Of a stretch of 64,000 nt of DNA, positions 1-64,000 are shown piece after piece. The DNA comes from Gracilariopsis chorda (taxonomy: Eukaryota > Rhodophyta > Florideophyceae > Gracilariales > Gracilariaceae). Positions within the stretch are counted from its first letter, which is position 1, and the number at the start of each line of letters is the position of its first letter. The stretch lies in assembly GCA_003194525.1 (NCBI GenBank), contig NBIV01000283.1, forward strand, positions 30,270-94,269. Direction: 5' to 3'. The notes below the pieces were generated by a model. It ran no database searches. It was not told the DNA's origin and saw only the letters and a list, made by a program, of their open reading frames with translations. A program made the position numbers and the translations under genes.

Positions 1-40
1 CAAACATCTCTTCCAAAGTCTCTATAACACAGGCCCGTAC

Positions 41-98
41 ATGTGACTGACTGACTGCCACCCAATTTTAGGTGAGTAATGACTGACTGACTACCGAC
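41..98. repeat. short GACT tandem tracts
   Basis: Two short runs of the GACT tetranucleotide lie at about 43-58 and 81-95, separated by unrelated sequence. They sit upstream of a decayed hAT transposase and could be subterminal transposase-binding repeats of that element, but I could not match them to an inverted copy beyond 2.7 kb. Seen: the repeats. Inferred: any link to hAT. Confidence 0.4.
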
Positions 99-347
99 CC
101 GGTTTCGAAGTCACTTGATAGTCACATTAGTATTACACGTGTGTAAGTGTACACGTATCACAAACCAAGTGCACGCCCAAGCTGGTCGGCACCATCGCCG
201 TTGCTCCCTCCCTGTGCCTAAGCAACGGCAACACGCGAAACTGTCGGCTACATACTGCCGTCAACCATCCATTGTCCTTGTGAAACCCACTTCTACCCTC
301 TCCCCCTTCCTGTGAGGATCAACAGCTTCCGACTCCCCACAATTGCT

Positions 348-2699
348 ATGTCCAACAAGCGTCAGCACGAACGTGGGGGATCCACAGATGAGCAGTTCGG
401 CGAAATAACTGAACGAGCAGTCACTGCAAAGGAACTTGTGCAGCAGCAGCATGAAAAACAGAAGAAACGTCGCACTGTAGGCGGCGGTCGTGGGTCAAAG
501 TACCAAAACCTCGCTGTGGAGCACCCTTGTTTCTTCGGTTGAGAACAACGGCAATTCATTTCACCTCTTCTGCAAAGTATGCGACGCCGAGAGAGCCATG
601 AACGGAAATGTCTCGACGAGTAACATTGTCAAATACTATCGGACAACTCATCGCACTCTCTAAGATGCACTCATGACTTTGGAACGATCAAACACGACAG
701 AAGTCAATATTCGATCCCGTATAGAACGTGAGAGAAAGCGAACCGTACAACGACGCAGCAACACAAGCATTCCCCTTTTTTTTGGCCCGCGGGCCGGACA
801 AGAAGCACGACACGTTGGAAATGATTCCTCGAGAAGCTCTCAAGATGTACCAAGCGCCGTATTGCAAGCGATCGCCGTTCTTTTGTTCGCTTGCGCTACA
901 GAAACCACGTTTGAGCGAATGGCTTCCCCTTTGTTGCAGGGTCTGGTCGACGTTTTTGGAGGGAGGGCGCAGTTCTCCAGCAAGAATCAGGTGAACAAAG
1001 TACTTTATGACACGTATACTGCTATTTGCTGCATATTGAGGCGTTCTGTAACGAATGCTAAGACGGGATCGATCACGGTGGACGGCTGGAGCGCAGCGCT
1101 AGGAGCGCCGATTCTGTGCATGACTTGGCATTTCATCGATAGCAACTGGAAGATGCCCTGCGTTCCGATTGCCATTCTCAACATGAGCACTGCCGTCAAG
1201 ACCGACCAGCAAATGAGATGCGTCATCGACGAAATGCTGGAAAAGAGTCCCATCGTCGGCTCCGACGACATACGTGTGTACACAGCGACAAGCGACAACG
1301 AAGCAGCGACTGCCCTCGCGGTGGATCTGCTCACTAATTTCGTCGGCTCCGTTCGGTACGTCGTGCATACTCTGACATTGGCTGTGAATGACGTCTTTGA
1401 AGAAGGAAAGGTGTGGAGCAAGTACTTGCAGCATGTTAACAAGGTGACAACCTATTTTAATCATCACCAGAAAGCAGCACAGCTGCTCTCTCTCAAGCAA
1501 CTGGATGAAGGCAACACTCAGGACCGCATACAGAGGATGAAGCATGATATACCGACTCGTTGGCACTACCGATTGGCGGCCATGTCCGTTTATTTGTGTC
1601 GACTCGGTACAATCAATGCTGTAGTACATCAGCTAAACATCAGCTCAGAAGACGTTCCCTCACTCACCACCGAACAGCGGGATGTTCTCGCGGAGTGTAT
1701 TGCAGTTCTGGCTTAGGTACGGCTAGTCGCTCAGCAACTCGAAGCGGACCGAAAGTTAACAATGTCCCGTGCCCCGCGATTGCTACGGGAGCTATATGAG
1801 ATGCTTCTGATCATGGCGGGTGACATGCTGCCAAGTAGTTCTACGGCTATTGAAGGGTCGCTTGGAGGGGCACTACTGGATGAAGAAGACAGTATTCTCG
1901 ATTTTCATCGTTGCCGTGTCGTCCAAGCTCGGCTCATGCCAACCGTGAGCGTGACGATGCCTGCCAGATTCGGCTGCGGAAAACGCACCCGAAAGCCCTG
2001 GCCATCAAACTATCAGATCGCATCGGACATCGCCTTGGCAATATTTGGAGAAAAGTTGACGTTGAGTAGTCAATGTGAGCTCCGATTGACGATGAAGCGA
2101 CTGACCCTGACCACGAGATTCATCGCCCCAGACGGGTCTTGCTATTCCACGTCGCAGCTGTTCTCGAGATTAACGAATGCTGTCTCGACTTCATCAAGGC
2201 GGACGACTCTGAACGCGAGTCATACTTGAAAGTTTTACATGGTGCTGTCGTTCGCGAAGCAGCTGAGCTTGACAGCTCTTTCGCAGCCAATTCGCAAGAT
2301 CTCGAAGTTGTTTTCGGTCTCTTGCACAAGGGTATGCGTGATACACTTAGTACTGCTGGAAGGAGGGAATCGTCTGCAGCACTGTCTTTCTGGAATGAAG
2401 CAAATTATGGGTCTGCTCTCATTAGCCCGGTGCCCTTCAGTACAATCGCAAGAGCTGCATTGTCCGCCCAGGCCTCCTCCGCTCCAGCAGAACGACTCTT
2501 TAGTGATCTCGATCGTGCCGAGGGCAACGAAGCACAGTCGCTGCTGTCCAGTACCCTCGAAATGACAGAGACGATACGCGTTTATGTTGGAAATGAGCTC
2601 AAGGATATTCGTCTGCCCCAGAGCGGTCGCCTGCATCCCCAAATCGAGGCGTTCAAGCGTTTGGCACACGTTGTGGCGCGTGTGAGACGCAACAATTAG
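348..2699 (+). pseudogene. hAT-family transposase with BED zinc finger, broken
   Basis: Remains of a cut-and-paste transposase. An ATG at 348 opens a basic N-terminus. After a frame change near 540 comes a BED-type finger (FHLFCKVCDAE, then a His-rich end at about 645). A TAA at 661 interrupts it, then 347 codons (673-1716) carry the RNase H-like core: ITVDGWS (first Asp, about 1075) and ATSDNEAA (second Asp), followed by HTLTLAVND. A TAG at 1714 and another frame change near 2140 lead to the C-terminal dimerisation region, SSAPAERLFSDLDR, ending at 2699. Domain order is the usual one for hAT. At least two stops and two frameshifts make it non-functional. I could not define terminal inverted repeats or an 8 bp target duplication. 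Confidence 0.8.
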
Positions 2700-2812
2700 A
2701 GATGACTTTGTTGTGACTATAAATGAATGACTACGGGTAAAAAAGGGCTGACTATTGACTTAGACAGCCCTGAAAAAAGTAGTCACAAATACGGCCCTGC
2801 TATAACATCTCC

Positions 2813-3185
2813 CTAATTCTTGTGAACAGAGAGGGCAATTTCCAAAGGTTCCAACGGCTCACAATGCGCTGACTGCACCCAAAGTCCGGTACGCTCAAAC
2901 CCGCTGCAAATATGAGATACCATCAGTGACTCGGAAAGAGCGATATTCAAGCAATCTGAGATGTCGAACGCATCCCTTACCCCCACTTCTCTACTTATGT
3001 AGTGAATGTATCGCTGCAGGTAGGACTTGTAAGAATCGACGACGTTTACATCAAGAGGCTGCAGGACGTGACTGATATAGGGTGGTAGAGCTACAAATAT
3101 GACCAGATTATTTCTCAGCAGATCCAATTTTGGGAACTGCAGGTGATCTGCATAGGTACCTATGACAAGTAGAATGCTTTGGCCA
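2813..3185 (-). pseudogene. pogo/Jerky-type DDE transposase fragment
   Basis: Minus-strand fragment with the signature of DDE_1 (Tigger/pogo/Jerky) transposases: LPPYISHVLQPLDVNVVDSYK, the conserved stretch just after the second catalytic Asp. The usual LLLDGH block is degraded to LLVIGTY, so the second catalytic Asp seems lost. Only the C-terminal third of the catalytic domain is present (about 120 codons), ending with a stop at 2813. The CENP-B-like DNA-binding half is absent here. It resembles the remnant at 5.4-7 kb but is a separate, differently diverged copy. Confidence 0.65.
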
Positions 3186-5403
3186 CGTCTGGCGTCTTCC
3201 GTCTACCTAACGAATTAGTGCGCCTAATCAGAGAATATTGCGCTATTTACACAAGAAATAGGGCGTTGGAATAGTAAGAATGTGGTAAAAAATCATGAAG
3301 GGTCTGCAAACCACCTCTAACATACTTAAACTGCCTGCACTTTCACCAGAATACCACTACTGGTTTTCATTTTCTGCCATCGCCCAAGATTACGGGCATT
3401 ACAGTGACGCGGTCACTGGTACATTTCGTAGGAACCTACTTATGAATCAGAACAGATCGCCAGCTTTTTCTGCGCACGCTCTTAACCAGTATCTTCGAGA
3501 TCGAAGCTCCAGACTTGTCGACGTTAAACTCTGCTTCGTGCTATGGACGCAATACCTTTTTATCAGCCCTTCGACCAGGGCGATATGTCGAGCAACCTTG
3601 GCCGGGGTCGAAGCTTCGACCTTCTCCACTTCTATTATGTGGACCGGTATACACTGGAGACCGCTTTGTGAAATGAACACATCCAGCCATCCTAGGAATT
3701 GACGGGCATCGAAAAACCGAATACGATGCTGTGCTTTTGTACTTATGGACGAAACAAAGGTTTGTACGAAGGCTTATATACCAAGTTTTGTAAGCGCTTT
3801 TTGTTATTCTGGAAGCACAGAATGGTTTTGAGAAACTTATTTTCTTCTCCATCGATTAATGCAGTAGGGTGACCAATACCATAAAGAGAAATGTTCACTT
3901 TGGCAGAGCACGTTTGTTTACAGGAAGGATACGTAAGTATCCACGCGTGACAGCAGCAGCGAGTACGGACTTTAGAGATGTTCCATGCCGTCTCTAGCTC
4001 TCGGAAACTCTTCTGGCATGGAAAGTGTTCCCAGACAGCCCAGCAAGTTTTATCACGAAAGAAACACAAATTCGTGCTATCGATGCTTTTCGGAAATGTT
4101 GGAAGGGCAGGCTACTTTAATGCGGAGAAATGCGTTGGGTTGCGGGTCGATGATGCCTGTGGATGCCAAGGCCGATTCCTTTGATACCATGGACATATTG
4201 AAAAGAAAACAAACAGAGAATGATACCAGCATAGATTGACTTTAGTGGTGTTCCCGTGTCATTGCGCATCGTAAGGGTAAAAATGATCCTGTAAAGCGCT
4301 GACGTTTAGTTATTTTCGCCGGGCAGCAGACGGTAGAGGTTTTAGGAGGCGCTTTGCGCCTGTTCTAATCATCGGCTTACCCAATTTGCGCGCACTTGTT
4401 TAACATTTTCTGTTCCGACGCTATTTGCATCATGTACAAAAACTGGTCTGCGCGTTTGAATGAAAGCAATGTTTGAGGAATATTGAAAGTTAGAGATTGG
4501 GTGTGACGATAGCGCGATTTTTGAAATGGCGCTGGGGTTTGCGTTGACTGTTTTAGTGCGATAGTGTTTCCATGGGGCTTTTCGCCGGAAAGGCATTTCT
4601 TTTTTGCCTCATAGAAAAGTTAGACCCCCTCATTCCATTAGACTGTAAAGTTGGGAGCTTTTGAGAGCTCAAGACGGTTTGTGCCTACGAGGTTTGCAGA
4701 AGAGTTGGTAGGGTTATGGAGATATTATCCTGCTGGGCAGGGCAAATTGGAACACTGTTCACGTACATCGCTCGTATCTCAGCGGTTATATGTTTATTAT
4801 AATCCTAAATCTGCTCCAATGAGAGCCCATTATTTTTCAAGACAGGGTGCTAAGTTTGGCAGTTAAACTTTGCACCACGACCGAAAAACTGGCTGGGCAC
4901 TCATTATTCCTCTAAATCCATTTTATTTGGAGACCTTGGGGAAAATAGAACGTTGCTTTCGTTCGAAACCAAAGTCTAACACTTCCAGCATGTTTCATCC
5001 ATCACCAACTGGTCGCCCACAGACTCCTAAAAACCCATATGATGGCTCTCCAGTGCATGGGTATCATTAACTTGCAACCTTTACAAGCTTCTTGCACGCA
5101 CTGCGTCTGCTTTCTGGTCATCACTTGAACCAATTGTGAAGACGTCTAAGCCAAGATTTTCAGCAGTTCCAGACCTGTTTGGCATACAAAAAGAAGAAAA
5201 CCGACTTTGGCTAGGTTCAAAGTCCCTAATGGGTACAGTAGCCATCGCTGGGTCAAGTATTTGCACACGCACCCCAACAAACCTATCTGTCCCACCCAAA
5301 CTGTGACTTCTCTCAGATCGGCCATCTTGACTTCTGTCGAAGAAATCAACTTCAACCTTCCTTTTTTTTCCTGCGTTCTTCCTTTGAAAAGCAGAACAAT
5401 TGA
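3186..5403. other. no recognisable gene
   Basis: Only short open frames lie here. A minus-strand frame at 3447-3680 and a plus-strand frame at 3985-4239 (84 codons from an ATG) have no motif I recognise. A small perfect hairpin built on AGGCGC/GCGCCT lies near 4345. The stretch 5081-5403 on the minus strand probably belongs to the C-terminal tail region of the neighbouring pogo-like remnant. I see no RNA gene. Confidence 0.5.
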
Positions 5404-6960
5404 TCATTCGTTACTATTGCGCTCTGAGACATCCCCATCTGGCCCTTGGGACCTATTCATCTTTCGTTGAGCTACTAAAGCCTTTTTCGTTGCAGCGCTT
5501 TCAGCTTTTCGCCACAATGCTTCCGCCAGCTTCAGATGTCTTATTAGGGCGTTCAGGGGCCAGCTTTTGCTTCCATTCCGCACCTTCCTGTTTCTTCTTC
5601 TGCTTACGTACTGCAATATCCTGCTTTTCTCTTTCTTTTATTTTTTTCTGCTCTATGGTTTCCTTTTCTTCTTCTTCGCGGCACTTGATTAGCTCACCAT
5701 AAATCAAGTATGCAGGTGGTGCCCCACGACTGATGGTTGTACGGTCAAAGTGCCCAATCGGGTACCTTCAAAAACTTTTCTTCGTTGGTGTGCGTCTCTC
5801 AATAATATCTTTTGTTCTCTGTTGGCCCTGCTCGAATATCTGTCGAATAGCCTGAAGTCTATTTTGCTTTGACAGAGGCAGGCTAACAATGGACATAACA
5901 TCATCCAAATCACAAGTATCCGCCGGTCTTTTCGAACTCAGTTTACGTTCAACTACCTGAGGTTGCTGACCGGACCATTTCTGTTCTGCCCACTTTAGGA
6001 GTCTGAAGTTCATCGACCACAACCCGCAAGAATGAAATTCCTTTTGAACTACAGCCTTGGAAAAAATGCCGTAACCCGCAACCCCGAGTTTTAATTTTGT
6101 ACGCAAATCATCATAATCTATATGGAATTGAGTACTAATGTATTCGAAGGTTTTGTGGACAAAAGTTTTGAAACTTCTGCTAGTAGACTGAATGCAAACT
6201 TCCAAGAAATGAGATGTGTGTGCGAGACCATGAAAGACTTCTATATTTATCTCTTTGGATTTGAACAACCAGTCATGGAAATTCTGCGACTGATGTCCAT
6301 TCAGCGCCAAGCACATTTTTCTACCCCTTACGATTTGTGCAGCGTGGCGAGTAATATGATCAGTAACGAACGGAATTGCAGCTTTGGTCATGGACCCATT
6401 TTCGGTGCTTATGATGAATGAATCCTTTGGAAACCAGTTTTCGCCTGTTAGTTAATGTGGAAGACCAAGTTGGTCTTTGAACGATTCTACTGGCAGCGTT
6501 TTAAATCATTTTTTCATTATATAATGACCTGCAAATATAAAAAAAAATGGTGGCAGTACATGTACAGATGCAAAGGCAATAATCACAGCCGTGCCATGTT
6601 TGTTTTGGTTGTCGAACGATATATTGAATCCTCCGTGGTGCGTCGTTTCTGAAACAAAACCTTCCTTTTCAGTTTCAATCATGTTGATGCTAACCTCTGT
6701 TTCGTCCATATTCCAAACTAAATTAGGATAATCAAAGTTACAAGGATTATGTGTTATGTGCTGCACAAAAGTTCAAAGCATCGACGATTTTTTTTGACAT
6801 GTTCAGAGTTTTCAGCGGCCAGATTGGCACTTTCTTTGGGTTTGGTCTTACGCTGAGTGACATCACAATGGCTTTATCTGAAGCACCGAAGGCAATCATC
6901 AGACAGTTAGTTTGTCGGAAACCCAGCCCCTCTATCGTCTGCTTTTTCTGCGGCCATTGA
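5404..6960 (-). pseudogene. pogo/Jerky-type DDE transposase, decayed
   Basis: Read on the minus strand, the parts appear in the correct order. Near 6960-6780 a degraded segment may be the CENP-B/HTH side. At 6766-6506 lies the start of the DDE_1 domain: NLVWNMDETEVSIN (first catalytic Asp in NMDET), then VLPPFFFIFAGHY, the usual PPFFIF block. At 6391-5768 come MCLALNGHQSQNF, where the family normally has LDGH (second Asp changed to Asn), and LAHTSHFLEVCIQS, the degraded TSHLLQPLD block. A Glu/Lys-rich coiled-coil tail at 5707-5501 is typical of these C-termini. The domain is split over different frames and one catalytic Asp is replaced, so the copy is dead. Confidence 0.65.
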
Positions 6961-8413
6961 TTTCAGCATTGAAGTCGCTACGGTGAGTCCAGATCCTTCC
7001 TACATGCAGGATATCATCATTCTCTCCTCGCACTAATTGGGTATAATTTTTTTCTGGCACTTTACTTCATGCAAAGAATTGTCATATTATACGTCGTGTT
7101 TGATAGCATCATTCATGTTTTCCTTCAAACCGGAAAGAGTTCCAAGAGAGAGCTTAGCAGCTGACGAAAAGTATCGGAATGAATGATATTGCTGTAGTAA
7201 ACGTAACAGTACAGAACTTAGAGCTATCATTTATTTCTCTTGGTCTTCGCCACGTTTGTGTTCAGAGGGTAATGTCTCATTGAAGGCGTCAAAGTTGAGG
7301 CAAGGTTGTTGGTTTCACTATGGGACATGGTGCAACTCGGTTGGATGTTGCATCGTAGTACTGAAGGTTCTAGCGCTTTTTGACGCTTCGTCGTTTGAAT
7401 CCATCCAATGATGTATAAGCTCGTTAGTGATTGCTTTGGTGCAATGCCCCGAGGCGGGAGCTGGCTCACATGTTCGAAATCCTCCTATATAGGGTAGCGC
7501 AGCGATAAAACCACTTGTGGTGAGCGCACAAAGCCGGGTGTAAAGCCGGGACTCACCGTCACGACAAGCGTACAGGTGTAAGAACCAAGAAGACCGAGCA
7601 GTCGAAAGCGGGAAAATGTGGCGACACACCAGTGGTGGGTGACGCACAAGGGAGGCATGGTATCCACACGAGTGGGGCGGTGGTGAACCAGGCAACGGTA
7701 ATCAACAATGCTCGCAGTACAGCGACATCTGTATACGGGGGAAACCAGCAATAGCCGCGGTAAAAGAGCGCACAGAAACAAACACAATAGTGGTAAAATT
7801 GTGCTGAAAACTCCACGAGGTGGGTAACTACGCCTGAAATAGATGGCGTCTCTCCGGATGGAGGAAAACACTCAACAGGGGTCCTGAGCCAGAGCCGACA
7901 CTCGCGTCCTGCGTTTACTTTGACGCGAGCGACCGGAGCTCACACACATAAGTAATGGTGGTCGGCACCCTGATATTACAGTGAAATTAACTAGTAATAT
8001 CTCTAAAGGGGCGTCTAGTACTACACACGTGTGGCACATGCCAACAATGCTGTGCACTACACTTTCAACCCAGATTAGGACCCTTTCAACGGAAACTGAA
8101 CAGTTGTAGCTGCCCCGAGAATGGAAGCTGCAACTCGAGTTTTGGTCTTAACAGCTGCCAATACAAATGGCTCGTATCCCAATTCCAAATCTACGCCAAG
8201 ATCTGCTTCCCAATCTCGAAATTATTCCCTGTGAAGAACGGCAACACCATCAGGGAAGCAATACAAGTATTGCGCGTCCTTCACTGCGACCATTCCGATC
8301 TCGAAAATCTCTTTGACAAAAGTCTTAGCTGTTCGCGCGCTTAATACAGCTTGCTCATTAATTGTGCCTCTCATCATGGGTTCCGTTGAAACCTTCGACC
8401 TAAACCAGTCACT
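6961..8413. other. no recognisable gene
   Basis: About 1.45 kb without convincing coding sequence. The minus-strand open frames between 7227 and 8057 overlap one another in different frames, have odd composition (Arg/Cys/Leu-rich) and lack family motifs, so I treat them as chance. No repeats shared with the rest of the window were noticed. Confidence 0.45.
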
Positions 8414-10026
8414 CTAAAATAACTCAAACCAGCTCTCTACATCTCTTTCCTCGCCAGAATTGCCACCCTCCAACCCCAGCTTTTCGTTTACTTCCACCAG
8501 GCATACTAAGACTTGTTCTGCATTGATTCCGGTGACGCGAAGTTGTCGCAATACGAACCAGTCAGCGCATCGCTTACCAACTGTGAGTGGTTCACAATTC
8601 ACCAGTATCACATTCTAGGTTAGCTCCTTAAGTTTCCGGTAGCTGCCCTCCTGTCCTCTGATTTAGTGAAACAGAGCTTTTGTGAATTCAACGCTGGGTT
8701 TGGAAACTGTCACCCAGTGTTCAAACTTCCTTGAATACTTTTTGGCACAGTGTAAATGACCCAAAGCACTTTATAGCACTTGCCTGTGCCACGCTACCTA
8801 ACAGCAACAGCTGCAAGCTTGGAATTTCCCACAAGACGGCTCAATCCGGCCCCCAATGTTTTTATTGCAACGAAACACGCTCGCCTCAAAGATGGTCTGT
8901 CGTCAATAACGAACTCTTTCAGGAGGTCGAGGACTTGCTACGTGTCTGGGGCAAGAACCGACGCAGCAGCTGTTGCAACACCTGAGGAGAGATTTTTACC
9001 ACTTTCAATCCTCGCACCTGCGGACTGCACGCTCGTCTCAACGTTAGCCACCCTTGTCTCCGCGGTCGAATGCCCCATGGAATCTCCCAAAATTTCTCCT
9101 GGTGCTTCTCCCTCTCTCTCAGGTGCAGCATGTTGCTCGTCACCACATGTATGGTCCATAAACGACGCACCGACAAACAGATGCACCCTCAAAAGGTGGT
9201 CGGACATAACCAACCTCGACGCCACTCCAAAATCAGAAAGCAACTCCTTAAAAGCCCCATTTCCGTACCCTCTGTCCGCGGTAACGATGCAAGTGTTCAG
9301 AGACTCCTCTCCACGGCCATCTAGCAAAAAGGAGAGAAGCCTCCTGACAGATTCCACATGAGCCTCGCCCCGAAGCCTATCTTATACCGAAAACAACGCG
9401 AAAAATGATGTCAGCTACGGCGTCAGCAGGTTGTTCTTCTCTGTCATCCTTTCTACAATTCAGTGTCTCTTGACTTTCCGCTGCCCTGTGCCAAAGAAGT
9501 TATCATCAAGAGTTTCGAGGAGCTGCAGCCGCGTGAAGAATACTTTCCGTGTGTCCCTGAACGCCAGGTTTTTAAATTCGGCCAATTGTCTTGTTTAGTC
9601 ACGTTGTGCGATCCAAGTGAGATTGCCTTCATTGCCCCTTCATATGTGAGAGTGTGTCTTCATCTTGTCTGACATGAACTTCATACTTTGCAGAGACAAC
9701 GGAATGTGCCCAAACTGTCGAAGCGTGTAAATTGTCCTTTCAAATCGAAAACCGGTCGTTTGGGACAGCAATATCACGGAAAAGTAACGGTACATGTCAC
9801 TCAGATTAATCGTGCTTTGAAACAACTCCTTGTGCACAATAAACTCTTTTACCCATTGTATAAGCTGGGTAAGAAGACTGTCAATAAAAAATACCAAAGC
9901 ACCAGCCCTTGTTGGAGAGATACCACGGACATTGCACTGCACTTCCCATTTTCTCACAGCATTCGAACAGAACATTTGCGCCCAATCTTCCATCATTTCT
10001 CGAGTTAAATCCTTTTCCATGACCAT
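8414..10026 (-). pseudogene. piggyBac-like DDE transposase, decayed
   Basis: Minus-strand remains of a large transposase. From the 5' side: 10026-9640 is a continuous N-terminal domain ending GHIPLSLQSMKFMSDK. The first Asp motif appears degenerate near 9520 as ETLDDNFFG. At 9357-8938 lies IVTADRGYG, carrying the second Asp, then VMSDHLLRVHLF. At 8611-8414 is a C-terminal module, RCADWFVLRQLRVTG. These blocks match, in order and spacing, the LDDD...SDRDY pattern of the transposase in the 45.5-56.5 kb element, so both belong to one superfamily, which I place as piggyBac-like from the second copy's TTAA-like duplication. Several stops and frame changes break it. A Ser/Thr/Pro-rich open frame at 10674-10048 directly upstream may be its N-terminal extension. 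Confidence 0.5.
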
Positions 10027-10674
10027 AGTGCTAAACGATGAAACTCTTTAAGACCAACCGTGAGTTGGATCTGACCCGCGCCATGACCACTCACCTCTTT
10101 TCTTGCCTCTTTCAACTCTCTTCGAAGACAAACCACCATTACCAGTAAAATTAGTTTTTGTTCTCCTGCCTCTTTCTTGAACCAATGTGTTCAGACCATC
10201 TCTCCTTCCCTGTATCCCCCTTACACCACCATTTCTTTTGGTACTTCTTTTTTGTTGAGACACTGCCAGGAGCAGAAAACTAGTCAGCAAGTGAGCGCCA
10301 GAGATGTCGGTTGAAGTGGCATTGACTCGCTGCCGCGGCGGTGTTGTTTTGCTGTAGGCGTTTGGGCACCTGCCATTTTGTTGTGTTGAGGGCGTAGAAG
10401 TAGGGTAGTTGGTAGCAGCAGCCACTGTTGGAAGGTGCGGAGGGGTTGAGGGACTTTGGGGTGGAGTAGTGATTGCAAACTCAAACGAAAAAAGACGTTG
10501 TGAATGGTGGAGCGAGATTCGTCCATCATGAAAGGTGCCTTGTGCGCAACAATGGATTGGTCCGGTTCTAAATATTGCTTTTTTGATATTGAACGTCGAG
10601 ATTGTTCCTGACGATCCGCTGATTACAGTCGTCAGGCTCAGTGCGTAATCCAAAGAACTGTAAGATTGGATCAC

Positions 10675-12311
10675 AGCCGTTAAGATTGCCTTTTAAACGG
10701 CTCCTTTGATCGATATGTCCATCAAGGGTGCAGTTTGGCCAAAGAGGGCAAAAATTTGATGAAGATCGATTTATCGATCAACAGCGGCATTAGGGATATG
10801 AAACGACAAATTACAGTTAAACCTGAGAGTTGGTTTCCGAGCAGTTAGTGTCTATTCCACCGGCTATCTGATCTCATATAGAGCCAAATCGTCTCTTCAA
10901 AAATAACTAAAACCATTTGCTGCTTAATTGTTCAAATTCAGGCCATAGAACATGACTTTGGTTCTAAAAAGATATAACCATATTTCCTGTTTCTCCTTAC
11001 AATAATCCTCATAAAGCTAATAAAACACAGCTTAAAGGTTTTTACTTTGAAATTACATGTCTTTTGTTTACTTGCTTAGGAAGCCAATGAGCAATTTACT
11101 GTTGCTCTGAAAGACGAGAAAAACACGTTATCTCTCCCGTTTGTCTAGTGACCATACCTCAAAGAACATTGACGTAGGCTCGATCTCTCAAGATTATGTT
11201 CAAGCTATGCAGAGCGTGTGGATCGAATTAAGTACTAGAGTACATAGGTTCAGAACATGTCCTCATATGAGGATAATTGTCGAATAGACACTCGTATGCA
11301 AAGTATAGCAGTGCCTGGTGTCCTTGAAATAGTGCCATTGATATCGAAGGTCTCTTCATCGTTGTTGGTGCTGACAATCGCAGTTATCGATCAGTCACTA
11401 TCTTTTGTAGATTTGCAAGAAGTGTTAGCTAATGACGTCATCTTTATTACTGACAATCAATATTTGTCGCATTCTTGTTGGTGTTTCGTGCCAGTATTCC
11501 CTCCTGTGCCAGCTAGGTAACGTAAAGGATGAATTCGAATATGGAGGTTGAGTACGCTTCAGAATATCATAACAGGTTCTGTTCCTGATATACGAACTCT
11601 TGTTCCGAATTTTCAGAACCGGATTCTTTTTTCTGAGATCCTCGTTCCGAACTGACGGCAAACTGTTGCACACCGCAATTACCAGAAGCTCTCGAGTTTT
11701 CCTTGCAGCCCTGGCAGTGACTACACGAAAACGTTAACCTGATCAAAGGTGTTCGGTTAAGATGCGCCCCTGCCAAAAAACGGAAAAGGGAAATGTTCTG
11801 GATGGAGGTTTACCGAGCAGGGAGATTTCCTGAACGTGAATTCATAGGACAGAGACAAGACAAAGCTCGCAACTCCGCAACGCCTCGCAAACGGCAAGAG
11901 CATAGGGCACATCTCTCTGGGTTCCCTCTACCTCCGTGCTGCGCGCTCCAAGGAGGTAGAGTATGTATTTTTTAGGTCGCCACTCAACCTTAATAATCGC
12001 ACAGAAGGAAGTAGGTTCAATCAGAATCACTTTCTGTGTAACTAAGAAGCATCTCAGCCTCTCAATTCTACTACACAGTGTGACACATACACGTGTACAC
12101 TGTCATGCCAAGCCGCGACCCTGGCATCTCCTGCGCTCCTCCTGGCGCGGAGGTGCAAGCGAGCCTTTGAGGGGCTCTACCAAAAACAAATAAAGAAGCG
12201 CCAGCACGACGCTGGCGTGGGGAGCGGACAGCGAACGGAAGACGGCGGAATTACGTCCCTCTCGGTCCGCCGCGTTTTCGCCTCTGACAATCCAACCCTC
12301 CAAACCCAGCG
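10675..12311. other. no gene seen; leader region of Copia element 1
   Basis: No frame here shows a recognisable domain. From about 11900 the sequence leads into gag of Copia element 1, so the 5' LTR and leader should lie here. There is an inverted repeat CTACCTCC...GGAGGTAG at 11929-11960 and a palindromic TACACGTGTA near 12089. Without a second LTR copy downstream I cannot place LTR ends. Confidence 0.4.
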
Positions 12312-13625
12312 ATGTTTCAGCCTTCCACAGTTATGGGCCCAGGCACAGCGCCCTCTAAACCGCTTGCACCGACTGATCCGCCGATGTTTAACCCAGAAGG
12401 CGATCTACAAGAATATCGTCGGGATGTGACTCGCTGGGGGGAAACCATTCAAGCTGCCGCTGAAAACGGCTCGGACCGCATGTACAAAACAGTGTACGCT
12501 ACACTTGCACGTCATTTGTACGACCGTGGACTACCCCGAGAACAAAAATCTATCGTGGATGAAGCACAGGCCAAAAAAAGCATCGACTACAAGCAGAACG
12601 ATCAAATTGAAGGAGTTAGGCAGATTGTGCAGCTTATCGCAATTGACCCACCTATTGCAGTTGTTACTAGGCTGATATCTTCCTTCAATCAGGTCACTCA
12701 ATGTAAGCGTCGTCGTAATGAGGACCTTAGTGTTTTTGTCTCACGCTTCCGAGGTTTTGCTTCCGATCATCTGATGTATGTTGGTCTTTCGAAGTCCGCT
12801 CAAGTTAGCGAAGTCTTGGCAATCACCCTTCTGAACAATGCCATGCTTAGCGAGGAAACTCTGACAAACGCCAAGCTTCAGCTTATCTCCTTAGCAGAAG
12901 CACGTCAGAGGTCTGAAGGTGAACCCGAATTATCAATGTCCAAGTCATCTCACGAATCACTTCTGACGTTTATCTGGGAGATCACTGAATCTTATGGAAA
13001 CGACGAAGCCATACCACAGCTTTCCGACAACGCTAATACCGTTCGTCGCAAGGCCACTGATTTGGTTAACGTTGCTCGTCAACTCATACACTGCAACTCC
13101 GAACTGTTCAACTACATAACGGAGATGTTGAACCAGCAGTCAATCACTCGTGACATGTTCTCTACCGGCGAACGCTGCAAGCTCAACATTGATGATGCGG
13201 TAAAGGTAATAAGGAATCTCACCTTCACTCCCAAGAAGTCGGAAAAGGCCTACACCAAGGCCGACCTAGAGAACATGGTCGGACAACGGGTCCAACAAGC
13301 TCTTGCAGCCTTTCAGAAGCGAAACGAGCCCAACCGTAGCTCTCGCTCTGCGAAAATGCCTCGCAACAGTGGCAGTAACAATAGCAGACTGCCTCCTAAT
13401 CGAGTTTTCTCGGGCAAGAGAAACCGACGGGAGCCCGAATTCTGCTACGACTGTGGTGACCCAGGGCTTTGTCGTGGAGATTCCAAGTGCAAGCGCCCTA
13501 GCTTCCTGACCAAGAAGATCAGAAGCGAAGCAGAACCACGAAGCAATCCTAAGGATACTAAGATGGACAGAAGCAACCGGGCTTTTCTCCAGGGCTCCAA
13601 CCCCTCACAACGCAGTCATCTCTAA
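12312..13625 (+). CDS. Copia element 1 Gag
   Basis: 437-codon open frame from ATG at 12312 to TAA at 13623. Gag forms the virus-like particle of LTR retrotransposons and packages the RNA. The first 300 residues are mostly helical in composition with no enzyme motif. The C-terminal part is strongly basic (Arg/Lys/Ser-rich from about residue 330) and contains CYDCGDPGLCRGDSKC, a Cys cluster where a CCHC zinc knuckle is expected; its His is not in the canonical place. It is intact although the downstream pol is interrupted. Pol is open in the -1 frame across the gag end from at least 13562, consistent with a -1 frameshift, but I see no clear slippery heptamer. Confidence 0.7.
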   Translation: MFQPSTVMGPGTAPSKPLAPTDPPMFNPEGDLQEYRRDVTRWGETIQAAAENGSDRMYKTVYATLARHLYDRGLPREQKSIVDEAQAKKSIDYKQNDQIEGVRQIVQLIAIDPPIAVVTRLISSFNQVTQCKRRRNEDLSVFVSRFRGFASDHLMYVGLSKSAQVSEVLAITLLNNAMLSEETLTNAKLQLISLAEARQRSEGEPELSMSKSSHESLLTFIWEITESYGNDEAIPQLSDNANTVRRKATDLVNVARQLIHCNSELFNYITEMLNQQSITRDMFSTGERCKLNIDDAVKVIRNLTFTPKKSEKAYTKADLENMVGQRVQQALAAFQKRNEPNRSSRSAKMPRNSGSNNSRLPPNRVFSGKRNRREPEFCYDCGDPGLCRGDSKCKRPSFLTKKIRSEAEPRSNPKDTKMDRSNRAFLQGSNPSQRSHL

Positions 13626-16600
13626 CTGCTGGGGAAGGAGCCTATTCAGATTTTCTCCCATTCTCCAAAGATCCAAATCCTGTCATCCATCCCGGCTATC
13701 CGAAAAGTGTTGGAGGGCTTGACGCTATAGCTCACCATTGCCTTTCGTTAGGGGTGGAGCTCGTCCTTCAACAATTGGATTGCCAGCCCTTCCACCATGA
13801 CTTTGGAGAGAACTGCGCTGACGCAAGGCGCACATTCGCCAGGTGGATCCTTCGTGGTCAAGACGAGAACGACGTTTCATTCTCTATTCGCTTCTACCTC
13901 GTAGAGGGCACTTGCCCCATTCTTCTCGGACTAGACGTTCTGTCTCATTGCGACATACTTGGGAGCCTAAATAGAATCCAGGTCTCTGTCGATGTCCTCT
14001 CTAATGAGAGCCCTGTCATCCTGCCGACGTATTATAACGGAACAGACCTGTCGAAGCGCAAACATTTGCTGCTAGTACCATCCAGCAACGCTTCGGTCAA
14101 GTCGCTCCTATCCCGTACAAAGACCGCTTCGTCTCCACGAAAGCTCATCGAAAATGAACAACGTTTCGCTAAGCGTTTCTACCTGTACACCCACTTCCCT
14201 CTGAGGGACATGAAGAGAATCTGTAACAGGGCCGGTGTGCTTACCAGGACCCTCGAGTCTCTATTAACCGACTCGTTCTCATCATGTCAACAATGTGCCT
14301 CGACGGGAAGGCCGCTTGCCTCTCCAAAGGTATCCTTTGCTCGACTTTTGACGGCTTTCAACGGGCACGTACAAGTAGACTTCATGTTTATCGCCGAATT
14401 AGGGAACCTTCCCATCCTCCACATGAAGGATGCCGCAACGGGCTTCTCCGCGGTGGCTCTATCGCTCTCGAGGAGGATGAAGGAAGCTTCCAGGAACTTC
14501 GTCGTGCACTGGATATCGGTCAACGGGCCCCCAGCAGAGATCTCCGGGGATCCCGAATTCTTCACAGATGAATTCGCCACCATGTGTGCGTCTCACTCCA
14601 TCAAGTACTCTGCAAGGCCAGCACGCCGTCACAACAAAACGGGAGTAGCCAAATCCTCTCACGAGGCGATTCGATACCTGGCCCAGCGGCTCCTTAAGGA
14701 CCGCAGGTTCGCTTCGTCTAACAGCTTGCCGGTGCATTCCGACCAGGAGATCTTGGCTCGCGCCATTTTCTTGAAGAATACGCTGCTTGGCTCCAAATCT
14801 CTCTCCTGCTTTGAGCTGGCTCGAGGCTACCGTCCAGCTCTCTCGGGCCTTGATCAAAGCCCCGTTAGCAAGGAGCTATTAGAGGCTTATCACGAGAAGA
14901 CCGCTCGCCACGCTCTTCACACCTTCCTGCGTTCGAAGGATGTGAAAAGTCTCGACCGGACGTTGCTATCTCCTGGAACAGCCGTCTACTTCTTCAAGAA
15001 AGGAGCGAAACGATGCCAGTGGTACTCCGGATTCGTGAAGGAGGTGCACTTTCACTATGCAATTGTGTCTACTACGAAGAACCTTAAAGGCTTCAGCCAC
15101 ACTGTTGCATATGAAGACTTCCGCCTCAAGCCACGATCCAACCTCCTCCGTGACATTGAAGAAATAGAACTCGGCTGGCATGAGTTCCCCAAGGAGGAAC
15201 GGGAGCAACCTCCGCCAGAGTCTCTAACTCTACCTGCTCCAAACGACAGTTCAACCAATGAGCTCCTTCAAGTAACGGAGGAGCCGCCGAGCATCTTCCA
15301 ACACGACGAACGTGGCATTAACGATTTTGCCGAGTGGAACGACCATCATTCAAGCGTGGCATATCTGACGCAAAACAAGCTCGTGCGCCCAGTCAACTGC
15401 CCGTCGAAAGACATTGGAGACTACGCTCTAATGAAGAGCCCTTTGCCACAAACTGCTCAGCTAACGTCTGCCAAACAAACAATCCTCTGAGAGTTATATG
15501 AATGCCTAGGGAACGAGCCTCTTACTGAGCACAAGCTGCAATGTGCGCCCAGGTGGTTGCTAGACGAGGCTATCGACAAGGAGAAGCAGTCCTACCGCGA
15601 GCGTTAGGCCTTCCAGCCTGTATCGATACGCTCTCTGCCGCCATCGGCAAACCTCATCTCGTCACACCACTTCTTTGTCATCAAGCATGACGGCGAGAGT
15701 AACACTCTCAAGCTCAAAGGCAGGCTTGTACCTCATGGCAACAAGGATAACCAGAAGCACGACCTTCGATCCGATTCTTCAACTGCGCAGTTCCCAACCA
15801 TCCGTCTCCTACTTTTGCTCGCTTCAATCTTCCACTTCACACTAGCCTCACTCGATGTTAAATCCGCGTACTTGCAAGCAGGCGAGCTCCACAGAGATGT
15901 ATATGTCCGCCCGCCGAGAGGCTGGACTCACTATACAGATGAAGTGTGGAAACTTCTGGCCCCGGCGTACGGACTAATGGACTCCGGCCGCCTGTGGCAG
16001 CTCTGCGTTGAAGAATGGCTCCTTGAGCAAGGTTTCGCGTCCGTTCCGGGTGTTCCCCAAATCTTTCTCCTGTGGAAAGACTCCGAACTTCAGTTGATGC
16101 TCGCCAAGGTTGTCGATGACATGATATTCGCCGGAAAGCCTTCGGCGCTCACCCATTTCCGGGAAACAATAAGCGCTATGTTCGACGTCGGAAGGTTTAC
16201 CTCCGGGTCGGATATAGTCTTCAACCGACTGTTCATTCGCCAACATTCCGACTTCTCCATAAGCGTGTCTATGGAAGAATTTGCGGACTCCATCAAGCCG
16301 ATTGAGTTGACACACGCGCGTAAAAAGGAAAACGACGCCCAATGCACCAAGGAAGAACTACGCCACTTCCAAAGGTTGACAGGGAAGTTGAACTTCCTAG
16401 GGCATGGCATCCTTCCTCAAGCATCCCTTGTTGCTAGGAAGATGAAACAGAACGTGTCACGCCTTCGTGTCTCACACATCCGTCACTTGAACTCTGCTCT
16501 AGTTCACGTGAAGTCTTTAAACCCCAAGCTCACCTTCCGCTCACTCAGCGAACCATATACTCCCGGCCGAGTCCCGGTCACCATAGCCGCACTCAGCGAT

Positions 16601-17113
16601 GCGTCAAGTGGCACTGGCTCTTATGGGCAAACGGGCACACTATGCTGCCTGCTCTTCCATTCGGACGGAAATCTAGTCCAGCACTATGTAGATTGGCATA
16701 CCTCGAAGCAGCAACGAGTTTCCTTCTCCTCTGCAGGAGCAGAGATTCTTGCTGCTGCTCACACAGCGGACAGGGCCATTCACCTAGCACAGGTACTCTC
16801 GTCTGTCATGAGTTCGAATAGTGAAACCACTAGACCCATGCTGCAACTGTTGGTGGACTCGCACGGATTGTTCTCAACGATATCTACCCTCCACGAACAA
16901 AAGGATTATCGCTTGAGACCAACAGTCGCCCGCCTGCGAGACTCGTTCGAATCGAACGAGATCAACAAGCTAAGTTGGATACCAGGTCCACTTCACCTTG
17001 CAGACGCGTTGACGAAAATCAATCCTCATGAGTTCAAGATGCTCAACAAATCTATGAACGATGGTGCACTTCCCGATAGTTTGGTCAAGTTTATCGAGGT
17101 CCCGCAAGTTTAA
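13562..17113 (+). pseudogene. Copia element 1 Pol (protease, integrase, RT, RNase H), interrupted
   Basis: One frame (-1 relative to gag) holds all pol domains but has in-frame stops, including TGA at 15488 and TAG at 15605. The protease is represented by its C-terminal block CPILLGLDVL near 13915-13945; a catalytic DTG/DSG was not seen. Integrase: CQQC zinc ligands near 14285, then catalytic Asp in VQVDFMF, Asp in ISGDPEF and Glu in KSSHEAIR. RT (from about 15830): LASLDVKSAYLQ with the first Asp, LLAPAYGLMDSG, and the active-site box reads KVVDDMIF, so Val replaces the usual Tyr of YVDD. RNase H follows (ALSDASSG near 16595) and the frame ends at 17113. Stop codons make it inactive as annotated. 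Confidence 0.75.
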
Positions 17114-17130
17114 AAGTCCTATATGTTTCG

Positions 17131-18273
17131 TCATTGCAAGTTGTTGTAACCTCCCTCGCCCAACCCTACCTTTCGTCGTTTGCAATGACGACGTTTCGAC
17201 GAACATCGGTTTCCTTCACTGGATCGACGCAGCTCTTCCACTTTGCGGACCTCCATCACACGTTCAAATCCATCGGCACTACCAACACAGCATCTCAGGG
17301 CTTTCACGCTCAAGCTCATTGGAAACTGCTCGACAGAATCCAAAATCATGCGCCGCGTCGCGTCAACGCATACAACATGATCCACGTTTCGCGCGCGCAG
17401 CCTCACAAGAAAGACACCACTTGATTGGGCTACCAACCATTCAACCTTACTCTCACAATGTTTAGCGCCAAAGCGGACACGATTAGAAATCACCCACTTT
17501 GCGTGCGTGTTAGTCCATTGTGCAGCGCTTACAAAAGACAAAATCGGTGGTAGAGCCTCTTTGAGCATCACTTCCGTTGCATACTTCTCGCTAATCACAA
17601 GCGCAATCGCGTTACAAAGTGACGCTTGTAAGCACAACACCTTTGTGTTGCAAATTAGCATTCGATCCTCTTTCAGTAGAAATGGATCTGTGTCTGGAGT
17701 TGCAGCGCGAGCACCAGGACTCGACACACGCACAGGTACAAAAGGGTGCTGCAAGCAATATTCATCCAAAGCTTCAATTGCCCTAGGAACCGCTCGAGGC
17801 ACAATCTGGTTCGCGTCGGTCAATGAGTCATACTGCAGCGAAAACTGTGTACCACCTTTCCAGATCCCGGCCTGACGAAGCGCGTTGCACAAACTTGGCC
17901 CATCCAGCGTGTGCAGCCGTACTTCATGCCAACCCCAATGCGGTTCGTCGTGATTGCGTGTATAATACGCAGGGCCTTGAACGCAACGCACTCCTTGAGC
18001 CGATCGGAGAATAGTGTCGTGCGGAACAAAAACAACAGCGTCCACACTCCATTCTTCCCCACTAACCTCATCGTGACACAAGCCCCAACGCAACGCCGTT
18101 TCGTGATCTAAGGACGCATTTGGGCGTGTCACACACCAGTTAAGTATGGCCCTCCCTGCTGTAGTCAGCAGATTTGCCTGCCTCACAACCCGATGCCGAC
18201 CATCGACATGTTCCAAAAGTAATCGCACACGCCCACGATCGTCACTCCTAGTGACTGACAAGATTTCCGCCAC
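17131..18273 (-). CDS. hypothetical protein with possible papain-like protease domain
   Basis: 380 codons, minus strand, convergent with Copia element 1 (17 bp between stop codons). I do not recognise the family. An N-terminal segment reads WTVAEIL...RVRLLLEHVDG, resembling a small chromo/SH3-like fold. The C-terminal half has a spacing seen in papain-fold peptidases (C39/OTU-like): Cys in LQASLCNAIAL (about residue 220), His in NVDHVVCVD (about 299), and an Asp in RMILDSVEQFP (about 312). The C-terminus is basic (SSKRRHCKRRK), a likely nuclear signal. The first codon of the open frame is GTG; the frame stays open upstream to about 18304 with no ATG, so the true start may lie in an upstream exon. 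It could be a host gene or the accessory gene of an undetected element. The catalytic assignment is inference from spacing only. Confidence 0.5.
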   Translation of the reverse strand: MAEILSVTRSDDRGRVRLLLEHVDGRHRVVRQANLLTTAGRAILNWCVTRPNASLDHETALRWGLCHDEVSGEEWSVDAVVFVPHDTILRSAQGVRCVQGPAYYTRNHDEPHWGWHEVRLHTLDGPSLCNALRQAGIWKGGTQFSLQYDSLTDANQIVPRAVPRAIEALDEYCLQHPFVPVRVSSPGARAATPDTDPFLLKEDRMLICNTKVLCLQASLCNAIALVISEKYATEVMLKEALPPILSFVSAAQWTNTHAKWVISNRVRFGAKHCESKVEWLVAQSSGVFLVRLRARNVDHVVCVDATRRMILDSVEQFPMSLSVKALRCCVGSADGFERVMEVRKVEELRRSSEGNRCSSKRRHCKRRKVGLGEGGYNNLQ

Positions 18274-18631
18274 AGTCCATTCACAACCACCCTGTTCTGC
18301 TCACCAACAGCCCTGCGCCGTGCGCGTGCCGCGCGTGGCTGATTTGTTGCTGTGCGCGGTGCCGCACAGCAAGGCGCGCCACCAATGCACCCATCCACGC
18401 GTTACACGTGTTCGCGCTGTTCGGGTGTGCTGCACTAACGCACCGGCTTTGCGTACAGCGCGGCGAATGGTCGCGAAGTGGCCAATCAGCGGTCGTTATC
18501 CGCGGCATGAGTGTGATCGTGGACTGTTTGCTGTAGCCAATCACAGGCCTGTAAATGCAGATAGCGTGACAGAATGTACTTTGCAGCAGTTGCCCAAAAT
18601 CAGCAATATGATTCGCTACTATCAGTAGCAT

Positions 18632-19177
18632 CACTGCCAGCTAGAAGCCGTGCAAGATAGAGAGGGAAAAGTAGCGAAAGAAATAATTCGCCGAGAAAAG
18701 GTAAGGACAAAGAATGCATATGAAGACTTCGAAGAAAAGGCTCAAAATGCCGAACAAACGGCAGGTGAAGCAATCAATCACGCATTTACCTTGAATGAAT
18801 TCGCTCGACTTTTCTTATTGCTTCGTAACAATGAGCGCGCTCGTTCTGGATTATCTACCGCAATTGACGCAGAGCTGTCACAAATGCAGCTACACGCTCA
18901 TGTAATAAGGGAATCATTTTGGACCGTCGTTGAACAGCGCATGAGTGATGAACATGTAGATACTACGGAAGACTTTCGTGTTTGAATTGATGAAGTTGAT
19001 TCGAACAGGCGTCCAATTCTTTTTCGAACCGCTGCTGTTCTAAAAAACCATTTTAACAATGTTAAAAACTTGTTTATAATACTTCGCTAGCGATGGTGTG
19101 CATCTGGTCAAAATGGTGGTTCGCGGGATCCAGATCATCTGCAACACACAAGAAGTTGAGATCTGACTGCTTATTCT
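18632..19177 (+). pseudogene. unrecognised gene fragment cut by Copia element 2
   Basis: A plus-strand frame from about 18632 encodes a charged helical segment (KAQNAEQTAGEAINH, then NNERARSGLSTAIDAELSQ). It continues past a TGA at 18983 in the same frame (IDEVDSNRRPILFRTAAV, NHFNNVKNLF) to a TAG near 19088. No ATG opens it. The composition looks like real coding sequence, and the 3' LTR of Copia element 2 begins at 19178, just beyond it. I cannot name the family; a Myb/SANT-type or transposon-encoded DNA-binding protein is possible but unproven. Confidence 0.4.
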
Positions 19178-19448
19178 TGTTGAGTGGTTGGGTGAATCTC
19201 ATCAGCTCTTTCAGCTGCGGAGACTCCTTTACTCTTTATATAGATTGTAACTGCGTAAAAACCTGCGAAAATCACAGTACGTATGTCTATTGTAGTCTAA
19301 CGAGCAGGGGACCACAAACCCAAGATAGTATATCAATACGTAGGTTCTGACACCTCACAAGAGGTATCGGGCAAAGGGACTCACGTAACTACCTTACGTG
19401 AGTCCTAGACCTGTAGGTAATGGCATCACGATTGCATGTTCCTCATCA
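19178..19448 (-). repeat. 3' LTR of Copia element 2
   Basis: 271 bp copy matching 23563-23833 with a handful of substitutions, including positions in the AATCTC/ACTCTC, GGTTCTG/GGGTCCG and GCATG/GCGTG stretches. The last codons and stop of the gag-pol frame (stop at 19426) lie inside this LTR, so the coding sequence overlaps it by about 20 bp. Confidence 0.9.
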
Positions 19449-22400
19449 CCCTTCCCATGCCATTGTTACTCCTGATCAGTCCAAACTTTGTCGACAACCG
19501 ACGAAAGCGGTCTACACTCAGCGCTTTGGTGAATATATCTGCAAGCATTGCGTCAGTGGTGCAATACTTCAAAATGGCCTCTCCTGATTCAATTGCCTGA
19601 ACCACGAAATGATATTTGAGCTCAATGTGTTTTGCTCTTCGCGTTGCATGACTCCAATCCAGTACCCCTGTGTTGTCTTCATAAACAGTAGATGGAACTG
19701 CCAGGTCAAGCATACAAATTTCACGCAGCAAGTTACGCGCCCATTTCACTTCCTTCAGACATTCACATAGAGAAACGTACTCCGCTTCTGTCGTAGAGGT
19801 GGCAATACAGCTCTGCTTCAGTGTGCGCCAGCCTACTGCATTGCCTAGGACAAAAAGACAAAAGCCACTTGTAGAATTCCTGTCCAAGTCATCCCCAGCC
19901 CAGTCGGCATCTGTATAAGCCATCAAAACATTCTCCATTCCATGCGCTGGCCTTCTGTACCTAAGACATAAACTTAGAGTTCCGTTTAAGTACCTCAGAA
20001 TCCTCTTGACTGCCTTCCAATGATATAATGTCGGCGTGGCCTGAGCGCGCGATAAGATGTTCACGGCAGCACATATATCAGGTCTCGTGCGTGTCGAGAG
20101 GTAGAGCAAAGAGCCGATAGCATCCGGATACAATGTTTTCGATGTCATCGGTTCTGCGTTCAGTGCATCAGATGGCTTGTAGCTTGTTGTCATCGGTGTG
20201 GGGACAGGGCTCGACTGTGACATATTAAACCTGTCCAGTATCCTTGCAACCATTGGCTGCTTTTGCAGAATGAGTCCTCCTACTTCCCTCTGTATGTAGA
20301 CACCAAGAAAACTGTTCGAGCAAAACAATTCCTTCATTTCGAACTCTTTACCCAGTATCTTCTTAACATTCTTGATCAGGTTCGCACTATTGCCGATTAG
20401 CAGAAGGTCGTCCACGTAGAGGAGAAGCCACAAGGTGCTGCCATCCTTCTTAATGTAGAAAAAACAAGGGTCAGAAAGGCATTGCTGAAATCCCAATGCC
20501 AGTAATCTCTGCGTGAACAATTGACTCCAGATCGAGTTGGACTGTTTGAGACCGTATATAGATCGGTTTAGCTTGAGGACTTCGTGCTCTGCCAGGCCTA
20601 TATCTAATCCAGATGGTGGAGCCATATAGACTGGGTTTGTATCATCGATACGTCCATTCAGGAAAGCACACTTGACGTCCAGTTGGTGTATCTCAAAGTT
20701 GTATACACATGCTAGCGCAAGGGCGATTCGGACTGTGGAAAAGTCAACGACAGGTGAGTATATGTTTTCCACATGGCCCTGTTGGCATCCCTTGGCAACC
20801 AGCCGTGCTTTGTACCTTGATACTGTACCATCATCGTTCAACTTTGTCGCAAAGACGAGTTTAGATGCCAGGACTTGAGAATTCGGTGGCCTCTGTACCA
20901 CATCCCATGTGTTCATAGACATGAGGGATGCTAGTTCTTCCTTGATTGCCCCTTCCCAATGTTCCCAGTCCCAGGATTTCCTGGCTTCATCGAGGTCTGC
21001 AGGTAATCTTGTTGGTTTCTGAACTAGGCTGACATGGCTGCTGTGTTGCATATCTGAAAAGCGTTCTGGAGGCTTTCTTCTTCGCTCGGGATAGCGTCTA
21101 ATGGGATAGTGGGTAAGGAATTCCTGCATGCTGGAGCTAATTGAGCCAGCTTCTGCATCTTCCACATTATCGGAGTCGATGCCTTCATCTGAATTTGCTT
21201 CTGCGAGTAGTTCATCAGAGCCCGTTGGGTTTCCAACTGAACCCACATGATCAACGGCGGTCTCATTAGCGCCATTATGCTCACTATCTTGCGCATCAGT
21301 GAGCACCTGGTCTTCATCTAGGCCAAGGTCTGGTGCCGGGTTGCCTCCGACCTCATCCAGGGTATTCTCTCTTCCACTTTCTCTTCCCGAGGAAAATAAA
21401 AGCCTCCCAGGGAAGACGTCTTCATTGATGGTCACATGTCTGGCAAACGTCACTTCTCTCCGTTCAATGTCATACACTCGGTAGTTTAGATGTGGCAGGG
21501 ACCTGAGTAGAATCCCACGTCGTGCCTTCTTTTCCAGCTTCTTTCTCTTTGCAACATGTATCCAGACTTCACAGCCGAATGTCCTCAAGGACTCAAGGTT
21601 TGGGACGGTTCCTGTGAGGACTTGATGTGGTGTCATGTCATTATTGGCGTCACAGCTGATGGTGTTCATTATCCTTGTAGCAGTGACAACAGCTTCTGCC
21701 CAGAACCTATGCGGAAGTCCAGCGTGGCGCAACATGGACCGTGCCATTTCCATCACTGAACGATTGAACCGCTCAGCTACTCCGTTCTGTTGGGGAGTAT
21801 ACGGGGCACTTGCTTCCCAATCTATGCCTTCAGTAGACAAGTACTTCCGGAGCGCAATGTATTCTTTTGCATTGTCGGAGTAAACCAGTTTGATTTTCTT
21901 CTCAGCCTGTCTTTCAAACTTTGCTTGGAAGCATCTGAACTGCTGTGTGAGTTCCGATCGTCTACTTAGAAGTCTAATGTCCTTGTATCTTGATCTTTTG
22001 TCGATAAAAGAGACAAAGTACTTCTTTCCTCCAATACTCAGAGTACTGAAAGGACCAAAAATGTCTGAGAATATGATATCTCCGACATTACAAGAGTCAT
22101 TGGCGCTTCGGCTTGGCAGAGTACAGCGGACCATTTTGCCTTCTAGACATGGCGTGCAGCGTAATCCAGACTCTGGACCCTTTGTTAGGTCTAGCCCAAT
22201 TACCGCAGTACTGTTGGACATTTGCCTTATCCGACTTCTGCCAATGTGGCCAAGTCTCTCGTGCCATAACTGGATACCCTTCGCATTCTGGGCTACGTAC
22301 GCTCGTTCGCTGCTCAGGTGAGCATGGATTACATACATCCCTTCACAGGCTTCAGCTGTTACCCTCTTATTCCCCATATCTATCGTGCATCCCGATGTAT

Positions 22401-23475
22401 CAAATCGGATGCGGTGTCCTATGGCAATTAGCTTTGAACACGAGATCAGGTTGCAGTCCAGTTCATCGGCGAACAGCACACCATCAAGTGTTAGATACGC
22501 AATACGTCCTCGTGGTTGGATCAAACTCAATACAACTCGTCCTTCACTCTTAGCTTGTACACGCCTTCCATCTCCAAGGGAAATGGTCCTAGGCTGTACT
22601 GGAGTAAACGATTGCGATAGAACATGACTCCCAACCATATGGCACGTAGCGCCTGAATCAATCAAGAAGCGATAACCTGGGTCACTAAGAGCGAGGAGAG
22701 CATGATGAACGCTTGTGCCACTACCACCTTCTCTTTGATTTTGATTCCGTGAGCGGCAGTTGCGTTTGTAATGGCCCTTCTTTCCGCACAGGAAACCACG
22801 GCCCTTGACTTTTGCTTTCAGGTCACGTTCGGTTTCTACGTGTTCATCGGGTGGCACTGATGTTCCAGTTGTTGCCTCAATTGCTCGAGTATCGTACTCC
22901 TGCAGGAGCCTCGCAGTAACCTTATCCCAAGTAAGCTCAGTGTCTGACATCGTTTGCAACGCAGATATCACAGGTCCAAACGCACTGTCACCCGTGGAGC
23001 CAAAGCTTGAGAAGAGGATGGCAATCTGCATGCTTTCCTCGAGAGGACTTCCCATCCCATCAAGACGAGCAAACACGGATTCCATCTCATCTACATAGTC
23101 AGACATGGGCTTGCCCTCGTTATAGCGGAATTGGTGTAGTCTGGTTTGAAGCTGTATTCTCGTTGCTGCGTTCTCAGTTGCATAACGCTCACGGAGCTTT
23201 CTGTACATAACGAATGGTTTTTGTCTCTCCGAAGCAATTGCTCTCAAGGGCTTGTCACCAAGAGACTGTACAAGGTACATCCTTGCCTTCAATACTCTTT
23301 GCTTCATTTCCGTATTAATTGCATCAATACCTTCCGTACCAATCACATCATCAACCACGACGTGAAGCAAATCCTTAGATTCTAACAGCGCTTCAATTCG
23401 CATGGTGCAAAGAGCAAAATCTTCATCCCGACGAGCGCAGAAGCGCGGAAGCTTTTTGTACGTGTCTTCTTCCAT
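19426..23475 (-). CDS. Copia element 2 Gag-Pol polyprotein
   Basis: Uninterrupted frame of about 1349 codons from the ATG at 23475 (MEEDTYKKLPRF); the frame extends nine codons further up to a TTG but ATG is preferred. It supplies all retrotransposition functions. Domains in order: Gag with zinc knuckle GFLCGKKGHYKRNC, where the first Cys is Gly; aspartic protease LIDSGATCHM (about residue 270); integrase with HHCC finger (HERLGHIG ... CTPCLEG), catalytic Asp in FSDIFGPF, Asp in YSDNAKEY, Glu in GVAERFNRS; RT with HQLDVKCAFLNG, SIYGLKQSNSIW and LLYVDDLLLIG; RNase H with YTDADWAGD, TSTTEAEY, YEDNTG and DIFTKAL. Gag and pol share one frame, so no frameshift is needed. Length is usual for Copia. 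Apart from the altered knuckle it looks functional. Confidence 0.9.
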   Translation of the reverse strand: MEEDTYKKLPRFCARRDEDFALCTMRIEALLESKDLLHVVVDDVIGTEGIDAINTEMKQRVLKARMYLVQSLGDKPLRAIASERQKPFVMYRKLRERYATENAATRIQLQTRLHQFRYNEGKPMSDYVDEMESVFARLDGMGSPLEESMQIAILFSSFGSTGDSAFGPVISALQTMSDTELTWDKVTARLLQEYDTRAIEATTGTSVPPDEHVETERDLKAKVKGRGFLCGKKGHYKRNCRSRNQNQREGGSGTSVHHALLALSDPGYRFLIDSGATCHMVGSHVLSQSFTPVQPRTISLGDGRRVQAKSEGRVVLSLIQPRGRIAYLTLDGVLFADELDCNLISCSKLIAIGHRIRFDTSGCTIDMGNKRVTAEACEGMYVIHAHLSSERAYVAQNAKGIQLWHERLGHIGRSRIRQMSNSTAVIGLDLTKGPESGLRCTPCLEGKMVRCTLPSRSANDSCNVGDIIFSDIFGPFSTLSIGGKKYFVSFIDKRSRYKDIRLLSRRSELTQQFRCFQAKFERQAEKKIKLVYSDNAKEYIALRKYLSTEGIDWEASAPYTPQQNGVAERFNRSVMEMARSMLRHAGLPHRFWAEAVVTATRIMNTISCDANNDMTPHQVLTGTVPNLESLRTFGCEVWIHVAKRKKLEKKARRGILLRSLPHLNYRVYDIERREVTFARHVTINEDVFPGRLLFSSGRESGRENTLDEVGGNPAPDLGLDEDQVLTDAQDSEHNGANETAVDHVGSVGNPTGSDELLAEANSDEGIDSDNVEDAEAGSISSSMQEFLTHYPIRRYPERRRKPPERFSDMQHSSHVSLVQKPTRLPADLDEARKSWDWEHWEGAIKEELASLMSMNTWDVVQRPPNSQVLASKLVFATKLNDDGTVSRYKARLVAKGCQQGHVENIYSPVVDFSTVRIALALACVYNFEIHQLDVKCAFLNGRIDDTNPVYMAPPSGLDIGLAEHEVLKLNRSIYGLKQSNSIWSQLFTQRLLALGFQQCLSDPCFFYIKKDGSTLWLLLYVDDLLLIGNSANLIKNVKKILGKEFEMKELFCSNSFLGVYIQREVGGLILQKQPMVARILDRFNMSQSSPVPTPMTTSYKPSDALNAEPMTSKTLYPDAIGSLLYLSTRTRPDICAAVNILSRAQATPTLYHWKAVKRILRYLNGTLSLCLRYRRPAHGMENVLMAYTDADWAGDDLDRNSTSGFCLFVLGNAVGWRTLKQSCIATSTTEAEYVSLCECLKEVKWARNLLREICMLDLAVPSTVYEDNTGVLDWSHATRRAKHIELKYHFVVQAIESGEAILKYCTTDAMLADIFTKALSVDRFRRLSTKFGLIRSNNGMGRVMRNMQS

Positions 23476-23550
23476 TGTCAACGTGATTAGAACAGTACTC
23501 AAGCGTTAGAAGCTCAGTGATGGTCTACGGTAGCGGCTTTCTTTAGCCGG

Positions 23551-23561
23551 CGATGCTACCA
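23551..23561 (-). promoter_or_regulatory. primer-binding site of Copia element 2
   Basis: Read on the minus strand, TGGTAGCATCG starts one base inside the 5' LTR end. TGGTAGC is complementary to a tRNA 3' end GCUACCA, as found for initiator methionine tRNAs used by Ty1/Copia elements. The tRNA identity is inferred; only the first seven to eight bases support it. Confidence 0.6.
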
Positions 23562-23562
23562 T

Positions 23563-23833
23563 TGTTGAGTGGTTGGGTGACTCTCATCAGCTCTCTCAGC
23601 TGCGGAGACTCCTTTACTCTTTATATAGATTGTAACTGCGTAAAACCCTGCGAAAATCACAGTACGTATGTCTATTGTAGTCTAACGAGCAGGGGACCAC
23701 AAACCCAAGATAGTATATCAATACGTAGGGTCCGACACTTCACAAGAGGTATCGGGCAAAGGGACTCACGTAACTACCTTACGTGAGTCCTAGACCTGTA
23801 GGTAATGGCATCACGATTGCGTGTTCCTCATCA
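23563..23833 (-). repeat. 5' LTR of Copia element 2
   Basis: 271 bp, direct copy of 19178-19448. On the minus strand it runs TGATGAGG to CTCAACA with the TG...CA ends of LTRs. It should hold the element's promoter; reading the minus strand, the ACTTACGTAG-like palindromic segment and a short AT-rich TATATAAAG run (near 23620) are the candidates for transcription start signals. Confidence 0.9.
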
Positions 23834-26800
23834 GGGCCCGATCACAACGACAAAAACTTTGGGATGTAATGCGCAGCGTTCGATCGCCGCCAGCAGAATA
23901 CGTACTGTACTTTACCGCAAGATGTTGAATTGCGCTAGTCAACTTGGTACTGATGTGATTTGGTCTCGTTATTCCTTTTATTCCATGTGATATCAGGCGG
24001 TGTAACTGATATAGTCGATTGTGTAACTGAGTTATTTTTCTTTGTGGGTGGTACAGGATCAGTCCCTGTCTAATTGTCATCCTGTAGCGCGAAGTAGCCC
24101 TCTACCACGGGTTTCGACAGGTTTACCGTAATCTAGTGCGTCTACTTAATGTCTTTCCGAATAAACGAGTTGAGGAATACGAACCTCACAGTTCTCTAAG
24201 TCCCTTGCCTTCCTTCTCGTCCACGACGAAGCCCTCTCCGCCATAACTCGTAAAGACAAATACCCATGTATCCACGGCGGATGTCTCCAAGCCAACATTT
24301 TTCCAACCATCATCAGTCTCCTAAAGCCGGTGGTCAAATTGTAGCCATCCATAAGCGTGGAACTCTCTGCGTGGACGACCTGCTATTCTTCATGAATCTC
24401 CCATTATGTGCTCAAATAAATGAACTTCCGACTCCGCTGGAATGGCCATTACCCACTCTTCTGCACTTCCAAATAGCTGCGACTGCAAAATTATGCCTTG
24501 AAGCTCAGGCGGAATCTTCTTGGAATTCTCGTTCGGTAGCTTGTCATGGAACGCAATCCATAACTTCACAGCCTTGCAGTAGCTCTCTTGGGGCCCTGTT
24601 CCATCGTTCCAGGGCTAAAACCCCCATATGTTAATACCGTTTAAGGAACTACGTCTCACGGTGGAGTTCGGTCCAGGGGGCATGTCGTAGATCCCAAGAA
24701 AATTTGGGTCTAGACGGCGTTTCTGCGCCCATAACTATGTAAAAGTATGGGTGCTTAGCGATGCAGTACCAGCACTCTGTGCTGTAGCCGAAGGGCTTGT
24801 GCAAAGATCCTTTACTGCTCGTGTATCGTTGCTTCTCTCCCAGCGCTTACCTTACCAGGCTTCAGTTGCGAGAAGATGTATTCTCTAAATGCTAAAATGA
24901 AAAGGGCTAGACTGCACAATGAAATACAGAAGCGGAAGAGAGTGTTTGCATTATTTCGTTGCAATGCGAGGGTGCATGCAGTGATGATGTAAGGAGAGAC
25001 AGAACGACGTCGCTTGTCGAGGTGCAGCGCAATTTTGACATATTGATAGTACCTTGAAAACACAGTGCACCATAGTACCTCATGAATGGTACTGACATAT
25101 TGGTAGTACCTCCCTTGTAGTACCTCCTAGATAAGACAGTGCACCATAGTACCTCACATGAATGGTACCTCAACATTGAGTACCTCATCTTAGACAAGAA
25201 TGGCATGGATATTTATATAATAAATATAATCTTGTTACTGTTCAGAGCCAAGAGGATGACAACTCGCGTTCTCTTTTACAAAGCGGCATCGCTAGAGGGA
25301 AGGCACGCGATCGGTTCGCGGTTTATTTAAACTTTAGCTCTATTGGATAAATAAAGGAAGCAAGTTGTTTTTCATCAGAGTCTTGTTATAGCGAATGCAG
25401 GAACACCGGAAGCAGCAAGGGATGGGAAGGATCCGTTTCATTTGGAAGGCCGAACTTCTTGTGATGCGGAAAAGAAGGCAGTCTCTCATTTCAACAGCTC
25501 CGTTCCGGCGAGAATAGGAATCTAAGCAGAGATCGCGTGGATGCCAGTCGTACTTGTACTGTAGCAGAGAAGTATTCGTTGCGCTGATAAGAAAATTGTC
25601 CAACGAGCGTTCTGGTGATCCATCGAGTACTATGCTCACACGCCTGCGTTAGGCATTTGGCAGGGCACTGGATTCATAGCTCCACTTCCCGAACGGGGAA
25701 AAATTATGGATGACAGATCTGGGTCTCGATTCTCAGTGCTCGCTGTCTGGAAACCTGCTGTTTTTTGAGTCCATTTTGCGTTGGACAATTTCGGTCCGGA
25801 TAGCAACCTTTCGAAGTATGGAAGCTGAGGAGATTGAGAACACTGGCTTATTGATGCGGTAAAGTACTATACGTATTGTAGAATGAACGAAGGGGGCTTG
25901 CCAGTTGGATTTGAAGGCATCGGTTTACATCAACGTCATTTGGATACAGTACTTGTTGCTCTGTGAAGACTTGGCTTTTGGATGGATGCAGCCTCACTGT
26001 CGGCGTTTGTTAGACAGGTGTCTGTCAGAACAGGATCTCAGACAGCTTTGAGAGAATTGCAGGGGAGCAACGTTGTGAAGGTAGTGTGATGAAGTTTGAG
26101 ATAGGCGAAACAGTGTGTTAGCTGCTCGTTGTCTCGGGGATACCCGAAGGGCGCCCTCCAGTACTAGCTCTAACCTTCCAAGAGCCCGTTGGGAGAACAT
26201 AAATCTTCGTCAACTGATGACACTCCCAAAACATTCTCAGACATCGAACACATATATGTGTTCGTGATGGACTTATTGCAGAAGGCGTAGGCAAATGTTG
26301 GGTTGCTGCCTTAGGCAGCGACATACCCATCGAAGTGTAGGCGCATTGTTGTGAGCCGCCACTGTTTTATTTGGTCTATGATGGCCCCGCTTGTAAGCAC
26401 GATCAGGCATCGGGAACGATTAGTTCTTTATTTCTTCTAGAGGGTAACTGCATGTTCGCTCTTGATGAACCGGGGGTGCAGGACATTCTCAAATTGTTCG
26501 GGGAATGTTTCGATATTTCAGAAGTGACGCAGATTGGAGGACAATTCCAGTTATCAAACGCTAAGGAACGTTCTCGAGAAGGGTTACAAAGAAACGATCT
26601 TACGTATTACAATGTAGTCGACTGGGTTCTCTTCAACACCAGGAAAAACAACTGAAGGGAGGATAATGTTCCCCGGAACAATTTATATCATACATAAAGC
26701 ACTGAACTATTTTTCATTCCTCTCATCGTGCACCAGAGGCGTGCTTGATGGTAGGGTCGTGCTTCTGTTGCGTGTTGTTGACTCGGTTTATTCCGTGAGG

Positions 26801-27663
26801 GTTTGTTGTCATGCGTTGTGCTTCCTTGCTTCCGGATGTTCGAAGGGCAGCTAGGACAACGAAAAAGAGACTACAGCTACAATATCTTTGCTAGCACAAT
26901 GTTTGATCATATAAGCGTGGAAGGATCTAAACTACCCTATAGTCACTTATGTGAGGGAGTTGCCCCGTCGGACCAAATGGCGAGTAGGTCCTTTCTATGG
27001 GAACTTTGTTACACAACGGAGACAGTATAGGCAGAAACCTCGACTTCACAATTGTAATAGATCTACCACACGAAACACATCGCGTCCAGCAATCCATCGA
27101 CGCCCTCTGAGAATGCAAACGTAACCGACCCATGACAAGTTTATTTTCAATTTTACGTACGCCTGCAGTCCATACACATATCGGTAACCTATATGTTTAA
27201 CTCAAGCCCGACAAAAGACCGAATGCCGTAGAGACATGTAAGGAGCATAGTAGAACTCAATCCATCTTGTGTACGGGATTTGAAGATACAAACGAGTTCA
27301 CTATTGTGCCTTGACTGTTTCGATAACCTCAACTTCTTTCTCCTGCTGTCGAGGGAATGCGGAAAGAATTATTCCAATGCTTGACAGGTAACCGGCCTTT
27401 AAGCAAATGAGCGAACTACTCGACTACTCCAAAGAAGTTTGCCGTTGACTTTCATGCCGACAAGTATGATTGATTCAAGCGATTTTTCTCACCCATGCAA
27501 GCCTTTATAATGCATCCTTCCTAATGGGAACGTTGTAAGGTGAGAGCTATGAGGGATTGAGTCCCAGTAACGAATGTCTACTATTTCGTTTCTACTGCAT
27601 CTAGAAGAGCAGCTGCGTCTAATATGGATTACTCTCCATCGATTTCAGTGTCGGTCCAGTTTG
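23834..27663. other. 3.8 kb with no supported gene
   Basis: No frame exceeds about 120 codons with a recognisable domain. A plus-strand frame at 24266-24634 and one at 26371-26655 (95 codons) might be exons or fragments, but they show no family motif and the start codons are arguable. Imperfect repeats lie at 25030-25190 (separate entry). No tRNA or LTR pair seen. Confidence 0.5.
25030..25190. repeat. imperfect direct repeats with GTACC/AGTACCTC core
   Basis: The block ACAGTGCACCATAGTACCTC occurs twice (about 25060 and 25137), with TGACATATTG(A/G)TAGTACC occurring twice between and before. AGTACCTC and GGTAC motifs recur through about 160 bp. This is a small local array of diverged 60-75 bp units. 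No function is evident. Confidence 0.6.
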
Positions 27664-28734
27664 TTACATGCACTTTTCGATCTCCGCTTTCTCCAGAAGG
27701 CTTACGAGCTTCTCATGTTGATGAACGTTGTTTAGCTCCTCCATTAAATGCTTCAGCATTTGCTTCTCTCCCCTTATCACTTTTTTCGGAAAGATATTCC
27801 ACGTTTCGCAGTTTGGTATGCCTTTAACGTCCCTAAGTGCTCCTTTGAGTGCTCCGTCAATTGCCTCTTCGTAGTCCGGGACATATCCACCAAGAATGTA
27901 CTGCAAAGCATTTTGTTTCGGAAAGCTGATGTGAAAAGTTCCGTTCGGATGGAAGTCAACGGTCTCTGGGCGGTATCCCTCGTTAATCAATCTCTCCATT
28001 ACGTATATTATGAGAGAACCACGGACTGCGTCCCGAATTAACGGTTGAAATTTGACCAAGTAGTCCAAGAGTCCTCGAACCGGAAAGGCGTCTTCCAACT
28101 TGGGACCTTTGAAGTAGAATAGCTGATTCGGTCCCACAGAAGTTGCAACGAACTTCATATCGTTAGTGTATCTTACGCTCTGAGAACTGATAGTTGTGAA
28201 ATCTAACTCGATTGATATTCCTTGCACTTTGCTGATCATCATGCTCGTCTCCACCCTCTGCTCAAACCAAACCACAACCTTTTCCTTTGGTAGCAGTTCT
28301 GCCATTCCAATGATTACTCCGTGTTCCGCGACATAAATGGGAACGGATGAATTGTCCGGCATGATAACATTGACTCCTGGGTGAACCAGAGCGTATTGGT
28401 TATCCATATAGAAGGGAGAAGAGGCATCAATGGATCCTGTAGGCGTCCCGAGGATGCCAGCTGAATTCAAAAGGCATGTGAGGCCTCCCTGGATAGGCTG
28501 TGGATCTGTTTCGGCACCCACCTGAATTCCTGACTGAAAGTTGAGGGTTGCAAATAGCTCATATTTGGGCTCCGACGCAAAAGTATTATTTGCGAGGACG
28601 GACTTTTTCCCTTCCCAGATAACTGTGTATGCATTGTTGACCATTTTGGCAATGCAAAGAACATAGTTGTTGGTTTTGAGGGTGTTTAGTATCTCTGAAT
28701 CAACAGTCACTTGCAGGTGCTTCATCGTCGACAT
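27664..28734 (-). CDS. hypothetical protein, intact, family not recognised
   Basis: 356 codons from ATG at 28734 to TAA at 27664, one uninterrupted frame with even amino acid composition, so very likely a real intronless gene. No signal peptide or membrane segment is evident. The N-terminal 200 residues are rich in beta-type and Asn/Gly/Ser segments (NAYTVIWEGKK, NFQSGIQVGAETDPQPIQGG, YALVHPGVNVIMPD, KVVVWFEQRVETSMMISK). The C-terminal 130 residues look helical, with a GALKGALRDVKG segment and a charged coiled end (QMLKHLMEELNNVHQHEKL). The N-terminal half recalls a small group of uncharacterised bacterial and fungal beta-sandwich proteins, but I cannot name the family or a function. Neighbours are mobile-element debris and give no clue. 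Upstream on the minus strand GTTTATGAAG near 28810 is a weak TATA candidate. Confidence 0.7.
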   Translation of the reverse strand: MSTMKHLQVTVDSEILNTLKTNNYVLCIAKMVNNAYTVIWEGKKSVLANNTFASEPKYELFATLNFQSGIQVGAETDPQPIQGGLTCLLNSAGILGTPTGSIDASSPFYMDNQYALVHPGVNVIMPDNSSVPIYVAEHGVIIGMAELLPKEKVVVWFEQRVETSMMISKVQGISIELDFTTISSQSVRYTNDMKFVATSVGPNQLFYFKGPKLEDAFPVRGLLDYLVKFQPLIRDAVRGSLIIYVMERLINEGYRPETVDFHPNGTFHISFPKQNALQYILGGYVPDYEEAIDGALKGALRDVKGIPNCETWNIFPKKVIRGEKQMLKHLMEELNNVHQHEKLVSLLEKAEIEKCM

Positions 28735-29438
28735 GTTGAAGCGGGAAAGGTAAACGCGTTAATCTGTTCCGTAATCACTGGAACTTGACGTATTCACTAG
28801 GACTTCATAAACGTGTTGTGTGTGTTCTTGTGGTGCCCGGGATGGCGGTCGGTGCGGGTAGTTGGTAGTATGTGTGTAGTGGGGTGTGTGCGGGTGTGTT
28901 TGTGTTCTGTGTGTATGTTACGGTGTGTTATGGGGTCCGGCTCCCCGCGGGTGGAGGGGAGCCCGGTTTTTATGCCGCCCGGCGGTCACCCCACCCGCCA
29001 CGCTAGAGCTCCAAAAGGGGGCAATGTCGGGGGTAGGTTTAATCTGGCTGGATATTTCCGGTTGTCTAGCCTATCAACCCGGTAAAGAACTTCCGAAAGG
29101 AACTCCGCACACAAAGAATTTTTACACGTAGGAGTAACCTCGGCCAATTAGTGCCGGAGGAATAGAACACCATCTGTGGTCCATGTCCGGTGGTGCGGAC
29201 CAGGTATGTGCCCGTTTCTCTTGAACCGTAAGGGAAACCTCCTTGCCGGCGAGATTTAAGGTAATATCCTCTATCAGAGAATTATTGTAATCAACTGAGT
29301 CTAGGGGTGTGTGTGTCCTACGTTTTGAATATGGAAACGGTTTGTTCGGACAACATTCGTTCCATTCAACTTGTAGCTACTGAAGTACATGTAGTCTCGA
29401 GTTAGATTTACTTTTGTCGTCACGAATGAGAACAACGA
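28735..29438. other. GT-rich tract and GC hairpins, no gene
   Basis: From 28812 the plus strand is strongly G+T biased for about 130 bp (many GTGTGTG and GGTGTGT runs), then has a hairpin GGCTCCCC...GGGGAGCC at about 28938-28963 and a GC-rich stretch to 29000. The strand bias differs sharply from the surroundings. It starts with TGTTGTG and could be a solo LTR, but no TG...CA end with a matching duplication was found. Confidence 0.4.
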
Positions 29439-30040
29439 TTAAGATTTACAACATTGTGTTTTATCCGAGAGGACGCATCTTACAACCAAGGCTGCCGGTC
29501 TTGGATTCCGCTCGCTCGATTCTGACCCACGGGTCCACCGCGGTTGGCATTGCGCGTGTGCAGGTTCTCGTCGGTTGATTACTCCGGGAGCAATCCTTGA
29601 AATAACAACGACCTGAACCATTCCATTGGCGATTACTCCGGACGGATCATCGTCCTCAAATAATGCTACGGGGTTTGGACTGATGGAGTATACTTTCGTC
29701 TGGACTACAGAAGACTGGAACTGTTGACAGATTGACATCAATCTTTTTTTGAGGCGTAGAGCGCAACAACATCTAAAAAGTAACTACAATTGAAGGACTC
29801 TAATCCATCGTCCAGCAATGTGCCCCACTCGGTCCACAGACGGGCCCCACATGGTTGGGTCCGTTTTGGGAGGTGTTCGTGCAAGAGTAATTTGTATCTC
29901 CGGTTGAGGAATGATTCGTCCTTACTGTATCTGCATCCTGCTGCGACGGTAAAGTCGAGTGCAGAATGCCTTCTCGCCTGTTTGTCGACAACTGTGAAGC
30001 TTGTGAAGCTGTGGGAGAGCGTGATCCTATCTCCGCTCAA
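29439..30040 (-). pseudogene. hypothetical protein, two frames
   Basis: Minus-strand open frame at 30040-29738 (SFTSFTVVDKQARRHSALDF, ending DVVALYASKKD) is followed at once by another frame (29741-29439) with plausible coding composition (VALFEDDDPSGVIANGMVQV). The two may be one gene with a frameshift near 29740. Neither begins with a convincing ATG; the first frame starts at TTG after a stop. I recognise no domain. It could also be two exons. Confidence 0.3.
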
Positions 30041-30569
30041 TTTAATAAATCACATGAGACAGTATCCACTCGCTGAACAGTGAGCTGCTCGTCCATTCAG
30101 CAAACGTTTTGCGTCTCCCGTGGAGATTTTGCTCCTGGCTTCCACTTCGGCGATTTTAATATTGTGTCTGTTTCGGTCTCTCAAATCTGAGTCAGCTTTT
30201 TGCCTACCCACCCACCCACCCCTTTTTTATCTTACTTCGACTATCGAAATCGAAATCGATTATTTATTTAAAGACGGGGCAAATGTCCTAGCAGTAAATG
30301 TACCCAACACTACATCTCTACTCTAAAGTGGCACGGGGCCTCCGTCTGACCTACTTACTAACCTTCCACCTCTATTCCAACTGTAAGCAACGCTTCTGTA
30401 ATCATAGTGTCCAGGTGCCAGTACCTCAACTCCCAACTCTCTGCCACCATTGGCCAACAACCTTTGACAGGAAACCAGCAATTTGGAGAAATTCTGTCTG
30501 GAAAAAGCCTTGAAAATGTAATCACAAATGCGTTTCGGCCTGGCGTTTTAACGTCATCCTTAGGACGGC

Positions 30570-30656
30570 CGGGTGTCTGTGCCGGGGTTCGAGCCCGCGA
30601 CCGCGACTTCCGTAGCCGTGATAGCATTCGCGTGCTAACCACTAGGTCAGGGTGCA
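30570..30656 (-). other. tRNA-like sequence (tRNA pseudogene or SINE head)
   Basis: On the minus strand an A-box-like TGACCTAGTGGTTAGCACG at the start and a B-box-like GGGCTCGAACCCC about 55 bases later have the layout of a polymerase III internal promoter, and the 87-base length suits a class II (Leu/Ser-like) tRNA. The acceptor does not close: 5' GCACCCT is not complemented near the 3' side (GCACAGA), and I could not draw a clean anticodon stem. So it is a degenerate tRNA or the tRNA-derived head of a SINE, not a working tRNA. Confidence 0.45.
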
Positions 30657-31955
30657 TTTTAAGTCATCCCAGGACGCTATCGCATTTAATGTTTGGGAAC
30701 GAGCCCAGAGGTGTCAACAGTTTTATCTTTGCTGTATTCTTTGTCCGAAGAGATGGTCTACTGATGAAGACACCTACTGTATCCCTACACGAAGCATTCT
30801 CATCGAGGTGTCAACAGTACGTTACAAAATTTTCTTTTGAGATATTACTAATATGTCCAAGACCTATCTTCCGCTGTATTGTAAATTCAGTACTGAGCTG
30901 TTGTGAAGCAAGGAGACATCCCCAGTTCCAAGGAAGTGTAACACTTGGCCCAGTTCAACTGGGGCATCATGCTGCTGCAGCCTTTGGGTGGACCCAAATA
31001 GGGATGAATCCACTACTAGTAGTGGATTTGCAGTGGAATCATCTTTAAAGGTATTTGTGTAGCTGCAAGAGTATCTCTGATTCCTCGACGTCATCTCACT
31101 GAACAGGAACAGGGAGATTGAGGTCTCCTAACAATAAAAGAATGGGATGCACTTGTCGACAGTAGTAGCAAAACTAAATAACGTTTAATGGGAATTGGAA
31201 CAAAGTGGTCTCTGTCGGTGTCACCACACACAAAAAGAGGACTAAGAGCTGGTACTTAAGTAGCAGTGGAATATTGACATGACATCTTGCATGTACTGCG
31301 TCTAACGACCGCTAATACAAAGTTACAAAAGATACTTTGAACACAACATGATTACATCATCAAATCACGACCAGTAAAGGTCAATGCAATGAATATTTGG
31401 CAGATTACTTTTCTTCATGACTGTAATGGGCGCGTAGCTGCCCGGGAGCCCACCTCTCATGCTAAGTCACCACGCCTTTAGCCCAAGTCAGCTTCTCGAT
31501 CCTACCGACCCGAGACACACCTTCGAGTGAGTGTCGTCGTGGGCACAGGACTCCAAGACACTGCGAGCCCCCGTGGCTGTGATGCATCGCGTCTCCACAA
31601 CGGACGCCAAGGTCATTAGTACTCGCATGACACTCGTTCGCCGGTTTGATTTGTTACCGAACTAAAGACCCACTGCGTTTCCTTATCCGTCTGCGGGATT
31701 TTGTAAGCCACCTGTGGTGGCGTGACATTCGGAGTCTGAGGGAAACGCTTCTGGGAGACGGAACACTACGATTGCGGAAAGTTAAGACCAACGGGCGGGT
31801 ACAACGTGTGAGGGGAGGAGAAAGCGGATACTTACGGACGGACGGAAGGAACGGGCTCAAACGGTAGAGCATGGGGGAGACTAACGTACTTAGCATGTAT
31901 TTAGTTTGAAATAGCACTAGGCGGGGCGGGGTCTTGGGCAGCTCTGCTTCTCACT
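30657..31955. other. no recognisable gene
   Basis: About 1.3 kb without supported coding sequence; short frames overlap on both strands. From about 31430 it is GC-rich and leads into the retroelement remains at 32 kb, so 31430-31955 may be that element's 5' untranslated region. Confidence 0.4.
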
Positions 31956-34420
31956 TTGCTTTCAGCAATAAAAGTGCTCACTGAGGAAAATCGTGTTTGC
32001 ATCAGCAGTTCTAACATGTCTAATGTCTACCGTTCCGATGCGCCCGAGGATGCTGCTTCTCAGCTTTTGGCCCGACGTGGGCTGAGCTCCTCTCTTACAT
32101 CCGACCTCTCCCTTGGGCTTCGTATTTGGCTAACCATCTCTCTTCTCTTTCTGTTGACTGTGTATGTGAGCTTATTCAAGAGCTGAAGGGCGCTGTTTTG
32201 ACGGAAGACCTCAAAAAGATTCTTCCAACTGTCGACGCTACCTCTTCTACTGATTTAGTTCTGGTAGTTCGTTCTGTCTACTTGCTTCGCTTCGAGGGAC
32301 CGCGCGATGTCACTGCGGTGCTCAATGAAATCAAAAGGGCTTGGTCCGCAAGGGCGAACAAACAGGATGGAAGGAATTCTGTGGGATGCGTCTTGAGCGC
32401 CGATTTCATCAAGGAGAAAACGCAGACAGTCACGAAGGCCGTTGCGAAAGTTCTGGATGAACTTGGTCTCAAGTGTGATGAGCTGAAGTCGAGAGACGGC
32501 GCGCCGTTGCCGTTCCATGCGCCAAATATTTGCAAGGCTGAAACGATGAGACGTCTTCTCGCCTTGTGGGATTCTTAGGTCCCCGAGTCTTTTGTGCCTG
32601 GATTCATAGGGCGTTTCTATGGTGAGACACTCAAGCATCGAGTCCAACTCTTCCGTATCAAATGGAGTGGAGAGATTTTATCAAACGCTGAGTCAGGAGA
32701 CCTCAAAACCCTGGCCTCATTCCTATACAAGGGTGACGCCCCGCTCTCGCCTTCTGGGGCCAGCGCAAAGCGCATGCTGTAAATGCTGCTTGAGCAAGAC
32801 TCAAGATCGTCTGATGACAGCGGCCTCTCTGTCATGGGCAGTGATTCTACCCCCATGGCAAGGCCTTGCGTGGAAAGAAGTCGAAGCGAAAGAAGTCGAG
32901 GAGCCGCAGGAAGGAGGTCATCGAGATGCAGTCCGCCTCGACTGAGGATTCTGACGGTGAGGACGCTGATTTCGCTTTCGAATACTCCTCCTCTGGCGAC
33001 GATTATGACAATCAGCGCTCTGGTAAGAAAAATGGCTTATCCCTTTCATTTCGAGGCCTCCCAAAAAAGATGGTACAAGTTCTCAAGCAAGGGGGCAAGG
33101 GCTTCGAGATTTTCTCCGAACCACTCCAGGTGGATGTCACGACGAACGCAGACTTTTCAAGTTACTTCGTCACTACAAAGAGGGCACGCAGCTGATGACA
33201 CAGATTTGTCGTTCAAACGGACAGATTCTGGACCCGAGAGACGGTCTCAGCAAGCTCGAGCGCACTCCCCTGTATATGGTGCGACCGGATCTCCGGATCG
33301 ACGCTCATCTGGCGTTCCCTCCGACCGAGCGAATCGCCCCTCGCGAGATCCGCCGCTGGATGAAGCACGGTTCCATCATCCCGTGGGTGGAGGCGCTATC
33401 AGCCAAGTCCGGGACTGTCGACTAGGACAACGCGAACGCGTATATCGCGCGGGGGATCATGACAGTGGGTCGGAGTTTGACAGCGTTGCTCGACGAGTTC
33501 CGCCCAACCCAGATCGTGTTTTCGGCTGGTGTGGAGAGGATGGTACGGAGGCTCTTGGTGATCAAGGAAGCGCTCATGAAGGACAGGAAGGACCGGGGCA
33601 GCTACTTCGAGAAGAAACTGGCATTCATGGGGATCGGAGGAGGGGCCCTTCGTGCTACGAGGGAGCTCCTCTATTTGAGATAACTACCTTTGCCCCCAAT
33701 TGTCCTCTGCCAAGGCGCAATTGGGTGACAAGACGGCAATAGGCACGCGTCTTGTTGCAGCTATGTTTTGGCTGGAGACTGGCAAGTGTTCCAATGATTC
33801 AGCGCAATGGAACCTCGACGCGATGATGTTTTTGGGACAAGCGCACATTCGAGAGTCAGTTGCTCGAGTGGTTGCGTTAGTAAAAGCAGGACAATTGGGC
33901 TGCGAGGAACCTGACCTCGCTTTGGATTACTTTGGTGGGGACGCTAAAGGCGAATACTGCAAGTTGGATGGGGAACTTGTAGCGCTACCTGGCCCCTCAC
34001 AGGCTGATACAGCTGATCTCGGGTACACCCGGTTCCCGGAAGATCATTACCGGTTAACAAGAGAGTATTTGATTCGCCCTAAAACAGAGTGGCCGTCACG
34101 TTCGGAGCTTCTGAAGAATGGCGTCCATCTTTGGGTAAGGAAAGGTCACTACTCGGACATCGTGAACAGAATGTCGTCTGTCGGCATGGTTGTCTTTGTG
34201 GAACCTGGGGAGGGTGTATTTGAGAATTCATTGTTCGGGTGTGGAAGGAAGTTGGAGTTAGCCAGAGACTCATTTAGGGAGGCAACCGTTCCAACCCGCT
34301 CTTCAATCAGGAAGCTAGCTATGTTGAGTTCCCTACACCGGACATGTTTTCACACCTCACTCTCCCTCCAGGGAAGCAGCTCTACCTAGCAGGATGTGAC
34401 ATATCGCAGTTCTACAATAG
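31956..34420 (+). pseudogene. retroelement 5' half: gag-like frames and start of RT
   Basis: A chain of plus-strand frames in changing phase: 32126-32578 (helical, EIKRAWSARANK, ending LLALWDS), 32866-33195 (Lys/Arg/Ser-rich then acidic, EDSDGEDADFAFEYSSSGDD), 33195-33425, 33459-33683 and 33700-34389. The last contains LLKNGVHLWVRKGHYSDIVNRM and VGMVVFVEPGEGVFENSLFG, and after one frame change continues as PTPDMFSHLTLPPGKQLYLAGCDISQFYNR. That last box looks like the first catalytic-Asp motif of a reverse transcriptase (D followed by an aromatic-rich QFYNR). No further RT motifs (no YADD-type box) follow; the sequence passes into the CHAT gene. Element type (LINE-like or other) is not assigned. 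Many stops make it dead. Confidence 0.4.
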
Positions 34421-35948
34421 GACTCTGGATGAAGATTACGCTGCTCTGGCGGGCATACTTGCAACGTCGTACTTAAGCGACGGCAATTACCATATGGCTC
34501 TGGAGAGGTTTGATCGCTTCAAAGCTTCTTTGCTATTGGGGTTTCTGTCCGACGGGCTAGGAATCGCTCGGCGACTGTCTGGAGATTTGGATCGTTTCGA
34601 TAGTTTACGAAACAGGTATCGCATGCTGAAGCACAAACTCGACCTGGCCTCTGGAAAGCTGGAATTTGACTTGGTCTTGACCGAGTTGAATGATGTGAAA
34701 CAGAAGATTGATGACATTGTAGCCGTCGTCAACAAGCAGAACTCCATTACGGATGCGCTGCCCGTGTCTTCGAGGGAAATGGTCGAGTTCTTGGACCGAA
34801 GCAAAGCAATCGCAATTGTGCTCTTCTTCGCACCACGGAAAGAATTGATGAAAGTTGGGGATTTTTCAGAGTTCCTACACGCGTTCTCCGTTTGGAATGG
34901 GCAAGTTAGATTACACGAGGCGGAAATGAGCTACTTTGACAGAATCGTAGGTTTTGATGTAGGGAATTTGCAACAGATGGGGAATTTTGTGTCTAAGATT
35001 CTTCGTGCGCATCATTTTGAGAACGCACCAACTCGGCTCGTCGTCGTTCCTCATCGTCACCTGCACGCAATTCCTTTCGCTGCACTCCGGATTCAGATCG
35101 ATGAGTCTGGAGGGGAGGGCAAATATCTGGGAGATGTGTTCACCGGAGGTATCTGGATGGTGCCGAGCCTCTCCATTGCGGTACGGGTTGATGAGAGAGG
35201 AGTCGCAAGCAAGCCGTTGAAGGAGTGTGAGATCGTATCCGCAACGTTTCCCAAAGTACGTCTGCGACCTCCGCACGAAGAAGTGATGCAAAAGATTGGG
35301 TTCGGCGGTAGATCACATGTACACATCGCTGATCCATGCCCCCCGCATAGCGAAGTCATGTCGCGCCGCAAGTTGAAGACTTGCGATATTTTGCACTTGA
35401 CATGCCACGGCACCTTTGCAGGAGGAAGAGACACTGCAGCAGCGCACCTAAACCCCTCAGAAGTAGTGAATGCAACAGGGCTGAGTTTTGGTACCGGAGA
35501 CGAAGCGCTGTTGAACATGGCTGATATCTGGGGTATGGGTCTCAGAAACTGCACCTTAGCCACTGTGGTGGCGTGTTCCGGGGCTGTGGTGGACGTTTTA
35601 TCTGAAAGTGATGAGAGTTTGAGTATCGGAACGGCGTTCCTGGTGGCTGGCGCGCGAAACGTGGTGTGTACTCTGTGGCCTGTTCATGAGCTCTCAGCTG
35701 CTGCGATAATGTTGAAATGCTACGAGAAGCTATGCTCTGCTGCCGTAGACGGAGATGTGGATGTATCCAACATATCTGCGTTTCTTGGAGAAGCCCAATC
35801 GTGGTTTCGAGACTTGACTGATTCCGAGTACTTCGACGTATTGGACCGCTTTGATCCTGATTACAAGGTTACCGGTTTGGACAACAGATACATCCGTGAG
35901 TGGGCACCTTTCGTGGTAATAGGCCCGCCACCATGGTATTCGCAATAG
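34344..35948 (+). CDS. CHAT-domain (caspase-like) protease
   Basis: 534 codons from ATG at 34344 to TAG at 35946. CHAT domains (caspase HetF associated with TPRs) are Cys proteases of the caspase/separase fold. Residues about 30-230 are helical; ALAGILATSYLSDGNYHMALERFDRFKA looks like a TPR-type helix pair (residues about 32-60), with a coiled coil around 90-130. The C-terminal CHAT core follows: VVPHRHLHAIPFAALR (about 230), then catalytic His in LHLTCHGTF (His355) and catalytic Cys in TVVACSGAV (Cys411), followed by FLVAGARNVVCTLWPV, the conserved post-Cys block. Both catalytic residues are present, so the enzyme may be active. The first 25-30 residues, LPPGKQLYLAGCDISQFYNR, resemble a reverse transcriptase rather than a TPR, so the N-terminus seems to come from the adjoining retroelement. 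The native start may have been lost. Confidence 0.75.
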   Translation: MFSHLTLPPGKQLYLAGCDISQFYNRTLDEDYAALAGILATSYLSDGNYHMALERFDRFKASLLLGFLSDGLGIARRLSGDLDRFDSLRNRYRMLKHKLDLASGKLEFDLVLTELNDVKQKIDDIVAVVNKQNSITDALPVSSREMVEFLDRSKAIAIVLFFAPRKELMKVGDFSEFLHAFSVWNGQVRLHEAEMSYFDRIVGFDVGNLQQMGNFVSKILRAHHFENAPTRLVVVPHRHLHAIPFAALRIQIDESGGEGKYLGDVFTGGIWMVPSLSIAVRVDERGVASKPLKECEIVSATFPKVRLRPPHEEVMQKIGFGGRSHVHIADPCPPHSEVMSRRKLKTCDILHLTCHGTFAGGRDTAAAHLNPSEVVNATGLSFGTGDEALLNMADIWGMGLRNCTLATVVACSGAVVDVLSESDESLSIGTAFLVAGARNVVCTLWPVHELSAAAIMLKCYEKLCSAAVDGDVDVSNISAFLGEAQSWFRDLTDSEYFDVLDRFDPDYKVTGLDNRYIREWAPFVVIGPPPWYSQ

Positions 35949-37109
35949 TACCCTTCGTAAATGGACTAGATATGTAGTACAGAATGGGGCTCGACGCGAT
36001 GATGGGACGCGTTCTGGAGCTGTTTGTTGCTCGTTCCAGCGGCGCAGGACGCATTCAACACCTGTTGCCATAAACTCGTAGGGTCTACAGCGCAGAGCAA
36101 GCACTCCGAATTTTTGAATATTATTTTTATCGGTTTAAGATTTGGCAGAACAGGCTTTCTTGCCTTGCTGGCACCGGAACGGCGAGATGGCTTCTCCAAC
36201 GCGTCTTACGGCGCTGCGTGGCGCCAGCACTTCGGTGCACAGCGCAAGCGATAGCCTGCGACGGAGAGGGCTGGGACAGAAAGGACAGAGAGGAGCGCTT
36301 CGGCGCAGTTCGAGCAAACGGGGTGGCGCAGCCGCTTCGCAGCGCACTCAGTCGGCTGCGACGCGGCCGCCGCCGGCGACAAGGCTGCATGAGTGTGCGC
36401 TTAAGCCTGCAAAAGAATTCTTCTTCCGCGGTCCTCGAAATCGTACTGAAATAGTCAAGAGGAGCCAACCTCCAAACGCATGCTTCGTCGCGCCGTCCGC
36501 ATCCTTGAACAACTCCGGAAAACAAATCGGCCACCGCCGTACAACGTAACTTTAACACGTCCCCATCTCGCAGCAAGTGAACCCCAGTCGTGTTGATACG
36601 CCGGCCACGAATTGACCCGTAGCGATGGGCAACATGGGTCCATGCGCTGCCTCATCCCAAGGAGAAAATACCACATACCCAGGCACATTTCTTGAATCAA
36701 TACAGTAGACTTATCAGAAGGCGTTCACAAGCTCTCGACCTCGCTCTTAGTGCCGATATACATCAGCCAAGAGACCTTTTTCGTACAAGTCCTTGTACGT
36801 CTCGACTGCGGCTTCGTACTGACAGACACTGGTCCAGTAGCTCTCCCATACTCTCCTTTCAGGTAGCAACAAGCGCTCTTTTGAAGCGGCATGCACCACA
36901 CCCTAAGGTTATCACGCAACATAACGATATCAACTAACTACGAGTCTTCCACCATTTTGTTCTGTGCTGACCTGCACTTCTTGCCTCCTGCTTGCTCATA
37001 TATTGGCAACTAGCTGCACTTAACGCAATTTGCATTCGATAAAGCTATATCTGCCCGCACAACCTAGTTTTCACGCGACGCACAACACAGCGTCGCTCGT
37101 ACTCCCAGA
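35949..37109. other. no recognisable gene; GC-rich island
   Basis: A GC-rich block at 36170-36400 contains overlapping open frames on both strands, all Arg/Ala-rich and without motifs, as expected by chance at high GC. 36950-37109 is probably upstream sequence of the next small gene; GCAACACAGCGTCGCTCG-type inverted half-sites lie at 37078-37100. Confidence 0.45.
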
Positions 37110-37514
37110 TTGCTGGAGTTTTCTGTCACACTAAAGAAAGACGCAGTTGTTTATGAGCTTCAGAAGGATGGTGGTCAGATTACTTCCTGCACTCGCAACG
37201 CTGTGTCTCGCAGGGCACTAGCTGAGCTCTCCGGCGAGAAGCTGGACCCTTCCGTCTTCGATGTTGCCAATGCGTTCGTTATCGATGTCGAGGACTGGGA
37301 GAAGCACTGCTCAGCGGTTCAGCCTGTAGATGAGGCCGACGACATGCTCTTTTACGTCAGTGATGAACTTTCCGTGAATGGAAACCAGGTCTATTTGGTC
37401 ATGTCCATTGTGTCTGGCGCCGCGGTTGCTCCCGAGGTTGACATTGACACTAGCGAGAAGCCCGCATTTGTCAACGCTCTTCTGAACACAGTTGTCTTTA
37501 GAGACAGCCTATAG
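37110..37514 (+). CDS. small hypothetical protein, start uncertain
   Basis: 135 codons ending at TAG 37512, with good coding composition: LEFSVTLKKDAVVYELQKDGG, then ELSGEKLDPSVFDVANAFVIDVEDWEKH, then VSDELSVNGNQVYLVMSIVSG. It is acidic, with no membrane segment. No ATG lies between the upstream in-frame TAG (37065) and the coding sequence; the first candidates are TTG/CTG at 37110. Either an upstream exon supplies the start (CCCAG at 37104-37108 could be a splice acceptor) or the copy has lost its 5' end. Family not recognised. A possibly related, broken gene lies 300 bp downstream. Confidence 0.5.
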   Translation: MLEFSVTLKKDAVVYELQKDGGQITSCTRNAVSRRALAELSGEKLDPSVFDVANAFVIDVEDWEKHCSAVQPVDEADDMLFYVSDELSVNGNQVYLVMSIVSGAAVAPEVDIDTSEKPAFVNALLNTVVFRDSL

Positions 37515-37718
37515 TACGCCACCACAACCTCTCTTTATTGTCCACCTCAGGCAACTTGATGTTCATAGATTACCTTCCGGTTGCAACCTGTAACACAGAA
37601 GACAGCCTACAAGCCAAGTGACGCCTGAAAACCGTGATCGGCTTGTATCTGTCATGTTTACAGACAGTAGCTAGCTTGTAGCGTAGTCATAGAAGTCTCT
37701 AGACTGCTACAAGACTTT

Positions 37719-37725
37719 TATAAAA
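37719..37725 (+). promoter_or_regulatory. TATA box
   Basis: TATAAAA followed about 30 bp downstream by pyrimidine-rich sequence (CTTCCCCTTCATC, then TTCATTCACCATCAC) resembling a transcription start and short leader. It precedes the broken gene at 37823. Confidence 0.5.
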
Positions 37726-37822
37726 TGGGCGTCAGCTGACCTTCCCCTTCATCTGGAGAAGGTCATACTTCATTCACCATCACTTTGTTACACAACCAGC
37801 CCGACAATTTCTAATAAGACCA

Positions 37823-38543
37823 AATGCAACCTGTTCACTGGCAGCGTGTTGGAAGTCGGTGCATCCCTATCGGCTAATCTGAGCAAGTTCAAGGTCAAGC
37901 GTCTGTTTTAGGCTGAGGTCCAGTGGGAACAAATTCTCAATACTCGTCTAGAGGCCCAACTGACTGAACGCCGCATTCACCGATGTGAGAAGTGGTGAAA
38001 TTGTCAGTCGTCCAATTCCCAAGGTTTGGCTTTTCCGTGAACATTGCCTTCGATGGTCGCATCCGGGCTGGCGCCTTCGGCAGAAGTAGACTGAGTTGCT
38101 GACGTAGAAAGTGACGCTGCAATCGAGGCTGGCATCCGTGCGTCCCGCGAACCGAAGCAGCGCGTGACGGCTCACATCATCCTACCGCGTTTCAATTGGA
38201 AGGACTCGTTGCCTTCAAAAAAAGGTAGCTGGCATCTACACCTTCAAGGTCAACGACGAGCTGAATGCGGAAGCCAGCATAAATGGGTTCATTGGTGTGT
38301 GCCCAGCTGTTCGTGTTGAATTTACTCTTGGCAAGAACGGTATCGAAGGGAACATCGGAGCCAAACTGCGTTTGGAGGTGGACACTCGCATCAAGAACCC
38401 AGCGTATGCGGCGTGCATTGGTAGCGGTTCATAAGATTGGGAATTGCAGCAATTGTTATAGGTGGCGTGGTGCACTCAAAATCAAGGGCAAAGATCTCGT
38501 CGTTCAGTTGGTCGAGAATGGCCGTGTAGATACACTATGCTGA
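37823..38543 (+). pseudogene. hypothetical gene, frameshifted
   Basis: Downstream of a clear TATA box the coding signal is continuous in composition but changes frame: TGSVLEVGASLSANLSKFKVKR (37832-37905), then SVNIAFDGRIRAGAFG (about 38030), then YTFKVNDELNAEASINGF and EGNIGAKLRLEVDTRIKN (38235-38400), a stop at 38432, then LKIKGKDLVVQLVENGRVD ending at 38541. The repeated beta-type segments suggest a small sandwich-like protein. Family not recognised. With an intact promoter and at least three frame breaks it looks recently inactivated. Confidence 0.4.
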
Positions 38544-41119
38544 CTCTGTCCACTAACATTTATCTGATATTTAATGTCTGGCCTGTATGTACACTCCGTC
38601 CTACATTCCGTGTGTGAAGCGCAAACGGTGTATACCTGTATTCCACTCTCAGTGAGACTTTTTGCTAGTTCGTCATTTTGAAAAAAAGAACTGTGGTTGC
38701 TCGACTAAATGGGGCACCATCGTATATGCTCTTCCGCGGTCCTGATCGAATTGGTGGGGTGGAAAATGTGCCTCTTCTCTGTCGAGAATCCGGTCAATGA
38801 GAGGCGAAACTTTACATCGATCCACAAACTAGGAAAATCATTCTCAACTTGCCAAACTGTGACAACTCCGAGGTTTACGTGGGAGCAAGGACAAGGGATG
38901 ATTGGCTTTATTTTTCGAAACCAAGGGATAATACCTTGCGAACTATTGCACTTTATAACACCTTGGCACGCTCTTGGCTGGATTTAGATCATGGTCGATT
39001 TTGTTCACTGGGCAGCGCCGTACATTACATTATACATACCCGGTGGGATCTGAGTCCATGGTAGCCGAATCATTCCGCGTGACCTTGATTCACTTTTTCG
39101 AGAAGCTATGGCAAGGAAGTCACACTTCTGGGAAATTACTTGTGCAAAGAGCGACGGTGAAGCGGACTATGTATTTGAAGATGCAGTTAAAGATATTAGG
39201 AAAAACTGCGACCCACACGAGCATTTGTATAAAGTTTTTGAATGTATTACGGCCTCTCTCACTATCACCAGTATTGATCCCGCTGAAGAAATCGTTGAGA
39301 CATTACAGCAGAAACTTGATGAAGGAGCGGAAGTAGAAGAAGGGAGAGAATCAATTACCCTTATCATCATTTGGCGAGCAACATACCCATCGACAGTGCC
39401 ATAACAAATGAAAGGTCCTGTAAAGAAGATAGCTGTGATATGGAGGAGATACACTTACTACCCTTTCGAAGGTTCTGAAACAAGGGTTTATTCAACGGGA
39501 CAAAATATGGAAAACCATGTATCAAAATGAATGCTGAATATGCTCCATATAAAACCACATCTCTCTCTTGTGACATGATACGGACGATGAACAAGGCAGA
39601 GAAATTCGCCAATGCAGTCACCATTACTATTATTATTATACGCCTGAGACGTATCCAGAGTCACTGAAAGCTACGCAGAAGAAAACTGCCGTGACTTGGC
39701 AGGGAATCACGTGTTTTCCGTTTTGTTCGAAAACAGATGAGATGGGCATGTATCTGGTTGGATGGAATGGAACCAACTAGGACAGCCATGGGTAGCAAAA
39801 CTCATCTATTTGAAGGAGAATCTTCACAAGCTTTTCCACAAGTTCTGCAGGAGTTTCCCTTCTGGTTGGGGTTCTGAATACCTCGCAAATACCCAAGCGA
39901 CCGTCATTGGTAGAGTGAAATTGCTTCAATATGCTTGTTTTCAGTGTGAATGCTGTGTGTATGAATCTGAATTCATAGAACATTACATAAACTCCCAAAT
40001 TCCTTTATCTCTTTATGGTTGTGTGATTGCTGCATTGAGGAGCGATTTATTGACAAGCTAAGAAATGTGAGGATCTAGAGAGCTTCACGGGTTGCACCTT
40101 CATTCACCGTCTCGCTGCTGCATCACCGGGTATTAAGTTCCTTCGTTTCCGACGTTTTGTGAAACTGTAAGCCACACATTGGCCATCTTCTTTCTCACAT
40201 GCATGTTGACAACTCTGCACCGTCTTCCACGCAAAAGTTATACACGTGCGAATCAATTGGAGGCACAGAAAAGGATCACGGGTTCACAAAGGTGGACGTG
40301 GAGTAGATTCAAACCACACTCATCTGGATCGCTGACACAACAAATTTTGTTCGCAGACGACTTATTCTTGCGCCCATGGACTAAATATTGTTCGTGAGGC
40401 ATCTCCATTTGCCTAATGAATTCTCTTTTGCATTTCGCCACTATGCAAATCTAGAGATCGTCTTTGGATATATGGTATTTGAGACGTCTAGATTTGTAAA
40501 GCTATTCAAGTGCCATTTTATGCTTGAAACAAAACAATGTGTTGTACTGCAGCCTTTGAAAGTTTTCTCTATATATGCTGCTGTGAATGTCCAATATCAC
40601 ATTTTGTCGGGAACGATCGACAATCAATGTGCGTGAAAGGCTGAGAGAAGGTACTAAATCGCCACTGAACGAATACCGCTCTGTCGAACGCTCAGTCATT
40701 GTGAATGGCCATTTCATTGATAACACTCCAGTACATGGACGAAATAACATCCTGGAATATAGGACGCGAAGCTCTTTTTGGAGAATTTGCCTTATTGAAG
40801 ATGCCAACGGAAATTGGGGATATGTTCAGTGGGGAAGGTCACAGAAAAGGTAGCGAAAGATATTCAGTTCTTCTTTTGGCATGCGCCCTTGCCTGCGAGA
40901 GTCTTTGATTCCGACGGCATCGCGCACGTGGACAAGGGAACGAAAGGATGTGGAGACAGAATTTAGTACTTACTTTGAGTTCAACTGTAACACAGACGTA
41001 TGTACCTGTAGGGCCACGGAGCTCAGTCGAAGACAGACTACAAGCTCTATCTCCGACGTGAGTGTCTCGTACTGTAGTGTTAGGATCTTCTAGATGTGTC
41101 GATCGTAGCAACTAGACTC
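38544..41119. other. 2.6 kb with no supported gene
   Basis: Several short plus-strand frames (38849-39064, 39108-39404 from an ATG, 39762-40061, 40587-40853) have no recognisable motif. Some could be exons or gene remains: the frame at 39108 is acidic and helical (DAVKDIRKNCDPHEHL). The stretch 40985-41119 shares CTGTAACACAG and GACAG(A/C)CTACAAGC blocks with 37590-37640 upstream of the other TATA box, so it is probably promoter sequence. Confidence 0.4.
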
Positions 41120-41126
41120 TATAAAA
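41120..41126 (+). promoter_or_regulatory. TATA box without an evident gene
   Basis: TATAAAA followed by pyrimidine-rich leader-like sequence (CCTTCCATCGTACCGCCTCTCC). Upstream blocks resemble those at the 37.7 kb promoter. No convincing coding frame follows on the plus strand before the convergent gene ending at 41438; the ATG at 41131 is too close to the TATA box to be a normal start. Probably an orphan promoter copy. Confidence 0.4.
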
Positions 41127-41437
41127 GGAGATGAAGCCTGGCGTTCCTTCCTCAGGACCAGCCAGACCTTCCATCGTACCGCCTCTCCAGTCTCAGTGTT
41201 ACATCAACAGTAACAGAAGAGCTATTTTGCTTGTATCTGTCGTCAGACAGCTACCAACGGAGCCGTTCGAAGCAGAGACGCCCGGCGCGGATCGCGGTCA
41301 TCACCCAACTCATCCATGGGACGCGTAGAAGTGCTAGCGACATGGCGCTGCGTTCACAAGTGAGACAATCTATTTTTTGTTTCATACACAGTTAACCATA
41401 GTTGCCCAATTTCATGTAGTACATCGATGAAAAGTGT

Positions 41438-42411
41438 TTAAGCTGATAACCAGTTTGCAATGGCCATCCCAATTTCGTCTGGAGAGTCTTCTTGCAGGTA
41501 GTGGATTCCAGGCACGGATATCTCAGTTAACTCAGGAAACGAACGAGCTACTTGAAAGGCCTCGGAGCCATTAGTGATCAGAAGCCCTGGTTCTCCTCTT
41601 ATAAACAGTTTCGGAATGCTAGACGTCTGCAGCCACTGTGAATACGTCTCAACAAAGGCACTCACGTCAGCGGGAACCCCGTCTATAGGTAATTGTCTAG
41701 GGAATGTGAGCGTTGGTCGACGGTCTTCGCCAGCATTCAGAAACGGGCGGCGATACTCATCCAATTCCTTCGCAGTGAGCTCGCGTATAACAGCATCCGG
41801 CAAAACTTTTTCGACGAAAACATTCTGATTGATAATGAGTTCCTCTCCAGCAGGGGATCGAATCTGATTGAAGAAATCTGTAATCCCAGACGGGAAAGTA
41901 TCTGATCGATACGTTGTCACAAAGGCCTCAAAGAACACGATTGCGTTCACGACGTCTGGATTTCGGCGGTTGTTGAAGGCCCATAAAAACCCGAGCGCTG
42001 AACCCCAGTCGTGGACAACCAGGGTAACGTTTGTTTGACGCCAAGCGCTTCCAGAAGCTGATAAAGATAATTTGAGTGTTCCAACACGGTGTACCGATTA
42101 GGCCCGCTAAAGTCCAGCTTTTCTGAGTCACCCATGCCAATTAGATCTGGTGCAATTAGCCGACCACGCCGTTCGAGATGGGGCATAATATTTCTCCAGA
42201 GATACGAGGAGGTTGGGTTTCCGTGTAGAAACACTATCGGATCGCCTCCGCCCACCTCCACGTAAGCCATTCTCTTCCCAGCAATGGTAGTAAACTTCTT
42301 TGTGACAAAATGAGGAAGAGTTTCATCTGTAGCACGAGCTGCGTGGGTTGAATGCGGATATGAAACTAGGTATGCAATGAAGCACACGGCAAAAAGGCAT
42401 CGGACGGACAT
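41438..42411 (-). pseudogene. haloalkane-dehalogenase-like alpha/beta hydrolase, one frameshift
   Basis: Alpha/beta-hydrolase of the haloalkane dehalogenase type, which replaces a carbon-bound halogen with hydroxyl. ATG at 42411 opens a signal peptide ([17 protein letters not shown], cleavage near THAA). Then come [21 protein letters not shown] (oxyanion-hole HGNP block), [14 protein letters not shown], and the nucleophile elbow [11 protein letters not shown] (Asp nucleophile). IVFFEAF follows, and the catalytic His in PGIHYLQEDSPDEIG. The elbow is in a different frame from the N-terminus: one base change in the run GTCAAACAAACG near 42030 separates them; otherwise the whole protein is present, ending with TAA/TGA at 41438. 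Haloalkane dehalogenases are mainly bacterial, so transfer is possible. A sequencing error rather than a true mutation cannot be excluded. Confidence 0.8.
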
Positions 42412-42468
42412 GATGGATAGCAAAAGGCTAAACGACAGAGATACTTCTAAGGCGCAGGCTCAAGCCGG

Positions 42469-42476
42469 TATTTAAG
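42469..42476 (-). promoter_or_regulatory. TATA-like box of the dehalogenase-like gene
   Basis: Minus-strand CTTAAATA lies about 58 bp upstream of the ATG at 42411, a suitable distance for a TATA variant with a leader of about 25-30 bases. Confidence 0.35.
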
Positions 42477-42749
42477 TGAATGGAGTACGAATGCTGTTGG
42501 GATGTAACCCTTTACTGGTAAAGGGTTAGCGGGGAGGGGGGAGGGTCGGCTCGGCCCGAAAGGCTGAGTCACGATTTATTGTGGTCACCTTCGCAGTGTT
42601 TGGACACCCTGGTGATATGGTACGGTTGGTGGCCAATTAACTTCTTTCGATTGTTGTTTGAGCAAGATTCTCTTTTCTTCTTCTAGATAAGATGTCCCAA
42701 CGGTGCCCAACGCGGAACACGAAGTCTTCAAAAAACAATTGAGTTCTGT

Positions 42750-42921
42750 GAATGGCTGTACCAGCCGTTCAGTGAAACGTGTAGACGTACACGTTGCACT
42801 GAACCTGACGGTCAGAGTATCAATAAAGCACCGCCGGCGGCTCTGGCTGACGTCGTATGTGGGACCCACAGTAGTGCCTGGCCGCTTGACCCACACTGTG
42901 GGTCAAGTGGCCAGGCACTAC
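42750..42921 (-). repeat. interspersed repeat, copy A (second copy at 62991)
   Basis: Read on the minus strand from 42921 this runs GTAGTGCCTGGCC... , then GACGTCAGCCAGAGC, GGCGGTGCT, then ACGTCTACACGTTTCACTGA and CGGCTGGTACAGCCATTCA. The same ordered blocks occur on the plus strand at 62991-63136. The two copies differ by scattered substitutions and by a palindrome present only here. It is probably the end of an uncharacterised mobile element (MITE or LTR end). Confidence 0.6.
42871..42921. repeat. 51 bp near-perfect palindrome
   Basis: Two 24 bp arms (GTAGTGCCTGGCCGCTTGAC at the left end, its complement at the right) with one mismatch around a 3 bp loop. It forms the tip of the interspersed repeat and would fold as a stable hairpin or cruciform. 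The copy at 62991 has only one arm, so the palindrome arose by inverted duplication of the tip or was lost from the other copy. Confidence 0.8.
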
Positions 42922-43260
42922 CCCGCGTTTTTCAAGATCCGAGTCCGTACGTAACAAATACATGCGCTTGTTTCTCATATAATCACAAGCACCATTAAAA
43001 TCGCTTATCCTGCACCACGTCTTGCGAGGTTCTTCAGCAGTTAATAGAATTTTCTCTCCTTTCGAAATGTGTGATCAGAACTCTTTCCCTTTTCTCCCCA
43101 TTCCAACCTCCGAAATGCCCACCATGCCAAACGACATTACGTTTTATGTTTGCCCCATGCCTTTCTAAAGATAGCCGAAATAGGGGCTGACTCATCTCTG
43201 CTGTCAAAGTCGTAGCTCCAAAGCACTTTGCGACGCCCTGCACTTACCTACGAAGACAAC

Positions 43261-43893
43261 ATGCACGTCACCGTATTCGGAGCAAACGGCCAGACAGGCC
43301 ATGAAATCGTAAAACAGCTCTTACAACGCGGCCACACCGTGACGGCTGCCGTACGTCGTCCCTCCACCGTTCAGCCTCTCGATGGCGTAACGGTCTGCAA
43401 GGTCGATCTCAGCGACCAGCCTTCTGTGCTCGCCGCTGTACAAGGCAGCGACGCTGTCATCTCCGCGCTTGGAAGCGGCGCGCTTCGCAGTGCGCGCAAG
43501 AAAACCTCGCTGTACAGCGATTCCGCGCGCGCTATAAGGGCAGCCGTGAGGCAGCTGGACGTGAAAAAGCTTATTGTGCTTTCGTCCAGTGGCGTTGATG
43601 AGGAAGAAAACGCGCCTTTCTTCTACAATTGTATCATCCGCAGATTCCTCATGAACACTTATATTGATATGGTGCGCATGGAAACCATTCTCTCGGAAAG
43701 TGACGACTTGGAGTGGACCAGTGTGCGATTGTCATACCTCGTCGAGTGTGGTAGCAAGCCGTACAAGGTCTATGACACCTCAATTGACAGTAGCACTTTT
43801 AGAATTGGCTTCAAGGACGCTGCCGACTTTGTCGCGAATGAAGTAAAAGAGCGCAAATGGATGCGAAAAATGGCCACGATTGCGTACCCGTAA
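43261..43893 (+). CDS. NAD(P)-binding (NmrA-like/atypical SDR) protein
   Basis: 210 codons from ATG 43261 to TAA 43891, intact and intronless. It opens with a Rossmann dinucleotide fold: MHVTVFGANGQTG (Gly7-x-x-Gly10-x-x-Gly13, the NADP-type motif of atypical short-chain dehydrogenases), VTAAVRRPS, and LSDQPSVLAAVQGSDAVISALG. LIVLSSSGVDEEEN is the usual beta-strand before the active site, though no YxxxK is evident, as in NmrA/HSCARG-like members that act as redox sensors or flavin-reductase-like enzymes. Length is typical (about 210). The frame is open upstream to 43228, but ATG at 43261 fits the Rossmann start. The neighbouring dehalogenase-like gene is divergent, about 850 bp away. The substrate cannot be inferred. 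Confidence 0.85.
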   Translation: MHVTVFGANGQTGHEIVKQLLQRGHTVTAAVRRPSTVQPLDGVTVCKVDLSDQPSVLAAVQGSDAVISALGSGALRSARKKTSLYSDSARAIRAAVRQLDVKKLIVLSSSGVDEEENAPFFYNCIIRRFLMNTYIDMVRMETILSESDDLEWTSVRLSYLVECGSKPYKVYDTSIDSSTFRIGFKDAADFVANEVKERKWMRKMATIAYP

Positions 43894-44102
43894 CCTCGAT
43901 AAAATTCTGCTTTTTATTGTGACGAATCAAATAGCAGCAGATTTGCTGCGTAACATCCGTGGATGATCATCCTTACGGTAGCTTTAGGAGATGACTTTGC
44001 GTTCGCTTTCTTGTCTAATTTGCAGAAACTAGAGGCCCACTTCGCCCAACGGAAGGGAAGTCCTCGCAGCTGTGTTGGCAGGAACTGTCAATAACTAAAA
44101 CA

Positions 44103-45446
44103 TCACAGTCCAAGTCGAATGACCACCAGCAACACACCTTCTTCCATTCTGGTCTCGTGCCTCGCCGCAAACACCGTATACGCCAGACCTCCGGTCCTCG
44201 ACTGTACTCTCAGCCCCCTCGTGTTTCGCGGACTGTTCACATGCATACTTCTTTTCTCACATCCAACTATGTCACAGTACGTGTTCATCATCATTACCTG
44301 ACCCCTAAACACAACCATGTGTCCAGCAGTTGTGCAGCTCTCATTGGCGTCGCACAACACCCATGCCATACCATGTTTTTCGAATAACAGCTGGTGAGAC
44401 TGGAAAGCTGACAATGCTCTCACATCCACACAGACACGAAACGGCGAATCCACATCTCCTTGCGCTGATGGTTCGGGCCCCGATTCCGTGCTTGATTGCA
44501 CTGATGAATCTGGCAAAGACTCCGCACTTGGCTCCAGAGACGATTTGGGCGTAGACTCTGCGCTTGGCTTCATTGGAAATACCGCCATTGGCGAAGGTTT
44601 AGCAGCAGTAGATGCAGAATTTGTCGGAGCTGAAGTTGCCAATTCCACCGTTAGGGTTGCACCTGTTGTTGGCGTTTTCAGCGAGTCACACGTGAATAGT
44701 CTGACGCAATACCGGTCTCCTTGTTCGTCCGTAGAGTCGCATACAAATCCAGCTTGGCAATTATCATCGGAGCTGCAAGTGGGCCCGGTGACTGATGGGC
44801 TTGTGACTGGTATGTTCGTCGCGAAACAAGTTCCGAACGAACAACTTCCGCCATTTTCGGAATCAGAATTGGACATACAAGCGGGTGTTATGCAAATTGA
44901 AACGGAACATGTCTGAACATCTTCACAATCCGAGTTTCTATTGCACGTTAATTGGCATCGACCCAAATCATCTCCTGAAGAAAAGATACCCAGGGTGAAT
45001 GACTTTGGCTTTGTACAATCGTCATCAGAGCCTAATCAATTGGAATTCTGTATAATGAAACAAAGTTGGTCATCATCGCAATCAGCCCGGCTAGAGCACA
45101 CAGTATCCTCGTCAACGCAGATGTTACTAAACTGCTGTTGAAAGCATACCTGGCCACTAGAACAGTCAGCGGCTGTAGTGCATCCGATACAGAATCCCGA
45201 TTTGCAGCCAGTAGTAGGATCGAGCGTGCATTCTTGCTTTGGTGTGCAGTCAGATTGCGAAGTGCATGCAGTCACCGTACGGAAAGACTGACGGATACTA
45301 TTCGGCAGATAGGCGCCGTGACGAAGGAATTCATTAGAAATGCGATGGAATTGCTGGCGGCTGATGTTGATCGATCTGTCGGAAAGGGGGTGAGCAGTGG
45401 TAGCGGAGATGATGAGGAACATCGCAGATATAGAAAGAGAATACAT
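44103..45446 (-). CDS. secreted cysteine-rich protein with in-frame TGA
   Basis: ATG at 45446 starts a signal peptide (MYSLSISAMFLIISATTAHP). Residues from about 55 form cysteine-rich modules of the pattern C-x5-6-C-x5-C (TACTSQSDCTPKQEC, CTTAADCSSGQVC, CSSRADCDDDQLC, CNRNSDCEDVQTC, CSSDDNCQAGFVC), like disulfide-knotted repeats of extracellular proteins. A Ser/Pro/Thr/Glu-rich linker follows (SAESTPKSSLEPSAES), then a C-terminal domain ending at 44103. One TGA at 45036-45038 interrupts an otherwise single frame between module three and module four; coding pattern and module spacing continue on both sides in the same frame. It may be a nonsense mutation, part of an unseen intron, or a recoded codon. 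Likely role: cell wall or extracellular matrix (inference). Confidence 0.65.
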
Positions 45447-45532
45447 TTCGTACCTGTCTGTGCGATTCCCTGGTTAAACAGCGTTGTGTTGCGGGCAGGC
45501 CAATGGATAGGGAGTAGCTCCTCATGATTGCT

Positions 45533-45539
45533 CTTTATA
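45533..45539 (-). promoter_or_regulatory. TATA box of the cysteine-rich gene
   Basis: Minus-strand TATAAAG (within GGTATAAAGAGC) lies about 90 bp upstream of the ATG at 45446. The terminal inverted repeat of the large transposon begins at 45552, only 12 bp further upstream, so everything upstream of the TATA box was displaced by the insertion. Confidence 0.55.
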
Positions 45540-45551
45540 CCTTGTGTCTAA

Positions 45552-45582
45552 CCCCGTTCTCGTAGGGTGATGAATTTCATCA
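45552..45582 (+). repeat. left terminal inverted repeat of DNA transposon
   Basis: 31 bp, exact inverted match to 56460-56490; preceded by CTAA (45548-45551). It lies 12 bp from the TATA box of the cysteine-rich gene. Confidence 0.85.
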
Positions 45583-45883
45583 TTTTGTTTTACTTTTGTC
45601 AGGGAATGAAGTACTCAACAGCATGTTGTCGAAACTGGACAGAATACACAACGCCAAGGTAGTAAAGATTGGTAAGTAATGAATCGTTCGTTTCTTGTTC
45701 TGCAATACGACGACGGGCATATCATACGATCATTATGTTCACATCATCATCTGACCGCTACTGGTTTGCCTCTCTCCGTAGTTTCTCAATTTCGTCATTC
45801 GTAATCTGTGCTCTCTTGAGTATTTTATCCGTGTGCCATGCATCCCAGCATTGTGAACATATTGCCTGCCTACATAGGCAACA

Positions 45884-46069
45884 CTACTGTTTCTGTTGCG
45901 CTCCTCCTTTCTTCCTGTACTTTTTCCCATTCTTTTTGATTGTGTGACTGTAGGAGCAAAGTGCCCAGTAGATGTCTTTCCATTTGACTTTGTAATGTAG
46001 AGACACATTTCCAAACCTTCGTTTTCTATCTTCATCACGGTTGTATTTCTCGGCAATGTCATGACGATA
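45884..46069 (-). pseudogene. 3' end of interrupted piggyBac-like transposase gene
   Basis: Directly left of the Copia target duplication the minus-strand frame reads YRHDIAEKYNRDEDRKRR, then SLHYKVKWKDIYWALCSY, and ends KKGGAQQKQ with a stop at 45884. It continues, in phase and without loss, the frame that stops being host sequence at 52511, once the insertion and one copy of CATTG are removed. The basic C-terminus fits a DNA-binding or nuclear tail. Confidence 0.6.
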
Positions 46070-46074
46070 CATTG
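46070..46074. repeat. target site duplication of Copia element 3 (left)
   Basis: CATTG immediately before the LTR, matching CATTG at 52511-52515 after the other LTR. A 5 bp duplication is the rule for Copia integrases. Confidence 0.85.
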
Positions 46075-46409
46075 TGTCGTGAAATAATACGTTTAAAAAA
46101 AGGGGCGGCCTGTAGTGGTAGCTAGGGGCGGCCCAAAAAGGATGATTCCTTTGCTTGAAGAGGTAGAGTTGATGATAATAATGGGTTGGGGAACAGACGA
46201 GAGGCAAAGGCCGAGCTCTGTTCCCTCCTTTTATACTCAGAGAGAAAGACGCTAGTCGTCTTTCTCGGTAGTTAGAGTCCTAACATGCTCGCATGAATGC
46301 GGCATTGTAAGCAGACATCACACCATCCCCAAGGATGGTGAGATGGTCCACTCCATCTCCTTCTTCCTCACCGTCTGACAACGACGGTGAGCGAAGCTTT
46401 ATCCTCACA
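46075..46409 (-). repeat. 3' LTR of Copia element 3
   Basis: 335 bp, beginning TGTCGTG and ending CTCACA on the plus strand. Matches the other LTR except for about three substitutions and absence of a 39 bp segment. Confidence 0.9.
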
Positions 46410-46431
46410 TTCCCTTCTCTTTTCGTATGGC

Positions 46432-49400
46432 TTACAATTGTCGCATAAAATCACGTGTAACTAGTTGATTAATATCTAAAACGCATGTGGAAGTACTTAA
46501 AATTTGGTTCATAGCATCACAGTTCTTAACTTTGGTAAAACAATCGGCGGGGTTGTTGGCGGAGGTGATATACCCAAGATCGGAAATTTCGTGGTTCGAG
46601 TAGGCTTCACGAACTGCAGAAATGTCAATCATTAGTCGCTTTTCAGATGTCGATGAGCTTTTTGTTATTACGTCGAATAAACTTTTTGAGTCAGTAAGCA
46701 TTGTGATTGGAATTTTCTTCCCAATTATTGACTCTAAGTCATGTTTGATAAAGTAAGCTATATCGAATGCATCTGCAAATGCGTATAGCTCTCCTCCTAA
46801 AACGGATCTGGTAACGCGCCGGCTTTTGTGACTTGAGAAATGAAGTATATTGCAGTTATCGAACTTGTCCACGAGAAGAATAATGAATCCAATCTGGGAT
46901 GAATTCTCTGCATTGTTGGCAAATGATGAATCGGAATATACCTTGAGGCGGAGTGAATTGATATCAAGTTTCACATAGTTCAGATTTACATTTTGACTTT
47001 GCTGAATATGTTTTACGACTTTGTTGATGTTCTTCACATCTTCGCTTGAGAAACATTGTTCCGAAACTTGGGCAGCCATGTTGACAGCACAGCAAATATC
47101 TGGTCGCGTGTGGGTCAACCAAGCAAGTTTATGTCTCAATGAACGGAAATCAGAGAAGGTGCAATCTTTTGGAAGAATTCGCAATCGTTTGGCATAATGT
47201 TCCTGACTTAGTGAAAATCCGTTATCGGTTTTGCGTACTCCTACGCCTGCGAATAAAGCGGAATCCATTTCTAAGTGCTTTGATTCAAACTTCTGAACGG
47301 TGAGCTTTGCCTGTTGCAGGAATTGATCGGTTCCGCATTGAAGGAGGTCATCTACGTAAACACCGGTTAAGCCAATGAGCTTTGCCTCTTCATGTTTCAT
47401 AAACAGTGACAGATCTCCTTTCGTCGGGGTCATTCCTAGGTCTTCTTTCAGATGAGTTGTTATTGTTCTGTACCAATAGCCTCCAGAGTCTGAGAGTCCA
47501 TAAAGAGGGCGGAGAAGTTCCAACAACATGTGTGCTGGAAGTTCCAGTTCTTTTGGAGGCTTTAGGTATACTTTACGCATGAGCTTCTGTGCGGATTGCA
47601 AGTATGCTTGACGAACATCTGTGTTCCATACTGTTTATCCAAGAATAGCGGCGACTGTAACGAGAATTCGGGTTGAATATTGTCTTAGATTAGGCGAATT
47701 GTGCACTAGAAAAGCTTTTTCTGGATTTTTGTGCCCTTGGGCGACAAATCTGGCTTTAAATATCTCTTCATCAGTCTCAGGATTTTTGATGGCGAGCACA
47801 AAGCGGCCAGTGAGGATATTGGCGTCTTCTGACACTTCGTCTTGTCTAATGACTTTCCACGTTCCGCGCGAAATTAATCCTGCCAGCTCTTTTCGTTTAG
47901 CTTCACTGAATGCTGGTAGGTTCCTACGGTGATCGGAAGGACCTAACACTTCAGTGATTTGAACATCATAAAGTTCAAAATCACCAGGAAGTATTGGTTC
48001 GAGACAAGTATGAAGGTTGTCCATTAGTTCGTCACGATGAAAAGGTTTGCCCTGCGCAATAGAATGTTGGACTGTTTCACCATTGCGATTGAAAAAACTT
48101 GTTTGTTATCAATTCTTACAATTTTATAGGGTCCAGTCCATTTTATTGGCTTCAAATCTTCTCGATAAACTAGAACATCTTGTCCAACTTTCAAGCTTGT
48201 TGATGCGGCAGATGGAATGCGAGCGACGATTGCACGGCGCAAACAAACTTCCGAAGTGATGGTTTCCATCTCAGTGCGCGCGATTTGAAGAGCTCTCATT
48301 CGCTCCTCATGATTTGGAAGTTCTGTGCTAAACGGTGGAAAGCGAGGAAGAACTCCAAATACGAGTAGTGAATGTACAAGTCCTTCGGGATTCATTGTAT
48401 CGTTCATAGCCTTGACAGCAAGTCGAAGGGCTAAGGCGATGGGGACATCGGGCTCGCTATATCGAATCTTTTGGTAGATACGACGTAAGGGTCCATGGTA
48501 CCGTTCACCGGTTCCAAGGGAATTATGACTTTCAACGCCTGAGAACTGTAAGGTGATTCCAGCCATGCTTGTCAGTTCTTTCCATCGAGCGGATGTGAAT
48601 TGTCTGGCTTTATCCAGTCTCATCTTGTCTGGATAGCCGGTGTATAATGTGGCCCAACAACCGAGAAATGCGTACCAGATTGCTTCAGTGGTCTGACTCT
48701 TGAGGAAAACTGCAGAGCTGAAGTGCGTTTGTGTGTCGACAACGTGTAGAACTGGCGTTTTGTCCAAGAACATAAGATCCAAAGCAATTTCACTGTTGAA
48801 TATTATTTTGCCTCAAATGGATACTTGGAAGGACTGTGGCCGGGGTGTAAAACGTTGGCACGTGGCACATGATTTTGAGATATGCTAAATGAGTTTCCTG
48901 GTCTCAACCGTTGCATGTTCTGGCTTTGCTCGGGAGATCAAGTTGAAAAGCTTGTTTGCGCTTGGATGGTAGAAGTGCATTTGCATTTTTCGGAGTTCAC
49001 TTTTTGTGTAAAGAATCTCAGAGAAGTCCCATTCTAAGTACATATGACCGAATTTCCGCGTGATTAGTATCAACCAATTGAACTTCTTGTTGAGTAACAT
49101 GTTTTCCACGTTGTCAGGTACAAGAGCGTGTACGTCCAGGACATCGAGTCCAATAAGAAGAGGTACAGAGGGGTCAACGACGTCAATCTCAAGTGGAAGG
49201 AAAGTGTTGCCAGGGATTGGAATGCGTACTTGCATGGTTCCATGGCTGAAGTATATGCCATCTCCAAATTTAAAAGCTTTGTTGGAGTGATTCAGCTTAA
49301 ATGGAATGCCTACAAGTTTACAGTACGCTTGGGCTTGTTGTTTTCCTACTACAGATTGTTGTGCGCCAGAATCCAGACATGCGCCTTGAAATTCGCGTCG

Positions 49401-49602
49401 GTTTCTCTCGAATGAGCTTGTCTTCACGTTGTGAATATCAACAAGGTTCCAACGAGGTGTTCGTGAACTGTATCGTGCTTGCTTTCGTGTACAAAAACGA
49501 ATGATTCGAGGTGAGCCATTGGAGGACTTGTCTGGTCCTTTCTTGTTCTGCTGCTTGGGAGGAGCACTACGGCAGAAATCGTTAGTACTCCCAGTTAAAA
49601 AT
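46432..49602 (-). pseudogene. Copia element 3 Pol, interrupted
   Basis: From 49602 pol is open in the -1 frame of gag. Protease: ACLDSGAQQS (Asp-Ser-Gly) and PLLIGLDVLD (49360-49130). Integrase: FYHPSANK and CATCQ zinc ligands, Asp in ALDLMFLD, Asp in MRLDKARQF, Glu in GTGERYHGP. In-frame stops TAG (48885-48887) and TGA (near 48800) cut the zinc finger region. Integrase ends with TAA at 48024-48026, overlapping by one base the ATG (48022-48024) of the next frame (TAATG), which encodes the RT N-terminus (48024-47635). A TAA separates it from NTDVRQAYLQS; then LLRPLYGLSDSGGYW, GVYVDDLLQCG (intact YVDD), and RNase H (YSDSSFANN, GGELYAFADA) ending at 46432. The three stops are otherwise isolated in an undamaged frame. 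Confidence 0.8.
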
Positions 49603-51199
49603 CCTCAAGGCAATTCGAGAGGGAAGGTTCGCTACTCTGCGTTCCAAAATTAGATGCAAAGAATTGCTCGGAAGGATCAGAGTTTTCGTTGTCTGCATTA
49701 ACATCTGCCTCGCCGTTGCAAGCAAAGAATGTTTCCGCGCTTTCGAATTCATCGGAATCACTGGACTCTTCGAGCTGTTGGCAGATTTCATACAGGACAC
49801 GTTTTAAAGCCTTGTTCTGATCCTTGTAGCCGTTGCGTTGCAAATAATGCACACGGTTGGCGGCATTGTTGGTGAGGTCCTTGCGTTGCCTGCATTCGGC
49901 AACAACATGTCCGAATTTACCACAACTCCAACAGGTAACATTTCGTCTGCTTTTGGATTGACGAAAGTTTGTCCGGTTTGTGGAATGCGGGTGACGTACG
50001 TATCGGGATTGGCCAGCATAGAACGTTCCACTCGTGTCAGAGTTCTGAAAATCGTCGGTGGAAAGTGAGTCCAACTGAAGACTCTTTTGATCTCGCATGC
50101 GACCGACTTTCTCTTCTTGATCGAGTTGAATTGCAGCTTCCAACTGACCGTAAAGTTCATGATAACTAATCAGTCCTGCATTGGCCCTGCTGCAGGCATC
50201 TCGCGCCCAGGAATTACCAATTACAGCATTCTGTATATATTCGATTCTGTTGCGCTCGGATCGGCAGTGCATAGGGCCTTGTGGGGACAACTTCGAAATT
50301 TCTTCGTGGAGTTTCTCCAAAGCGCCGCTTAATGAAGAGCTCTTTGAAGCAAATTTTTGGATTCGTAAGTTACGTAAATAGGCAGCAATGCGGTTCTGAC
50401 GGGAAAGAGAATTATACTCCTTTTCCATTACTGCTGAAGCTTCCCTGAAACTTCGCACTCTGCCATCAACGCTTTGTACGTAAAAACGCTTCGCGTTTCC
50501 ACGCAAAAGGTGGTGTAAATATTGGAGTCGTTGATGGTTGGATAGATTGTAATCTAGAGCGGCATACTTATATTCGCTCAGAAATTCCTCCCAACATTCA
50601 ACAAGGGCTCCTGAAAATTTAGACGATTGATCTTTGAAACGAGACGCGGTATAGTGAGCTATCCTGTCTCGGCTGTCTCCAAAGTTCGTTTGTGGCTCAT
50701 TGGTAGCGTTGTGAGCACGCCATGGCTGGCGTTGGCGATTTTGCTCATTTACGCGTTTCGCAGGTGAGAGCTCCCGTTGTTGCTCAACCTCAGTTTCTTC
50801 TTCGACGTCTGCAAATCTCTGTGGTTGCTGTCGGGTAGGCGGAGCAGGTGCCGGCGTTTGCTCGAATAAATCTATAGCAGTGCAAGCATCTTCTAAATGA
50901 GACTCCTCAAAAATTGTTTTGGCAATTCTTTTTAAGAGGTGACCGCTTTCATGTTCTGCGAGAGTAATTCCACGATCTTCTATGAACTTTGCAAACTTAC
51001 GCATAAGCGATCCATTACTTAAAATTGTAAAAGTGAGTAGCTTATCTGGAGGGTATTCAGTTCTCAGAAGTTCGATTACTTGAGCAGGCCCTGCTTGGGT
51101 ATTGTTTTCCTGAATATTCTTAATAAATTCGATAAATTGTCGTTGTTGCTGATTTGCATACCTAACATTGGTAGTAAAATTTCCGTTAAGTGGCGGCAT
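49595..51199 (-). CDS. Copia element 3 Gag
   Basis: 534 codons from ATG at 51199 to TAA at 49595. The N-terminal 100 residues are helical; a Gln/Pro/Arg-rich linker follows (about 120-170); the middle carries a capsid-like helical region (EFLSEYKYAALDYNLSNHQRL). Zinc knuckle CWSCGKFGHVVAEC (canonical CX2CX4HX4C, about residue 425). An acidic tail ends LEDF. The last codons GAT TTT TAA form a T-run (49602-49595) where a -1 slip would enter the pol frame, which is open from there. Intact. Confidence 0.8.
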   Translation of the reverse strand: MPPLNGNFTTNVRYANQQQRQFIEFIKNIQENNTQAGPAQVIELLRTEYPPDKLLTFTILSNGSLMRKFAKFIEDRGITLAEHESGHLLKRIAKTIFEESHLEDACTAIDLFEQTPAPAPPTRQQPQRFADVEEETEVEQQRELSPAKRVNEQNRQRQPWRAHNATNEPQTNFGDSRDRIAHYTASRFKDQSSKFSGALVECWEEFLSEYKYAALDYNLSNHQRLQYLHHLLRGNAKRFYVQSVDGRVRSFREASAVMEKEYNSLSRQNRIAAYLRNLRIQKFASKSSSLSGALEKLHEEISKLSPQGPMHCRSERNRIEYIQNAVIGNSWARDACSRANAGLISYHELYGQLEAAIQLDQEEKVGRMRDQKSLQLDSLSTDDFQNSDTSGTFYAGQSRYVRHPHSTNRTNFRQSKSRRNVTCWSCGKFGHVVAECRQRKDLTNNAANRVHYLQRNGYKDQNKALKRVLYEICQQLEESSDSDEFESAETFFACNGEADVNADNENSDPSEQFFASNFGTQSSEPSLSNCLEDF

Positions 51200-51336
51200 G
51201 ATGAACTAAACAAATTACTACAGTGTTTTGTATGCTAATATAATAGAGTACTGTGTTTAACTAAGCTTTACTCGTACAAAATTAGCCTATTGGTATTGGT
51301 TACTAATCGTAGAGTAATACGCAAAAGCAAAACTAT

Positions 51337-51972
51337 TTATTTATTAAAATTTTGATTGTAGAGCACTTTGAAGTGTGCTTTGCCGTTTTTGTGGCGCTTC
51401 AAATGATGATGCGACTCAAATGAGCACTTACAGGTAGCACAGTAAGGCGGAGTACGCTTACACTGCACGCGGTTGCGGTGTGTTTTAGACTGACAGTGGT
51501 CAAAAAAGGTTTTTGCACTGTTGCACTGAATTTTGCACAATGTGCAGAAGCGTTTGGCACGAGCCACACGCGTGGTCTTCTTCTTTGGTTGCAATTGGTC
51601 AGCCAAACACTTGGCCTTTTTCCTGTGGAGCTTCTGTATGCCACTGGTGCTCGGCTGCACTGGCACTTGTGTGTGTTGGCGGCGGCGAGGCACTGGTATT
51701 TCTTCGGCTTCAAGGTCAAAGACACTTGGCGGTTTGCAGCTTGATGTAGTTGAGCGGTGGACCGGTTCTGATTCACTGTCCACTTCTGAAGGGGTCAGAT
51801 GGTCCAATATGTTCGGTCGTTGCTGATTGGTTGGTGGCGCTGGTAGTACAGCAAGGTGGTGACGATGCGGGTAGGCTGGGTGCTCTACGGTTACCGTAGG
51901 ATAGATTGAATTATAAATAAAAACAGTGCCTGGCTGTTTACGAGCCACTGTAGTTATATGCTGATTGGACAC
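51337..51972 (-). CDS. accessory two-finger C2H2 (JAZ/matrin-type) protein in Copia element 3
   Basis: 211 codons between the 5' LTR and gag of Copia element 3. The first half is Pro/Ser/Thr-rich and probably disordered, with basic patches (PRRRQH, KKKTTRVARAKR). The C-terminal 70 residues contain two zinc fingers of identical geometry, C-X2-C-X12-H-X5-H: CTLCKIQCNS...FFDHCQSKTH and CATCKCSFES...KRHKNGKAH. The X5 His spacing is that of JAZ/matrin/U1C-type fingers, many of which bind dsRNA or RNA. Such an ORF upstream of gag is not part of the standard Copia plan. The first codon is GTG; a polypyrimidine tract and TTTTAG directly upstream could be a splice acceptor, so a leader exon may supply the ATG. 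Frame intact, suggesting selection or recent acquisition. Confidence 0.75.
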   Translation of the reverse strand: MSNQHITTVARKQPGTVFIYNSIYPTVTVEHPAYPHRHHLAVLPAPPTNQQRPNILDHLTPSEVDSESEPVHRSTTSSCKPPSVFDLEAEEIPVPRRRQHTQVPVQPSTSGIQKLHRKKAKCLADQLQPKKKTTRVARAKRFCTLCKIQCNSAKTFFDHCQSKTHRNRVQCKRTPPYCATCKCSFESHHHLKRHKNGKAHFKVLYNQNFNK

Positions 51973-52136
51973 TAAAAGAATATAATTTAGAAAAAATGTG
52001 TGGTTAGTAATTACGTCTTATACGTATTGGTTAACAACGCGTAATCAGTACCAACAGAATTCTTCAATTCTTTAGATGTCGAATGACTTACTTGGAAACG
52101 GTAAAAGTCGACGATTATCCACGGATAATTCCGGAA

Positions 52137-52510
52137 TGTCGTGAAATAATACGTTTAAAAAAAGGGGCGGCCTGTAGTGGTAGCTAGGGGCGGCCCAAAA
52201 AGGATGATTCCTTTGCTTGAAGAGGTAGAGTTGATGATAATAATGGGTTGGGGAACAGACGAGAGGCAAAGGCCGAGCTCTGTTCCCTCCTTTTATACTC
52301 AGAGAGAAAGACGCTAGTCGTCTTTCTCGGTAGTTAGAGTCCTAACATGCTCGCATGAATGCGGCATTGTAAGCAGACATCACACCATCCTCGGGGATGG
52401 TGAGAAAGCAGGACGCTTTCTCACCATCCCCAAGGATGGTGAGATGGTCCGCTCCATCTCCTTCTTCCTCACCGTCTGACAAGGACGGTGAGCGAAGCTA
52501 TATCCTCACA
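52137..52510 (-). repeat. 5' LTR of Copia element 3
   Basis: 374 bp. Compared with the 3' LTR it has 39 extra bases at about 52384-52422, a partial tandem duplication of the ACCATCC...GGATGGTGAG hairpin with the insert GAGAAAGCAGGACGCTTTCTC, which is itself a hairpin. Outside this, about three substitutions separate the LTRs. Confidence 0.9.
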
Positions 52511-52515
52511 CATTG
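52511..52515. repeat. target site duplication of Copia element 3 (right)
   Basis: CATTG, identical to 46070-46074. Confidence 0.85.
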
Positions 52516-55500
52516 GTTCTTCGACAAAAGCCACAGGGTTCAACATCGGGACATAGGCATTTCCGTTATTACTTGCTGATGTTGCCGTTCTTGTGCTTGC
52601 TTCTGCTACTTCAACGTACTCCTTAGCCAGCTGCCGCGCATAATCTGCAAATGAAGAGCATTTGGAAACGTTCTTTCGGAGCTGCCTGTAGCCTTTGTCA
52701 CTGGTTTCGTCATAACTCTTTGGGAGATGTTCCTTCTTATGCGCAAGAGAAAATCGATGAACCACAGCTGCATTATTAACTTGAGCGCATAACAGGGGAC
52801 CAATGATGCTCACAATAGAATTTTCACCCATGTTCGTGCAACGCAAGTGAGTCATCGCCCTGCTAAACTGGTCAATGCTCTCTTTGAGGTAATTCCAATA
52901 CACAAACGTCGTTGGAAGTATCATTCGCGCGGGAGGAAGGGTTCCATAACGTAAAGAAAGTGAAAGATAAGCGTGGCTCAGTCCGTAATAGGAAGCGCAA
53001 GAGTGAAGATCAGAGGCGTACGACATTTGCAACAAAGTGTCATGTACTTTTGGTATGTCTGAAGAATCTTTTCCAACCCATTGAAATGCTCTTACGCGAA
53101 CGGCAGACAAGAGGTAGCTGTAGTTATTCACTAAACGCGAATGAAAGTGCAAAATTGTAACATATATCGCTTCTTCAACACCACAATTGCTCCCCTTGGC
53201 CTGTATGAAAACATCATGACTCCGATTCAAGCAAACGGAATGGTGCAAACATTGTTTCCGGTATTTGCTCGACGGGACAAGCTCATGAAATTGCTTAATA
53301 GAGGTTTCCTTCAGCCCGGCATTCTTCAGATAAGTTAGTGGAGCATAGTTGTGTCGTCTTTGGCGTGCAGCACCAATTTTGTTTAGAGAAGTCATGGTTC
53401 TGATATTTACAGCACATACCTGCATTTTCCCTTGATGAGTAGCAAAACATAAAATATCATCCGGACTGTCGGACATCATCAGATCCCTCTTAGAAGATAA
53501 CAGACCAGTGGTGCGAATGGGTTCGACTTTGAAACTGTGCTTGGTATACGAGAAGTTCCGCCTATCAAACTCAGTACCCCCAATGACATCATGTTTTTCA
53601 AAGAATGACGGCAAAGCCTTCAAAACCTGAGACTCCTTGATATTGCCCTCTTTCATCCCAACTGTGCTTACAAGGAGCTTCATCACTCATGACGCTATGG
53701 AAGCCTTGTACAGGGAGTTTAGAAGCTCATTTATTTTTGTATCCATCCTTTGCGACTCCGTGAGTTCTTGCGTTGCTCTTATAGACACCTCCACAGTGTT
53801 GTTCTTCACAGACGTTTTCAATTCCAAAGCTTTCTCAATAAACTGTCTCTTGAGGAGAGATTGGGGCTGTCGGTGACCTACAGCACAAAGAAGGGAAAGG
53901 ATCTCATTTTTTATCTTCGTTTGAAGACTAATGGCAGTTGCTGCCATTAAAGAAGACACAGCATGTTCTCGTTGATCTAACGTGGGGTTCGAGTTCAGCT
54001 TCATATTCAGAGAGTGACTTATTAGAATTAACTTAGACATTAAACTCTGCTTTGTGCCATTTGCATCCTGTGGAAACGTTAGCGGCCTATGATCAATCTG
54101 TTTCCCACTTATGAGAAACGAAAGCGCTTCAACGTATTCTTCATGGTTCTCTGCCAAAGCACGGAGAAACGTCTGTGTCGTGCGGGAAGTGTACTGAAAG
54201 GCACGACTTAAGAACCAACCTGACTGAAGAAGCGTGACTTCTACAGTGCCTGATAACGCTTGCATGACCTTCAAACTAGCAATTGAGTTCGTGCCAAGAC
54301 ATCCACTGTTGGTGCTGTGTGTATCATTTTCAGTCACAGAGCTGTCATAAATCAAATGAAAAAGCTCCTTACCAACTTTGGTCCTTACTCCTTCGTAGCC
54401 AGCTTTCGGAATGAGAGTAAAATGTTCTGCGGAGAACAAACGATCGTTGTTATGGTACACAGCAGCAATGCGGCCACTCACACTTTCGCGATAAACAATG
54501 GCCTCAAATTTTCGTCCTGTTATGGTCTTAGTCTTCTTCTTGGCGCTATAGATTGCGCGGCAACCTGATTCGCTCACCATAACGCTTTTGTGACGTTTTC
54601 GAATTGCCCCATGACCAAAACCGAAAGGGTAATCCAGACTACGCTTGCAAGTGCCAATTCCAGTCGCTCCAATACGATTGGTAATATAATCAACAGTGCT
54701 CTTTCCATTATAATCTCTATCGGAAGCAAACAAAGCATCAGTCATTGGTCGCACGGGTCCTGGGGTAGGCACTTCTTGTACCAGCCTAACCAAACATTCC
54801 CAAACGTTAATGATTTTCTCACCAGGTCTCGAATAGTGACTGGCTAAAAACACCGGATTCAGAGCGAAGCACATCGCGTTGTCGACCGGACCTAAAGACT
54901 TTTGCGGATTATTAACGTGAGACATCATGGTCAATTGTGCAACTGCTCCGGATCGTAGTCTTTGGTGGTCATCGTCTAAACAGAATATTGTCAACCCAGG
55001 TACGTACAGAAAAAGTCTATTCGCTGCAGCCAATTCATCTTCCAGTTCAGTAATCATTGCGTCGGCCCGTTTCGGAAAGTTACTTCATCCGTCTCCAAAC
55101 TTTTCCACCCGCTGTTCCCGACCCACAGTACAAGACAATGCCCCCATATCTCTGCATAGCTTTCACCGGTAATGCCCATTTGAAAGAAGAAATCTTTGTT
55201 TCTCTTGGCCGTTATGGCGCTTACTGACTAGGAGTAGGATGCTGACAATACATGGAGAATCAAAACTACTTTGAACTCCAAAGGTGTCGTTACTTTCTGT
55301 CTTCTTTGCTTCAGAACACGATTTAAATTTGAAACAACTTTCAGCATAACATATTCTGGAAGAAACACGTCCAATACACTTATTCTTGATAAGTTTGTCT
55401 GTGTTATTAAGTTTCATACACCGATTTGCTCCTCAACTTCTCGTTTGATGCGTTCTAATATTTGATTTGCTTCTGAATGGAAACGCTTGCTAAGTGATTC

Positions 55501-56172
55501 ATTGATACCTTCAACATCAATTTTCAAAGATTGAAAAGGTGAAGCGTACTCCCAATCTTCCAGACCTTCTAAGTGCCCTCAGGTTCTGTTGCTCAAAGAA
55601 CCGTTTTTCTCATGATGTTGTTCGGAATATGGAATAGAGTCAATGCTGTCGTCTATTAGAGTTTCACCGTCTCCGTTGAACAAAGACGACCACACATCTT
55701 CAATTACAATCTGTCTTGCATCAAGGACATTGGATAGGGTAGATATATGTACTGTTTGCTGGTTGTCAGTGAAACCTTCGGTATGCAGCTGGCGAATTTC
55801 TTCTTCAGTAACGGTGTTATGTTGATCAGAGTATAGAGAACGGTCTGCTGAATTATCTGAATCATGGGTTTGCGCTTGTTCGTTCTCAGGGTTATAGACA
55901 CTGTCACTATCCTCACCTGTTGAGTTGTAGGAAAGCATAATGTTGACTTGGTTTGAAAGATTTGCAGTTCTTGAAACTGCCTTAACAGTATTTGTGTCTA
56001 CAACTTGTACTGTTTGCAGATCATCGGTTAAACTTAACTGATGTGGTGGAAATTGAACAGCCGTGGGAATGCAATGGTTTGGTGTTGACAAGACTGCTCC
56101 AGATTCGGGACTTTGATTGTAGTCCTCATCAAGAGACAATTCATGACCAGACTCTCTTGTCCTGGCAAGCAA
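52511..56172 (-). pseudogene. piggyBac-like transposase, 5' portion, frameshifted
   Basis: Minus-strand parts, in order: acidic N-terminus 56172-55579 (SLDEDYNQSPESGAV ... NSADRSLYSDQ); a helical piece near 55570-55430 (LEDWEYASPFQSLKID); a Cys-containing piece 55417-55163; then FFFQMGITGESYAEIWGH near 55180; then the catalytic core 55057-53687 with LTIFCLDDDHQRLRS (first Asp) and DALFASDRDYNGKS (second Asp). After a TGA at 53687 it changes frame and continues 53683-52511 with YWNYLKESIDQFSRAMTHLRC and PLLCAQVNNAAVVHRFS, like the Y-x-x-x-x-x-x-VD/ID and NA-x-x block near the end of piggyBac transposases. Three or four frame changes make it non-functional before or after the Copia insertion at 52510. 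No good ATG is evident near 56172 (TTG there). Confidence 0.6.
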
Positions 56173-56283
56173 GCGAAGGTATCAATCTGGAGGCATCGTG
56201 ATCTGCAAATTGCGCCGGACTGCCTTTCAGAGTTTGACATCGCGTTGCGCAACGATTGGCATGAACTGCGATCTTGGGAGGAT

Positions 56284-56459
56284 TGTTGTATATTCCACTG
56301 GGTGATTTGTGGGTCCCGCTAGGTGAGTCGTGCGTTCCACTGGGTGAGGTTTTGGGTGATCTCACCCTGATCACGGGTGAGATTCACCCACCAGTGGGAC
56401 TCCTCACCTGGCAGGGTGAAGTGGGGCCTCCTCACTCCAATTTCACCCCAAAAAAAGGG
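56284..56459. repeat. subterminal GGGTGA/TCACCC repeat cluster
   Basis: Between the transposase gene and the right inverted repeat the hexamer GGGTGA or its complement (or GGTGA) recurs roughly ten times in about 175 bp, often as CACTGGGTGA or CTCACCTGG. The terminal repeat itself contains GGGTGATGAATTTCATCA. Clusters like this usually serve as transposase-binding sites in large-TIR DNA transposons (inference). Confidence 0.6.
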
Positions 56460-56490
56460 TGATGAAATTCATCACCCTACGAGAACGGGG
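56460..56490 (-). repeat. right terminal inverted repeat of DNA transposon
   Basis: 31 bp ending CTACGAGAACGGGG, followed directly by CTAA (56491-56494). Exact inverse of the left repeat. Confidence 0.85.
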
Positions 56491-57851
56491 CTAACCTACC
56501 TAAGGATTGCTCTGACAAAGAGCAGGTTGACCCCTTAGAATACATCAATAAACGCACATTTATTTCCCTCCGAACGACTAGCCAATGGTAATCAAAGGAT
56601 TTGCCCTACTGGCACGAATCGGTCGAGCTCGTGTATGATCTGTCACTCTCGACAGCCTCAAATTTTATCAGCCCCATTGAACCCGTCTCACACGTGGATA
56701 TCTCTGACGGCCGGCGAACAGGCAAATCTTTGCTGAGTCCAATCAGGCGGTAGTCTTCCAATCCCGTGTACACCGTGTCGATTTTCGGGCAAATGGAGCA
56801 CAAAATCTCTTCCAAAAAAACCAATTGACATTGTCACGGGTCATATTAATGTGCTTTAATGCAGCCTGTATTATGCACAATTTTTGCCCAAGCGTGGTAG
56901 AATAGCATCTTTACGGTCACGCAAATGGCATAGTTGTAGGTAGCGAACCTCTGTTTGGGACATATCGGCCAGGTGTTAGACGATATTTAAAACGAAGAAG
57001 TAGAGTGAAATTAGTTGTAGGTGGCTGCTTGGACAGAAGTTTTTTCAACTTTAGGGTACGTTCTAGCTTAAGTACATAATCGTCAGCACATTAAACAATA
57101 GGTAGAATAGAAGCGTATCCTATTCAAACAACAAATTAAACTAAGTATCGTACAACCTACGTATACTTTTCTAACAAAAAAGGTATAGTTCAATTGTGCA
57201 TACGTAGGCTCCGCACTACTGCAAACGTATACCCTTCTAAAAAAAATAGTTTTAAACTATGTAGTGCATACGTAGGCCACACAGTTCTACAAAAGTAGAA
57301 CGCTGTAACAAGAATAAGAACTAACTATACGTTTCATACGTGGGTGATTCGTACTTGATATGTATTGACCTCTTAAACTAAGACCGAATAAGAATGCAAT
57401 GCATATGTACTTTTTGAAGTACTACGTATGAAAACTATCAAGGTACTGCTGGTGTCAGGAACATCTCTAGACAATGAAGACAATATTTATAGGTATACAA
57501 GTAGAAACGGCCTTCGGCCGTGGGCGGCGCTGCGCGCCGCTGAGTAGGGGTGACTTTGGGGGATCTGCAGGCCGCTTATGCTCGCTAACGCTCGCAAACG
57601 ACCTTCAGACCCATGAGGGCCGCGGCGCCGAGAGTGAATATAGAATAGAGTAGCAATTGGGCGCCCATGCGATTGTGATTGGCGCGCACTGCAGTTGTGC
57701 ATAGAGGGTACAGTAGATTTTAATTGGCTGGCGCTGTCAAAATAACTGCAGTTCCAGCCACTGTGCAGCGGTGTGGGTGGCACTGCTGCAGTGCCAGCTA
57801 CTTAACATCTGCGGCATTCAACATGCAGCAGCCGCCAATGAGCTCTGAGCT

Positions 57852-57886
<35 letters not shown>

Positions 57887-58439
57887 AAATTTTTTGATTG
57901 GCGGGAGGCGTGAAAATTGCATGCACTGAAGGGGGCGTGCAAGGGGTTTTTTTGGCGCAACGCCTTCCGTCAATCAACAACACCCCCCTCATACATGTGT
58001 AAATCATTATAGTACGGGGGTGTTGAGATATCAGGCGGGAAACTGTTGTGCAACACCAGTTCTATACTGAAGGGACAGAAACGGTACATGTTCCATCGAA
58101 AGGTGATCACTAAAACTCTCAAACTCTCTCCGGTTCTCGTAGTCCGACATGAGCCCTTTTCCGCATTTACCGCCATCACAACATGGTGAATGCCGGTCAG
58201 GAGCAGGCCGTTGTCCAAGACAGAATATACAGCCCGTGCACAATCGAGACATAACCGATGGGCTTGCGCAGGTGGACTTAGGAACTAAAGCCGAGCTTCC
58301 ACAAAGTTTTATGGGACCTCATAAACCTGAACATATTTATTTGAACTCCTATCATTCTTCCGGCATTCAACAGGAACGAGAGAGGACAGTTATGCGGTTC
58401 TCTGGGAGACCTCGCCAAGTTACTCACTATGGAGCAAAA
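56491..58439. other. no recognisable gene
   Basis: AT-rich to 57480 with repeated GCATACGTAGG(C/T) words near 57205 and 57265. At 57510-57600 lie GC-rich short inverted repeats (CGGCCTTCGGCCG, GCGGCGCTGCGCGCCGC). Short frames on both strands show no motif. The frame at 58149-58448 may be upstream material of the Helitron remnant. Confidence 0.4.
57853..57886 (+). repeat. (TGC)n microsatellite, about 11 units
   Basis: Uninterrupted TGC/CTG trinucleotide tract of 34 bp. Not within a supported reading frame. Confidence 0.95.
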
Positions 58440-60790
58440 TATGTCTAGGATGCAAGGGCAGAGAATATTCGTCAAGGCCTCGCACGTCTAAGGTCTTCAT
58501 ATCCGGAGTATCAACGAATCACTGGCACATTTCCAGCGTGTTGTGGTACGTGCAGTGCAAGCGGTGGCTGCTTCGTATTCGTATGTGAAAATATTGTGGC
58601 GCAGTTCTGCTTGGTGCAGAGACCGAAGGAACATGATGTGGATATAAAAGCTCCAGATGGCTTCAAGTTTCTTTCAGACGACTGCATATCGATTTGCAAC
58701 TTGAAGACATGCATCATTGCGTTCTTTTCAAACGCTACCAACACACTTAAATGTGTTATTTGCAACCGTTTTCACATTCATGGACATGAAGTACGTTCGG
58801 GTTGGAGGTCCGTCATTTCTTCGACATCAAGGCAATGTGTCGCTTTCTGTTCCAGACCAGGACGCCGGCTACACATACTTGTGGTCGTAAGGTCCTCCCA
58901 ATCCTAATTCACGTGATTATTATTCTTCTTTCACGAGAAGAATGATGTCTAACCCGAATATTCGATACTTGGTTCCAGAGGTATACGAAATCATGCAACC
59001 AAGACCAGATATTGTCCGACAGAGATACACAAATCTGTTTAGACCAGACAAAAGTGTTCGCAGGATATCAAACGCGGACGAGTCTACTCTTGACATCTCT
59101 CCAGACGCCATTCAGGAAGGATTAGATGGCCGGAATTATCAAGATGCCCATGAAGCCCAAATCGAGGTGAGCTCCGGTGCGGGACCGTTACTAGAAGACA
59201 GCCGAGGCAGACCTCTTGCGATGAGAGCTTTCGTCGTAGAGCCAAGTGGACTGTTCAGGTCGGAAGCCCCAGTTGCCCAGCTCGTAGGGGACGAGAATCC
59301 CATTACATGTCAACCGGAAATCTTCGACGTCGAGTTCTCAAGTACAAGCGTTTGAAGCCTCATTCTATGGACGCTGAGAAAGGAGCTTTTCCACCGCTCT
59401 ACCTTTACGGTGAGATTCATGCCCCATATGATACAGCAACATATAATTTATCAAGCGATGCGAACAACCGAGACGAAAGGAGCCTAACATGGACAGAACA
59501 CTCTAAGCGAAGACTGTACACCCATAATGTGCTGCTGAACTCTGGTACTCTTCTTTAGCAATGGTTGCTTCGTACTAGCACAAACATTGAAGACTTGAGA
59601 CTTCGTTACTTGGAAACAGAACAGATCAGAATGGTTGAAAAACGGGAGCTGCGGGATGGAACCCATACCGGCACAGATAAACTTGGCCCTCCCAGTAACC
59701 TCTTCCTTCCAGGTAGTCACAAAACGGCTCCAGCGTACTGGAGACAAAAACGACTGGATGTGAAAGCAATGGTCGCTTGACTGGGCTCCCCGACGCTTTA
59801 CGTCACAGTCACAATGAACGTATGGCGGGAAGAGATGAAAAGGCTTAGTATGGACAACGAAAACACCGGAGAATTTTCTCCACAGGGAATCAGAAGCCGT
59901 CCTTTCGATAGGCCAGATGATATTGCAAGAGTGCACAACCATATGAAAATTCAATCATGAAGGATCTACAGAATAATTCAGAAGAGCTCTTTGGTTTGAA
60001 ATGCATTGGGATTGCCGCCAAACTTGAGTTCCAGGAAAGAAATACTCCACATCATCACATTCTTCTTTGGTTCGAAGGCGGCGTAATTGAAGACCCTGAG
60101 ATCCTTGAAACTTTGATCAAAGACAGTCGGCCTCGGGGTGACTCGACTGAGGACTAGAAACTCTGAAAATTGGTGAAGAAATTCAATATTCACAGACACT
60201 CTCCATATGCCGCGGTCGTACCTCTGACTGGAGGTGCAGATTTGGGTATGATTGACAAGACCTTGTGTCTGAAACAACGATAAATGAGTACACAACCCTA
60301 GAGACCTACCGAAGAAGGAGGACAGAAGATTTGAAAGTGGTTCCCTACGATCCAGATCTCACAATTAAGTACAAGGGTCACATCAATGTTGAAAGAACCC
60401 AAGGTGGCAGCGCTGTAACATATCTGATGAAGTATGCTTTCAAGAGTGCCAAAGAACAGGATTTGGTTGTATCACGTCGAACGGCAAGCCAAACAAGTGC
60501 ACAGAGTGACATGCTTCAAAATGCGATCAGTGCGTACATGAGAGGGAGAGTAGTGCGCGCAGTTGAAGCTGCATAGAACCTCTTTGAGTTCAGGCATGTT
60601 CGCATCAATCAAACTGTACAGGAACTGAACATACATCTCCATGGAGAGGGACAGGTTTTGATTCGAAGCGTAAGACTGCCTAGACGTCTTAAGTCTTCCC
60701 TGCTGGAAAGATATTTCAAACGACCCTTCCAGTACATGGACTTGGACCACATGACATACTACGAGACAAACGCTGAAGATAATGATAATT
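58440..60790 (+). pseudogene. Helitron Rep (rolling-circle replication) remnant
   Basis: Plus-strand fragments in Helitron order, broken by stops and frame changes. 58942-59355 carries YLVPEVYEIMQPRPDI. 59350-59780 is a helical region ending in VKAMVA. In the same stretch GSPTLYVTVTMNVWREEM (about 59780-59835) matches the FxTxT block of Helitron_like_N domains, followed by RPDDIARVHNHMK. The HUH metal site is EFQERNTPHHHILLWF (about 60030-60075), and HINVERTQGGSAVTYLMKYAFK (60375-60440) is the tyrosine block Y-x-x-KY-x-x-K. The helicase half is not present. Stops at 59559, 59778, 59956 and 60155 make it dead. No 3' CTRR hairpin end was identified. Confidence 0.6.
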
Positions 60791-61616
60791 GACTTTCGAA
60801 CAAACTCTTTTTCGTCGGGCCTGGTCTATGTTGGATTCTCGTGTGTGAGAACATCTGATGCTGTATTACTCCTTCATAATGAAGACGAAAGGCCCCGAAT
60901 GCGTATGATTTCCATGCAATGGCGGTAAGCGTCAAAACTCCTGTTCTACAAGAAGCTGTACAATTTGTAGATGGGCATCATTAATTTGACATAGTTTAGT
61001 TTATGCGTAAATCAAAATTTGTGCGGATATCTTATACAAACCATCTGCCGCGGCTCAAAGCTCCACCTGCGGCCAAAGGCCACTTTTCCTTGAACCTTAT
61101 TAACGGTACCTGGTACCTTCTGTCTGTAATTTGAGTTCGTGAAAACATTTTTCGTTGAAATCTTGCCATACAAGAAACACTACTGCACCTCCAAAGCAGC
61201 ACTACAATGCAGGATGTGTAACACAGAAGTGTGTGTAGGACCACGGGGATGTAATGGTGACCAGATTAAAAGTCATTTCAAGTTCTTCGTTCACTTTCAG
61301 ATAGCGCACACTTCACTCATATCCTTTATCGATTACAGTGCTATGTAGCAATGTTGTTGGTTGCGAAACGTGTAAAATGTTCCAGCACTGCCGGAACACA
61401 AGTGTAGAGTGTTCCAGCAGCTCCTGGAGCATTCTTTGCTTCGCTGCCCCAGCCGTGCTACTGTATTTAAGTGACGCTGGGGCCAGAAGACGGAGTTTTA
61501 TTGGTTATTGTGCAGCTCCAGAGGCTGGTAGAAGCCAATGGAGTTACATAGACGCACAAATGAGTAAGTAGAAAGTAGTAATGCGTTCCTGCGTTGTTTC
61601 AAGGAATTTTAGACGC
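60791..61616. other. no recognisable gene
   Basis: No frame with a known motif. 61380-61500 has inverted and direct repeats of GTTCCAGCA/GGAACAC and CCAGC(C/G) words. GTGTAACACAGAAG near 61215 echoes the block upstream of the TATA boxes at 37.7 and 41.1 kb. Confidence 0.4.
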
Positions 61617-61623
61617 TATAAAA
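61617..61623 (+). promoter_or_regulatory. TATA box
   Basis: TATAAAA followed by a pyrimidine-rich stretch CCTTTCTCGCTCTTTCACTCAACC at about 61699-61722, resembling a transcription start and leader. The first ATG after it is at 61855. Confidence 0.45.
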
Positions 61624-61854
61624 GGTCAAGTTGGGGCCCTGACCTCGGTCTGAACTCAGCGGAGAATCAAATTTATACACAAAACATCACCCCCCAACCT
61701 TTCTCGCTCTTTCACTCAACCATTCAACCATCATCTGCATCTAGCCGTCGCGAACACCGGTTGAAGTGCTTCAAGCGTATACGCGAGACGGGCAGTGTGT
61801 ATCAAAGGTGCGTCTGTTGTGTGTGAGTCCCACCAGAGCTTTGCTCAGATAACG

Positions 61855-61986
61855 ATGTCGGTCGAAAGACCTGGCCATTTTTGGACGAAAGTGCTGGACG
61901 GGAAGCTGTCCACAGGCGACGTGCCGTGCAACCTTTACTGCAACGGGCTAGATTGGGTATATATTGAAAGCCTATCCCGCTGTTAG
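61855..61986 (+). CDS. small ORF or first exon, 43 codons
   Basis: First ATG downstream of the TATA box at 61617: MSVERPGHFWTKVLDGKLST, then a Cys-containing end CNLYCNGLDWVYIESLSRC. It may be a short gene or the first exon of a longer one; GGTATATATT near 61955 could be a splice donor, but no continuing coding sequence was found before 62990. Family unknown. Confidence 0.3.
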   Translation: MSVERPGHFWTKVLDGKLSTGDVPCNLYCNGLDWVYIESLSRC

Positions 61987-62990
61987 TAGCTCTCTTTTGG
62001 AAGCCTTGTAGGATTGTAAGCGTCTGCTTCTGGTTAGCCTCGAATTAGATAGGCTGTAGAAATCACAACACATCCTGATTGTCTGACCAGAAGCCGGGAG
62101 TCTGACTCCTAGTGGCCATTGGCTTAAGGTTTTGGTCGCGCACTGTTTCAAGAAGTTTTGAAAAAGTTTTCCGGGAGTGAGACTTTTGCTCTCCCTTTTG
62201 TTTTCATATTTGCTTAGCAGGGTGAGTCCTTTTTAGTCTCTGCATTTCCATTTGTTCGCTATTTCTGTTTATCATTTTTATCTCTACGGGGCTTGCAGCT
62301 AAGAGGACACCCTTTTCAGCCTACTTTATTGCTAATTTTGGCCCCTCTGCGTCACCGTTTTGTGATGGCGCCCACAAATATAGTACATGATTGAGGCTTG
62401 TCTCTTCAAATGAGACCCAGCCAGACCTCATCATCCCATTTACAATTAATATAACGGCATATTCGCAACGCCAGAATTGTCAAATTTGTTAGACATGGTC
62501 AACCTGAGAATGATTTTCACTACTTGATGGCTTTTGGTGATCTGAACCAGGCTAACCAGCCTTCCAGCTCCACCAATGTCAAGACAATAATAGAAAAATT
62601 TGTCAACGGACGGTTTGAAGTATCCACACCGGGGCAGCAATGCTCAGTATTCTCATTTACAGGCAGCCACTGCAGGGTCTTCTTTATAACAATAAGAATA
62701 ACTGTTCGGAGACACCAAAATAAAAAAGAATTCTTCCAATGCAGTGCGTCCGCATGACTGACGAGGCAACGAGGTCTAACATGCACCTCGCCGGAGAGAA
62801 GGGATTCATCTAAATATAAAGCTAAAGGTAGTCTACTCGTCAATGCGGCCGTGTACTTTGAGTGGGTAGTCATTAACTCTCATAAATTCGTGGACTTACT
62901 GTGGAAGCTCACTACAAGTACTGCTGAACAAAGCTCGCATCAGTGTCTGACCGGACAATTTTGTAGCCCAGTCTTGTTGAAAAACATTGG
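61987..62990. other. no recognisable gene
   Basis: Short frames only (for example plus strand 62524-62757, minus strand 62873-62520), overlapping and without motifs. No RNA gene seen. Confidence 0.45.
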
Positions 62991-63136
62991 GTAGTGCCTG
63001 GCGGCTTGACCGACACATGACGTCAGCCAGAGCTGCCAGCGGTGCTATATTTATAAACTGAGTGTCAGTTTCAGTAAAGCTTCTACGTCTACAGGTTTCA
63101 CTGAACGGCTGGCACAGCCATTCAAAACTTTTCTCG
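62991..63136 (+). repeat. interspersed repeat, copy B
   Basis: Plus-strand copy of the repeat at 42750-42921: GTAGTGCCTGGCGGCTTGAC, TGACGTCAGCCAGAGC, GCGGTGCTATATTTATAAAC, then TTTCACTGAACGGCTGGCAC and AGCCATTCA. It lacks the palindromic tip of copy A. A TATA-like TATTTATAAA and a TGACGTCA (CRE-like) site lie in it, so it may contain a promoter. Confidence 0.6.
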
Positions 63137-63353
63137 TAGCTATGAACAAAGTATCATGATTTCGTACTACTAGTATCTATCTCGAACAATTGACTAAGGG
63201 TGCCATTGTTAAAAACCCTTTTGCGCAGCAAAGACTTTTATGAAAACTCTGCACCGAAAGAGAAAGGTATAGCAATCTACATACTACCCAAGTCCGTATA
63301 ACGAAACATCGGGTTATTATTTCCGTTACAAAAATCGAGGAAAAAAAACAAAA

Positions 63354-63704
63354 TCACAGAACCAGGTCACCGCTGGACTGATGGACAGTGGAGAGTAGTG
63401 AGTCTTTTCCAGGATTTCCTACTTTTTCGTGCCCGTCATTTGCTGTATCTCCAGGTGCTGCAAAACTGTCCTGAGCGCGAAGCGGAGGGATTGGGTTTGG
63501 TAGTGGATAAAGGTTGTCCTTCGCTGTACATTGGTGAAGCAGTGTTTTGTTTCGAGAATCCTTTATGATAAAACTGGTAAAGGTATTATCACTACTGAAT
63601 GTGACAGTAGCATAATCTGCAAGTAATGATAGAGAGAAGAGAGTGGAATCAAATGAGGGATTGTGTTTTGTAGGTAAAGAAATTCCATCTCCCAAGGGCA
63701 GCAA
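63354..63704 (-). pseudogene. possible Copia pol fragment (post-protease region)
   Basis: Minus-strand frame of 116 codons: LPLGDGISLPTKH, DSTLFSLSLLADYATVTFSS, FIIKDSRNKTLLHQC, KDNLYPLPNP. This order (start with glycine-rich beta turn, LLA..., V.F, F.IKD..T...L, LY.L) is like the region between protease and integrase in Copia polyproteins of the classical type, but shortened. No protease or integrase motif lies in the flanking 300 bp. Tentative. Confidence 0.35.
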
Positions 63705-64000
63705 TGATCGTTCCTGTCCCTTTTATCTTAGACTCTCTGTCGCTCGCACGCACTGATTTGATTCTCAATTGCTTTTACAATCCCAGAAGAGGGATCTACC
63801 GTTAACCAAAACATGACTATGCCACATTTCAGGCATTTTACCTGCCTCATATTCGTGAGCAGATAGGTTCGACTGTTTTATAGCAACAAACTCACAAGGT
63901 TCAGTGTTCTGTCTATCGGGATGGGGCGTGCTGGAATTTCTTCCGCTGGAGTCATTTCTTCGATCTGAAGTTATTATTACGCAATTGGTTTGAAGATCTT
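63705..64000. other. window end, nothing recognised
   Basis: No motif on either strand; minus-strand translation upstream of the possible Copia fragment does not show the expected protease. Confidence 0.4.

Follow-up and report, generated by a model that had tools for sequence, protein, structure and literature searches.

Genome engineers use piggyBac as a standard tool, valued for its strict TTAA targeting and for excision that is seamless; the T. ni element has a CCC tip. Nucleases of the YqaJ/lambda-exonuclease family are normally free-standing recombination enzymes. According to excerpts of PMC7351741, an insertion domain (residues 372-433) interrupts the fold of the T. ni piggyBac transposase after strand 5 and before the GG-D447 helix, and this domain touches the TTAA. 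Excerpts of PMC4482050 describe the ISL2EU group of PHIS transposons, which are DDE transposons carrying a YqaJ domain and are reported there from animals only. Here, we analyzed a window of 64,000 nucleotides from Gracilariopsis chorda (contig NBIV01000283.1). The sequence data pointed to a red alga as the probable host, and a diatom was rejected for want of any silicon transporter match. We consider it probable, at roughly 70%, that the window contains a nested, dead member of F1, a family of cut-and-paste DNA transposons that is related to piggyBac, houses a nuclease inside its transposase, and targets NTAN.

The window element ends at 45552 and 56490 in a perfect 31-bp inverted repeat, CCCCGTTCTCGTAGGGTGATGAATTTCATCA, whose CCCC tip resembles the CCC tip of T. 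ni piggyBac. Both the repeats and the CTAA flanks claimed in the original prediction were read directly (45548-45582 and 56460-56494), and the claimed LDDD and SDRDY motifs were located in the transposase (Table 1). Removal of the Copia insertion and one CATTG left 4,498 bp, matching the predicted size of about 4.5 kb. The transposase main body contains an in-frame TGA at 53687-53689 plus other lesions, the Cys-rich piece has one stop and a CxxC without its first Cys (YWALC), and the nuclease remnant reads N-x-R in place of E-x-K. By its sequence, the window copy is a dead, nested copy of a predicted cut-and-paste DNA transposon.

Table 1. Features of the nested element (window positions)
Feature	Position	Strand	Comment
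Target-site duplication CTAA, left copy	45548..45551		
Terminal inverted repeat, left, 31 bp	45552..45582	+	
Transposase C-terminal Cys-rich piece	45767..46072	-	Severed by Copia; tblastn with L064 protein
CATTG, Copia target-site duplication, left	46070..46074		
Copia retrotransposon within transposase gene	46075..52510	-	LTRs 46075-46409 and 52137-52510
Copia reverse transcriptase frame	46432..47634	-	RVT_2, 54.4 bits
Copia integrase frame	48024..48812	-	rve, 30.5 bits, slightly below 32.6 cut-off
Copia aspartic protease frame	48885..49604	-	21.9 bits, below 26 cut-off
Copia gag frame with CCHC zinc knuckle	49595..51205	-	Weak Pfam matches
Additional C2H2 zinc-finger frame	51337..52017	-	Between 5' LTR and gag
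Transposase main body	52508..55252	-	Holds D1 and D2, the insertion (nuclease remnant) and the D3 helix
CATTG, Copia target-site duplication, right	52511..52515		
KESID, equivalent of GGVD motif	52871..52885	-	D3 retained
YqaJ-like nuclease remnant	53240..53638	-	KESQ, SPDD, VNIRT, YRKQCLHH
SDRDY, second catalytic position (D2)	54710..54724	-	
LDDD, first catalytic position (D1)	54968..54979	-	
Transposase N-terminal part	55144..55956	-	Contains stops; tblastn with L064 protein
Subterminal palindrome, perfect	56456..56478		11-base arms around one base; tip positions 13-35
Terminal inverted repeat, right, 31 bp	56460..56490	-	
Target-site duplication CTAA, right copy	56491..56494		

The element interrupting the transposase gene has LTRs that begin with TG and end with CA, a 5-bp duplication, and the Copia order of gag, protease, integrase, and reverse transcriptase. 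The 335-bp and 374-bp LTRs show 3 mismatches over 335 aligned bases, plus a 39-bp indel. A sister contig (C306) carries the same DNA-transposon insertion without Copia, with window positions 45645-46074 and 52510-56735 contiguous around a single CATTG. These observations bear out the original prediction of a CATTG-flanked Copia inside the transposase gene and, together with the CTAA flanks, of a nested structure whose two duplications give the relative order of events. The window element would have inserted at CTAA, then decayed, and then been hit by Copia, whose arrival would postdate the separation of this locus from that on C306. Because N-x-R is common to both loci, that change predates their separation. 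A pattern search for the joined flanks of an empty site of the window element gave 0 matches, and the target-site duplication sought for the separate insertion in C306 was not seen.

Other copies were sought with a 23-bp tip (<=3 mismatches) across the 91.3-Mb genome, and 25 matches were found versus 0 for a reversed control, exceeding chance expectation. At the protein level there were 58 matches. Seven of the eight F1 elements with both ends read had identical 4-bp duplications, and the eighth had non-identical flanks (ACAT/ATAT); the duplications in these paired elements were CTAA, TTAG, TTAT, ATAT, TTAC, or TTAA. A central TA was present in 13 of 17 distinct insertions (expected share, 4.7%), the others being on C294, C80, C176, and C45 (left end). 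TTAA accounted for one of the 17 and, among the paired elements, for L064 only, which has it on both sides; one further end also has TTAA. On C7, the two tips lie 10.1 kb from each other and both are flanked by TTAT. No transposase row came from the second half of C7 (L036), and C7 lies outside the 58 protein matches, so we used it for duplication evidence alone. An element of a second family (F2) on C19 has ATAT on both flanks. The target is thus NTAN, looser than TTAA. Differing duplications at other copies had been named beforehand as a result against the prediction, and they do differ. What survives of the predicted TTAA-like target is the 4-bp TA-centred duplication; a single fixed site does not, as the duplications of other copies vary, all being NTAN.

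L064 is the sole uninterrupted F1 copy we saw, with a stop-free frame of 1,351 amino acids spanning the N terminus, D1, D2, nuclease, GGVD, and tail. F2, at 21% identity to F1, has an open frame of 1115 amino acids in the genome, of which the 1051 read span D1, D2, nuclease, GGVD, and tail. The layout common to both is a piggyBac-like helical N terminus, D1 (LDDD), D2 (ADRGY), a long insertion with the nuclease, a GGVD helix carrying D3, and a Cys-rich tail (CxxC...CxxC...CxxCWDxWH), for which no zinc profile exceeded its cut-off (IBR, 13.4 bits against 24.3). In a four-protein alignment of F1 and F2, D1, D2, D3, SPD, E-x-K, Q, and three tail Cys were invariant, and all four proteins had the three catalytic Asp, the third in a GG-x-D helix. 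Profile comparison of the two cores gave an E value of 1.7e-4. D2 and D3 are 622 residues apart in L064 versus 122 in an ordinary piggyBac of the same genome (L055). Recent copies had dN/dS near 1 across all regions, a value uninformative about selection. AlphaFold models built from the single sequences of two frames in the window had mean pLDDT values of 34.6 and 34.3 and were unusable for fold searches. Pattern searches of viral contigs and prokaryote genomes, which reach fairly close relatives only, gave either matches with no relative confirmed or no matches.

The original prediction overlooked the most unusual feature of the element, its nuclease domain. The F2 nuclease matched YqaJ (PF09588) at 31.4 bits (cut-off, 22; 8 matches genome-wide) and the lambda-exonuclease family TIGR03033 at an E value of 2.5e-4, yet below that profile's cut-off. 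Among F1 proteins, L045 alone matched YqaJ, at 17.1 bits and below the cut-off, and L064, L065, and P0001 gave no match; the F1 and F2 nucleases matched each other in profile comparison (E value of 8.5e-8). F1 retains SPD (11 of 13 rows), E-x-K, and Q (14 of 14), positions that we take to be the motif residues of the YqaJ/lambda-exonuclease family. Both E and K were retained in 6 of the 13 F1 rows with letters there, while LDDD was intact in every row compared (11 of 11), as was the Asp of GGVD (14 of 14), indicating that the nuclease decays readily. Tako8 propellers, the best PDB matches of the nuclease profile (E value of 4e-7), were rejected as spurious since no stretch passed alone. On these motifs and matches, the insertion between D2 and D3 holds a predicted YqaJ/lambda-exonuclease-like PD-(D/E)XK nuclease. 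It sits inside the transposase, unlike the normally free-standing members of that family, and occupies the slot of the small insertion domain of piggyBac between D2 and the D3 helix. In the papers searched, we found no description of this transposase-nuclease fusion. Unlike F1 and F2, ISL2EU has a separate YqaJ frame, an AT duplication, and a THAP domain in the excerpts of PMC4482050; L064 and F2 each have a single frame, and the duplication is a 4-bp NTAN.

Kinship with piggyBac was assessed with PF13843 (DDE_Tnp_1_7; cut-off, 22.4 bits). Four of seven N-terminal pieces matched at E<=1 (domain positions 4-98), with L045 above the cut-off at 24.4 bits and three others at 22.3, 20.8, and 19.2; the pieces of the window, L048, and L064 gave none. 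F2 matched positions 303-349 at 15.0 bits, below the cut-off. No match spanned D1-D2 in the F1 and F2 proteins searched, the D1-D2 core alone matched no Pfam family, and the two main window frames had no Pfam match of note. In the PDB, the GGVD-region profile found T. ni piggyBac 6x67 only (E value of 0.019), which also ranked first for F2 alone (E value of 0.3) with TKGGVD aligned on TKGGVD. The N-terminal half plus core found nothing there, and the whole-protein profile found a single unrelated match (E value of 5). Comparison with the ordinary piggyBac elements of the genome gave E values of 0.14-0.18, and 0.36 for the Cys-rich tail (hhalign); an F2 match to that set (E value of 0.017) was discarded as 15 residues in the wrong register. 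The predicted piggyBac-like label is therefore supported, as distant kinship, by the matching N-terminal pieces and the GGVD region, and not by the window piece or those comparisons; the proposed PF13843 check gave a match above the cut-off for the L045 piece and none for the window piece or the D1-D2 core.

Like T. ni piggyBac (6x67/6x68; excerpts of PMC7351741), the family has a 4-bp TA-centred duplication, a helical N-terminal region, a palindromic site inside the tip, D-D-D order, a GG-V-D helix, and, putatively, a Cys-rich C-terminal domain. In contrast, its D1-D2 core is unrecognisable by profile, F1 targets NTAN, and the far longer D2-D3 insertion houses the nuclease. Elsewhere in this genome, ordinary piggyBac-like elements (119 PF13843 matches; L054-L059) share PF13843 (for F1, its N-terminal part), a 4-bp TA-centred flank (CTAG at both ends in five of six loci examined), and palindromes inside the tip, whereas they have TGTCTAT tips and no nuclease. 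Because TTAA is not kept and the D1-D2 core alone has no known profile match, we did not class the family as piggyBac proper.

An ordinary piggyBac element whose TTAA had mutated to CTAA, a reading close to the original prediction, would fit the 4-bp duplication, CCC tip, piggyBac-like pieces, and TTAA at both sides of L064 and at one further end. We judge this very improbable, as parallel mutation cannot explain six tetranucleotides each identical on both sides of independent insertions (unless those copies were misread), and the D2-D3 distance is 622 residues with a nuclease inside, not about 100-120. A separate DDE superfamily without whole-protein homology to piggyBac, having converged on a 4-bp TA-centred target, CCC tips, and a GGVD-like motif, is unlikely in our estimation: both ends of PF13843 (4-98 in F1; 303-349 in F2, below cut-off) are matched in the right order and register, and 6x67 is matched at its catalytic D447 helix, although the core lacks a known profile match, comparisons with the genome's ordinary piggyBac all fail, and TTAA is not required.

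Two further alternatives concern the nuclease. Since YqaJ is a separate ORF in ISL2EU (PMC4482050, excerpts), the domain might be a captured neighbouring gene and the fusion a reading artefact, which is barely credible given the stop-free frame through all domains in L064, the single D1-to-tail frame in F2, and the transposase's own D3 helix downstream of the nuclease. More plausible, though still doubtful, is that the domain is catalytically irrelevant, serving a structural or DNA-binding role for which its active site is not needed. The 6 of 13 rows keeping both E and K and the old N-x-R change of the window and C306 favor it; the retention of SPD and Q and the invariance of every motif residue between intact-frame F1 and F2 proteins argue against it, as does the nuclease pN of 0.28 between L042 and L052 (pS saturated at 0.76), which resembles that of the DDE region (0.23).

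For a piggyBac-related family with an internal nuclease, two transposase subunits would pair the tips, the DDD site would cut via a hairpin by analogy with piggyBac, and the element would be joined to target strands four bases apart with TA central. With less confidence, the nuclease may replace or enlarge the piggyBac insertion domain and may work on DNA ends; its most likely task would be to trim the broken donor site, with repair then drawn from a homologue and a copy left behind. It is conceivable, as a tentative suggestion, that a PD-(D/E)XK enzyme was domesticated as a piggyBac-type insertion domain working on transposon or donor ends, and that its acquisition accompanied a shift from TTAA to NTAN. 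The CTAG flanks of the nuclease-free ordinary piggyBac in this genome count against a causal nuclease-target link. The relaxed 4-bp rule combined with an enzyme in the insertion-domain slot would allow asking which parts set the target, and the family would allow asking whether DDE transposases recruit a second nuclease to steer donor-site repair.

A perfect 31-bp inverted repeat with CTAA at either side bounds the element in the window, as the original prediction had held from the sequence, and the minus strand carries both transposase motifs. Copia was also found nested in the transposase gene between copies of CATTG, breaking it just upstream of the C-terminal Cys-rich part; removing Copia and one CATTG leaves 4,498 bp, in agreement with the claimed size of about 4.5 kb. 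In the Copia element an additional frame follows the 5' LTR ahead of gag and encodes two C2H2 zinc-finger stretches (zf-met, 33 bits).

Features of the window and flanks of F1 elements (family of the window element) with both ends read
Feature	Location	Strand	Flanks (left / right)
F1 element	window 45552-56490		CTAA / CTAA
LDDD motif	window 54968-54979	-	
SDRDY motif	window 54710-54724	-	
Copia element	window 46075-52510		CATTG / CATTG
Copia extra frame	window 51337-52017	-	
(TGC)11 microsatellite	window 57853-57886		
C306 insertion, ~8.5 kb	C306:15160-23680		
F1 element	C86		TTAG / TTAG
F1 element	C561		TTAG / TTAG
F1 element	C7		TTAT / TTAT
F1 element	C36		ATAT / ATAT
F1 element	C45		ACAT / ATAT
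F1 element	C177		TTAA / TTAA
F1 element	C147		TTAC / TTAC

The relative ages proposed from the nesting, with Copia arriving later, were confirmed in the same assembly (91.3 Mb, 1,081 contigs searched). Contig C306 has the identical insertion at the identical place as C283, the contig whose positions 30270-94269 form the window. The two are 97.5% identical along 1,605 bp that take in left flank and the very start of the element, and their right flank is also common to both; this flank and the right end recur in a further contig, C374. C306 lacks Copia, has a single CATTG, and carries a different insertion near the left end (parts in stretches L042 and L043), for which we sought a target-site duplication and found none obvious. 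Short stretches of this insertion resemble window 57496-58000. Because C306 has the same DNA transposon with one CATTG and a different insertion instead of Copia, insertion of the DNA transposon preceded separation of the loci, whether these are alleles or duplicates, and each then acquired one insertion of its own. Between the Copia LTRs there are 3 mismatches in 335 aligned bases and one 39-bp indel. As to the host, the assembly gave seven phycobilisome-linker and 15 chlorophyll-binding matches and none to a silicon transporter, which suggests a red alga.

Genome-wide, a 23-bp tip pattern gave 25 matches versus 0 for the reversed control, which we collapsed by hand to 17 distinct F1 insertions by merging C306 and C374 with C283, C872 with C549, C336 with C561, and the two ends of any single element. 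The four bases preceding the tip have a central TA in 13 insertions (expectation, 4.7% in the window; binomial 1e-14), the others being C294 (TAAG), C80 (CTGC), C176 (CGTT), and C45 (ACAT); TTAA itself occurs in 1 of 17. Flanking tetranucleotides were identical in seven of the eight elements with both ends read. Their outer bases matched between ends in all eight, and the duplication is therefore four bases and not TA alone. The C177 element sits within another inverted-repeat pair (L064 62-124, 4569-4595, and 4716-4801), perhaps an older transposon.

An F1 protein derived from C86 (P0001; 985 aa open) has 58 matching places in the genome. The C177 copy (L064) has one unbroken frame of 1,351 aa, and the C147 copy (L065) is open for 1,155 aa, with the frame lost near the Cys-rich end. 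A second family, F2, was detected through the PF09588 YqaJ cut-off, which it exceeds (31.4 bits versus 22); it matches TIGR03033 at E 2.5e-4, under that profile's cut-off. F1 and F2 proteins are 21% identical, and LDDD, the D2 and D3 aspartates, SPD, E-x-K, and Q are invariant across L064, L065, P0001, and L060 of F2. F2 is a transposon in its own right, since its four fetched copies lose similarity straight after ...CTAGGG-ATAT and ATAT adjoins both tips (CCCTAGT) on C19. Its tip pattern gave 9 matches versus 0 in the control. Over the sequence fetched, most 100-bp blocks agree at 98-100% among the copies (L060-L063), and ATAT lies alongside the right tip in 4/4, which together suggest recent activity of F2 (stretches L060-L063 and L073-L074).

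The predicted piggyBac-like affinity was partly upheld, as a distant relationship. Four of seven F1 N-terminal pieces match profile positions 4-98 (L045, 24.4 bits against a cut-off of 22.4; L047, 22.3; L050, 20.8; L065, 19.2), but the window piece, L048, and L064 gave no match. F2 matches the other end (303-349) at 15.0 bits, under the cut-off. Against PDB chains, F2 alone placed T. ni piggyBac (6x67) first (E 0.3, TKGGVD on TKGGVD), and a combined F1-F2 profile of the GGVD region matched 6x67 (E 0.019) and no other chain below an E of 10. The catalytic residues of T. ni piggyBac are described as D268, D346, and D447, with G444-G445 preceding D447; after strand 5 the fold is broken by a small insertion domain at 372-433 (PMC7351741). 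In L064, D2 and D3 are 622 residues apart, compared with 122 in L055, an ordinary piggyBac of this genome, and the nuclease (~845-1030) lies inside that interval. Against the relationship, profile comparisons with the same-genome ordinary piggyBac gave no support (E 0.14-0.18; tail, E 0.36), the N-terminal half and core profile had no PDB match, and structure models of the window frames were useless for fold comparison. Since TTAA did not hold as the target when tested, we class F1 as "piggyBac-related" and not as piggyBac proper. The ordinary piggyBac elements here (L054-L059; PF13843 up to 178 bits) have CTAG, not TTAA, at both ends in 5/6 loci examined, and CTAG plus their tip gave 525 genome-wide matches versus 4 in the control.

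F1 and F2 nucleases matched each other by profile comparison (E 8.5e-8). The only direct YqaJ match among F1 was L045 (17.1 bits, below cut-off), with none in L064, L065, or P0001. Among the F1 rows of the alignment that have a residue at a given position, nuclease residues are retained in 11/13 (SPD), 14/14 (Q), and 6/13 (E and K together), and DDE residues in 11/11 (LDDD), 10/12 (D2), and 14/14 (D3); in the window copy, as in its sister on C306, N-x-R replaces E-x-K. Recent F1 copies have dN/dS of ~1 throughout, as expected of dead copies. For the pair L042 and L052, synonymous sites have reached saturation (pS 0.75-0.91), and pN is 0.23 in the DDE part, 0.28 in the nuclease, and 0.36 in the linker preceding it. 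Because of this pN of 0.28 at saturated pS and the pattern of residue retention, we read the nuclease as probably under long-term constraint in the active lineage and often lost in dead copies. No paper combining DDE_Tnp_1_7 with YqaJ was found in the literature search. Passages on piggyBac and YqaJ offered domain lists and a reference, with no fusion described, and related titles pointed to no transposase-nuclease fusion (subscription journals, Repbase, and Dfam lay outside the search). The relevant case of YqaJ with a transposase is ISL2EU (PMC4482050).

Palindromes with arms of at least 6 inside 60 bp occur at 9 of 12 tips tested, with L034, L052, and the F2 right end having none; palindromes at 8/12 tips were equalled in at most 4 of 300 shuffles, two L065 tips having been cut three bases too far out. 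A role in binding the Cys-rich domain is plausible, since a palindromic internal repeat binds that domain in T. ni piggyBac (PMC7351741).

Tips, duplications, architecture, and conservation were observed directly; by analogy with piggyBac, a transposase dimer would assemble on the tips, the DDD site would cut via a hairpin, and joining to the target would occur at a four-base stagger. Our guess is that the nuclease would act on DNA ends, the broken donor site being the likeliest place. The nuclease may be connected with the relaxed target choice, since the T. ni piggyBac insertion domain is described as touching TTAA (PMC7351741), but a necessary connection is disfavoured because the ordinary piggyBac elements with CTAG ends have no nuclease.
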